Source: a virus
DNA length: 37,199 nt
Direction: 5' to 3' (one strand)
IMG/VR virus record: IMGVR_UViG_3300025108_000162
Span: 1 to 37,199 of that record
The translations under genes and the position numbers were made by a program. Numbering within the stretch: position 1 is the first letter of the stretch; every line of letters begins with the position of its first letter. The notes beneath the pieces were generated by a model, which worked only from the letters and a program-made list of their open reading frames with translations, was not told the origin of the DNA and searched no databases. Positions 1 to 37,199 of this stretch are shown piece by piece.

Positions 1-77
1 ATCCACAGAGCAGCGTTCCAGGTCTCATAGTTTGCCCAACCGTTGTAGGTCTCGTTTGCGGTGGTGGCAGTGGTCAT
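1..77 (-). CDS. Small NYETWN-type protein, 5' part only
   Basis: The gene starts at the ATG at 77 and runs off the window at position 1, leaving 25 codons. The visible protein begins MTTATTANETYNGWANYETW and continues NAALW. The G-W-x-N-Y-E-T-W-N core is a signature of a small cyanophage/cyanobacterial family of unknown function (I recall it as DUF7249, not certain). It is the first gene of its own unit: a promoter at 103-130 lies directly upstream and the leader AAACAAAGGAAACC contains a weak AAGGA ribosome site. Function unknown. Confidence 0.75.
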   Translation of the reverse strand, partial: MTTATTANETYNGWANYETWNAALW

Positions 78-102
78 GGTTTCCTTTGTTTGTCTTGAAT
101 CA

Positions 103-130
103 ATTGTAGCAGATCTGATGCCCCTGCCAA
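103..130 (-). promoter_or_regulatory. Sigma70-like early promoter
   Basis: On the minus strand: TTGGCA, 16 bases, TACAAT, with TGC directly before the -10 box (extended -10). The -35 box sits between CCC and GGGG that could pair weakly, but there is no T-run, so I do not call a terminator. It drives the gene starting at 77. Box positions: -35 at 125-130, -10 at 103-108. Confidence 0.65.
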
Positions 131-150
131 CGGGAAATCCCAATTTTGGG

Positions 151-170
151 TACAGTTCGCCAATTGGCAC
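151..170 (-). repeat. Unit-boundary inverted-repeat element, copy 1
   Basis: Minus strand reads GTGCCAATTGGCGAACTGTA. This is one of seven related copies (others at 1627, 2148, 3359, 4876, 7435, 9699) that each follow the last gene of a unit and precede the next promoter. Core form is CAGTY-N4/5-RACTG; this copy has one mismatched pair in that stem but also contains the palindrome GCCAATTGGC. Confidence 0.5.
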
Positions 171-184
171 AAGGGGTCTCGCGC

Positions 185-361
185 TTAGCGTCTGGCGTCG
201 TTACGTTCGTCGAGTGCTTCATTAATTATCTGTTTCAGTTCTATTCTCTCCTCTGGTGTGAAGATAGTGCGAATCTTTACTGGCATTGGAGGATACTCTC
301 GTTGTGAGTTAGTATCACCATCACCAGGAAGACTCATGCCCTGTGTATCAATCTTGTCCAT
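185..361 (-). CDS. Small hypothetical protein (58 aa)
   Basis: Begins MDKIDTQGMSLPGDGDTNSQ and ends in a charged helix-like tail with ERIELKQIINEALDERND. No recognised domain. The start ATG at 361-359 overlaps the stop of the preceding gene as TAATG, so translation is probably coupled. It is the last gene of the unit that starts at 1562 and is followed by boundary element copy 1. Gly/Pro-rich first half, amphipathic second half; function unknown. Confidence 0.65.
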   Translation of the reverse strand: MDKIDTQGMSLPGDGDTNSQREYPPMPVKIRTIFTPEERIELKQIINEALDERNDARR

Positions 362-561
362 TAGTTCCAGTTCTCCATGAATTCGTCAAGTGTGTAACCT
401 TCGCCCGTTGATGTTTCTTCTATCAATTCCTCCAGTGTGTAGCATTCCATTTTCAGACGATATTCCTCGGGAGTGTCATCATCAGGATCAGGATCGTCGT
501 GGCAAAGGTAGTCCCACTCACGACAGAGTGCATCGATTAGTTGTTCTTTAGTGTAGTTCAT
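361..561 (-). CDS. Acidic hypothetical protein (66 aa)
   Basis: Begins MNYTKEQLIDALCREWDYLC and carries a strongly acidic stretch, HDDPDPDDDTPEEY, followed by more Glu-rich sequence and a final FMENWN. This type of small acidic protein is familiar from T4-like cyanophages but has no known function. The start ATG overlaps the preceding stop as ATGA and its stop overlaps the next start as TAATG, so it is embedded in a tightly coupled operon. Very acidic small phage proteins can be DNA mimics or inhibitors of host enzymes; that is only a general possibility here. Confidence 0.8.
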   Translation of the reverse strand: MNYTKEQLIDALCREWDYLCHDDPDPDDDTPEEYRLKMECYTLEELIEETSTGEGYTLDEFMENWN

Positions 562-692
562 TGTGCTGTCTGTTCCATAGTTGAATCGTAGTAGTTCATC
601 ATCTTGGTATCACGCTCCGCAAGGAATAGCAGGTAGCAAGTGAGACCAACAACGACAAAGATGCCGCTCAAGAGATACTGTGTGATTCTCAT
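558..692 (-). CDS. Single-pass small membrane protein (44 aa)
   Basis: Begins MRITQYLLSGIFVVVGLTCY; residues about 6-27 form one uninterrupted hydrophobic segment, followed by a polar tail (AERDTKMMNYYDSTMEQTAQ). One transmembrane helix with a short N-terminus is the simplest reading. Both ends overlap neighbours as ATGA (start at 692, stop at 558), which strongly supports translation although the gene is below usual length cut-offs. Function unknown. Confidence 0.65.
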   Translation of the reverse strand: MRITQYLLSGIFVVVGLTCYLLFLAERDTKMMNYYDSTMEQTAQ

Positions 693-820
693 ACTTTTCC
701 CATTGATGCATATGCTTTTCCGATTAATGCATTACCAGGAAGTGCTTCCCAAGTTAATACTTGTTCTTTCTCGAACTTGTAGATATGAACTACAAAGAGA
801 TTAAAGAAATTGATTTTCAT
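689..820 (-). CDS. Small hypothetical protein (43 aa)
   Basis: Begins MKINFFNLFVVHIYKFEKEQ and ends ALIGKAYASMGKV. No domain recognised. Its stop overlaps the next start as ATGA. It starts 6 bases downstream of the preceding stop at 826. The chain of overlapping short frames in this unit makes chance open frames unlikely, but no homologue is recognised, so confidence is moderate. Confidence 0.55.
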   Translation of the reverse strand: MKINFFNLFVVHIYKFEKEQVLTWEALPGNALIGKAYASMGKV

Positions 821-825
821 AGTTA

Positions 826-993
826 TCAGAATACGTTGGTCCATGCTTGATGTTTAGCAGCACTGATTCTGCCATCCTGAAGTAATCCATCACACACACG
901 ACAGAAAACTTCAAACTTCTCCAATCGTGTCATGTTAGCATCAACACCCATTGCAGTTTCACCGACGACTTTGAGAACTTGACCTTTGAGCAT
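826..993 (-). CDS. Small hypothetical protein (55 aa)
   Basis: Begins MLKGQVLKVVGETAMGVDAN and ends in AAKHQAWTNVF. The C-terminal half has a C-R-V-C pair (residues 31-34) but no second pair, so I do not call a zinc site. The start codon lies inside a 17-base direct repeat also found at the start of the gene at 1177. There is no Shine-Dalgarno-like sequence; the bases before the ATG are the preceding gene's stop plus CATC. Confidence 0.6.
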   Translation of the reverse strand: MLKGQVLKVVGETAMGVDANMTRLEKFEVFCRVCDGLLQDGRISAAKHQAWTNVF

Positions 994-1189
994 GATGTTA
1001 GTTAGTGGCGTAAGTTTGGGCGATAGCGTCAGACTTAAAGCGTCTGCATAACTTAAACAGCAGTTTCAAGTCATCTTCAATCACATAACGAAACGAGTCT
1101 GATTCGATGATGAACTTACCATCCTCCAACCATACTTGTGGGAGTTGTTTCTTGTAAACTGGAAGATCGAAAAGCATGATGTTAGTTAG
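989..1189 (-). repeat. 17-base direct repeat pair flanking a small gene
   Basis: The minus-strand sequence CTAACTAACATCATGCT occurs at 1189-1173 and again, identical, at 1005-989. Each copy contains the end of one gene (AAC TAA) and the start of the next (ATG CT). The repeats flank gene 998..1177, so recombination between them would remove exactly one gene and restore an intact junction. A shorter version (CTAACTAACA before ATG) precedes the gene starting at 1891. Confidence 0.8.
998..1177 (-). CDS. Small hypothetical protein (59 aa)
   Basis: Begins MLFDLPVYKKQLPQVWLEDG, then FIIESDSFRYVIEDDLKLLF and a basic C-R-R-F-K segment, ending AQTYATN. No domain recognised. It is bracketed by the 17-base direct repeat described at 989-1189 and shares its start context with the next gene down. 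It is the third gene of the 1562 unit, with a 4-base gap to the gene at 1182 above and the one at 993 below. Confidence 0.6.
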   Translation of the reverse strand: MLFDLPVYKKQLPQVWLEDGKFIIESDSFRYVIEDDLKLLFKLCRRFKSDAIAQTYATN

Positions 1190-1286
1190 AAGGTTTGTTG
1201 ATGATTGTAATCCATTCAGTTGGGGGTGATAGTTTGTTTGATACTTTCACCCACCGACCTTTGAAACGAACGATAGTAAATTTCAT
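1182..1286 (-). CDS. Very short basic hypothetical protein (34 aa)
   Basis: Begins MKFTIVRFKGRWVKVSNKLS and ends WITIINKPSN. The alternation of hydrophobic and basic residues looks like a small beta-type fold, but no family is recognised. It starts 3 bases after the preceding stop at 1290 and ends 4 bases before the next start, consistent with a real gene in the unit despite its length. Confidence 0.5.
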   Translation of the reverse strand: MKFTIVRFKGRWVKVSNKLSPPTEWITIINKPSN

Positions 1287-1289
1287 CAA

Positions 1290-1562
1290 TCAACCCACAC
1301 ATGCCATGGGAGTGTACTCAGAGCGAGGCATTTTGTCGGTGTGGTAGTCAGTAACTGTTGCACCGCTAGCGATACGCTCTGCCCACTCATTGCGTGCTGT
1401 GAGTGCTGTCACAGTGCTATAAGACTTGAGACCGTTAGCATTCCAGGTGACGCGCTTATTGAAACGTTTGACGACAACTTTCATGCCTTTGATGTCATCA
1501 GACTCAGCAATGAATGCCTCAGGAAAGAAATCAACGGTGACGACGGAGTTTGAGAGTTGCAT
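1290..1562 (-). CDS. Hypothetical protein (90 aa), first gene of its unit
   Basis: Begins MQLSNSVVTVDFFPEAFIAE, with a central basic part (MKVVVKRFNKRVTWNANG) and a C-terminal half that includes NEWAERIASGATVTDYHTDK. No domain recognised; the sequence composition is that of a normal folded protein. It is the promoter-proximal gene of a unit of eight small genes reaching to 185. The leader between the -10 box at 1587-1592 and the ATG contains AGTCAAACAAAC, a leader motif shared by most early units here. Confidence 0.8.
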   Translation of the reverse strand: MQLSNSVVTVDFFPEAFIAESDDIKGMKVVVKRFNKRVTWNANGLKSYSTVTALTARNEWAERIASGATVTDYHTDKMPRSEYTPMACVG

Positions 1563-1586
1563 CAGGTGTGTTTGTTTGACTCTTAT

Positions 1587-1615
1587 AGTATTGCACCTTA
1601 TGGCGCGGAAATCAA
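1587..1615 (-). promoter_or_regulatory. Sigma70-like early promoter
   Basis: Minus strand: TTGATT (1615-1610), 17 bases ending in TGC, then AATACT (1592-1587) followed by ATAAGAGTCAAA. The block TGCAATACTATAAGAGTCAAA recurs identically at 4842-4822 in front of the helicase gene. Whether the -10 box is AATACT or the overlapping TACTAT/TATAAG cannot be settled by eye. No terminator hairpin is present at this copy. Confidence 0.7.
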
Positions 1616-1626
1616 GCGATAGTGGA

Positions 1627-1641
1627 CAGTTTGACCAACTG
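1627..1641 (-). repeat. Unit-boundary inverted-repeat element, copy 2
   Basis: Minus strand CAGTT GGTCA AACTG: a perfect five-base stem with a five-base loop, preceded by GTGC and followed by TCCAC. It lies between the stop of gene 1655 and the promoter at 1587-1615. Compared with copy 3 (CACTT/AAGTG) and copy 5 (CAGTC/GACTG), stem bases change on both sides and pairing is kept. Confidence 0.6.
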
Positions 1642-1654
1642 GCACACGCGGAGT

Positions 1655-1891
1655 TTAATTCTCTTCTCTTTCTGCTGTAAGATCTTCAGCAAAGAATATT
1701 TCAACACCACCATCTTGAGGGTCTTTACCATCAACAACCCACTCTTCATAGCAAGCAATTGCATCAAAATTGCGGTTATCTGCTGCCAATGTTGTCATTG
1801 CTTTGAAATACGTCTCACCCATAGTATCAATCATCTGATCACGATCGTCAGTCTCGTTGAATGTGAAGAGGTCAAGAGTGGAGTCGAACAT
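1655..1891 (-). CDS. Acidic hypothetical protein (78 aa)
   Basis: Begins MFDSTLDLFTFNETDDRDQM and ends in GGVEIFFAEDLTAEREEN. Strongly acidic with an alternating charged/hydrophobic pattern; contains MGETYFKAMTTLAADNRNFD. No recognised domain. Second and last gene of the two-gene unit starting at 2083. The start is preceded by CTAACTAACA, the same unusual non-Shine-Dalgarno context seen at the genes starting at 993 and 1177. Confidence 0.75.
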   Translation of the reverse strand: MFDSTLDLFTFNETDDRDQMIDTMGETYFKAMTTLAADNRNFDAIACYEEWVVDGKDPQDGGVEIFFAEDLTAEREEN

Positions 1892-1930
1892 TGTTAGTTA
1901 GTGAAGTGAGTGTGAAAGAGAGAGTGTTAA

Positions 1931-2083
1931 TTAACCGCCGAACATGTCGTCGAATAGTTGTTGACCAGAACGCTCATTCTCTGCTGCTTTCTTTGCATAC
2001 TGTGCCATGCGTTCGAGTGCTTCTTCACGAGAGATTGACTCGGGGAAGTAATACTCGCGACCTGCTGGGTTTGTGTAGCGCAT
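1931..2083 (-). CDS. Small hypothetical protein (50 aa)
   Basis: Begins MRYTNPAGREYYFPESISRE, continues with a helix (EALERMAQYAKKAAENERSG) and ends QQLFDDMFGG. The N-terminal strand plus long amphipathic helix plus Gly-Gly end is typical of small phage regulators, but no family is recognised. It follows its own promoter (2108-2135) with the shared AGTCAAAGAAAC leader, which is the main support for this short gene. Confidence 0.7.
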   Translation of the reverse strand: MRYTNPAGREYYFPESISREEALERMAQYAKKAAENERSGQQLFDDMFGG

Positions 2084-2107
2084 TGGGTTCGTTTCTTTGA
2101 CTCTTTA

Positions 2108-2135
2108 ATAATACAGCACTGAGAGGCATCTGCAA
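2108..2135 (-). promoter_or_regulatory. Sigma70-like early promoter
   Basis: Minus strand: TTGCAG (2135-2130), 16 bases, TATTAT (2113-2108), then TAAAGAGTCAAAGAAACG to the ATG at 2083. TGC lies two bases before the -10 box, as at the 4836 and 7395 promoters if their -10 is read as TACTAT/TACTGT. Confidence 0.65.
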
Positions 2136-2147
2136 GCGCCTGTGTGA

Positions 2148-2162
2148 CACTTTAGGGGACTG
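2148..2162 (-). repeat. Unit-boundary element, copy 7 (degenerate)
   Basis: Minus strand CAGTC CCCTA AAGTG, flanked by GTGGA and TCACA. The primary sequence matches the family but two of five stem pairs are broken, so any shared role of this copy would depend on sequence rather than pairing. It lies 10 bases after the stop of gene 2172. Confidence 0.4.
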
Positions 2163-2171
2163 TCCACCCCA

Positions 2172-2459
2172 TCACATCCAAAGTAACTCCAACCCCGTCA
2201 GATTGAGTTGCATAGCAGAGTATGGAGTGGTACGATTTATGTCTACTTTGTCACCAACTCGCTTAGAATTGATGGGGGCAAAGTATTCTCGCTTTTTGAT
2301 GTTGTAGAATCCCCAGATGGATACCACAGGATCTTCAGTGTAACTAAACCTAGCGTGATTCCGAATCCAAATGCTAACAATAGTCTTCTTATACTCTTTG
2401 ACATGATAAGAGAATCCTTTGGGTGGTGTGTGTATAAAATCGGATGGAAGTTCGATCAT
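2172..2459 (-). CDS. Conserved cyanophage hypothetical protein (95 aa)
   Basis: Begins MIELPSDFIHTPPKGFSYHV and contains FYNIKKREYFAPINSKRVGD followed by VDINRTTPYSAMQLNLTGLE. The K-x-R-x-Y-x-A-P-I/V-N-x-x-x-x-G-x-x-V/I pattern is familiar from small conserved cyanomyovirus proteins. Aromatic-rich first half suggests a beta fold. The start overlaps the previous gene's stop as ATGA. Last gene of the 3295 unit. No function known. Confidence 0.8.
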   Translation of the reverse strand: MIELPSDFIHTPPKGFSYHVKEYKKTIVSIWIRNHARFSYTEDPVVSIWGFYNIKKREYFAPINSKRVGDKVDINRTTPYSAMQLNLTGLELLWM

Positions 2460-2692
2460 AGTTTACCACTCACAACGGAGGATCCTACGACTCTAGTGTA
2501 TTGTTCAAGTGTGCCATCCTGTTCACACTGAAGGTGCCATCGTGTCATCTTAGTAACACCATCTTTCGTGGCACCAGTCATCATCTGTCGCCCTTCTTTG
2601 GTTGCTGTTGAGAATAATCCATACCTAGTTTCCCAAACATAAAATACATCATCAATGAGTTCAGCATTGTCAGGAGGAGTAAATTCGGACAT
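2456..2692 (-). CDS. Conserved cyanophage hypothetical protein (78 aa)
   Basis: I start it at the ATG at 2692 (MSEFTPPDNAELIDDVFYVW), which overlaps the previous stop as TGATG; a TTG one codon earlier is less likely. The middle reads GATKDGVTKMTRWHLQCEQD, a stretch I recognise as conserved across T4-like cyanophages. One Cys, no metal-site pattern. Fourth gene of a coupled five-gene unit. Function unknown. Confidence 0.85.
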   Translation of the reverse strand: MSEFTPPDNAELIDDVFYVWETRYGLFSTATKEGRQMMTGATKDGVTKMTRWHLQCEQDGTLEQYTRVVGSSVVSGKL

Positions 2693-2907
2693 CAATATGT
2701 AATAACGAGGTGATTAGGATGCGCGGAGGTGTCTTCAGTGGTGTAATCTGTCATGTAAGCAGGAATAAACTCATCGTTTGCAATGCTATAAAGCATCACT
2801 GGTTTATCGAGAGTTTCAGTGGGGCAACATTGAAGTTGCTCTAATAGTTTACGATAAGTCATTTTTTTGTGAGTAGATTCGGACCATGGAATGAGACCCC
2901 AAGACAT
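2692..2907 (-). CDS. Conserved cyanophage hypothetical protein (71 aa)
   Basis: Begins MSWGLIPWSESTHKKMTYRK if the TAATG-coupled ATG at 2907 is used; an internal ATG (residue 16, MTYRKLLEQL) is a possible alternative start with no better ribosome site. The second half, VMLYSIANDEFIPAYMTDYT, resembles a small conserved cyanophage protein. No catalytic motif is visible. Its stop overlaps the next start (TGATG). Confidence 0.8.
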   Translation of the reverse strand: MSWGLIPWSESTHKKMTYRKLLEQLQCCPTETLDKPVMLYSIANDEFIPAYMTDYTTEDTSAHPNHLVITY

Positions 2908-3122
2908 TAGGTTGGTAGCAATTTAGTAGATGAGATGATTAACAGAAACGTGAGCATGATTACAACATCCCATGATTTAGTACGGATGAAGAATGGCACC
3001 GAGATAGCATCACCAACAAACTGCATAATCACCCCTAATGATATGTTAACATGTAGGATGATGAAGTATGCAGTGACCACAAGAAATGATCCTATGACTC
3101 TACCAACTGTGTCAATCTTCAT
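2907..3122 (-). CDS. Small two-helix membrane protein (71 aa)
   Basis: The start at 3122 (MKIDTVGRVIGSFLVVTAYF) overlaps the previous stop as TGATG and is preferred to an ATG six codons upstream at 3140. Hydrophobic segments at about residues 8-35 and 52-68 flank a polar R-T-K-S-W-D turn, predicting a two-pass inner-membrane protein. The RTKSWDVVIML part is conserved in small membrane proteins of marine cyanophages. Role unknown; thylakoid or plasma membrane targeting are both possible. Confidence 0.85.
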   Translation of the reverse strand: MKIDTVGRVIGSFLVVTAYFIILHVNISLGVIMQFVGDAISVPFFIRTKSWDVVIMLTFLLIISSTKLLPT

Positions 3123-3295
3123 CAGAAAGGGTTGCTCCAAGACTCGTACTTCTTCATGGTGATGTAACCTTCACGGCACAATTCGTCAGTGAAGATACCC
3201 CATGCCTCACGCTTTGCGACCTTATCTGTTGAGTTGGTTGCCTTCCAATTGTAACGGAATTGCTCTAGTGCTTGGACTTTGGTGATGGTTCGCAT
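3122..3295 (-). CDS. Conserved cyanophage hypothetical protein (57 aa)
   Basis: I start it at the ATG at 3295 (MRTITKVQALEQFRYNWKAT). The open frame extends 28 codons further upstream, but that part crosses the promoter at 3320-3325 and is not conserved-looking. The rest, KREAWGIFTDELCREGYITM, ends with ESWSNPF and matches a small cyanophage family I recognise. All-helical by eye. First gene of the five-gene unit 3295-2172; its stop overlaps the next start. Confidence 0.85.
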   Translation of the reverse strand: MRTITKVQALEQFRYNWKATNSTDKVAKREAWGIFTDELCREGYITMKKYESWSNPF

Positions 3296-3319
3296 GAGGT
3301 GTTTTCCTTTGACTCTCTT

Positions 3320-3325
3320 AATATA
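3320..3325 (-). promoter_or_regulatory. Probable early promoter, -10 box only
   Basis: Minus strand TATATT followed by AAGAGAGTCAAAGGAAAAC, the same leader motif as at the other early promoters. No acceptable -35 hexamer is present 16-18 bases upstream, so this promoter is either weak, activated, or dependent on boundary element copy 3 further upstream. Confidence 0.45.
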
Positions 3326-3358
3326 CACGGTTTTGGTGCCCTGTGCGGGTTTAGTGGA

Positions 3359-3373
3359 CACTTTGACCAAGTG
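3359..3373 (-). repeat. Unit-boundary inverted-repeat element, copy 3
   Basis: Minus strand CACTT GGTCA AAGTG, a perfect five-base stem. It keeps the loop GGTCA of copy 2 while the middle stem pair switches from G-C to C-G, a compensatory change. It begins right after the TAG stop of gene 3379. Confidence 0.6.
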
Positions 3374-3378
3374 GCACA

Positions 3379-3573
3379 CTAACGGAACCCTTTTTTATTC
3401 TTTATGCAATCATGGACAATCACAGTTTGATTAGTGATAGTTTGTTGCCACCAATATGCCCTGAGTTGGTCATAGTCATCAAATCGTTGTTTGCCGATGG
3501 TGTAATAATGCCGATCATACAATTTGTCGGATGTGCATGTAAACCAAGTGGAGTTAGTTGTTGTTGGTGTCAT
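3379..3573 (-). CDS. Small aromatic-rich hypothetical protein (64 aa)
   Basis: Begins MTPTTTNSTWFTCTSDKLYD and ends VIVHDCIKNKKGFR. Contains YTIGKQRFDDYDQLRAYWWQ. Unusually rich in Thr, Trp and Tyr. The start overlaps the helicase stop as TAATG, so the two proteins are probably made together; a helicase-associated factor is a guess from context only. Confidence 0.75.
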   Translation of the reverse strand: MTPTTTNSTWFTCTSDKLYDRHYYTIGKQRFDDYDQLRAYWWQQTITNQTVIVHDCIKNKKGFR

Positions 3574-4811
3574 TAGCAGAATGCGACGGGAGGAATACCT
3601 TCGATGAAGATGGCGTTAACAACGTTTTGCAGTCTTTGTGCAATAGCGTTGCCCATTTTGTAACCTGTTGGCATAGTAACAATGCCCTCAGATTTCTTGT
3701 AGAGATGAAACGCACCAGCAGGGATGCGACCCTCAGCAACATCACGACGGTCATCTTGATGCACACGGATAACACGACCGATGGTCTGTGCCATCTCTAC
3801 GATGGGCAGATTACGCAGCAAGATTGTGTGTGTCAGACCAGGCACATTGATACCCTCAGACAGAATAGAATAGTGAAAGATCACGAACTTCTTAGAGTCA
3901 TCAGCACCCCACGATTGCAGCGTGTTGAAGAACTCTTCGCGTCCTACTTTCTTGTCGTTGATGACAGCACCAAACTTAGAGGTGATGTGCATGACGTCAT
4001 ATCCTTTGCGATAGAAGTAATCAAGGATGTCAGTCTGTCCGAGCATGTTACCCAGAACTTTGCTGGATGGTGCTGCCACCAGAACTTTAGGATTCTGGAA
4101 CACATCGAGTTGCTCAAACATATCCTTGAGATTGTCACCATCAACCTCGTGTGCGTTGTACTTGTTACGAGTGCGATTGGTCTCGAAAGCAACAACTTTA
4201 GGGGGCACGATTGCACCAGCAGCGATCAACTCAGCAGCAGGAACATTGCACAGAGTGCGACCATAAACAGCAGTGTTATTCATGCCACGCGAAAGACTCA
4301 CACCACGACCATTCTTAGGGGTAGCAGTGAAATAGTAACGACGCTTGGCATACTGTGCCGTGGCAAATACTGCCTTGTGGAAGTGACGACCGCAACCATT
4401 GTGTGCCTCATCGAAATAGATAGTGTCAATATTGATGCCACTGTCTACAACACGGTGCAGGGAATGATAGGTGGTGAATATAATGCAGGACTCTTTTGCA
4501 GCACGCGCAGTGTCATTGAAGAGTGCAATCTTCTCAGGTTTTGTGCTGCTGAAGTAGTGAGTCTCTCCACTGTGTGCATGACAGACATGCGTCCAAGTAC
4601 CACTGATATGCTCCATAAACTCCTCACAGAGTTGATTAGCGAGCAAGATACGTGGAGCAACAACAACAATGGTTTGACCTTGTGCAGCACGGTGCATAGC
4701 ATCTGCGATCATGATATAAGTCTTGCCACCACCCGTAGGGATGATCACCTGCCCACAGTCGTTTGCCTGCATGGCATCGAAAGCGCGTTGCTGGTGGGGA
4801 CGGAGTTGCAT
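3573..4811 (-). CDS. SF2 DNA helicase, DEAH box (412 aa)
   Basis: An ATP-dependent superfamily 2 helicase of the ResIII/UvsW-like type. Motifs in order: an N-terminal RPHQQRAFDAM (Q-motif-like), Walker A PTGGGKT at 25-31, DEAH at 134-137 (YFDEAHN), FTATP at 161-165, motif V SEGINVP at 318-324 and motif VI QTIGRVIRVH at 342-351. All catalytic residues are present, so it should be active. T4 UvsW-type helicases unwind branched DNA in recombination-dependent replication, but this protein is shorter than UvsW and I cannot separate a UvsW role from another. It starts 25 bases after a strong composite terminator/promoter (4836-4870), and is followed by the coupled 64-residue gene at 3379. Confidence 0.9.
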   Translation of the reverse strand: MQLRPHQQRAFDAMQANDCGQVIIPTGGGKTYIMIADAMHRAAQGQTIVVVAPRILLANQLCEEFMEHISGTWTHVCHAHSGETHYFSSTKPEKIALFNDTARAAKESCIIFTTYHSLHRVVDSGINIDTIYFDEAHNGCGRHFHKAVFATAQYAKRRYYFTATPKNGRGVSLSRGMNNTAVYGRTLCNVPAAELIAAGAIVPPKVVAFETNRTRNKYNAHEVDGDNLKDMFEQLDVFQNPKVLVAAPSSKVLGNMLGQTDILDYFYRKGYDVMHITSKFGAVINDKKVGREEFFNTLQSWGADDSKKFVIFHYSILSEGINVPGLTHTILLRNLPIVEMAQTIGRVIRVHQDDRRDVAEGRIPAGAFHLYKKSEGIVTMPTGYKMGNAIAQRLQNVVNAIFIEGIPPVAFC

Positions 4812-4835
4812 CGAATGCGTTTCTTTGACTCTTAT

Positions 4836-4864
4836 AGTATTGCATAAAAAAAGACCCCTGTCAA
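4836..4864 (-). promoter_or_regulatory. Early promoter with -35 box in a terminator loop
   Basis: Minus strand TTGACA (4864-4859, perfect consensus), exactly 17 bases, AATACT (4841-4836), preceded by TGC. The TTGACA is the complete six-base loop of the terminator at 4853-4870. The leader after it is ATAAGAGTCAAAGAAACGC, ending at the helicase ATG. Confidence 0.8.
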
Positions 4865-4870
4865 GGGGTC
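4846..4870 (-). terminator. Rho-independent terminator
   Basis: Minus strand GACCCC-TTGACA-GGGGTC followed by seven T. Six-base perfect stem. It ends the unit containing the methyltransferase and DGQHR-like genes and overlaps the helicase promoter. Confidence 0.9.
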
Positions 4871-4875
4871 CCGAC

Positions 4876-4889
4876 CAGTCCAGCGACTG
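4876..4889 (-). repeat. Unit-boundary inverted-repeat element, copy 5
   Basis: Minus strand CAGTC-CGCTG-like core reading CAGTCGCTGGACTG, a perfect five-base stem (CAGTC/GACTG) around a four-base loop, preceded by GTGA. It lies 22 bases after the stop of gene 4911 and just before the terminator. Confidence 0.6.
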
Positions 4890-4910
4890 TCACATACTAT
4901 ATCTTTACAC

Positions 4911-5969
4911 TTATGCCTGATTAATAATCGCCCATTTGATATCGTCAGGGTGTTTGAATCTATTTTCTTGAGATCTTTCCACTGCTTCGATGAGGGTAAC
5001 TGGTCCAAGAGTTTGAGCACCTTTGCCTTTCACATTCTTCTCCATTGTGTTATACATCTCAATGACACGATAGAGTACCCAACGAGGAGAATCAAAGGAA
5101 CCGTAACCCTTAATTAATGCCTCTTGACTAAACTGTGCTGCGAGGTTAATAACAATCCACTCACGGAATCGCTTCGCCTTACCATTACTCAGACCCTCTT
5201 CAATGTAGCGATCGATGAAACATAGGGCACGAAGTGCAACACCGTGAACCTTACCCTTGAACCCATAAACTTCTTCCCAAAGTTTATATCCTCGCTTGAT
5301 CTTTTCAAGACCGAGAACGTTCCTGCTATAGTCTGCGGTGATGATGTAATAGAACTGACCGAAGTTAGTAACTTCCAAGGCATCGTCTTTAACAGAACCG
5401 AAACCATCGTTCTGAACATTCAGTTCCTGCATGACAGATTGCACATGCAGAGCATCTTCTTCACCACATACAACTTCAGCACGAAGTTCATCAATCTTGG
5501 TTAACTTCTTACGAAGAGTGTTAAGAGACCAGAAAAGTTCTGCCTCTGCCATCAAGATACGCTTGAGATTCGCGATCTTGCTAACACTGTGATCGTAGTC
5601 ATGTTCAAGGACTTGTTGTGTAACTGGAGGTGAAGTTTCAACACAGTTGACACCATAGATCACCTCCTTGTGTTGTCCGTCGATGACATAATCTCCTGAG
5701 TATTCTTCTAACTCAGGAGGACGACGAGAGATAATAGATGCAACCATTAATCCTAGGTTGCATTGTCCGTAAGACCTAATCTTTGCATGGGAAAGCATAC
5801 GCTGATACAGACTATCAACGATGTTATTCATGACTTGAGCATAAGGCGCTTGTTCTACAAGCAGTGATGAACCAATATAACCTTTCTTTGCCTTATCTCC
5901 TTCTTTATCGAGATAACGTTGGACGAGATCTCCGATGGTGAGGTTATCACCAGGGTTTGGAATTTGCAT
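4911..5969 (-). CDS. DGQHR-motif protein, ParB/DndB-like (352 aa)
   Basis: Begins MQIPNPGDNLTIGDLVQRYL. The sequence SGDYVIDGQHKEVIYG (residues 91-106) matches the DGQHR box of ParB/Srx-fold proteins such as DndB-type regulators, with Lys in place of the final Arg. The rest is mostly helical, including SKIANLKRILMAEAELFW and a C-terminal helical region with RFREWIVINLAAQFSQEALI. In characterised families the DGQHR fold binds nucleotides or DNA and often accompanies DNA-modification systems; here it lies directly downstream of a DNA methyltransferase. The start ATG follows a hairpin at 5977-5992 by only a few bases and has no ribosome site, so translation may be limited. Family assignment is from one motif, so moderate. 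Confidence 0.5.
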   Translation of the reverse strand: MQIPNPGDNLTIGDLVQRYLDKEGDKAKKGYIGSSLLVEQAPYAQVMNNIVDSLYQRMLSHAKIRSYGQCNLGLMVASIISRRPPELEEYSGDYVIDGQHKEVIYGVNCVETSPPVTQQVLEHDYDHSVSKIANLKRILMAEAELFWSLNTLRKKLTKIDELRAEVVCGEEDALHVQSVMQELNVQNDGFGSVKDDALEVTNFGQFYYIITADYSRNVLGLEKIKRGYKLWEEVYGFKGKVHGVALRALCFIDRYIEEGLSNGKAKRFREWIVINLAAQFSQEALIKGYGSFDSPRWVLYRVIEMYNTMEKNVKGKGAQTLGPVTLIEAVERSQENRFKHPDDIKWAIINQA

Positions 5970-5976
5970 ATAAATT

Positions 5977-6029
5977 CTGACGCTTGCGTCAGGTGAGAGT
6001 GTATGTTTGAAGCATCATAAACATGCTTC
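5977..6029 (-). other. Two adjacent hairpins between methyltransferase and DGQHR genes
   Basis: Two perfect inverted repeats with seven-base arms: GAAGCAT/ATGCTTC (6029-6009), which overlaps the methyltransferase stop, and CTGACGC-AA-GCGTCAG (5992-5977), which ends 8 bases before the next start codon. Neither is followed by a T-run, so they do not look like terminators. They could stabilise or process the mRNA, or hide the start of gene 4911. Confidence 0.65.
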
Positions 6030-6750
6030 AGAACAAAGAGGTAAGACCTGCATTTGTTCTTTCATTAGTAATACTAACATATTTTTCGTCAATGTCAAAC
6101 CCAATCCATTTTCTGTTACATTCTGTCGCAACCGTTGCGGTTGTACCTGATCCCATAAAGGGATCCAGAACGGTGTCACCAACCTTAGTAGAAAGTGCAA
6201 TGCAATTCTTTACAAGTTGTGGCGGAAATGGTGCTGGGTGTTGCTTTTGACGATCGGGTGGAATAACCCATACTTCACCCCTAAATTCAGGGGATACAGC
6301 ATCACGAAACACTTTTGGTTTCTTTTTACAGAACCAATAAATGTGTTCAGTACAAGGTACTAAAACATCATTACGAATGTTAGGAGAGTTTCTCCTATCC
6401 CAGATGATCAGTTGATATAACTGAACATCACTATGTATAATGAAATCAGTAGGTAAATAGCACCGATTCTTAAATCTTCTAGGTTTGTGATTGAAGAAGA
6501 TAGAACCATCGGGTTTAATAATACGATGACATTGGTTGAGAAACTCTACCATCCATGCCTGATACTGATCCTCAGGCATATCGTCACCATAAGTGTTGTA
6601 ATCGATCTGAAACTTACCCCAGATCTGATTACCTTGCTTCACCTTACCTAACAATCCCTTCTTGTTATATGGAGGGGATGTGACAATACAATCGATGGAA
6701 TTATCTTCCATCTCTTTCATGCCTTCGATGCAATCTTTATTGATAATCAT
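6028..6750 (-). CDS. DNA methyltransferase, beta class, TSPPY type (240 aa)
   Basis: Transfers a methyl group from SAM to the exocyclic amino group of adenine (N6) or cytosine (N4) in DNA. The catalytic motif TSPPYN is at residues 24-29 and the SAM-binding motif DPFMGSGTT at 196-204; catalytic-before-SAM order defines the beta class. The family-typical segment with VLVPCTEHIYWFCKK and a C-terminal WIGFDIDEKYVSIT are also present. TSPPY does not by itself decide between N4-cytosine and N6-adenine. Length is normal for a minimal enzyme without a separate target domain. The start overlaps the stop of the upstream putative nuclease gene as ATGA, so the two are translationally coupled. Confidence 0.92.
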   Translation of the reverse strand: MIINKDCIEGMKEMEDNSIDCIVTSPPYNKKGLLGKVKQGNQIWGKFQIDYNTYGDDMPEDQYQAWMVEFLNQCHRIIKPDGSIFFNHKPRRFKNRCYLPTDFIIHSDVQLYQLIIWDRRNSPNIRNDVLVPCTEHIYWFCKKKPKVFRDAVSPEFRGEVWVIPPDRQKQHPAPFPPQLVKNCIALSTKVGDTVLDPFMGSGTTATVATECNRKWIGFDIDEKYVSITNERTNAGLTSLF

Positions 6751-7373
6751 ACAAACAGGTTACGGTGAATGTGCCACAGAACATTGTAGCGATTGCCCAG
6801 TTTCTTTTTACCTTCACGCTGAAAGTGGAAGTAACTCTTACCATCAGCATTTTTCAGGTGAATACCACCACGAAGAAAGACCCATTGAGCATCTTTAATC
6901 TTATCACAAATCTCCTGATAGGTCAACTCCAACTCTTCATTTGTCTTTGTATTTTTAATTACAACTGACGTGATGTCGAACCCATTGCGAATAATAAGAT
7001 CGACAACCTCTGCCTTGTTTGTATTAAGGAACTCTTTGAAAGCATCAACCTGTACTGTATCAATCTGTTTGATAGTACGACGATCTTTGCCGTTGTAGTT
7101 ATAACCTACACTACCACAGAAATGTGCAATGAACTCAGCAGCATCACCACTGATGTTCAACATCTTGATGAAATGTTTCTGTGTTGTGAGGTGAACCTGT
7201 GTAGAAGATCCTGACATGTTCTTGATGCTCTTATTGTTGACACCATCAGTGCCATCAATTTTAGTGCGTGAACCTCCAACTTGTGTCAGACCGTGAGCAT
7301 CACAAACTTCCTTCTCTTTAATAGTAGAGTATTCTTCGCGGGTTTTGAATCCTTGTTCAGCGGTGAGAGGCAT
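6747..7373 (-). CDS. Putative endonuclease-like partner of the methyltransferase (208 aa)
   Basis: I start it at the ATG at 7373 (MPLTAEQGFKTREEYSTIKE); the longer frame to 7415 would begin upstream of its own promoter's -10 box. Residues 38-52, KIDGTDGVNNKSIKN, give a D-G...S-x-K arrangement reminiscent of the D...(E/S/Q)xK core of PD-(D/E)xK nucleases, followed by SGSSTQVHLTTQKHF. A second half contains GFDITSVVIKNTKT and LRGGIHLKNADGKSYFHFQR. Tight ATGA coupling to a DNA methyltransferase is the arrangement of type II restriction-modification genes. I do not recognise a named family; nuclease activity is an inference from motif and context. Other possibilities are a specificity or anti-restriction factor. 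Confidence 0.45.
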   Translation of the reverse strand: MPLTAEQGFKTREEYSTIKEKEVCDAHGLTQVGGSRTKIDGTDGVNNKSIKNMSGSSTQVHLTTQKHFIKMLNISGDAAEFIAHFCGSVGYNYNGKDRRTIKQIDTVQVDAFKEFLNTNKAEVVDLIIRNGFDITSVVIKNTKTNEELELTYQEICDKIKDAQWVFLRGGIHLKNADGKSYFHFQREGKKKLGNRYNVLWHIHRNLFV

Positions 7374-7394
7374 TGCTTTGTTTGACCTGTATAC

Positions 7395-7423
7395 AGTATT
7401 GCATGAAAAAAGCACCCCGTCAA
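7395..7423 (-). promoter_or_regulatory. Early promoter with -35 box in a terminator loop
   Basis: Minus strand TTGACG (7423-7418), exactly 17 bases, AATACT (7400-7395), preceded by TGC. The -35 box is the full loop of the terminator at 7411-7430. The leader GTATACAGGTCAAACAAAGC runs into the ATG at 7373. Confidence 0.75.
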
Positions 7424-7430
7424 GGGTGCT
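7405..7430 (-). terminator. Rho-independent terminator
   Basis: Minus strand AGCACCC-TTGACG-GGGTGCT, a perfect seven-base stem, followed by TTTTT. It ends the unit 9633-7449 and carries the promoter of the next unit. Confidence 0.9.
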
Positions 7431-7434
7431 GCTC

Positions 7435-7448
7435 CAGTTCGGTGACTG
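7435..7448 (-). repeat. Unit-boundary inverted-repeat element, copy 6
   Basis: Minus strand CAGTCACCGAACTG: CAGT/ACTG pair, the fifth pair is C-A. The GTGA that precedes it includes the TGA stop of gene 7449, so the element begins inside the stop codon. Confidence 0.5.
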
Positions 7449-7610
7449 TCACGCGGGGAGGACATCCCAATTTACATTTTCTGGCACAAGATTGTCGATT
7501 ACATATTCAACATTGTGCATTCCATAGACTATAACTTCTTGGGTTGCAAAAAATCCTGGTTTCTTCTCCTTCTTCCAGAGAATACGCCAACGATCATAAT
7601 CTTTTTTCAT
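7449..7610 (-). CDS. Small hypothetical protein (53 aa)
   Basis: Begins MKKDYDRWRILWKKEKKPGF, very basic and Trp-rich, and continues FATQEVIVYGMHNVEYVIDN. No domain recognised. Its start overlaps the previous stop as ATGA and its own stop merges with boundary element copy 6. It is the last gene of the ten-gene unit starting at 9633. Confidence 0.65.
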   Translation of the reverse strand: MKKDYDRWRILWKKEKKPGFFATQEVIVYGMHNVEYVIDNLVPENVNWDVLPA

Positions 7611-7798
7611 CGAATAATTTCCCAGTTAGGATCATCTGTAGGGTGAACATAAAGACTCATACCAGAGTTAGGATTAAATAGATGCCACAAGCGTTTACGA
7701 TCAGTGACATACATTATATCACATCGTTTCAGGTCATAGATAAACTTTTGCTTAGCATCTCTGCTTTTGGGTCTAACCCTAACTCTTAATCCAATCAT
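7607..7798 (-). CDS. Small basic hypothetical protein (63 aa)
   Basis: Begins MIGLRVRVRPKSRDAKQKFI and ends SLYVHPTDDPNWEIIR. High Arg/Lys in the first half and a polar C-terminus. A small beta-barrel-like pattern is possible. ATGA overlaps at both ends support it as a genuine member of the operon. Similar short basic proteins occur in other cyanophages; no function is known. Confidence 0.75.
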   Translation of the reverse strand: MIGLRVRVRPKSRDAKQKFIYDLKRCDIMYVTDRKRLWHLFNPNSGMSLYVHPTDDPNWEIIR

Positions 7799-7938
7799 AG
7801 TTCTGATAATACATCACAGATTGCTTCTTCTTCAGTTCCTAATACTGAAGAGATCCATTCATCTTCTTGAAGTTGTACCTGATCGTTCTCTCTCCAAGAG
7901 ACGTTGAAGTCTTCATCGTACATACTGACCGAATCCAT
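7795..7938 (-). CDS. Small acidic hypothetical protein (47 aa)
   Basis: Begins MDSVSMYDEDFNVSWRENDQ and ends EEEAICDVLSEL; strongly acidic throughout. Its start lies inside the end of the preceding gene (26-base overlap in another frame); the internal ATG at 7923 (MYDEDFN) would reduce the overlap. Its stop overlaps the next start as ATGA. No known family. Confidence 0.6.
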   Translation of the reverse strand: MDSVSMYDEDFNVSWRENDQVQLQEDEWISSVLGTEEEAICDVLSEL

Positions 7939-8089
7939 TGTTTTGTGAAGTGATTGCTGATTGTTTCCAGTTTTTCAACTGGCGACGTTTTTGCTTGAGT
8001 CTGTGCAGTTCATCGTCAGAATATCTGACTTCACCACTTTCGCCTTTCTTGATGACTTTGTTCAATAGGCGGATTTCTTTTTCCAACAT
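7913..8089 (-). CDS. Small basic helical protein (58 aa)
   Basis: Begins MLEKEIRLLNKVIKKGESGE, followed by DDELHRLKQKRRQLKNWKQS. Two amphipathic basic helices with Leu spacing suggest a short coiled coil, possibly nucleic-acid binding. Starts 18 bases after the stop of the 2OG oxygenase at 8107. No family recognised. Confidence 0.65.
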   Translation of the reverse strand: MLEKEIRLLNKVIKKGESGEVRYSDDELHRLKQKRRQLKNWKQSAITSQNNGFGQYVR

Positions 8090-8106
8090 TATTAGTATTG
8101 CATAGA

Positions 8107-8733
8107 TTAGGGAGTTTGGGGAGAACCTTGTGTAGGTTCTTGAGGTGTCACAAGGAAGTTAGCAGAAAATGTAATCCTTTCTTCATCATTACGATTAGGA
8201 CACACATAGTGAGGATAGAATGATGGGAAGATCATAATATCACCTTGATTCGCATTAGGAACAATTGTATTTGCACTGGGAATAGTGAACAACTGCTTTA
8301 ATCCTGATGTTTTGTATTTAGAATCCTCATTATTATAGAACCTAAAAACAGTATCGTCAAATTCTCTAAAGAAATAAACCATACTTAAGTTACAATTAGG
8401 CACAGAGTGATCGTGATACTCTTGAAACCCACCTTTTGGATACTTATTAACCCATGCCTCTTTAGGTATTAACGACACATCAACAACTGGAGACATTTCA
8501 TCCATGAACTCATCAATCTGCTCACTGATTAGTGACAGAAACTCTGTCCAAGGAGCAGTGGTGTTTCTTGGATTATTGAATGAACTTTTTACAGTACAGT
8601 TCCACTCATTTGGTTCTCTAAAGTTATCCTCAGTTGATAAGAACTCAGCAAACAAATCTTTGATAGATGTTTGCTTCTCATCAGAAACTGTCCCACGGTA
8701 ATACCACATAGGACAGAACATTTCAATAGTCAT
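8107..8733 (-). CDS. 2OG-Fe(II) oxygenase, TIGR02466-like (208 aa)
   Basis: A probable 2-oxoglutarate/Fe(II)-dependent dioxygenase. Metal ligands are visible in the family-typical places: H-D-H in GFQEYHDHSVPNCNLSMVYF, the distal His in FPSFYPHYVCPN, and the 2OG-binding Arg in EERITFSANFLV. The distal arrangement (PHxVxPN...ERITFSxNF) matches the TIGR02466 group common in cyanophages. Substrate is unknown; such enzymes hydroxylate amino-acid side chains, nucleobases or small molecules. It lies in an early operon and ATGA-overlaps the preceding gene at 8730, unlike the three other oxygenases here, which sit with late or tRNA genes and are more similar to prolyl-hydroxylase-type enzymes. Confidence 0.8.
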   Translation of the reverse strand: MTIEMFCPMWYYRGTVSDEKQTSIKDLFAEFLSTEDNFREPNEWNCTVKSSFNNPRNTTAPWTEFLSLISEQIDEFMDEMSPVVDVSLIPKEAWVNKYPKGGFQEYHDHSVPNCNLSMVYFFREFDDTVFRFYNNEDSKYKTSGLKQLFTIPSANTIVPNANQGDIMIFPSFYPHYVCPNRNDEERITFSANFLVTPQEPTQGSPQTP

Positions 8734-8927
8734 TGGCGATACAACTCACTCAAATGTAATGTGTCAACTATTTCTTTTATGTGTTTCATCTTACTTAGAT
8801 ACACGTCTTCAGGAATTGCACCATCAGCATAAAACCGTTTCTGTATATCAGAGACATACATAATCAACGCATCTTTTAGAACCATCTTCTCATCCTTGTC
8901 AAGGATTGGTGAGTGTAAAAATTGCAT
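8730..8927 (-). CDS. Small helical hypothetical protein (65 aa)
   Basis: Begins MQFLHSPILDKDEKMVLKDA and contains MYVSDIQKRFYADGAIPEDV; ends VDTLHLSELYRQ. Predicted all-helical by eye, no catalytic motif. TAATG overlap with the preceding gene and ATGA overlap with the oxygenase gene at 8107 imply stoichiometric expression with it. Function unknown. Confidence 0.75.
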   Translation of the reverse strand: MQFLHSPILDKDEKMVLKDALIMYVSDIQKRFYADGAIPEDVYLSKMKHIKEIVDTLHLSELYRQ

Positions 8928-9112
8928 TAGTCGTCTCGTCTTAGAGTTTTTAGATAGTCAAGAACATAGGAACGGACATACATCAGTTCGGTGTAACATT
9001 TTTGATTGTGAGCACACTCACGCAATTTACTGTCTGGTTTCAATACAGATTCCATGAACAAATCAAGTCCTCGATTGAACTTAATGTTTTGTGATTCGTT
9101 ATCAAAGTCCAT
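8927..9112 (-). CDS. Small hypothetical protein (61 aa)
   Basis: I start it at the ATG at 9112 (MDFDNESQNIKFNRGLDLFM), four bases after the preceding stop, rather than at 9145, which lies inside the preceding gene. The rest, KPDSKLRECAHNQKCYTELM, has two Cys six residues apart, and the C-terminus is YVLDYLKTLRRDD. No domain recognised. Its stop overlaps the next start as TAATG. Confidence 0.7.
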   Translation of the reverse strand: MDFDNESQNIKFNRGLDLFMESVLKPDSKLRECAHNQKCYTELMYVRSYVLDYLKTLRRDD

Positions 9113-9116
9113 AGAA

Positions 9117-9212
9117 TTAATACTGTACGGTGAAATCAAGATCATAATCTATCTCAGAGTAATCATCGAACTCTAATTCGTCCACATCAGTTTCAGTACC
9201 ATCCAGAATCAT
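9117..9212 (-). CDS. Acidic micro-protein (31 aa), frame-overlapping
   Basis: Reads from the ATG at 9212: MILDGTETDVDELEFDDYSE, then IDYDLDFTVQY. Almost every second residue is acidic or aromatic, a composition that is unlikely as a chance product. It overlaps the last 20 bases of gene 9193 in another frame. The same frame stays open upstream to 9407, but that longer version reads out of frame through the conserved-looking MGKTFRR gene and looks like a shadow there. Confidence 0.45.
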   Translation of the reverse strand: MILDGTETDVDELEFDDYSEIDYDLDFTVQY

Positions 9213-9390
9213 TGTCGAGTTCAGGATTAAACCGTCTTCCTTTTTTGTTTCCTTTGGATTGGAAATCGTCATAGTTTTCTTCTGATCTTGGTGAACGATT
9301 AGTGCCGCCTTTTGCTCGCTTATCACGGATTGATTTGCCAGGAGAATAGTATCCTCGCTCGCTTCCGCCACGCCGAAAAGTTTTACCCAT
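9193..9390 (-). CDS. Basic, Gly/Arg-rich protein (65 aa)
   Basis: Begins MGKTFRRGGSERGYYSPGKS and ends in NPELDNDSGWY. Rich in Arg, Lys, Gly and Ser; the MGKTFRR start is familiar from small basic cyanophage proteins. Probably largely disordered and possibly nucleic-acid binding. It competes with a 96-residue frame (9117..9407) on the same strand; I prefer this one because of its start and composition. Confidence 0.65.
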   Translation of the reverse strand: MGKTFRRGGSERGYYSPGKSIRDKRAKGGTNRSPRSEENYDDFQSKGNKKGRRFNPELDNDSGWY

Positions 9391-9429
9391 TGTAATGAAG
9401 TGATCAATGATAAATTACATTAATATGTA

Positions 9430-9633
9430 TCAGTCTACATCCTTGTAAATTGAACGAATCTCGTCAACTTCGGGGATAGGGTACACTTGTGTGCGTAGTT
9501 GTTCAAAGCAATAACCAACACCCTTCAAAAAGTCTTCTGTTTTGTCCACAACGTCTTCTAGGATAGTTGCTTCAAACTCTTTAGTTGTTACCGTTGAATC
9601 TTCGTCAGTGCAGATCAGAGTGAATTGAGGCAT
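9430..9633 (-). CDS. Conserved cyanophage hypothetical protein (67 aa)
   Basis: Begins MPQFTLICTDEDSTVTTKEF and continues with a helix (LEDVVDKTEDFLKGVGYCFE). A small alpha/beta protein that I recognise as conserved in T4-like cyanophages, without known function. It is the promoter-proximal gene of the ten-gene unit 9633-7449. The leader after the -10 box reads ACATAGGTAAACAAATGACAGG. Confidence 0.85.
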   Translation of the reverse strand: MPQFTLICTDEDSTVTTKEFEATILEDVVDKTEDFLKGVGYCFEQLRTQVYPIPEVDEIRSIYKDVD

Positions 9634-9658
9634 GATCCTGTCATTTGTTTACCTATGT

Positions 9659-9687
9659 AATATAGCATAAAAAAAGAGGGGTCGCAA
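9659..9687 (-). promoter_or_regulatory. Early promoter with -35 box in a terminator loop
   Basis: Minus strand TTGCGA (9687-9682), exactly 17 bases, TATATT (9664-9659), preceded by TGC. The -35 box is the full loop of the terminator at 9675-9694. The -35 match to consensus is weaker than at 4859 and 7418, the -10 match is better. Confidence 0.7.
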
Positions 9688-9694
9688 CCCCTCT
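9668..9694 (-). terminator. Rho-independent terminator
   Basis: Minus strand AGAGGGG-TTGCGA-CCCCTCT, a perfect seven-base stem, followed by a run of T. It closes the large late transcription unit that ends with gene 9719. Confidence 0.9.
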
Positions 9695-9698
9695 GTGA

Positions 9699-9713
9699 CA
9701 CTTGTTTCAACTG
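9699..9713 (-). repeat. Unit-boundary inverted-repeat element, copy 4
   Basis: Minus strand CAGTT GAAAC AAGTG with one mismatched stem pair, preceded by GTGTGC and followed by TCACAG. It begins directly after the TAG stop of gene 9719. Confidence 0.5.
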
Positions 9714-9718
9714 GCACA

Positions 9719-10216
9719 CTAAACATAGTTAAAGTTAATTACCATCCGATATTCTGAGTCAGTTGTAGTTGTTCCCGTGTGCTTTGTGCTATTAGGAAAT
9801 GTTACCAATCTGTTTGCTACTGATTCAACTTTAGTGCCATCTTCAAGCAGTGTGTAACCATTACAGGTGTTCATATAAAGCACAGATGTCTTTAGATATG
9901 GACGATCATCAGCATCTAAAACGTCATTATGAAACCCATGCTCAATAATATTATCTACACCAACTAAAAAGTTTGCCTTTATCTTTAACAATGCACATGG
10001 TTGTAGTTTTTGTAGTACAGGATATAACAACTCAACACTATTATCAACTGGAGCATGTCGGTCATAAAACATATGAACCATTTGCACATTTCTATTGTGA
10101 TTGTTGGTAGTATCATCAACAATCTTAGAGACAGTCCAAGGGAAGAATGAACCTAGCATGGATTGTTTAATATGCCCAAACTCTGATGGAGTTAAGAACT
10201 CATCAATTATTTCCAT
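9719..10216 (-). CDS. 2OG-Fe(II) oxygenase (165 aa)
   Basis: Begins MEIIDEFLTPSEFGHIKQSM. The iron ligands are H-N-D in EHGFHNDVLD and the His in NSTKHTGTTTT; the 2OG-binding Arg is in EYRMVINFNYV. The segment NTCNGYTLLEDGTKVESVAN is closely mirrored in the oxygenase at 26848 (NTCDGYTLFEDGTKVDSVAN), so the two are paralogues. Substrate unknown. The gene follows the U32-like/methyltransferase fusion with a single-base overlap, and is the last gene before the terminator at 9675. Confidence 0.85.
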   Translation of the reverse strand: MEIIDEFLTPSEFGHIKQSMLGSFFPWTVSKIVDDTTNNHNRNVQMVHMFYDRHAPVDNSVELLYPVLQKLQPCALLKIKANFLVGVDNIIEHGFHNDVLDADDRPYLKTSVLYMNTCNGYTLLEDGTKVESVANRLVTFPNSTKHTGTTTTDSEYRMVINFNYV

Positions 10217-11940
10217 TACTTCTCAATCACTACAATATACAAACCATTCCACCAATCGTTAGCATCTTCAGGCGTCTCAGTTGTGATCAATCTCTTGTAA
10301 ATAACATTCTTATCACTTAAGAACGCATCAGTACATGATACAACTCCTTCAAAGTTTGCATCATCAACAACAAGAATATAAGAGTCAGCACATTGATTGT
10401 GAAGATACTCTAGATTTGGTTGCATTCGTTTAGGATCATTCTCAGCATCATAGAATAGAACCTGAGGAGGAAACTCTGGATTGAATACTACCTGAGAGAT
10501 AGGTTTAACAACTAATCCAACAGCAGCATTTGGATTCTGCCACTTCTCATAGTTTTGTACAAATATTTCAGCAGGATTATCAACCTCAAAGTCTTCTTGA
10601 AGTTCCTTACGCATTGGTTTTACTGTAGAGTCTGAAAAGTCATCGATAGCGTATGCTTTTACAGCAGTATTACCCATGATAGCAGCAAATAGTGTGCTAC
10701 CCATGTAACAACCAACATCAGCATATACTGTGCCACGCTCACTAAGAAGATTGTTGAGGAAATGTCTTACTTTGTTAGAGGATAAACCAACAATATCATA
10801 ATCAGTAGGATCAAAGTTTGAGTTATTATCAACGGCACCATCGATGGCACTAATAACTCTTTCTACAAGAGGATTCATTGTACGATTCTGCTTCTTTAAT
10901 TTAGATTGTATCACAGACTCACAATAGTTGCAATCCCAACAATCAAACTTACATGTCTTAATCTTCTGTCTCCAGATATTAATTGGTGCATCAGGCATAT
11001 CAACATCCTGCATGTACTTTTCAAAATCAGGAAACATCAACTCATCACCATTGTCCCATCGTTCGATGATATCCATCGACTCTCTAAGACGCATAGCATC
11101 CTCTCTGCCGTGCAGTTTGAATACATCTATGCCATTATCTAAAAACCATTGCCAATCGTCTCTCCAGGGCGGTATATTAGCACGCTTAAGTTCTGTTGCA
11201 GAATCATATTCATCCCATCGTGAACATGAAATACGACTAATCTCGCTGTTAAAATACTGAGGTTCTGTGCCCTGACGTGTGCTATTGTATTGATAATGCT
11301 CTGGCATGATAGGACAACCACCCCAACAATGCTCATTAGCTAACAATGAAAACTCCACAGGAGTTCCTTTCTCTGCACAGTACTTCTTCGCGTCCATGAT
11401 ACGAACCAAGGCATCTTGGTCCCTCATAATATCACGATCCAAGTTAATATAATGAAATCCAGCACTAGCAAGAGTGACAATCTCGTTAGGTTTGACTACC
11501 TCACGAAGAATAGTATTCTTAATCTTTAAGTCAGGATATTCTTTCTGGATTTGTCCTGTCATCACCCAAGATGTATGAGGCAAAGTAACAGTCCTAACAC
11601 CAGCATCATACAGAAACTTAAAGTTCTGAATCCATAGAGTTAAATTATTCTGATCAGGTCTTACCCATAGATTGTTAAATGTAGCAGACAGAGGAATACC
11701 TGTCTCCTGCATAATATACAGTGAGTTTTTTGCAGCACTCTGTGCATTTTTTGTTGTACGAAAAACATCCCCCATTGCATCTTGCACAAATGGAGGCATT
11801 CTAGATGTAAAATATAAATCGTAAATTAAATGCTTATGTTTATTGAGGAAAGGAATAAGACTCTCCCCAATATACTCTGGATCAAGTTTCGGGTTGATCG
11901 GCAGACTGAAGACTGCGGTTTGTGATGTTGTTTGTTGCAT
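10216..11940 (-). CDS. U32-like TIM-barrel plus SAM methyltransferase fusion (574 aa)
   Basis: I use the ATG at 11940; a TTG at 11967 is in frame. The N-terminal part resembles U32-family proteins: a barrel-like series with GVRTVTLPHTSWVM and TLASAGFHYINLDR, then EFSLLANEHCWGGCP (Cys at 205 and 209), the region that holds Fe-S ligands in U32 members. A second Cys cluster, C-x3-C-x2-C-x2-C, is at 330-340. The C-terminal third looks like a class I SAM-dependent methyltransferase: YADVGCYMGSTLFAAI (406-421) is motif I, followed by AYAIDDFSD. Bacterial U32 proteins are prephenate-dependent or O2-independent hydroxylases of tRNA, rRNA or quinones, so hydroxylation followed by methylation is a plausible combined role; modification of virion proteins or glycans is the alternative. 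It sits between virion genes and a 2OG oxygenase. Confidence 0.6.
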   Translation of the reverse strand: MQQTTSQTAVFSLPINPKLDPEYIGESLIPFLNKHKHLIYDLYFTSRMPPFVQDAMGDVFRTTKNAQSAAKNSLYIMQETGIPLSATFNNLWVRPDQNNLTLWIQNFKFLYDAGVRTVTLPHTSWVMTGQIQKEYPDLKIKNTILREVVKPNEIVTLASAGFHYINLDRDIMRDQDALVRIMDAKKYCAEKGTPVEFSLLANEHCWGGCPIMPEHYQYNSTRQGTEPQYFNSEISRISCSRWDEYDSATELKRANIPPWRDDWQWFLDNGIDVFKLHGREDAMRLRESMDIIERWDNGDELMFPDFEKYMQDVDMPDAPINIWRQKIKTCKFDCWDCNYCESVIQSKLKKQNRTMNPLVERVISAIDGAVDNNSNFDPTDYDIVGLSSNKVRHFLNNLLSERGTVYADVGCYMGSTLFAAIMGNTAVKAYAIDDFSDSTVKPMRKELQEDFEVDNPAEIFVQNYEKWQNPNAAVGLVVKPISQVVFNPEFPPQVLFYDAENDPKRMQPNLEYLHNQCADSYILVVDDANFEGVVSCTDAFLSDKNVIYKRLITTETPEDANDWWNGLYIVVIEK

Positions 11941-12754
11941 AATCAGTGAATATTCCAGAGGTATCAAACATTTCAGGTCCGCGACCTGACAGCATATTTT
12001 CTACTTTATCTTCTGCAATTTCTTTGAACTTTCCAATGGAATGATTCATCGCAGTAGAATAAGTAAGAGCAAGATCAGTGATTGCTGCTTGATCTTCAGG
12101 TTTCATCATCAGCATACTTTCCAAGTTACCTGATTGAACTCTACCAGTAGTTAGCAAGTCAATAGCACACTGCTTTGCCATACGAGCAATCCAGTACTTA
12201 TGCTCTTCTGCTTCAATAATAGCAGGGTCTTCAAATGTAGCAATAACACTATCCAAATCATCGCAGTCAGTGCGTTCTTTGATGATAGACATAATGCCAT
12301 CAGTTTCTTCTTTACACTGACGGATTTTATTCATCCATACTTGTGTATCAAGTTTGCAAATTTCTAGTTGACACTCAAGATCAGTTTTTTGAAATGGATC
12401 TTCTTCCTCTGCAATCTCACTTTTAAGACGAGCAATGTCATTAAGATTACGTCTATACTGTACTGTAATCTTTTGTAGACTATTTGTTCGTGCTTGCAAC
12501 TCCATAATTGCTTGACGCAATTGTCTCCATGGAGTTATCTGTGAATTGATTACATAATATCGATTTTGAAATTCACTTTGCCCAAATGGAACTTGATCTG
12601 CCCACTGCATCAATGCAACATCGGACTCTTCAACTTCCCAGGGAGCAATATTTTTCAGATCTTCCAGTGTTTGACTGATAGGAAGATTTGGATGATTAGA
12701 ACCTGAGTCCGTAGACGAAGGGTTCTTTTCTTGTAATGAGTCCTGTTTCATCAT
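11882..12754 (-). CDS. Coiled-coil accessory/structural protein, unknown (290 aa)
   Basis: I start it at the ATG at 12754; a GTG three codons earlier is possible. After a polar, probably disordered N-terminus comes APWEVEESDVALMQWADQVP, then a long helical region with heptad-like spacing (about residues 80-150, including ARLKSEIAEEEDPFQK) and a helical C-terminus with KFKEIAEDKVENML. No catalytic motif. It overlaps the next gene by 59 bases and the preceding one by 59 bases, in different frames. Position right after the fibre genes suggests an assembly or accessory tail role. Confidence 0.6.
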   Translation of the reverse strand: MMKQDSLQEKNPSSTDSGSNHPNLPISQTLEDLKNIAPWEVEESDVALMQWADQVPFGQSEFQNRYYVINSQITPWRQLRQAIMELQARTNSLQKITVQYRRNLNDIARLKSEIAEEEDPFQKTDLECQLEICKLDTQVWMNKIRQCKEETDGIMSIIKERTDCDDLDSVIATFEDPAIIEAEEHKYWIARMAKQCAIDLLTTGRVQSGNLESMLMMKPEDQAAITDLALTYSTAMNHSIGKFKEIAEDKVENMLSGRGPEMFDTSGIFTDYATNNITNRSLQSADQPET

Positions 12755-13451
12755 TTTTTTCACATCTACTAAATTCTAAACATTGTTGATTTGACATTTC
12801 AATGCCAAAGTAATCTTCAAGAAAAACATTTGCGTCAGCAACGTTAAAGCACTCTTTGATTTTAATAAGGATGGTTTGTTCTTGCACAGCAAGATCATGT
12901 AATTTGGTTTTCCAATCAGTGTGTTTCCCTACCACTATAGTAGCAAACTCTTTGGTTGTCAATCCTCTAATCTCTGCTAATCTATTGATCAATGTGACAG
13001 CAGTAGTCTCATCTTCAAGATATGCATTAGATTCTGCTAACTGATCTTGCCAGGTTGCATCTTCTAATACACTGTATTTAGTGCGTAGTTCGTTATATCT
13101 TTTTTCAAAAATCTCTTGTACTTTAAGACGCATCACCTTCTTCATGAAGGGAATAGTGTATGTTCTGACTAATTCATTATCAACGCTAACTCTATCTTTT
13201 TGTGTTGTTCCTTCTTCATTTTCACCATATTCAGATCTTGCAGACCTTGCCTCACCCCAATACTTTGAACCTAAAGTCCCTTCCTTTGAAGGAAAACGCA
13301 GATAGTTTACATACTGGGGGATATAATCAAAATATTCATCTGCTAAGTAAAAATATTCTAATCCCAGATGACCACCAAGTTTCGTTCCCCAATCATCTAC
13401 ATGAGGAAACTTTTCTAGGTCGATAACAATAACGTCGTTTTGATTATTCAT
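12696..13451 (-). CDS. Possible tail-fibre assembly chaperone (251 aa)
   Basis: Begins MNNQNDVIVIDLEKFPHVDD. The middle, WQDQLAESNAYLEDETTAVT followed by LINRLAEIRGLTTKEFATI, resembles the C-terminal region of tail assembly chaperones (W...Q..EA..YL....T..L..LA..RG.....E...I), a helical segment that often lies next to phage fibre genes. The N-terminal third is aromatic-rich (FYLADEYFDYIPQYVNYLRF). It immediately follows the five fibre paralogues (stop of 13451 gene and start here overlap region), the usual position of such a chaperone. The assignment rests on pattern similarity only. Confidence 0.4.
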   Translation of the reverse strand: MNNQNDVIVIDLEKFPHVDDWGTKLGGHLGLEYFYLADEYFDYIPQYVNYLRFPSKEGTLGSKYWGEARSARSEYGENEEGTTQKDRVSVDNELVRTYTIPFMKKVMRLKVQEIFEKRYNELRTKYSVLEDATWQDQLAESNAYLEDETTAVTLINRLAEIRGLTTKEFATIVVGKHTDWKTKLHDLAVQEQTILIKIKECFNVADANVFLEDYFGIEMSNQQCLEFSRCEKNDETGLITRKEPFVYGLRF

Positions 13452-14845
13452 TAGTAGTTAGGAATATTTGTACCGTAATCATACTGAACTGCTCCAGCAC
13501 CATCAACACCTGAGATAGCAGATGCAGATGAACAGTGAGCAGAACTCATGCCACCATGACCTGATGGAGGTGAAGAACCTCCGAGGTTATTATATGCATC
13601 AGTAGCATAGTTCACTTTGAAAGTATTATTGTTCTGAGAACCATTGTAGTTACCTAAGCAATAACCTTTTCTCATACCAATCTGGAAGTTTTCCTCTCCC
13701 ATGTTACCAAAGTTCAAACCTCCTACCTGAACACCACTCGAATCATCAACTCTCTGGTTACCATTCTGATTATTATTGCCAGTGCCCACATACATGTGAC
13801 CTAACATTGTGCCTAAAATCTTCTTCCATCCGTCACCACCTGGTCCTTGTGTCCAGTTCTGCCAGGATTCAGTATTCCAAATTAATGCTTGACGAGTACC
13901 AGCTCTCTTATACCAACCTTTTAGTCTTGCGTTACCACCCCATGAAGGATCTTCACCTCCATCAGCATGATTAGGAGGAAATCCTGATGTTCTCATAACC
14001 TCAGTTTTGAGATTCATCGCATCAGTTCTAGCATTACCACCACCAATTAAATATGAATAACCTCCTTGGAATTCATAATCTTGGAATGAACCCATCGAAC
14101 CTCTACTAACAGTCATATCCCAGGAATTCTGGTGTGTAATACCCGACTCAGATGTCATACTGAATCCAGACGTATAGTTAGAAGAACCTCTATAAGTGTT
14201 CTCCATTGAGTGGAACCAGTGACGATTATCTGAGAAAGATCCTGCCATGTAAGCACCAGACCTATCTAAAGTATTGCCAAGGTTTGTTGATGTATCTGTA
14301 GCGTGAACAGTACGGTTTACATTATTCCAGGGACTACCACTTTGATAACCCCCACCAACATATCCATGCGTCCAAATTCTTGCCATGCTCCATTCAGTTG
14401 CCTGACCAGCAATTTCCCAATAAGCATTAGTTCCGTCAGATTTTAATATAGCACCCTTAGAATAGTCAAGACTATATCTGTCTGTAGATTGATCAGGTGT
14501 TCCACCACCAGCACCAGCAATTGGTCCCCATTCTACAGCATTAGTACCTTCATTAAAAGCATAACCTTCAAATGTTCGGTCTGTTGAGTTATATCTAAAT
14601 ATACCTTCAATTGGTGATGATGGTCTTTGAGCAGTTGTTCCTACTGGTATGATAATACCATCAGTAGTAGCAATGTCTAAAGATGCTCTTGGATTAGTAG
14701 TACCAATCCCCACCTCATTACTAGTACTATCAACATACAAAGTACCAGTGTCAAAATTAAAGTTACCACTAGACTCTAATTGAATGGAGGCAGTACCACC
14801 ACCTCCACCTAAGGATATTAATCTGTCAACATTTAATTGAGACAT
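13451..14845 (-). CDS. Tail-fibre-like adhesin (464 aa)
   Basis: Begins MSQLNVDRLISLGGGGGTAS. Contains NEVGIGTTNPRASLDI, a motif common in long tail fibres, then the shared module IPVGTTAQRPSSPIEGIFRY (about 70-95) with EGYAF...EWGP. The C-terminal 300 residues are Gly/Asn/Ser/Trp-rich with Kelch-like stretches (RIWTHGYVGGGYQSGSPWNN, DRSGAYMAGSFSDNRHWFHS), the composition of a receptor-binding head. Last of five consecutive fibre paralogues. A late promoter (14868-14875) lies 23 bases upstream and the leader has GAAGGAAAC as ribosome site. Confidence 0.75.
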   Translation of the reverse strand: MSQLNVDRLISLGGGGGTASIQLESSGNFNFDTGTLYVDSTSNEVGIGTTNPRASLDIATTDGIIIPVGTTAQRPSSPIEGIFRYNSTDRTFEGYAFNEGTNAVEWGPIAGAGGGTPDQSTDRYSLDYSKGAILKSDGTNAYWEIAGQATEWSMARIWTHGYVGGGYQSGSPWNNVNRTVHATDTSTNLGNTLDRSGAYMAGSFSDNRHWFHSMENTYRGSSNYTSGFSMTSESGITHQNSWDMTVSRGSMGSFQDYEFQGGYSYLIGGGNARTDAMNLKTEVMRTSGFPPNHADGGEDPSWGGNARLKGWYKRAGTRQALIWNTESWQNWTQGPGGDGWKKILGTMLGHMYVGTGNNNQNGNQRVDDSSGVQVGGLNFGNMGEENFQIGMRKGYCLGNYNGSQNNNTFKVNYATDAYNNLGGSSPPSGHGGMSSAHCSSASAISGVDGAGAVQYDYGTNIPNY

Positions 14846-14867
14846 TACGGTTCTGTTTCCTTCGTAT

Positions 14868-14875
14868 TATTTATG
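14868..14875 (-). promoter_or_regulatory. T4-type late promoter (CATAAATA)
   Basis: Minus strand GCATAAATAATACG. One mismatch to the T4 late octamer TATAAATA. The TAA inside it is the stop codon of gene 14871. Drives the fibre gene starting at 14845. Confidence 0.6.
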
Positions 14876-15977
14876 CAGGACGAACGAGCACAACTCCTCG
14901 TTTTATATAGGTGTCCTCATTACCACTATCTTGATCGGAATGAATGACACAATGTATATTATGGGGATAGTTAACTCCTAGGTCTACTTCATACCAAGCA
15001 TCACCAGTAAAGGCATTAGGTACAGTGCCACCACCACTGTCTCCACCCTCTGGAGTAAAGTTTCTAACATATTCTGAAGTATAACCGCTACCTTCTCTAG
15101 AGAAGCAGTTGAATCTACTACCCATAAATCCACCAGGATTACCTCCTACCCGTACATGTGAGGGAAATGTTGGAGTTGCAGAAGGACAACCATTACCATC
15201 ATTATTAGAGATAGCACAATAATAGGTAAAGATATGCTGGGCATCACCTACAGCACTATTATCTCTCATAATTGTCATACCATCACCAACACCAGAAGTG
15301 ATACCTAAGAAGTTTCTACCATTAACACCATCATTAGAATTATAGTTATAGAGATTAAATCTCATCTTCACATAACGATATTGTATACCCCTGGCATCCA
15401 TTGTAGCGTACTTAAAGTCACTTCCACCAGTATTTCTATAATATCCATAAGTACCATTGTTTGTCCAGTTTCCCGTAGGAGTGTTATCACCAACACCATT
15501 CAGTTGATTACCACTTAGAGAACCAGCATTTTGAAGAAACCTTGATGCACCGCCACCCCAGTTACCCATCATAATATAGTATGGATGACTGTTCAATGGC
15601 ACAAAATACTGTCTAGCAGTACCATCAAAGTTAATCCAGTATAATCCATCTGTTACTTGCCCAGCATCATATAATCCTTGCACTGAAGCAACTGCAAGTG
15701 CTTCACTAGATCCGTTTGGTGCAGAAGTAGAACCAATAAAGTTTTGCCAAACAGTTCCATCATAAAACTCAAGACGTCCAAGTGTAGTATTGTATCGCAA
15801 CATACCTCCCACAGGTGATGCTGGTCTTTCGGCAGTTGTTCCTACAGGTACAGAAAAAGATGCACCAGAGTCAAACTCAATAGTTCCTTGAATTTCAAAG
15901 TTATCATTGGGACTTACATTAATAGAAAAATCATTATCTGATAATGCTCTAAGTTCGTCTACTCTAATAGTACTCAT
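14871..15977 (-). CDS. Fibre adhesin with fibrinogen-like region (368 aa)
   Basis: I start it at the ATG at 15977 (MSTIRVDELRALSDNDFSIN), which has an AAGGAG ribosome site; the frame to 16037 runs into the preceding gene. The shared module is VPVGTTAERPASPVGGMLRY with LEFYDGTVW. Then QVTDGLYWINFDGTARQYFV, the opening pattern of fibrinogen-related domains (D-G-x-Y-x-I), though the typical YCDM step is replaced (YFVPLN). The remainder is Gly/Asn-rich with TYYCAISNNDGNGCP. Probably a virion protein contacting the host surface. Confidence 0.75.
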   Translation of the reverse strand: MSTIRVDELRALSDNDFSINVSPNDNFEIQGTIEFDSGASFSVPVGTTAERPASPVGGMLRYNTTLGRLEFYDGTVWQNFIGSTSAPNGSSEALAVASVQGLYDAGQVTDGLYWINFDGTARQYFVPLNSHPYYIMMGNWGGGASRFLQNAGSLSGNQLNGVGDNTPTGNWTNNGTYGYYRNTGGSDFKYATMDARGIQYRYVKMRFNLYNYNSNDGVNGRNFLGITSGVGDGMTIMRDNSAVGDAQHIFTYYCAISNNDGNGCPSATPTFPSHVRVGGNPGGFMGSRFNCFSREGSGYTSEYVRNFTPEGGDSGGGTVPNAFTGDAWYEVDLGVNYPHNIHCVIHSDQDSGNEDTYIKRGVVLVRPA

Positions 15978-15985
15978 AGTTCTCC

Positions 15986-16978
15986 TTACTTTACAAAAAT
16001 CCAACCATTTTTTGGATAACGGACAGTACCACTCCAACGGAATCCGCCAGCAGCACAGTTTCTATCACCACTAGTACTTTGATTATTTGTATAACATCCA
16101 AACCCAATTGCAGAGTCGTTAGAGTTACACTCGTTCTCATTGTTCATAGTGATACCAAATCTCATCCCTGTACTACTAGAATCAGTTCGATTAAAACCAA
16201 TTCTATTACAATGCGGTTGATTATCCCAATTATTTCTGCTGATACCAGTGTTGCCAATCCAACTTAAAAAATTCTCTCTATCAACTGAAGATATGTTAGT
16301 TTGTCCTCCAGTAAAGGCACCTCTAGCAGTAACTCCTGTCATAGGAATTGATTTTGGATATAACCAATTACGATAGTCACCCATAGCAAGGATAAATCCT
16401 TCCTGCAAAGTATAACCGTAGTACCCTCTATTTAAGGCATCTCCACCACCAGTGGTCTGGCATTGTGCCTCGTTAGTAGTAGATTGCTGTGACCATCTAG
16501 CACCACTATATGACCAAGGATTGCTAGTATCGTCAGGAGACTCAGGAATTTTACCTACCATCATAAATCCTCCTGCTTCCATTAAACAATACGTTTGATA
16601 TGCACCACTACCGTGATTTATCCAATAAACACCATCAGGTGCTCCAGGATTTACAGCAAGAATAGCAGAAGCAGAAGTTGCAGCAGTTGCAGAACTTTGA
16701 CCTAAATTAGATACTGTTCCACCAGCACCTTGGACCGTGTATTGAGTCCAGGATGATCCATTATAAATCTCAATCTTCAAATCAGAAGTATTCCATCTCA
16801 TATATCCAGCAGATGGACTAGCAGGTCGTTGTGCAGTAGTACCAGCAGGTAACTGAAATGCACTAGTACTTGTATTAAATACATGACCTTCAACATCTAA
16901 AATATTGCCAGCAGGAATTGTTATCTGATTCAGAGTCTCAGGTATCCCACTTAAACCGCTTACGGATAATTTACTCAT
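15986..16978 (-). CDS. Fibre adhesin with fibrinogen-like domain (330 aa)
   Basis: Begins MSKLSVSGLSGIPETLNQIT, then the shared module LPAGTTAQRPASPSAGYMRW with IEIYNGSSW. From about residue 113, PDGVYWINHGSGAYQTYCLM followed by EAGGFMMVGKI reproduces the start of fibrinogen C-terminal-type domains (DGVYWI...YCxM...GGFMxVGKI). Later NNENECNSNDSAIGFGCYTN and CAAGGFRWSG supply Asp/Asn and Cys-rich loops typical of the calcium-binding part. In other organisms such domains bind sugars, so glycan recognition on the cyanobacterial surface is likely but not shown. Confidence 0.75.
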   Translation of the reverse strand: MSKLSVSGLSGIPETLNQITIPAGNILDVEGHVFNTSTSAFQLPAGTTAQRPASPSAGYMRWNTSDLKIEIYNGSSWTQYTVQGAGGTVSNLGQSSATAATSASAILAVNPGAPDGVYWINHGSGAYQTYCLMEAGGFMMVGKIPESPDDTSNPWSYSGARWSQQSTTNEAQCQTTGGGDALNRGYYGYTLQEGFILAMGDYRNWLYPKSIPMTGVTARGAFTGGQTNISSVDRENFLSWIGNTGISRNNWDNQPHCNRIGFNRTDSSSTGMRFGITMNNENECNSNDSAIGFGCYTNNQSTSGDRNCAAGGFRWSGTVRYPKNGWIFVK

Positions 16979-16984
16979 TATTTA

Positions 16985-17245
16985 CTAATCCTTCTCAATC
17001 CAGTTAATACCATCATATAGTTCTGGTTTTTGAGTAGTAGTATTATATCTCAATTGACCTTGAACATATCCTCTAGGTCCACCAGCAGTTGATGCAAATC
17101 CATCAGTAGTATTTGCAGGAAGAGGAACATATGTTTGATTGGTCAGTAATAACTGACTAGCAATATCTAGTTCACTATCTTTACTTAAGGTAATTCGATA
17201 GTTTGGAAAATTTCCTTGGAGACTGCCAACGTTTAATACTCCCAT
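16985..17245 (-). CDS. Short fibre paralogue, module only (86 aa)
   Basis: Begins MGVLNVGSLQGNFPNYRITL. It holds the N-terminal strand region and a divergent module, VPLPANTTDGFASTAGGPRG then QLRYNTTTQKPELYDGINWI, and stops there with no C-terminal head. It could be a spacer/connector subunit or a remnant of a full-length fibre that lost its head. The start overlaps the preceding stop by one base. Confidence 0.7.
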   Translation of the reverse strand: MGVLNVGSLQGNFPNYRITLSKDSELDIASQLLLTNQTYVPLPANTTDGFASTAGGPRGYVQGQLRYNTTTQKPELYDGINWIEKD

Positions 17246-17661
17246 TATCTAACACTCCATGCTCCACCGCTTTCAATAGTAACCGTAAATCCACTTGCAA
17301 TAGTAATTGGACCTGCCGACATTCCATTTGCAAACTCACCACCTGCTGTAGGACCAACAGTTAAGTTTTCTGAAATTGTATTGGCATTAGTTCTAACAAT
17401 ACTATTTTCACCTAATGAAGGACCACCACCTGCAACAGGTGCCCATCCTGCGCTGCCAGTGCCAGCATCTGCTTTATAAATCTCTGCTGAATCTAAATCA
17501 GTATTGAATCGTAAAGTACCAACAGAAACACCTGTTGGTTGTTGTGCAGTTGTTCCCGCAGGCAATCTAAAGACGCTATCAGTGTTAATAAACGATAGCG
17601 TACTGATAATTGCTTGAGTTGTTGTGGAAATCTGATTCCCACTAATTTTTGAAAGTGCCAT
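17245..17661 (-). CDS. Short fibre paralogue (138 aa)
   Basis: Begins MALSKISGNQISTTTQAIIS. The shared module appears as RLPAGTTAQQPTGVSVGTLR with FNTDLDSAEIY, followed by a short Gly/Ser-rich C-terminal strand region (GGEFANGMSAGPITIASGFT) and no large head. First of the five paralogues. It is preceded by an AAGGAG sequence and a late promoter (17685-17692). Confidence 0.75.
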   Translation of the reverse strand: MALSKISGNQISTTTQAIISTLSFINTDSVFRLPAGTTAQQPTGVSVGTLRFNTDLDSAEIYKADAGTGSAGWAPVAGGGPSLGENSIVRTNANTISENLTVGPTAGGEFANGMSAGPITIASGFTVTIESGGAWSVR

Positions 17662-17684
17662 GGCAGTGCTAGTTTCTCCTTAGT

Positions 17685-17692
17685 TATTTAGA
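17685..17692 (-). promoter_or_regulatory. T4-type late promoter (TCTAAATA)
   Basis: Minus strand TATCTAAATAACTAAGGAG. CTAAATA variants are known as late motifs in cyanomyoviruses. Its TAA is the stop codon of gene 17688. Confidence 0.6.
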
Positions 17693-20600
17693 TAGGCAGT
17701 TCTAAAATGTGAATAGTATCAGTAGATAATGGAGCATCACCAGCACTGAACACAACATTAGCACCGTTAGAATCAACAGTGTAGTTTGTACCTGCAATCT
17801 GTACAACACCATTTAATGATACTAATAGAGAATCATCAGAGTGCTGAATACCACCGCTATAAGTAGTGACCGCAAATGTAAGGGTTGTGCCATCTCCAGT
17901 ATATGTTTTAGTAACATACTTATCGGCACCAACACCACCTCTACCAGTAACAACTAAGTCACCATCAACTTTAGCATTACCTAAAACACCAACTCTAAAT
18001 CCAGCAACAGCAGCAGTACCAATACCAATATGCTGCTCATTACTAAATGTAGCAATATCGATATCTCCAGTATCTGTGAGACCAAATTCTTTCCAAACAC
18101 CAGCATAGTAGATCCAACCTAAAGATTTACCAGGAGTCCAGTTGATATTATAAACAAGATCACCATCAGCAGGTGTAGTATAACCCGTGATATTGGCAAA
18201 ACTAGGTTGACCATTAGCATCTTCAGGTGCAAGAAGAGTCTGCTTAATTACAGTACCATCTTGGTTGTAATAAGAAATCTTCTTCGCTTGAATATTATTT
18301 GTGAATGTTGTAAGTCCTTGGAATGTAACAGGACCAGCAAAGATTGATTCTAACTGGTTAGATGCACCACCAATAACGGTCAGTTTATCAGTCAGCACCA
18401 ACTCAGAGAATGTTTCAATCGTTGTATTCTCTTCACCAATAACATTCAGTTGTGCAATATCTTCGTTAGTAATCTGACCCGTAACAGGGTTGATAACCTG
18501 GTTACCAATGAATAGGTCACCATTAGAGTTAAGACCTGAGTAGAATGCAACACCTGCTTCCTCTTTAATAGACTGAGAGAACTTAATCTGATCAGCAGAT
18601 AGCGTCTCTACTTGAGTCTGAGGGAATGCAGTTGAATAGTTACCAGGACCGAAACCAAGATACTCAAAAGTATGGTTACCAGATCTCATAATCGAGTGGC
18701 GTCTAAACTCAACAGCAATAGGAGCAACAGTACCATCATTATTCTGTCTGATGTTAATTTTCCTAGTCTCTTCATCACCAGCACGAGCAGTAAGATCTAC
18801 ATTGCTGAGACGCTTGTTAACACTATCGTAGTTAGGTGTTGTTCCTGGTTGTGTCCAACCAGTATCAGTCAATAAGAACTCAACACCTTCTTTTGTAATA
18901 GAACGCTTAGGATCGAGATTAGGTGTCGGTGATGCACCATCAGTAGAGTTTACTAGACCTATAGTTTCATTGTCAGCAACGGATATCGCAGCATCAGGGT
19001 CAGCAAGAGGGTTGTCTCTGTCAAACGTAGGATAGACTTCGTTGACGTTTTGAGAGAACTTTCTGTCGTTAAAGTTAGAAGTTGAAGGTGAAATAGATGC
19101 ACAAAGCAGGGTAAGGTAGAAGATTCCATCAGAAACGCCTCGTTCAAATGCTTGGACAACCTCGATATCATAGATATAAAATGCTCTCTGGAGGTTGTAG
19201 TTTGTTGTATCACTATTCAGCGGTTGCATAACATAACCGCTAAGGGGATCACGGGGAAGAGGATTAGTCTTATCCTTATCAATTACCAGACGAACACGAT
19301 ATGTTCTATCTTGTAAATCACGAGGGTCAGGAATCCTCTTTAAGAATGCACTGGGAGTAAAGTTAACATTGTTGTACTGTGTATTTGTAGATAATGTTGT
19401 ATAGATTTCATTATCAGTTGCATCAACATTCAAATACCATCCACCAACAGATCCAGCAACACCATTAATTGTGTATGTAGAACTATCATACTGAATAGGT
19501 GAACCTGCTACGCCAGCAGCAATACTAGAAACAGCAGGACCATATGGAGAAATTTTTGCTGACTGAACAGTAGCACTAGTTGCCCCATTAGCAACCAAAA
19601 GTATATTTAATTTATCAGGGACTGCATTGACACCCGTGCCATCTTGGCGAGCACCTACAGCATAACCCTGTACTTTTGTTGTTGGTGGTGATGCTTCTGT
19701 CGTGTAACCATAAAGATATAATCTACTACCAGGAGTTCCACCAGAACCTGCAAGAGCAGCATTGACGACCTTTGTACGCTGAATATCAACGTTTACCCAG
19801 TTAACTGAAGTTTCTTCACCAAAGATGATATTGTTATTAACTGTACCTGTATTAGTTGCAGATAAAGTTACGACTCTGGTATTTACATTGAAAGAAACAA
19901 CAGTTGTACCTGCTGCAATATTACTTCCATTTACGGTCATACCTTGAATAAGACCGTTTACACTACCGTCATTTGTAAGTGTAATGGTAGAAGCACCAGA
20001 TGCACCCGTAGCAGATGTTGAGATAACATTCAGTGCCTTAGGAGGAATGATATGTGTGACTGCTCCTGCTTTATCTTTAGAGAATGCTTTTGCTTTGAAT
20101 CCAGCAGATCTTAAAGCGGTGTTTCCGAAGTTACTGTTAGAGTTAGTAATCGACATGTCAGCACCACTAAGTGCTGTAAAGTGTGTGCCATATCCAACAG
20201 CAAACACCGAAACTGCCTGAATAAAGGAATCATTACTACACTTAATATGCTCGTGTGCCCAACCCTTACGATACTCAGCAAAACCATCTAAGTGAGCACC
20301 ATCACCAGCAACTGCTGCATCATAATTACCAGTAGAAGCATTATATCTTACAAACGCTCTATCATCTTTTTGAAGACTCAAACCTGTGAACTGAGCAACA
20401 ACCATTGATTTGAAACCAGTTGCCTTACTACCATCAGCGTGCATACCATTCATGCCCCAGACACTTCTCAGTGACAAGTTAAACGCATATGGTGATGCAG
20501 AGTCAACAGTATCAATCTCAGTCTTAACAGTGATGTTAGAACCTACAGCATTTCCTGTTGGTACTGATGATAACTGATATGTGAATGTACTACCTGTTGG

Positions 20601-21653
20601 TGTTGACGTAACAATGAAAGAACCATTGAATGCTGAAGCATCAACCTCTGATGATGGTCCTGTTGATCCAGTAACACCACTAACATTAATGTTAACACCA
20701 ACAGAGAATCCATGATCTCTAGGGTTATCAAACTCATCAACTGTTACTGCTGTTGCTGTCTGACCGTTTCTTGTAATCTGAAGGACTCTATATTCATCAG
20801 AAATAGGACCAACGATACGATTTTCTTCTACCCTTGCCTGAATTTGATCATTAGCAGGATCTCCAGATGTATCAGGAATAGTAGCAAATGCTTTCGATAC
20901 TTTCTGATAATAGATATCTAAGTCAGTTCTCTCAAGAATATTAGGTACGGCAGTATAATCTGCGTTAGGAACTGTACCACCAGTAATCAATGTAGATAGA
21001 TTATTCAGACCATCTGCAAACTCGAAGCAGGTGATTCTATGGTGAGAGAACTTTGGAGAAAGTGTTTCTGTACTATCGGGTTTGAAATATACACCCTCTT
21101 CAGCACCATCGAAGAAGGAGAATTGCCAGAAGTAAGTACCACCAGTTACCTTAAAGATTGCTGTTCTAGAAGGTATTTGATCTTCTGTGTTAATACCCTT
21201 TGCAGCATACACTGTAGGATATGGAATATACTTGGGAATAATTTTTGTACGACGAAGGTCAGTACCTACGAGAGAACAACCTCTAGGAACGATAACTCCA
21301 CCTTCAACAGAGTTGTACTTATACAGTACATTGTTTGGTGATGTTAAGTCAAGGTTGGAGTTCTCATCAATAGGAGGAACATTCGTATATAATACTTCAC
21401 CTGGACGATTGTCAATGATATATTCTGCTGGATACAGCATAATCGAGAAGGCGTCAAATTCATCGTTTGACAGACCTACTCGATACGAAAATCTAGCAAC
21501 CTCTAGAAATGCTCTCTGAATAGACTTAAAGGGTCTCAATGCAGAGTTACCCCTGTTATCGATAGCATCAGAAGCATCAAAATCATCGGGATTGACGTAA
21601 ATGATACGCCCCGTCCTCGAAGTAATAATATTCTTAAGTCTAGTTAGAGACAT
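17688..21653 (-). CDS. Large virion structural protein, VrlC-like (1321 aa)
   Basis: Begins MSLTRLKNIITSRTGRIIYV and continues NPDDFDASDAIDNRGNSALR-P-F-K-S-I-Q, the hallmark start of the giant structural protein annotated as VrlC-like in T4-like cyanophages. The N-terminal region has the features of a pectin-lyase-type beta helix (GNSALRPFKSIQRAF); the middle includes RSVWGMNGMHADGSKATGFK and DGFAEYRKGWAHEHIKCSND; the C-terminus has a fibre-like domain (VVTGRGGVGADKYVTKTYTG then DDSLLVSLNGVVQ). Likely part of the baseplate rim or a long appendage. Preceded by a late promoter at 21674-21681. Confidence 0.8.
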   Translation of the reverse strand: MSLTRLKNIITSRTGRIIYVNPDDFDASDAIDNRGNSALRPFKSIQRAFLEVARFSYRVGLSNDEFDAFSIMLYPAEYIIDNRPGEVLYTNVPPIDENSNLDLTSPNNVLYKYNSVEGGVIVPRGCSLVGTDLRRTKIIPKYIPYPTVYAAKGINTEDQIPSRTAIFKVTGGTYFWQFSFFDGAEEGVYFKPDSTETLSPKFSHHRITCFEFADGLNNLSTLITGGTVPNADYTAVPNILERTDLDIYYQKVSKAFATIPDTSGDPANDQIQARVEENRIVGPISDEYRVLQITRNGQTATAVTVDEFDNPRDHGFSVGVNINVSGVTGSTGPSSEVDASAFNGSFIVTSTPTGSTFTYQLSSVPTGNAVGSNITVKTEIDTVDSASPYAFNLSLRSVWGMNGMHADGSKATGFKSMVVAQFTGLSLQKDDRAFVRYNASTGNYDAAVAGDGAHLDGFAEYRKGWAHEHIKCSNDSFIQAVSVFAVGYGTHFTALSGADMSITNSNSNFGNTALRSAGFKAKAFSKDKAGAVTHIIPPKALNVISTSATGASGASTITLTNDGSVNGLIQGMTVNGSNIAAGTTVVSFNVNTRVVTLSATNTGTVNNNIIFGEETSVNWVNVDIQRTKVVNAALAGSGGTPGSRLYLYGYTTEASPPTTKVQGYAVGARQDGTGVNAVPDKLNILLVANGATSATVQSAKISPYGPAVSSIAAGVAGSPIQYDSSTYTINGVAGSVGGWYLNVDATDNEIYTTLSTNTQYNNVNFTPSAFLKRIPDPRDLQDRTYRVRLVIDKDKTNPLPRDPLSGYVMQPLNSDTTNYNLQRAFYIYDIEVVQAFERGVSDGIFYLTLLCASISPSTSNFNDRKFSQNVNEVYPTFDRDNPLADPDAAISVADNETIGLVNSTDGASPTPNLDPKRSITKEGVEFLLTDTGWTQPGTTPNYDSVNKRLSNVDLTARAGDEETRKINIRQNNDGTVAPIAVEFRRHSIMRSGNHTFEYLGFGPGNYSTAFPQTQVETLSADQIKFSQSIKEEAGVAFYSGLNSNGDLFIGNQVINPVTGQITNEDIAQLNVIGEENTTIETFSELVLTDKLTVIGGASNQLESIFAGPVTFQGLTTFTNNIQAKKISYYNQDGTVIKQTLLAPEDANGQPSFANITGYTTPADGDLVYNINWTPGKSLGWIYYAGVWKEFGLTDTGDIDIATFSNEQHIGIGTAAVAGFRVGVLGNAKVDGDLVVTGRGGVGADKYVTKTYTGDGTTLTFAVTTYSGGIQHSDDSLLVSLNGVVQIAGTNYTVDSNGANVVFSAGDAPLSTDTIHILELPI

Positions 21654-21673
21654 TTCTTACTCTTCTTTATTAG

Positions 21674-21681
21674 TATTTATT
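21674..21681 (-). promoter_or_regulatory. T4-type late promoter (AATAAATA)
   Basis: Minus strand CTAATAAATACTAATAAAG, 20-27 bases upstream of the start of the VrlC-like gene. One mismatch to TATAAATA. Confidence 0.65.
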
Positions 21682-21692
21682 AGAGGTTATTT

Positions 21693-23180
21693 TTAACTAC
21701 CACCGCCACTGACAACATCAGCAGCAGCACCTGTACCAAAGTTCCTTGTAGGGAATGCAGTGGATGCATCTTCAAATCCAATAATATTGAAAGAGCAGTG
21801 TCCACCATTACTTTCAACAAGAAGTCGTTCACCTGGACCAAGAACTAATGACTTAGTTTCTTCAGTTACATCCGAAGCAATTGCATTGTCTTTTTTAAGG
21901 AACATTTCAGCACTTACTGCCGTTGTTGCTAATGCAATAGAACTAATAGTAACAGCACTACGAGAAGTAGTATTCAACAAAGGTGAATCTTGGAATGAAT
22001 CGGAAGTTGTGAAGTCTGCCGAGTTAAGACCCTTAAGAACCTTACAAGCAGTACCTGTAAAATCTCGTACATAACCATAAGCACCAGCAGTCTGTGATTG
22101 GACTGTGTAAGAAACACCGTTTGCCAAGAAACTATCAACAGTATTTGCCCATGTGCCTTCAATGTCATAAACATATACAGCACTATATGCAAAGTCGGTA
22201 CTAACAATTAAGAGTCTGTCACTACCACCATAAGCAGACTTTGCTGCGGTTCCAGTATCACCATCATAAAAATATAGATTACCCGCTAAAGTTGCTTGTG
22301 AGAAATCATACTGAATATATGCACCACCAGAACCAGCAGTACCATTTGTAGTTTTTCCAGTCGTAAACTCTGTACCATCATCACCAGTTCCAGCAGTATT
22401 ATCAGGACCCCACTCACCATTAACAGTAATAGAAAGTTTGAAATCTGTACCACTCATACTGGAATCAGAAGTATCAAAGCGATACACTCTGTCAGAAAAT
22501 ACAGTAAGATCTGTACCTAAGAACAAATCATATGTAACGCCAGCATCAGTAGAGAAAATATACTCATCAACACCAGTACCAACACCACCTGTTTCAACTG
22601 CTGCTGTACCACCACCAGATGCAGTTAATGCATCGGCATCAGTAAATTCAGTACCAGTTCCATTCAGTGTAGAAGGTCCAACATAAAGAATCGTAGATCC
22701 AGAACCTTGCTGCACACCAAAAATAGTTGCTACTGTATCATTAGGACTAGTACCTTTACTGATAGTTTCACCAACAGAAAATGTTCCTACAACACTAGTG
22801 AGTGTGAGTGAGCGGATAGCAATTTCTTTTACATTGATTGTAGTAAAAGGTTCGAGATAATAAGATTCAAAAATCGCATTCTTCTCACCATCCTCAGATG
22901 AAATAGCATCACCTGGTTGTAACGCAGAGGTCACTGGAATATTTGTTGCTAGGTTAAAACGATATCCAGTAATAACATCACCCTTATGCAACTTATAAGT
23001 GCTTGCATCAAGAGTAAGATTCTGATCGTGATCTTTAATAGCAATGTCGTATGAATCAGCAGAACCTTGAGCAGCAACACTCAATACCGTACTTGCCGAA
23101 GAAGCAACAGGTGCAGAATATAATACAGTATTAGTTCCCGCTGCTGGTTTTACTTGTCCAAGAAGTCCTTGTTTTGCCAT
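21693..23180 (-). CDS. Virion structural protein (495 aa)
   Basis: Begins MAKQGLLGQVKPAAGTNTVL, followed by YSAPVASSASTVLSVA, a start pattern shared by conserved structural proteins of cyanomyoviruses. Largely beta-rich with many Thr/Gly/Ser residues, e.g. SVGETISKGTSPNDTVATIF, and a final GPGERLLVESNGGHCSFNII. It lies between two other large structural genes under late control and has no enzyme motif. Exact position in the virion unknown (baseplate periphery or fibre attachment is likely from its neighbours). Confidence 0.75.
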   Translation of the reverse strand: MAKQGLLGQVKPAAGTNTVLYSAPVASSASTVLSVAAQGSADSYDIAIKDHDQNLTLDASTYKLHKGDVITGYRFNLATNIPVTSALQPGDAISSEDGEKNAIFESYYLEPFTTINVKEIAIRSLTLTSVVGTFSVGETISKGTSPNDTVATIFGVQQGSGSTILYVGPSTLNGTGTEFTDADALTASGGGTAAVETGGVGTGVDEYIFSTDAGVTYDLFLGTDLTVFSDRVYRFDTSDSSMSGTDFKLSITVNGEWGPDNTAGTGDDGTEFTTGKTTNGTAGSGGAYIQYDFSQATLAGNLYFYDGDTGTAAKSAYGGSDRLLIVSTDFAYSAVYVYDIEGTWANTVDSFLANGVSYTVQSQTAGAYGYVRDFTGTACKVLKGLNSADFTTSDSFQDSPLLNTTSRSAVTISSIALATTAVSAEMFLKKDNAIASDVTEETKSLVLGPGERLLVESNGGHCSFNIIGFEDASTAFPTRNFGTGAAADVVSGGGS

Positions 23181-23185
23181 TGTTA

Positions 23186-24511
23186 TTAGAATCCAGAGTA
23201 GAAGAATTGTTGTTGTCTTGTTTGTCCTGTGAGGTTATTTGCGCCAATACCAGCACCAAAGTTAACATCCTCAAGTGTTACGTTATCGGTAGATAACAGA
23301 GTTGCATTAGAGTCAGGGAATCTAATTACTCTAGGACCAGTAATATTGTCGGTAGTAAATGATACTTGACCGTCAGTATTACCGCTATTTTTTATAACGG
23401 GGGTGAATAAAGTTTTGTTTGAAAGGTCTTGACTTGCAAGTTCCGTAACCAGAACATTAGGATCACTTCCACTATTTAGAGTATTTGTTGGTGGAAAGAC
23501 TACAGTAGAATTAGTAAGAGTAGTTTGATTACTAACTTGAAATGTAATCTTCTTAGTATTATCCGCTGGATCTTGGAGAACAAGAACTTCGTAGTTCTTG
23601 TTTTTAATAATTTGGTTCGCGACTGTTCCTACGAGAGTCAAACTCTGGTCAGGAAGAGTAATGGTTCTATTTTCAGTTAATGCCGACGTATTAATCTGTG
23701 CATATTTTGTGTCTACCGCATCATCAGGAACAAATTTAACATCAACAAATGTTTTGTTAAATGAAACCTGTGTAGTTTTAGTATCAAGAAGTGTGGAATC
23801 TAAACCTTGAGGGTTTGCAACCGTAACAGAACTAATGCCAGCATCTGGTAGAAAGTATCTACGAGTCTGACCGATAGACTCTGAGTATGATAACTGAAAC
23901 TTTGCAACATCATCACCATCAACGATACTTAAGTTATCTTCATCAATAACAATAGATTTGTTTCTTAAAGTTTGATCAGTATCATCACCAACAATAGTTG
24001 TTCCATTTCCAGAAGTGATAGCAGGGAATGTAAATACCCTGGTATTAGTACCAGTACCTACATTACTAACTTCAAATCGTGCCCTAGGACCTTGAGAATC
24101 AGAAAGAACAAAAGATTGATCATCAATCAAAAACTGACCTGTTACTTGAACAGCGCCAGTTCCTTTCGGTGCTAATACGATATTTGTATTACTAGCACTC
24201 TCATCAGTTGCGGTAATATAAAGAGATGTACTACCACCACCATTGTCAATTCTAGACATATAGAATCCACCATCACCAAAACCTAGACCAATTTGGTCAT
24301 ACGCATCTTGGTATAATCCAGTATCTCGGTCTAAGTCAAAACATAGACCAGGTGCTGCTTTTGTGCCTTGCGACACTCCTCTAAAAAGTTGTTTAACGGT
24401 TGCTTTTCGGTTGGGAATCAAAGGGTCAGATACTACAATAGGCAGAATTGCTTCTCCCGATACATTTGCATCTGAGATTGTATCCAACTGAGAAATTTTT
24501 CTGGTTCCCAC
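23186..24511 (-). CDS. Virion structural/fibre-like protein (441 aa)
   Basis: Begins MGTRKISQLDTISDANVSGE. Residues about 50-85 (TKAAPGLCFDLDRDTGLYQD then GLGFGDGGFYMSRIDN) are a fibre-type motif, followed by repeated beta segments such as NRTITLPDQSLTLVG and RVIRFPDSNATLLST that resemble short shaft repeats. Likely a fibre or whisker-like appendage protein. A perfect T4 late octamer lies at 24539-24546, 28 bases upstream. First gene of the fibre block. Confidence 0.75.
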   Translation of the reverse strand: MGTRKISQLDTISDANVSGEAILPIVVSDPLIPNRKATVKQLFRGVSQGTKAAPGLCFDLDRDTGLYQDAYDQIGLGFGDGGFYMSRIDNGGGSTSLYITATDESASNTNIVLAPKGTGAVQVTGQFLIDDQSFVLSDSQGPRARFEVSNVGTGTNTRVFTFPAITSGNGTTIVGDDTDQTLRNKSIVIDEDNLSIVDGDDVAKFQLSYSESIGQTRRYFLPDAGISSVTVANPQGLDSTLLDTKTTQVSFNKTFVDVKFVPDDAVDTKYAQINTSALTENRTITLPDQSLTLVGTVANQIIKNKNYEVLVLQDPADNTKKITFQVSNQTTLTNSTVVFPPTNTLNSGSDPNVLVTELASQDLSNKTLFTPVIKNSGNTDGQVSFTTDNITGPRVIRFPDSNATLLSTDNVTLEDVNFGAGIGANNLTGQTRQQQFFYSGF

Positions 24512-24537
24512 GAATAATCACACGATTTGCTACAAGG

Positions 24538-24642
24538 TTATTTATACGGATACAATTCGTTGTATCTCAAAAATCTGCGTTTATTAGGTTCTATACCAAA
24601 AGATGCACACACATCAGTGTATGATTCCCATTCAGTCTCCAA
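24538..24642 (-). CDS. Candidate micro-protein with TTG start (34 aa)
   Basis: From a TTG at 24642 the frame reads LETEWESYTDVCASFGIEPN (first residue would be Met) and ends KRRFLRYNELYPYK. The composition looks protein-like and not like a shadow of the neighbours, but there is no ATG and no clear ribosome site. It overlaps the end of gene 24632 by 11 bases and its stop codon is part of the late promoter. Confidence 0.35.
   Translation of the reverse strand: METEWESYTDVCASFGIEPNKRRFLRYNELYPYK
24539..24546 (-). promoter_or_regulatory. T4-type late promoter (perfect TATAAATA)
   Basis: Minus strand CCGTATAAATAACC, an exact match to the T4 late octamer, in front of the fibre-like gene starting at 24511. 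Confidence 0.8.
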
Positions 24643-24937
24643 GTGAGAAGGAATGGAGAGATTGCATTGGTCTGTGTCCGAGCATGAGTTCTTTGAGTTC
24701 AACTGCTTTTTCCTGACTTGATTTGTGATATTGAATTGTGTTATCTATACAAGATAGCATCTCTTCGTATGCTCTTCGTGCATCAACTCTATCATCATTT
24801 AGATAATCTTCAATGGCATCGTGCATACGATCCTTTCTCTGTCTGCTATACTCAGCAGTCCAATCAACATCAATAGTCTCCTCCTCAGTTTCAGGTTTTT
24901 GAGGTTGTGTCCAGTATTCGTTGATCAAATCATTCAT
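24632..24937 (-). CDS. Conserved cyanophage hypothetical protein (101 aa)
   Basis: Begins MNDLINEYWTQPQKPETEEE. The middle, DAIEDYLNDDRVDARRAYEE, then YHKSSQEKAVELKELMLGHR, is a helical region that I recognise as conserved in T4-like cyanophages; function unknown. Acidic, without Cys-rich or catalytic motifs. ATGA overlap with the preceding gene at 24930. Last gene of the accessory cluster that begins at 27741 before the fibre block. Confidence 0.85.
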   Translation of the reverse strand: MNDLINEYWTQPQKPETEEETIDVDWTAEYSRQRKDRMHDAIEDYLNDDRVDARRAYEEMLSCIDNTIQYHKSSQEKAVELKELMLGHRPMQSLHSFSLGD

Positions 24938-25133
24938 TGTTTTGCTCTCGTTTAAGTTTGAAATAAAGTTTGTAATACGGTTTTTTCATTTCATTGAGCG
25001 TGTTCATATCTTCTTCAAACCCCATCCATTTACAGAGTTGATATGATCCTTCTAACTCACTAATCAATCTTAGTATGTTAGCAGGGTGACGTTCAAGACC
25101 ATTGAATTGATACTTACTTAGATCCTGTGTCAT
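24930..25133 (-). CDS. Conserved cyanophage hypothetical protein (67 aa)
   Basis: Begins MTQDLSKYQFNGLERHPANI and contains RLISELEGSYQLCKWMGFEE. Entirely helical by eye, with a basic C-terminus (YYKLYFKLKREQNNE). Starts inside the last 20 bases of gene 25114 and ends with an ATGA-type overlap with gene 24632. Function unknown. Confidence 0.8.
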   Translation of the reverse strand: MTQDLSKYQFNGLERHPANILRLISELEGSYQLCKWMGFEEDMNTLNEMKKPYYKLYFKLKREQNNE

Positions 25134-25272
25134 AACCTAGTTTATCATCTTCATCCTTTAGACTACGTTTGCGAATATCTTCATGGAGACGAGCAATTGC
25201 TGCACGAACCTCTGGAGTTTCATCATACTCCCACTGTGCATTCTTCTTGGACTTAAATGTTTTCTTAGTCAT
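25114..25272 (-). CDS. Small hypothetical protein (52 aa)
   Basis: Begins MTKKTFKSKKNAQWEYDETP with a very basic N-terminus, then a helix (EVRAAIARLHEDIRKRSLKD) and an acidic end. Too short for many gene callers, but its start overlaps the stop of gene 25269 by four bases and its stop overlaps the next gene. Function unknown. Confidence 0.65.
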   Translation of the reverse strand: MTKKTFKSKKNAQWEYDETPEVRAAIARLHEDIRKRSLKDEDDKLGYDTGSK

Positions 25273-25436
25273 TTGCCAGTATACAGATAAAGTTTGTAAT
25301 TACAATTGTATCTATTTACATACTTTTCAGCATGTTCTTCACAGGTAAACCAACACTTTTTACCCTCACTCATATCTTGCATGAAGTACGGAAAAGTTTC
25401 AACCCATGGGAATAAATCTTTCTTACGAGAGTTCAT
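25269..25436 (-). CDS. Small Cys-containing hypothetical protein (55 aa)
   Basis: I start it at the ATG at 25436 (MNSRKKDLFPWVETFPYFMQ), which overlaps the end of gene 25423 by 14 bases. The longer open frame to 25685 is a Lys/Thr/Ser shadow of the acidic gene. The C-terminal half, CWFTCEEHAEKYVNRYNCNY, has C-x3-C-x2-H and a further Cys, which might bind a metal but is not a recognised zinc-finger spacing. Confidence 0.65.
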   Translation of the reverse strand: MNSRKKDLFPWVETFPYFMQDMSEGKKCWFTCEEHAEKYVNRYNCNYKLYLYTGK

Positions 25437-25695
25437 CACCTTCAATTTTATTTGCTTCTGGACCGTGCCAGAAGTCTTCCCAGTCTTCCTCTGTCGCTTC
25501 TTTGGAGTCTCCATCTTCTCCAGATTTTTCTCCAGATTCTTCTGAGTTCTTACGGAGTTCTTCTTTTGCTGCCCAGGCGAGGAAGTTTGTGAAGTCTTCT
25601 TTCGTCCAGTCGTTGAAGATGCTTTCTTCTTCGTTGTTTTCGTCCCATTCGATGACGAATGAACCGTCTGCGTTGTCCTTGACATTAATCATCTT
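25423..25695 (-). CDS. Acidic conserved hypothetical protein (90 aa)
   Basis: I start it at the ATG at 25695 (MINVKDNADGSFVIEWDENN) because a good promoter (25714-25742) fires just upstream; the frame stays open through both tRNA genes to 25974 but that part is tRNA read as protein. The middle, FNDWTKEDFTNFLAWAAKEE, is followed by a Glu/Ser/Asp-rich low-complexity stretch and DWEDFWHGPEANKIEGDELS. Small acidic proteins with this N-terminal strand pattern occur in other cyanophages. Function unknown. Confidence 0.75.
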   Translation of the reverse strand, partial: KMINVKDNADGSFVIEWDENNEEESIFNDWTKEDFTNFLAWAAKEELRKNSEESGEKSGEDGDSKEATEEDWEDFWHGPEANKIEGDELS

Positions 25696-25713
25696 GAAAA
25701 GAGAACTGAGTGT

Positions 25714-25742
25714 ACTATACCATGATTTATGAAAGAGGTCAA
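25714..25742 (-). promoter_or_regulatory. Sigma70-like promoter
   Basis: Minus strand TTGACC (25742-25737), 17 bases, TATAGT (25719-25714). Five of six consensus bases in each box. It lies between tRNA-Asn and gene 25423 and would give independent expression of the small-protein genes below the tRNAs. Confidence 0.65.
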
Positions 25743-25799
25743 CCTTCCAATATGGTGCGTACAAAGGATATTGATAATTCATAATATAATTGTTACTAA

Positions 25800-25872
25800 C
25801 TCCTCCACCTGGACTCGAACCAGGGACAGGGTGATTAACAGTCACCTGCTCTACCAACTGAGCTATAGAGGA
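25800..25872 (-). tRNA. tRNA-Asn (GTT)
   Basis: Complete cloverleaf on the minus strand: acceptor TCCTCTA/TGGAGGA, D arm GCTC/GAGC, anticodon arm GGTGA-CTGTTAA-TCACC, T arm CCTGG-TTCGAGT-CCAGG. Anticodon GTT. The unpaired base after the acceptor is G, the normal Asn discriminator. No CCA is encoded. Five bases downstream of tRNA-Thr, so the two are probably processed from one transcript. Confidence 0.95.
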
Positions 25873-25877
25873 TTGAG

Positions 25878-25949
25878 AGCCTCTGACAAGATTTGAACTT
25901 GCGACCTGAGCTTTACAAAAGCCCTGCTCTACCACTGAGCTACGGAGGC
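25878..25949 (-). tRNA. tRNA-Thr (TGT)
   Basis: Cloverleaf: acceptor GCCTCCG/CAGAGGC with a C-A mismatch at the sixth pair, D arm GCTC/GAGC, anticodon arm GGGCT-TTTGTAA-AGCTC, T arm GCAAG-TTCAAAT-CTTGT. Anticodon TGT (wobble U). No CCA is encoded. The acceptor mismatch and U after the acceptor are unusual but the fold is otherwise intact. It starts 14 bases after the stop of gene 25964. Confidence 0.92.
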
Positions 25950-25963
25950 GATAATAAGGCATC

Positions 25964-26512
25964 TTATTTAACAAAATTACTGTTCAATAAGATGCGATTC
26001 ATACGTTTACTTGGTGAATGTCCCGTATGATAGAAACTACCATCAAAGAATACAATTCTATTCTTTTTAGGTTCTACAGTTTGTTGGACTGTATATGTTT
26101 CGGATTGTACTCTTTCGTTATAGATTACAGTATCCCCATCCGAATCTTTTAGATAAAGGATAGTAGTCCAATGAGGTTGTTTAAGATCTACATGAGGTGT
26201 ATGTAAAGTATTTTTGGGTGACTTCACCGTCATGTCTAGTCTTGTTCTGATTAAAGATGCTTTCTCTTTAATGAGTTCCTGTTCCATTTTTAGTATAGCA
26301 GGAATCCATATTTGTCCTTTAGAATCATCAAATCGGAGTCCATAGTTAGGATCATATAATCCATGACTAAATCCATGTAACCAACCTGATTCGTCCTCAG
26401 TAAAAGTAGAAACATTTTTTTGATATTTCCATTCAAAAGATTGATTAGTTACACAATCTTCCAAATAATCAATATAATATTGATCTAGGAAATTATCAAT
26501 TACTTTAATCAT
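25964..26512 (-). CDS. 2OG-Fe(II) oxygenase (182 aa)
   Basis: Begins MIKVIDNFLDQYYIDYLEDC. Iron ligands H-V-D in LHTPHVDLKQPHWTTILYL and the distal His in FDGSFYHTGHSPSKRMN; the Arg for 2OG binding is in the same C-terminal strand (RMNRILLNSNF). The VEPKKNRIVFFDGSFYHTGH segment is typical of prolyl-4-hydroxylase-like phage oxygenases. Substrate unknown. It lies between tRNA-Leu and tRNA-Thr, and belongs to the same cluster as the oxygenase at 26848. Confidence 0.85.
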   Translation of the reverse strand: MIKVIDNFLDQYYIDYLEDCVTNQSFEWKYQKNVSTFTEDESGWLHGFSHGLYDPNYGLRFDDSKGQIWIPAILKMEQELIKEKASLIRTRLDMTVKSPKNTLHTPHVDLKQPHWTTILYLKDSDGDTVIYNERVQSETYTVQQTVEPKKNRIVFFDGSFYHTGHSPSKRMNRILLNSNFVK

Positions 26513-26533
26513 ACTACTTTCTCATTATGTAAA

Positions 26534-26573
26534 GGGGGCGCTGCTTCTACTTGCAGATCTTTTGTACTCCCCC
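26534..26573 (-). other. Nested hairpin downstream of tRNA-Leu
   Basis: Minus strand: GGGGG at 26573-26569 can pair with CCCCC at 26538-26534, and inside it CTGC (26556-26553) pairs with GCAG (26544-26541). It is followed by TTTACAT, not a strong T-run. It may mark the 3' side of the tRNA-Leu transcript or act as an mRNA-processing structure. It has no T-arm, so it is not a tRNA. Confidence 0.4.
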
Positions 26574-26580
26574 AGGTATA

Positions 26581-26665
26581 TAGGAGTGGGGGGACTTGAA
26601 CCCCCACGAGATTAATTCTCAACAGATTTTAAGTCTGGTGCGTCTACCGATTCCGCCACACTCCC
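26581..26665 (-). tRNA. tRNA-Leu (TAA)
   Basis: Class II tRNA with a long variable arm (GAGAATTAATCTC). Acceptor GGGAGTG/CACTCCT, discriminator A as expected for Leu, anticodon loop CTTAAAA (anticodon TAA, decoding TTA/TTG), T arm GGGGG-TTCAAGT-CCCCC. No CCA is encoded. Its first 54 bases are also the 3' end of the coding frame 26612..26851. Confidence 0.95.
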
Positions 26666-26851
26666 ATCAATGTGGAGCACCCCAATTTGTTTGGTGTTAC
26701 CAATTTCCCAGGTAGGGGGATGAAAAGCACAATACTCATTGAATGTAATTTTCATTTCCTTATCTGTCAAGTTGCAATTTCTTGCTGCCTTTGGTAAGTT
26801 CCATTTAGCGGACCAAAGGTTTTCCATTGATTCGCGAGTTTCAGGTCTCAT
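26612..26851 (-). CDS. Conserved hypothetical protein whose frame runs into tRNA-Leu (79 aa)
   Basis: Begins MRPETRESMENLWSAKWNLP and contains KEMKITFNEYCAFHPPTWEI, a stretch I recognise from a small conserved cyanophage protein, with a helix-turn-helix-like look (LPKAARNCNLTDKEMKITF) that could fit DNA binding. After residue 62 the frame enters the tRNA-Leu gene and the last 17 residues (GSVAESVDAPDLKSVEN) are tRNA sequence read as protein. An upstream stop has probably been lost or the tRNA was inserted. ATGA overlap with gene 26848. Confidence 0.7.
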   Translation of the reverse strand: MRPETRESMENLWSAKWNLPKAARNCNLTDKEMKITFNEYCAFHPPTWEIGNTKQIGVLHIDGSVAESVDAPDLKSVEN

Positions 26852-27345
26852 AAGAAATTAAAATTAATATTGAATCTGCCATGGGCATTGGTTGTTGTAG
26901 AAGAACTGTGTTTAACTTGGGGATCGAAAAACATCATTCGATTTGCTACACTATCTACCTTAGTTCCATCTTCAAATAATGTGTATCCATCACATGTATT
27001 GATAGAAAATACTGCACCCATGTTTTTAAATGTATAATCAACGTGAAATGGGTGTGTTTTTACTTCAGGTGTCCAAGGGAAAAAATTTGCTTTGATTCTA
27101 AGTAGAGAACGCATCTGAATCTTACTCAGAAACATATGACTCATAATACCAAAGAAAGGACTCTTAGGTTCAAGTTGATGGTAAATCATATGTGTTCCCA
27201 TCCATGACCATGGTTCTGTTTTTTCACTGCTGTGAGCAACACTTTTTTGAATGTAGAAGGGAAATTCTTTATCATGAGTGTTCATGATAGTCATCTCAAG
27301 TATTCTAAAGTCATCCTCAGCAAGAAAGTTATCAACTATCTTCAT
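26848..27345 (-). CDS. 2OG-Fe(II) oxygenase, paralogue of 9719 gene (165 aa)
   Basis: Begins MKIVDNFLAEDDFRILEMTI. Iron ligands H-V-D in THPFHVDYTFKNMG and the His in DPQVKHSSSTTT; Arg in GRFNINFNFL. Same length (165) as the oxygenase at 9719 and the same NTCxGYTLxEDGTKVxSVAN block, so the pair arose by duplication, with different surface regions. It begins 14 bases inside the end of gene 27332 and is the third gene of the host-type promoter unit at 27765. Confidence 0.85.
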   Translation of the reverse strand: MKIVDNFLAEDDFRILEMTIMNTHDKEFPFYIQKSVAHSSEKTEPWSWMGTHMIYHQLEPKSPFFGIMSHMFLSKIQMRSLLRIKANFFPWTPEVKTHPFHVDYTFKNMGAVFSINTCDGYTLFEDGTKVDSVANRMMFFDPQVKHSSSTTTNAHGRFNINFNFL

Positions 27346-27553
27346 TTTGTTCCAGGAATTGTTTTTGGAATTCTTCCACTTGAGTTTGAATTTCGTCTGG
27401 AACTGGCGAAACCTCGTTGACAGGAACCATCATTACAGATTTACCGTCAGGACGAGTAATCTTCCAACAAACACGTTGATTATCTGTGAGATCTAAGAGA
27501 AACTCAAAGTTATCTTCTGCTTGTTCTAGCGTAACACCAATCGGTCCAATCAT
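27332..27553 (-). CDS. Small hypothetical protein (73 aa)
   Basis: I start it at the ATG at 27553 (MIGPIGVTLEQAEDNFEFLL), which overlaps the preceding stop as ATGA; five further codons upstream are not needed. Continues DLTDNQRVCWKITRPDGKSV and ends in a helical, Gln/Glu-rich tail (EEFQKQFLEQNEDS). No domain recognised. Second gene of the unit starting at 27741. Confidence 0.75.
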   Translation of the reverse strand: MIGPIGVTLEQAEDNFEFLLDLTDNQRVCWKITRPDGKSVMMVPVNEVSPVPDEIQTQVEEFQKQFLEQNEDS

Positions 27554-27741
27554 TGTACAGCAAAGCAATAGGTAATCAAGTCGTTATCAATAATCTCCTG
27601 AACTTCAGAGATTGTTTCGGCAAATCCTTCTGAACCTTCGTCATCGAATTTCCATTGAACATCTTTCTCATATCCTTCGTCATCAACCAGAGTCATTTTA
27701 CGTTTGGAGAAGTTTACGAAGATGTGTGAGAGGGAGTCCAT
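27550..27741 (-). CDS. Conserved cyanophage hypothetical protein (63 aa)
   Basis: Begins MDSLSHIFVNFSKRKMTLVD, then EGYEKDVQWKFDDEGSEGFA and a helical C-terminus (TISEVQEIIDNDLITYCFAV). Familiar small cyanophage protein; function unknown. First gene behind the near-consensus promoter at 27765-27793, and so probably the earliest-made product of the oxygenase/tRNA cluster. Confidence 0.8.
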   Translation of the reverse strand: MDSLSHIFVNFSKRKMTLVDDEGYEKDVQWKFDDEGSEGFAETISEVQEIIDNDLITYCFAVQ

Positions 27742-27764
27742 GTTGGTCTCTTCAGTACCTATGT

Positions 27765-27793
27765 AGTATAGCAGGTCTGAGGCAGGATGTCAA
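27765..27793 (-). promoter_or_regulatory. Near-consensus sigma70 promoter inside the late region
   Basis: Minus strand TTGACA (27793-27788), exactly 17 bases ending in TGC, TATACT (27770-27765), then ACATAGGTA as at the 9659 promoter. The -35 box starts three bases after the gp5 stop. Host RNA polymerase should recognise it without phage factors. Confidence 0.85.
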
Positions 27794-27796
27794 GGG

Positions 27797-30382
27797 TCAG
27801 TTCAGTTTGATTGTCAGAGCAGTCAGTTGCATAATGCCAGCAGCAGCAGTTAATGCCATGGCACCAGCGGTAGCAGTAAGGGTCGCAGCACCTGCTCCAA
27901 CTGTTGTAGTCCATGCACCAGCACCAACATTACAAACATATGCGCCAGCACCAATATTTAGATTATATCCTGCTGCTCCACACTGTCTAGTGATCGTTCC
28001 TGCTGCGATGATAATCGAGTTGGTAGGAACAGTATCAACACCATTCAATGCTCCAGGAGTCTGTGTCGTAATAATAGATCCTGCACATACAGTAGTAATA
28101 CCAACCTTTGCTGCCAATGGATTGGGTGGAGTATTAATCAACTGTGTTAAGTGTGTTGTGGACATATTGATTGTACTGTCCCCTGCTAGCGTAAGTTCAC
28201 CAGCAGCATATGTTTGTTTAGAACAACTATTATCCAGAACCCCACCAGAAATTTGATGCTTATTTGCATGTAGATCCATTTCTGCTGACTGTAGATTCAA
28301 TCTAGCACCAGTAACATTCACATCAAGGTCAGAACCAAACCGCATAGTATGTTTCTGAATACTTTGTCCTGATCCATTACTTTCACCGTTCTTATCTACC
28401 ATTCGGGGACCACCTTCAGCAGACAAGAAGAATCCCCCACCAACTTCAAGATGGCAATTGCCAGTAACTTTTAAGAAATAATCCCCATTAATAGTTCTAA
28501 CGTAATCATTATCGATAATTTTACAATCATCACCAGCAACTGATGCTGTTAAGTTGCCCGCATAACTGACGTCATCAGCAACTAATGAACCAGTATTTCC
28601 TTTACCAGAGTTATTATCTTTTTCAAATTGTTTTACTGCTTTTTGTATTTCTTCCTCTGTTGCATCAGGGTTCTTTCTCTGAAATTGATCTTGTGCATTT
28701 CTTCTTGCTGCCTCGGTCTGATTAATATTTGTGGAAATATGCGTAGTACCATTTGCTCTTTTTGATACTGTTGCTTGACGACCAGGAGTACCGATATGAA
28801 GTTCAGACGCACCATCTAAAAATGTTGTCGCGGCAACTAGATATGGATCTGCATCTTCTAAGATAGAATCTATAAGACTACCAGCACCAAAAGCATCTCC
28901 ACAAGATTTTCTCCCCCTATCAGTACCCATGATCTTTTGAATACTCTCAAGTTCTTCCTCAGTACAATGAGTTACACCATATAAAGGATACCAACCAACA
29001 GTATCTTTACCACCATCAGCACTTCTACCACAAGGAGTAGGAATAAACTTAATGAATAACTTAATAAGACCTGTGATACTTGTAATACCATTCAAAAGAC
29101 CATCAAATCCTGCAGCAAAAATTTCAGAACCTTGTTGCCATGCATCAATGATTTCAGTTGCTTGCTCATATCCGCTTACGATAGTCTTTACAGTATCAAC
29201 TACAGACAGCATAGTAGAAAGAACTGACTGTACACTACAGACAATGCTGTTAACAACATCCTGAACACCTTGTACAACCAATGCTGCCTTATCAATCAGA
29301 CCATCCAAAAATGAATCTAACTGTGAAGTCAATGCTCCAATAGGATCCTGAATCATGCCAATCAATTGATTATCGACTGCACACAATGCTTTCAGGATAG
29401 TAACAACTGCTGTCTGAATTACTGTCGTAAGAGCAAAAGGAATACCCGCACCAATTGAACCTAAGAGATTCACTAACTCTAGTTGTTCAGCAAGAGCACT
29501 AATCTGTTGCCTAATTGCAGAAACAATTTGAGCGAATACAGCACCTAAAAAGTTTTGCATCTTTGCCATTAGTGCTTTTGCACTAACGAGTTTGCCAGTA
29601 ACAATATTTAAGAAGTCGCCATCTTCTGCTTTAACTAGGTTACCTGCATGAGACGCAATATCTTCTACGAGATATGATAGTTGGTACTCTAACGTTTTCC
29701 AAGGTCCACCAACACCATTTGCAGCAGGAAGAGGTTTACTTACAGTCTTTGGTTTATGAGGATTACCAGAACTACCAGCAGTGTAAGAACCAATAGTTCT
29801 ACCTGCTGGTGCTCCTTTACCAGCAACCTGTGTTGTTTTTGTTCCACCAGGAATAGGAACACTGTTATTACCGTCGTTACCTCTTTGTTTATTTCCTGCG
29901 TTACCTCTCTCGTTAACTACACTATAAGTTGGATCTGCAGGATGATATAAGACTGGATTTACATGACCAGTGCTACCTGGTTCCATAGTTTCGCCTGTAA
30001 AAGCAAAGACATTCTTGGTATTAGTTTCAGGAGATTTGTTAACACGCATAACACCCATAACAATAGGCATTTGAGCGTTTTCTCCATCCATGAAGAAACC
30101 CATAACAATTGCACCTGGTTGCAACTGTCCAGAACTTTCACCCTGACCATCATTACCTGGTTGAGACGTATGCTGTAGTACAGTTGCCCAAGGTAATGCT
30201 TCTGTAGGAAGATCAGCAGTTGTTCCACCTCTTACATTGGTGTAGTATCCCAGAACTCGGACTTTCACTCGTCCAAGTTCCATAGGGTCGGTATTATCTT
30301 CTACTTCGCCAACCCACCAAAAGAATCCGTCTTTACCAACAAAATTGATAGTGGGTTCATTAATGATACCATCAATAGACAT
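27797..30382 (-). CDS. gp5-type baseplate hub/needle protein (861 aa)
   Basis: Begins MSIDGIINEPTINFVGKDGF. The N-terminal region (FFWWVGEVEDNTDPMELGRV then RVLGYYTN, LPWATVLQHT, GAIVMGFFMDGENAQMPIVM) is the gp5/VgrG-type OB fold that sits on the hub. The C-terminus is a run of Gly/Ala/Thr octad-like repeats (NIGAGAYVCNVGAGAWTTTV then GAGAATLTATAGAMALTA), the expected triple-stranded beta-helix needle. Between them is a long hydrophobic helical region. I see no T4-lysozyme catalytic block, so peptidoglycan digestion is probably supplied by the 892-residue protein at 33314. The start follows a late promoter at 30406-30413. Confidence 0.8.
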   Translation of the reverse strand: MSIDGIINEPTINFVGKDGFFWWVGEVEDNTDPMELGRVKVRVLGYYTNVRGGTTADLPTEALPWATVLQHTSQPGNDGQGESSGQLQPGAIVMGFFMDGENAQMPIVMGVMRVNKSPETNTKNVFAFTGETMEPGSTGHVNPVLYHPADPTYSVVNERGNAGNKQRGNDGNNSVPIPGGTKTTQVAGKGAPAGRTIGSYTAGSSGNPHKPKTVSKPLPAANGVGGPWKTLEYQLSYLVEDIASHAGNLVKAEDGDFLNIVTGKLVSAKALMAKMQNFLGAVFAQIVSAIRQQISALAEQLELVNLLGSIGAGIPFALTTVIQTAVVTILKALCAVDNQLIGMIQDPIGALTSQLDSFLDGLIDKAALVVQGVQDVVNSIVCSVQSVLSTMLSVVDTVKTIVSGYEQATEIIDAWQQGSEIFAAGFDGLLNGITSITGLIKLFIKFIPTPCGRSADGGKDTVGWYPLYGVTHCTEEELESIQKIMGTDRGRKSCGDAFGAGSLIDSILEDADPYLVAATTFLDGASELHIGTPGRQATVSKRANGTTHISTNINQTEAARRNAQDQFQRKNPDATEEEIQKAVKQFEKDNNSGKGNTGSLVADDVSYAGNLTASVAGDDCKIIDNDYVRTINGDYFLKVTGNCHLEVGGGFFLSAEGGPRMVDKNGESNGSGQSIQKHTMRFGSDLDVNVTGARLNLQSAEMDLHANKHQISGGVLDNSCSKQTYAAGELTLAGDSTINMSTTHLTQLINTPPNPLAAKVGITTVCAGSIITTQTPGALNGVDTVPTNSIIIAAGTITRQCGAAGYNLNIGAGAYVCNVGAGAWTTTVGAGAATLTATAGAMALTAAAGIMQLTALTIKLN

Positions 30383-30405
30383 GTTATCTTTTTACCTTTA
30401 CGATT

Positions 30406-30413
30406 TATTTATT
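30406..30413 (-). promoter_or_regulatory. T4-type late promoter (AATAAATA)
   Basis: Minus strand GAATAAATAAATCG. The first TAA is the stop codon of gene 30409. Drives the gp5 gene starting at 30382. Confidence 0.65.
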
Positions 30414-31089
30414 CGCGAATATAACCGAAGTCTACAAGATACTTACGAGTCAAAGGAGTTGGTTCATATACTTCCCACATATTACCACCAGCACACGCTG
30501 CAAGAGCATCCATAGTCATATTCTCTGTTCTACCTGCCCACTGTGCTTCTGCTTCCCAAGGTACAGCAGACTTAGGATATGTACGCTCTACTAGTACCTT
30601 CCAGATCATAGGTACTTCATCTTCAGGTTTGATGATAGCAATCAAACTATTATCAATCGTACCTGCCATACAATCTTGTGCAGCGTGCCATCCTTCATGA
30701 CGCATAACCATCATGAGTGTAGCAGGATCACCCATAAACTCCTTATTCAAAAAGAAGTTATTGCTTACCGTGTGATATACACCACGATGCATTTTAGGGA
30801 AATACTTCTCATCAGCAAGGAATACATTAACTCCAATTTGATTCAGTGAGTGTAGAATGTTATGAAACTCACCAGTAACACCAGTAAATGCTTCAGTGTT
30901 ATCATATTGTGACGAGATGTCAAGCATTGAGTATACTTTCTCTACATCATCAGTGCATTCACCAAGGAGCATACATCCCATGGAGTGCATAGTTTTGTAT
31001 TCGGTTTCTTTGATGGGTTCTGCCATGGCAGGACTAATAGACCCCAAAAGTCCGAGTGTCAAGAATGCATTAATAAGTTTGTTGTTCAT
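30409..31089 (-). CDS. Exported HExxH metallopeptidase-like protein (226 aa)
   Basis: Begins MNNKLINAFLTLGLLGSISP, a standard signal peptide (Lys, hydrophobic core, A-M-A before Glu24) that predicts export to the periplasm. The motif MRHEGWHAAQDC contains HEGWH, the HExxH zinc-binding and catalytic box of metallopeptidases; a possible third ligand is Glu in PWEAEAQWAG further on. Several Cys in the mature part (SMGCMLLGECTDD, DCMAG, ACAG) fit disulfides outside the cytoplasm. Similar exported proteins occur in other cyanophages, but I know of no assigned role; cell-envelope proteolysis during lysis or processing of virion or host surface proteins are possible. It follows tRNA-Val by 16 bases. 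Confidence 0.7.
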   Translation of the reverse strand: MNNKLINAFLTLGLLGSISPAMAEPIKETEYKTMHSMGCMLLGECTDDVEKVYSMLDISSQYDNTEAFTGVTGEFHNILHSLNQIGVNVFLADEKYFPKMHRGVYHTVSNNFFLNKEFMGDPATLMMVMRHEGWHAAQDCMAGTIDNSLIAIIKPEDEVPMIWKVLVERTYPKSAVPWEAEAQWAGRTENMTMDALAACAGGNMWEVYEPTPLTRKYLVDFGYIRE

Positions 31090-31105
31090 GATAATAAATT
31101 GAACA

Positions 31106-31177
31106 TGCCCGAAGAGGGGATCGAACCCCCGACAATCTCCGTGTAAAGGAGGTGCTCTACCTCTGAGCTATTCGGGC
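31106..31177 (-). tRNA. tRNA-Val (TAC)
   Basis: Cloverleaf: acceptor GCCCGAA/TTCGGGC, D arm GCTC/GAGC, anticodon loop TTTACAC in the arm CCTCC/GGAGA (outer pair C-A mismatched), T arm GGGGG-TTCGATC-CCCTC, discriminator A. Anticodon TAC (wobble U). No CCA is encoded. Its first ten bases are the end of the cpeT coding sequence. Confidence 0.93.
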
Positions 31178-31626
31178 TTCCTAGTGAAGCGATACAGTTC
31201 TGTACTACCCCACATAAGTTCACCTGTTTCCAAGTCTCTTCCTTGGTCACAAGTATGTAGTTTGTCTTTATAGACGTGTATTTCAGAAATTACACGGTCT
31301 CCCCTATAACCTCTACATTTATCTCCAGCAAGTTGACCGTGCCAAGCATTGCCATCGAACTTAAATATCATATCACAATCTTCGTGTCTTGTCCAGTCCA
31401 AGTGATAGTTCTCTACTAACACTTCGGTTTCGGACAATACAACTATCCTGTGATTCTTCTGACGATAAGGAGACTCTGGCCCTTCTCGTCTCTTGAAATT
31501 TGTAGATTGAAATCCATCATCATGACGTTTCCAAGTGATCTCTACAGAAACCCAATTGCATGGATCAGATTGTGCTTGGTGGCGATTTTCCCAATGACCT
31601 AAGATATAGTCTTCAAATTTAGCCAT
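31168..31626 (-). CDS. cpeT: CpeT-like phycobiliprotein lyase (152 aa)
   Basis: Begins MAKFEDYILGHWENRHQAQS. Matches the CpeT/CpcT family, whose members attach phycoerythrobilin or phycocyanobilin to phycobiliproteins; marine cyanophages carry cpeT among their photosynthesis auxiliary genes. Typical features: GHWEN start, YRQKNHRIVVLSETEVLVEN, WTRHEDCDMIFKFDGNAWHG and the C-terminal GSTELYRFTRKPE. Shorter than bacterial CpeT, as usual for phage versions. A sigma70-like promoter (31653-31681) lies directly upstream, so it may be expressed early. Its TAG stop is formed by bases 8-10 of the tRNA-Val gene. Confidence 0.85.
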   Translation of the reverse strand: MAKFEDYILGHWENRHQAQSDPCNWVSVEITWKRHDDGFQSTNFKRREGPESPYRQKNHRIVVLSETEVLVENYHLDWTRHEDCDMIFKFDGNAWHGQLAGDKCRGYRGDRVISEIHVYKDKLHTCDQGRDLETGELMWGSTELYRFTRKPE

Positions 31627-31652
31627 AACAATCTCTGAACCCTTACATGGTT

Positions 31653-31681
31653 ATTCTAAAAGAAATTCACTCCCCTGTCAA
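31653..31681 (-). promoter_or_regulatory. Near-consensus sigma70 promoter for cpeT
   Basis: Minus strand TTGACA (31681-31676), exactly 17 bases, TAGAAT (31658-31653). Starts one base after the stop of gene 31683. A 26-base leader follows before the cpeT ATG. Confidence 0.8.
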
Positions 31682-31682
31682 G

Positions 31683-31910
31683 TCAATCCTCGTAAACTAA
31701 ACACTCAGGTTCAGATGGATTTTGATCACAGAAAAGTTCTAAGTAACTAGGATCGTGATGATCGCCAGCTTCAATTTCTTTTTTGTGATGCTCTACATAC
31801 TCTTCTAACTCATGCAACTCGCCTTCAATGTGACGTCGTTGCTGTGGAGATGTAGACGGACTGTCTAGAATCTCTTTATCGACAGCAATATGCTTCTCGA
31901 TACTTTCCAT
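31683..31910 (-). CDS. Conserved acidic cyanophage protein (75 aa)
   Basis: Begins MESIEKHIAVDKEILDSPST, then PQQRRHIEGELHELEEYVEH and a short segment with two Cys (LELFCDQNPSEPECLVYED). The pattern EKHI-VDKEIL-...-SPQQRRH-EGEL-EL-Y is one I recognise as conserved in T4-like cyanophages; function unknown. It has a strong ribosome site (AAAGGAGG) and follows a late promoter at 31932-31939. Confidence 0.85.
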   Translation of the reverse strand: MESIEKHIAVDKEILDSPSTSPQQRRHIEGELHELEEYVEHHKKEIEAGDHHDPSYLELFCDQNPSEPECLVYED

Positions 31911-31931
31911 GTATCCTCCTTTTGTAATAAT

Positions 31932-31939
31932 TATTTATT
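31932..31939 (-). promoter_or_regulatory. T4-type late promoter (AATAAATA)
   Basis: Minus strand CAAATAAATAATTATTAC between the hub gene stop at 31944 and gene 31683. One mismatch to TATAAATA. Confidence 0.6.
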
Positions 31940-31943
31940 TGAT

Positions 31944-33317
31944 TTATATGGTGGAATCCTTCATTAAAAGCAATTCCGTAGTCATGTTAACGCCATTAGT
32001 ATCATGAGTCAAGCTAGCAATTAGATATCTACCACTATATCTACGGTCTACTTTAGGTGTCTTTCCAGATTTTGCTGAGGTAGGAATGATGATATCAATT
32101 CCTGAACCAACATACAAATCCATATTTCCTGGAATAGTTATTTGTAGTTTGATAGTCTTTAGACTTTCAATCCTCATCCATTGGTATGCCTGGAGTTCTA
32201 CGAGTGACTCATAATTTTTTTGAGGATTATCTTCAAATCTTTGATCAAAAATTTGATTCGGAAGAATTGTGTATCTAACTCTCTTTGGATACTCAATTAA
32301 TTTCTGAATTCCCTGATCCATAGAATTAATAATATTCTTATTACCACCGTCTTTCAAGTGAGACATACTATTCCAGTATGTGTTGATATTATAATAATGA
32401 GCATCTACAGAGATGTCTGTACTAATACCCATTTTAGATTGTGTAATGGTAGTTGGGTCAAATCCAATACTATAACCAGACCATGTACCATGACGTAATC
32501 CCATCAAAAAGTTCTTCTCTTCAGGAAAAACTACAGCATTAATTCTATATTGGTCTGCAGCACCATCATCTGCTATATTTTTTGGTGCTTGAGTATACCT
32601 ATACAATCTTGGTTGTCCAGTATTGATATTAGTTTCTTCATTATCCTTCATGGCATTTGCATCATCAATCATCTTATCGATAGACTTGTAATGATATCCT
32701 AATGCATTCTCAAAAAATGCAAATCCATTCTGCAATGAAGTACCTGCTGATTTACGAATAGATCTCTCAGTCATCCAGTAGATTGCATCAAATGGTCTCC
32801 AGTTAGGAATGATAAATTTATGGTCATTTAATGTTTCTTCTAGATACAGTCTTTTTCTAGTCCCAATATATCTGCTACTCTTTAATATATCTTCAACAAT
32901 CTGAGAAGTTTCAGTTTTATTCTTAAAGATAACATCAGTCATACCAAATATGTTTACTGCTTCATTCTTAATAAACTCATCTGATGCTAAGTTGATAACA
33001 TATACGTCAGTATCTTGATTTGTTCTAGAACGAGATAGGATATTATATGAACGCATAAAAAATGTTCGATCAATGATACTTCCTACAATCTGTACTTTAA
33101 AAAGTTCAGATCCTGTGAAGGTATTAACCAAACCAGCAGAATCTTCAATAACAAGTTTTGCTTCCATTGTAGAGGAAGTAATAGATTCATATATCTGGAA
33201 TCCCCTAACAAAATCTTTGATGTCATATTGACCATTAGGAGTCTTTAATTTTTCACCATCGCGAAAGATGGATACGGAGATTTCTACATCACCAGGATTT
33301 TCTCTAAAAATTGTCAT
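31944..33317 (-). CDS. gp27-like baseplate hub protein (457 aa)
   Basis: Begins MTIFRENPGDVEISVSIFRD. Beta-strand-rich N-terminus (DFVRGFQIYESITSSTMEAK then LVIEDSAGL), a middle with ILSRSRTNQDTDVYVINLAS and NWRPFDAIYWMTERSIRK followed by GFAFFENALGYHYKSID, and C-terminal IPGNMDLYVGSGIDIIIPTS. The pattern of two tube-like beta domains with FDAIYWM...GFAFFEN is that of gp27/XkdQ-type central hub proteins, which form a trimer that holds gp5. It overlaps the start/stop of gene 33314 as ATGA and lies upstream of gp5, consistent with this role. Homology is inferred from pattern, not a full alignment. Confidence 0.6.
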   Translation of the reverse strand: MTIFRENPGDVEISVSIFRDGEKLKTPNGQYDIKDFVRGFQIYESITSSTMEAKLVIEDSAGLVNTFTGSELFKVQIVGSIIDRTFFMRSYNILSRSRTNQDTDVYVINLASDEFIKNEAVNIFGMTDVIFKNKTETSQIVEDILKSSRYIGTRKRLYLEETLNDHKFIIPNWRPFDAIYWMTERSIRKSAGTSLQNGFAFFENALGYHYKSIDKMIDDANAMKDNEETNINTGQPRLYRYTQAPKNIADDGAADQYRINAVVFPEEKNFLMGLRHGTWSGYSIGFDPTTITQSKMGISTDISVDAHYYNINTYWNSMSHLKDGGNKNIINSMDQGIQKLIEYPKRVRYTILPNQIFDQRFEDNPQKNYESLVELQAYQWMRIESLKTIKLQITIPGNMDLYVGSGIDIIIPTSAKSGKTPKVDRRYSGRYLIASLTHDTNGVNMTTELLLMKDSTI

Positions 33318-35992
33318 TTGAAAATACCTCTGAGAGGATTATTAGTAGAACCAAGAAGAGCAGCAGCAGTTCCGACGAGAGCACCACCAATGTTCACACC
33401 GCCGCCACCAGCACCTCCTCCTCCGCCTCCACCGCGACTACCGACCACTACAGGAGGTCCTTTCCTTTGTCCTGCTTGTATTGCCATCTGGACCGCTTGC
33501 TGTGCCTGTGCAACCATCTGAGAGTTCATACCATTTGATTGGCCAACTTGTTCTATGACAGCACCAACCATCTCGCGTGTTCTTTCATTTATTCTCTCCC
33601 TTGCTTCATTACGTTCTTCAGTTGATCTCGAAAGACTGCCTCGTCTGCCCCGTGCTTTAATCTCTGCATCGCGTTGTGGTGCTGCAGTTTTAGTTCTTCC
33701 ACCTTTAACACTTGTCGTTGGACCACCGAGAATCATATTCCCCATACTTCCAGAAGAAGAACTGCTACTGCTGCTATTACTAGAACTCATAGTACCAGAA
33801 CCAGCACCAAATCCTCCACTGGTAGTAGCACCACCTGCTTTCATTGCTGCAGAAACAGCAGCATCACTTTCATGTTGCAATCCAATCCAGGTACTCTTCA
33901 ATGTAGATACGTTACCTCCAGTCTGTTTCACTAAAGCAACACCGAGTTTATTTTGAGTTTCTGGTGAGAACTGATCTGTTTTATTAACAACACCTTGGTC
34001 AACTAAACCCTTTAAAGTACTTCCAATAAACTGATAACGACCGACAGCATGTAACTTACCAGATGATTTCCACTGAGCATCACTCATGGTTCCATCATCA
34101 TATTGCTTGTCCATGACCTCCTGAACGGTCATAGAAGTTAGTTCTTTACCAGATGGATTAAATGGTGCCTTTCTATAGTCTCCACTGTATCCAAGAGCAG
34201 TGTGGCCACCATCAGCACCACCCTGATTAACTGCGTTATATCCTCCAACACTATCAGATTCTCTCTTACCAATAAGATCGAGAATAGCACCATAACCCCC
34301 TGCTGCAGCAGGCATATTAGTATTACCGCTGCCACCTTGAATACCTGAACTAATACCATCTAAGAAACCTAGATGTAAGTGAGTTGGGTGTCCTGTATTT
34401 CCAGGTCCAGTCTTACCACCACCTTTAAACCATGATCCCCATCCATCAGTGATGATTTGGGATAGTTTCATTTTATCGCGAAGTTGATATGCTTCCTCTG
34501 CTAATTGTGCAGTTCTTGCTTTCCAAGCACCAGCTCTCCAATCAGTAATATCAATTGCTAAACCTTTATAATGAAGACTACCAGAACTATGCCCACCAAC
34601 TGCTTCACCACCATTTTTATTAAATCCAACTCCTCTATTAGGACCACTACCACTATGATTATTCTTTCTAAAGTTTGGATGCTCGGCAACAGTAAAACCT
34701 TTATCTAATGCCCATTTACCACCAGCAGCAACTGCCTGTAAACCAGCACCTATAACTGGTTTTTCTTCTTGCCCCTTCTTCGATACAGGTTCGGTTGTAG
34801 TTGTTTTTGGTTTTCCACCACCACCAGTGAGACTGTTCCACCAATTTCCTACAGCACCCATCGCACCACCAAGAGCCATCTCAGGAACTTTTCCTCCTTG
34901 AGATCTACCAGGAACTTTATATCCCTGACTTCTTGCTTCACCAAGTCTCTTCTGAGTTAAGTGAGGTTGCGTTTTTGTTCCAGGAGTATTAAAAGGAACG
35001 ACGAAAGCTCCCCCATTGCTCTTTCTAGCAACATACTCAGTTCCATGTCCGATGAACGAGGTTGATCTCCCCCCGTCCAAAGATACCTTGTATCCTGATT
35101 GTGGTCCACTAATCCATCCTCCTTGTGATCTACTTGGAAGATTCTTGACTGAACCTCCTTGGGATTTCTCTTCGTCTTTATTATTTAATGCATTGAGACC
35201 AATCATTGTCCCCCCTGCTATTGCAGTACCAAGCAGAATTTTTCCTAAAGCACCGCCCCTTCTACCACCTCGTCTACCAGGGAGACCACCACCACCTCGT
35301 CCACCGCCACGAGTGACAAACTTAATCAGAGCACGAACACCCTTCGCAATATCAGTAATAATCTTAGTTGGATTCTTTAAGTACCTAATACCTAATACAA
35401 TCGAACCAATTCCAACAATTGCTTTACCAAATCCTAAAAGTCTCTCTTGCCAAGTCGCATCATCTTTAAGTAAATCATAGAGACCATCGATGGTAGTTGT
35501 GATACTCCATTTTGCCCAATCAAAAATAAATTGAACAACAGTCTTAATGACGTCTAAGATTTTTACAATTGTATCTTGATTTTTCGGATCACTTAACCAT
35601 TTAAGAACTGGAATGACAACTGCTATTTTAAACAGATTACCAAATAAACCAAGAAGTCCTTCTAGAAAACTTCCACTTTTTGATAAGACACCAGATACAA
35701 GACCACCTTGTTTCTTTTCCTTCTTTGGTGTTGTAAATTCTGGTTTAAATTGAGTTTTATCCTTTTTTTGTGCTTCTAAGTTACTAAGACTAACTTTTTT
35801 AAGATCTACAAGAACTTTGCCGAGAGAATTTACAGTCTCTCCTAGGTTGTTGATTGCACGAGTATTCGTGTTTATTGACTTCGCTAAAACAATATCAGAT
35901 TTTTTTACGTCAGGATCAGCACTGCCCGAGGGATCTTTGACCTGTACGAACTTATAAAAATTAATTTTTGAACTTTTTTGTACAGTTGCCAT
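33314..35992 (-). CDS. Tail/hub protein with M15-like peptidase and lysozyme-like domains (892 aa)
   Basis: Begins MATVQKSSKINFYKFVQVKD. Residues 45-80 look coiled-coil-like; 110-270 contain several hydrophobic segments with an Arg/Gly-rich stretch at 229-247. At 472-481, SLHYKGLAID fits the SxHxxGxAxD zinc motif of M15/LAS peptidases, and HLH at 538-540 supplies the other ligands; this family cuts peptide cross-links of peptidoglycan. At 578 and 651-655, KRESD and GRYQF resemble the catalytic and substrate parts of lysozyme/lytic-transglycosylase domains (E-S-x...GRYQF). The C-terminus is Ser- and Gly-rich and repetitive. A protein combining two wall-cutting domains in the tail suits cell-wall entry. 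Similar long proteins exist in cyanophages but the exact T4 equivalent is unclear. TAATG overlap with the gene above. Confidence 0.65.
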   Translation of the reverse strand: MATVQKSSKINFYKFVQVKDPSGSADPDVKKSDIVLAKSINTNTRAINNLGETVNSLGKVLVDLKKVSLSNLEAQKKDKTQFKPEFTTPKKEKKQGGLVSGVLSKSGSFLEGLLGLFGNLFKIAVVIPVLKWLSDPKNQDTIVKILDVIKTVVQFIFDWAKWSITTTIDGLYDLLKDDATWQERLLGFGKAIVGIGSIVLGIRYLKNPTKIITDIAKGVRALIKFVTRGGGRGGGGLPGRRGGRRGGALGKILLGTAIAGGTMIGLNALNNKDEEKSQGGSVKNLPSRSQGGWISGPQSGYKVSLDGGRSTSFIGHGTEYVARKSNGGAFVVPFNTPGTKTQPHLTQKRLGEARSQGYKVPGRSQGGKVPEMALGGAMGAVGNWWNSLTGGGGKPKTTTTEPVSKKGQEEKPVIGAGLQAVAAGGKWALDKGFTVAEHPNFRKNNHSGSGPNRGVGFNKNGGEAVGGHSSGSLHYKGLAIDITDWRAGAWKARTAQLAEEAYQLRDKMKLSQIITDGWGSWFKGGGKTGPGNTGHPTHLHLGFLDGISSGIQGGSGNTNMPAAAGGYGAILDLIGKRESDSVGGYNAVNQGGADGGHTALGYSGDYRKAPFNPSGKELTSMTVQEVMDKQYDDGTMSDAQWKSSGKLHAVGRYQFIGSTLKGLVDQGVVNKTDQFSPETQNKLGVALVKQTGGNVSTLKSTWIGLQHESDAAVSAAMKAGGATTSGGFGAGSGTMSSSNSSSSSSSSGSMGNMILGGPTTSVKGGRTKTAAPQRDAEIKARGRRGSLSRSTEERNEARERINERTREMVGAVIEQVGQSNGMNSQMVAQAQQAVQMAIQAGQRKGPPVVVGSRGGGGGGGAGGGGVNIGGALVGTAAALLGSTNNPLRGIFK

Positions 35993-37199
35993 TATTGTGA
36001 TCTCGTCGTTATGCTAGAAGGAGTCGCTTTAACTACTTCACCACCACCATTATTTATGGGAACAGCAGTAGGAATAGGAACCAACTTCTCAAGAATAACG
36101 GGAATAGGAATAAAGTCTAACGCCTGATTCATAGCATATTCAGCGGATATACCACCTTCAGACAATGCTTGAGATGCTACATCTTTAACCCCACCAATAA
36201 CTTTAGGATCAACTCCTATCTGTCCTGCTATATCTGCCATAGCAGACATCATATCTCCACCCATCGCACCAGTAACTGCATTATAAAGTCCACCAAGTCC
36301 AAAGTGAGTTGCAGCACCTTGAATCATATTCATAGGATTCAATCCACCTTTCAATACAGAATTGGCAAATCCTCCTAAAGAAGGACTAAGCATCCCAAGT
36401 CCAGTACTCAAAGCACCTCCAAAGTTTCCAGTTAATACATTAGAAGCAATTTGACCTATAGGTCCTGACATAAACTCACCAACCTTACCCATGATCCCAC
36501 CCATACCAGGAATCATTCCTAACATTGCCATAGGATTGCCCGTGGCAAGTGTATTAATGCCTGCCATGATAGGTGCAGCACCAGGAATAAACGATGCAGC
36601 AGTTCCAAGCACTTGTCCAATAGGACTTTGCATAACACCACTAACTGCCTTACCAATACCACCTGTAACTCCTTTGATGGCATTACCAACACTCTTAACT
36701 ACACCACCAAGGAACATCTCTTGTTCAGGAACTTCTTGTCCTTCATCTTCCTTCGCTTTACCCATAAGGGTATTAATAATCTCACCAATATTAGGCAGTT
36801 TTGATAATACCTTATCAATATCAGTTTTTAATCCTCTTGCACCGATAGCATCAACAACTCCTTCTTCTCCCTCTTGCAATTGAGGAACAAAATCACGAAC
36901 GAACATATATCCGTCAAGAAGCATTGATGCTACGTTACCAGCACCTGCTGTAGCAAGACCAGCAACATCTAAGATACCAGAAGTACCTTCAATCAATGCA
37001 CCAATAGAGTCGCCATTTGCTGCCCTATCATAAGCAAATGCAAGGTTTACAATTCCACCAACAACAGGAAGAATTGCTGCTGCTCTTTTTCCTAACTTAG
37101 AACCTGCTGTTGCAACATCACCAAAACTAGCAATACCTTTCTTCTTAAGGATCTCTGTTGCCTTGTCCATCCCAGGCAGTTTCTTGAGCATATCGAACA
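35992..37199 (-). CDS. Gly/Ala-rich hydrophobic tail protein, 5' end outside window
   Basis: The frame is open to the right edge of the window, so at least three codons and probably more lie beyond; the ATG at 37191 (MLKKLPGMDKATEILKKKGI) may be internal. Long hydrophobic stretches rich in Gly, Ala, Met and Ile alternate (e.g. MLGMIPGMGGIMGKVGEFMS, NVLTGNFGGALSTGLGML). The composition resembles tape-measure or membrane-contacting hub proteins, and it is coupled (TAATG) to the hydrolase-bearing tail protein. No enzyme motif is visible. A late octamer variant lies near its 3' end. Confidence 0.6.
   Translation of the reverse strand, partial: FDMLKKLPGMDKATEILKKKGIASFGDVATAGSKLGKRAAAILPVVGGIVNLAFAYDRAANGDSIGALIEGTSGILDVAGLATAGAGNVASMLLDGYMFVRDFVPQLQEGEEGVVDAIGARGLKTDIDKVLSKLPNIGEIINTLMGKAKEDEGQEVPEQEMFLGGVVKSVGNAIKGVTGGIGKAVSGVMQSPIGQVLGTAASFIPGAAPIMAGINTLATGNPMAMLGMIPGMGGIMGKVGEFMSGPIGQIASNVLTGNFGGALSTGLGMLSPSLGGFANSVLKGGLNPMNMIQGAATHFGLGGLYNAVTGAMGGDMMSAMADIAGQIGVDPKVIGGVKDVASQALSEGGISAEYAMNQALDFIPIPVILEKLVPIPTAVPINNGGGEVVKATPSSITTRSQ
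36051..36058 (-). promoter_or_regulatory. Possible intragenic late promoter (CATAAATA)
   Basis: Minus strand CCCATAAATAATGG inside the end of gene 35992, 58 bases upstream of the start of gene 33314. The sequence also encodes Pro-Ile-Asn-Asn, so it could be chance. Confidence 0.35.

Follow-up and report, generated by a model that had tools for sequence, protein, structure and literature searches.

How a virus could close one gene and open the next within a few dozen bases is the question raised by three sites in a 37,199-nucleotide stretch of viral DNA (IMG/VR record IMGVR_UViG_3300025108_000162; hereafter, the window). An earlier note on this DNA had proposed that at each site the loop of a terminator hairpin is also the -35 hexamer of the following promoter. 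The window is ~91% identical to S-RIM12/Syn33 (Kyanoviridae), and we compared it with 14 kyanovirus genomes and with IMG/VR contigs. The anatomy, spacing, conservation, stem turnover, and exchange boundaries described below were obtained by sequence comparison. The sites are very likely compact composite cassettes of the early region of kyanoviruses (T4-like cyanophages), in which a promoter made of a dyad and a -10 element can hold a nested terminator and serve as an exchange point. If so, these viruses, which kill ocean cyanobacteria, fold the stop signal of one gene within the start signal of the next, in ~60 bases.

The three devices lie on the minus strand, as do all plausible genes in the region that contains them. 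Each runs from a strong hairpin through a T-tract and ATGC into a -10 element, and each sits in a short gap between a stop codon and an ATG (Table 1). A pattern scan that combined loop hexamer, T-tract, ATGC, and -10, with shuffled sequences as controls, recovered exactly these three sites in the window at 0 mismatches; at 3 or fewer mismatches it found 4 sites against 0.03 expected from the shuffles, which rules out a chance match. The devices were also the top three among the terminator-like sites listed for the first 20 kb. As the earlier note had claimed, each hairpin presents a -35-like hexamer, and the -10 follows after a spacer of exactly 17 nt and is preceded by TGC in 3/3 devices. The same note had described the loop as six bases long. 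The hexamers were as stated, but the loop of the folded RNA has four bases (UGAC or UGCG), because the first and last bases of the -35 hexamer pair with each other. Folded in isolation, the hairpins of devices 1, 2, and 3 gave -13.8, -13.1, and -13.4 kcal/mol, respectively. A search for known RNA families found none at the devices, returning only tRNAs and one subthreshold match elsewhere. The longest reading of the open reading frame at 6747-7415 begins within device 2 (GTG at 7415); the ATG at 7373, 3' of the promoter, is likely its true start.

Table 1. Positions of the devices, early promoters, and associated elements (window coordinates unless another sequence is named)
Feature	Position	Strand	Details
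Device 1	4836-4872	minus	Stop 4911, ATG 4811
Device 1 dyad	4872-4893	minus	GTGACAGTC-gctg-GACTGGTCG; proposed regulator-binding site of early promoter
Device 1 putative intrinsic-terminator hairpin	4851-4872	minus	T-tract next, about 4845-4852
Device 1 -35	4859-4864	minus	TTGACA, in hairpin loop
Device 1 -10	4836-4841	minus	AATACT after TGC; predicted start about 4828-4831; helicase ATG 4811
Device 2	7395-7430	minus	Stop 7449, ATG 7373
Device 2 dyad	7431-7452	minus	GTGACAGTC-accg-AACTGGAGC
Device 2 putative intrinsic-terminator hairpin	7411-7430	minus	Loop hexamer TTGACG, -35 at 7418-7423
Device 2 -10	7395-7400	minus	AATACT after TGC; next ATG 7373
Device 3	9659-9694	minus	Stop 9719, ATG 9633
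Device 3 dyad	9695-9717	minus	GTGCCAGTT-gaaac-AAGTGTCAC
Device 3 putative intrinsic-terminator hairpin	9675-9694	minus	Loop hexamer TTGCGA, -35 at 9682-9687
Device 3 -10	9659-9664	minus	TATATT after TGC; next ATG 9633
Early promoter without terminator	8094-8151	minus	Dyad 8130-8151; -35 position TCCCCA; -10 AATACT 8094-8099
Early promoter without terminator	3320-3377	minus	Dyad 3355-3377; -10 TATATT 3320-3325
Early promoter without terminator	2108-2166	minus	Dyad 2144-2166; -10 TATTAT 2108-2113
Early promoter without terminator	1587-1645	minus	Dyad 1623-1645; -35 TTGATT; -10 AATACT 1587-1592
Shared-leader copies	1558-1594, 2079-2115, 3291-3327, 4807-4843		
GCACC-N4-GGTGC hairpin examples	1587-1610; upstream of helicase in L395, L405, L414, L416		
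T-tract-into-ATAAATA examples	Syn33 113263 (L267); S-SSM5 89745 (L294)		

The positions given in the earlier note located the devices and omitted their largest conserved part, a dyad directly upstream of each. This constant element is an imperfect dyad of 22 to 23 bp, GTG[AC]CA[GC]T-N6-A[GC]TG[GT]CAC, with half-site GTG[AC]CA[GC]T, and precedes the -10 by about 30 nt. The distance from the end of the dyad to a -10-like hexamer peaked at 30 nt (96 sites, versus about 12 at other distances), and an excess at 29 to 32 nt over other dyad/-10 spacings was present in 14/14 genomes as well as in the window. Seven dyad promoters occupy the minus strand of the window, and a terminator falls within the dyad/-10 gap in only three of them, those of devices 1, 2, and 3. 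The stable unit is therefore the early promoter, with the terminator as an optional insert. Nor is the loop the core of the device: four of the seven early promoters have no terminator, and in most promoters that lack a T-tract the -35 is poor.

Several early promoters have in common a leader, ATAAGAGTCAAAGRAAC, that reaches the next ATG and forms a repeat family of 37 to 42 nt. In some terminator-less early promoters, GCACC-N4-GGTGC forms a hairpin directly next to the -10; the TGC that extends the -10 comes from the 3' arm of this hairpin, and the -35 position reads CCCCA. Inverted repeats in the spacer that abut the -10 were found in 16/306 terminator-less promoters, near the level at other shifts. 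A dyad-like site at 103-171 on the minus strand has a TACAAT -10 at about 39 to 40 nt rather than 30 nt, and Syn33 shows a resembling layout at 44640 and 45707.

The hexamer in the terminator loop could be a promoter element, or TTGAC could simply be a loop that these phages prefer in their terminators, with its likeness to a -35 a by-product of fixed geometry (a 6-bp arm, a 7-nt T-tract, and ATGC). The common form varies very little in its geometry, and UGCG is a UNCG-type tetraloop; we count both in favor of such a preference. Ordinary short hairpins hold the loop and the -35 at equally constant distances from the -10, so constant spacing alone cannot separate a promoter constraint from a hairpin constraint. 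We therefore turn to which loops accompany a -10. Among 210 terminators, chosen independently of loop or -10, TTG[AC] lay in or beside the loop in 51/126 terminators with a -10 versus 7/84 without one (odds ratio, 7.5; p=1e-7). The association was also found in the 14 genomes alone, and the usual loop of terminators without a -10 is TTCG. Given that TTG[AC] loops track a downstream -10, we conclude that the hexamer in the loop belongs to the promoter and is not a terminator habit, and we rejected TTGAC as a generic terminator loop. When TTGAC or TTGC[AG] occurred 10 to 25 nt upstream of a -10, it did so at exactly 17 nt in 34 of 45 cases. Individual promoters also speak against a mere loop preference. 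At the helicase promoter of relatives, L409, L411, and L413 retain TTGACA at 17 nt without a T-tract, and L399 and L447-L449 have a hairpin that lacks a T-tract and carries TTGAC in its 5' arm, 17 to 18 nt from the -10. The TTGC of L008 and L109 is not part of the terminal loop but is still at 17 nt. We consider such a preference quite improbable as the explanation of the hexamer, and the earlier proposal that the hexamer serves as a -35 stands.

A good -35 (at least 5/6) was present in 24/59 early promoters with a T-tract versus 47/306 without one (p=4e-5); the former class was defined by its T-tract, the hairpin being no criterion. TTG occupied the -35 position in only about 44% of the T-tract early promoters, which implies that a -35 in the loop is common and not essential. 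Judged by these comparisons, the -35 is real but optional, and most early promoters would manage without a good one.

The conservation of loop and spacing that had been predicted for related phages was borne out, as related phages show both at one and the same gene although their stems differ. The orthologous helicase promoter may have or lack a terminator, and the stems are unrelated, while its dyad and -10 persist; the stems of relatives change there in a compensatory manner, with TTGAC, dyad, and -10 kept. The 59 distinct hairpins of the nested form, a set that includes contigs fetched by pattern, had 46 different sequences in the 5' arm, matched in each case by the 3' arm. The earlier note had read the differing stems of the three devices as a sign that they were not copied as a block. 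That argument is not supported, because devices 1 and 2 have a common backbone that recombines between phages. To call the devices three independent copies was likewise too strong: devices 1 and 2 are recognizable copies of one another (77% identity over 61 nt), and their differences lie mostly in the stem. Given this identity, recombining cassettes fit better than three independent inventions.

When the window was aligned with Syn33, homology blocks ended at 9719/9694, 7392, and 4844, each within one of the three devices or next to it (block ends at the devices are 9694/9719, 7392/7440, and 4844/4894). Syn33 had no match of at least 60 nt to the genes that separate devices 2 and 1. Across 26 sequences, 74 of 241 block ends fell within early promoters versus 11.3 expected, a 6.6-fold enrichment compared to 3.5-fold for other gene junctions. 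Counted by feature, 52 of 161 early promoters were hit at least once versus 89 of 541 other junctions (p=3e-5), although such p-values are optimistic because the relatives are not independent of each other. This correlation suggests that early-promoter cassettes tend to be preferred exchange boundaries between related phages.

The dyad itself could act as DNA or as RNA. Acting as RNA, it would be a hairpin at the 3' end of the preceding mRNA, serving in protection or processing, and it can form a weak to moderate fold in the transcript and lies immediately next to the terminator. Across 365 distinct promoters, however, its two variable half-site positions (4 and 7) vary independently between the arms, with Watson-Crick pairing at these positions below expectation (40% versus 44 to 45%), and the dyad is locked about 30 nt from the -10 whether the terminator is present or absent. 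The missing covariation led us to reject an RNA stem, and an RNA hairpin in place of an operator is highly unlikely; because the arms do not covary, we instead regard them as half-sites for a dimeric protein. The exact dyad pattern occurred at 28 sites in 18 phage genomes, where the reversed-pattern control gave 0. In 201 Cyanobiaceae genomes it occurred at 4 sites versus 3 for the reversed control, which disfavors a host regulator. The lack of arm covariation and this near-absence from host genomes together suggest that the dyad probably serves as an operator, bound by a phage-encoded protein that is most likely a dimeric activator. A phage-encoded regulator would thus be predicted from the phage specificity of the dyad.

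A comparison is offered by the promoter-early stem-loops (PeSLs), whose primary descriptions are reportedly those of Arbiol 2010 (10.1093/gbe/evq006) and Comeau 2014 (10.1093/gbe/evu129). These composite promoter-terminator cassettes of T4-type phages are implicated in gene shuffling, and S-PM2 is reported to be without a high PeSL density (PMC4503421). The kyanovirus devices resemble PeSLs in that a terminator hairpin precedes a sigma70-like promoter of the same direction in one intergenic gap, in that the carrier is a T4-like myovirus, and in that they coincide with modular gene-exchange sites, the last likeness being correlational. The layouts differ. In the clear PeSL cases of RB49 and T4, hairpin and -35 are separate and adjacent, the loops are TTCG or GAAA type, and the -35 starts 15 to 17 or 29 to 32 nt after the hairpin, whereas the kyanovirus -35 is the loop. 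Within RB49 (L566-L574), the distances from hairpin to next -35 form two groups, 15 to 17 and 30 to 32 nt. A search of RB49 and T4 for the dyad found none within 1 mismatch. The canonical PeSL layout was accordingly set aside for the kyanovirus devices, and since their -35 lies in the hairpin loop, we class them as a PeSL-like variant and not as PeSL members. As far as sequence can tell, the kyanovirus form is a collapsed, overlapping, shorter, and dyad-linked variant of the PeSL kind, and would extend terminator/promoter cassettes to kyanoviruses in overlapping form.

Doron et al. 2016 (ISME J) reportedly described a novel early-gene control element in Syn9 that is said to be abundant in T4-like cyanophages. 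The dyad promoter occurs in the Syn9 genome and is probably the same element; our label "early" would follow from the position of the promoters in the early region and from the element reported for Syn9. We know of no nested terminator described for the Syn9 element. The present comparison would thus supply the base-level anatomy of the early regulatory unit in the most studied ocean cyanophages, namely, a dyad, an optional nested terminator, and an extended -10. The host-like sigma70 promoters of cyanomyoviruses have -35 and -10 hexamers at a 16- to 18-nt spacing, and a dyad or an overlapping terminator is absent from their descriptions in the available text of these sources (PMC2984593, PMC3037559). 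Bacterial tandem terminators and promoters likewise end one unit and start the next, but their signals are ordinarily adjacent, whereas in kyanoviruses some bases belong to both signals, the -35 being part of the loop and the T-tract part of the spacer. The T4 middle promoter of the MotA type has a MotA box, TGCTT, near -30 and goes with a motA gene. The kyanovirus -35 region is instead a consensus TTGAC or weak. Cyanomyoviruses are reported to be without motA and asiA (PMC2984593). A search of the available literature for designs with a -35 in a terminator loop found no precedent, which is weak evidence of absence.

We propose that a cassette, read 5' to 3' along the minus strand, would consist of the upstream stop codon, the dyad operator, a G+C-rich hairpin with its T-tract, the extended -10, a short leader, and the ATG. 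We infer termination, initiation, and the dyad protein with its role as follows. In the nascent RNA, the hairpin and T-tract would end the upstream transcript. The same stretch in DNA would be a promoter, its loop often providing a good -35 (TTGAC) at 17 nt, and a phage activator on the dyad would assist initiation of the next transcript. A single unit of ~60 bp that closes one gene and opens the next, as first suggested in the earlier note, appears to be supported by this anatomy, and the same compact stretch may double as an exchange point between phages.

Neighboring units might, in addition, be coupled. RNA polymerase usually stays on the DNA after intrinsic termination and can reinitiate at nearby promoters (PMC6978380, PMC6978322), and in the devices the release point falls within the -35/-10 spacer. 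Both observations favor a hand-off, in which the terminator releases polymerase onto the next promoter and reinitiation links the outputs of neighbors; this would be compatible with a composite cassette, as an added function. Of the seven early promoters in the window, however, four lack the terminator that such a hand-off would need, reinitiation requires a retained or new sigma factor, and most restarts in one of the two studies were antisense, so that we regard a hand-off as unlikely. That the nesting itself is functional, with polymerase terminated in the T-tract, captured with the help of the dyad activator, and reinitiating so that early transcription walks unit by unit, seems distinctly unlikely. 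Whether a terminating polymerase passes to the next promoter is a question for which the overlap provides a natural system. The earlier note had suggested that neighboring units might be coupled by interference, with the -35 blocked by a hairpin extruded from the non-template strand or by read-through from upstream. The -35 does lie within an inverted repeat, but with an arm of 6 to 8 bp and a small loop, stable extrusion from duplex DNA is unlikely, and read-through is expected to be low with such hairpins. Moreover, since many sister promoters have no good -35, its obstruction would not act as a switch for the unit, which makes a block by strand folding unlikely. Interference of either kind is, in our view, very improbable, and we retain the composite cassette as the preferred reading.

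Two further classes of overlap were observed. Some terminators enter consensus TTGACA-16/17-TATAAT promoters without a dyad; in these the loop is CTTGA, and the final CA of the -35 lies in the stem. In the 14 genomes, the late-promoter core ATAAATA occurred within 28 nt after 26 of 229 terminators, versus 0.5% of random 30-nt stretches (examples in Table 1). Taken together with the nested form, these classes imply that the phages generally tend to let stop and start signals overlap. Separately, a contig binned as archaeal (Euryarchaeota archaeon TMED129; L504; NHGE01000071.1) encodes a PsbA that shares 93% identity with that of cyanophages, and is probably a mis-binned cyanophage contig.
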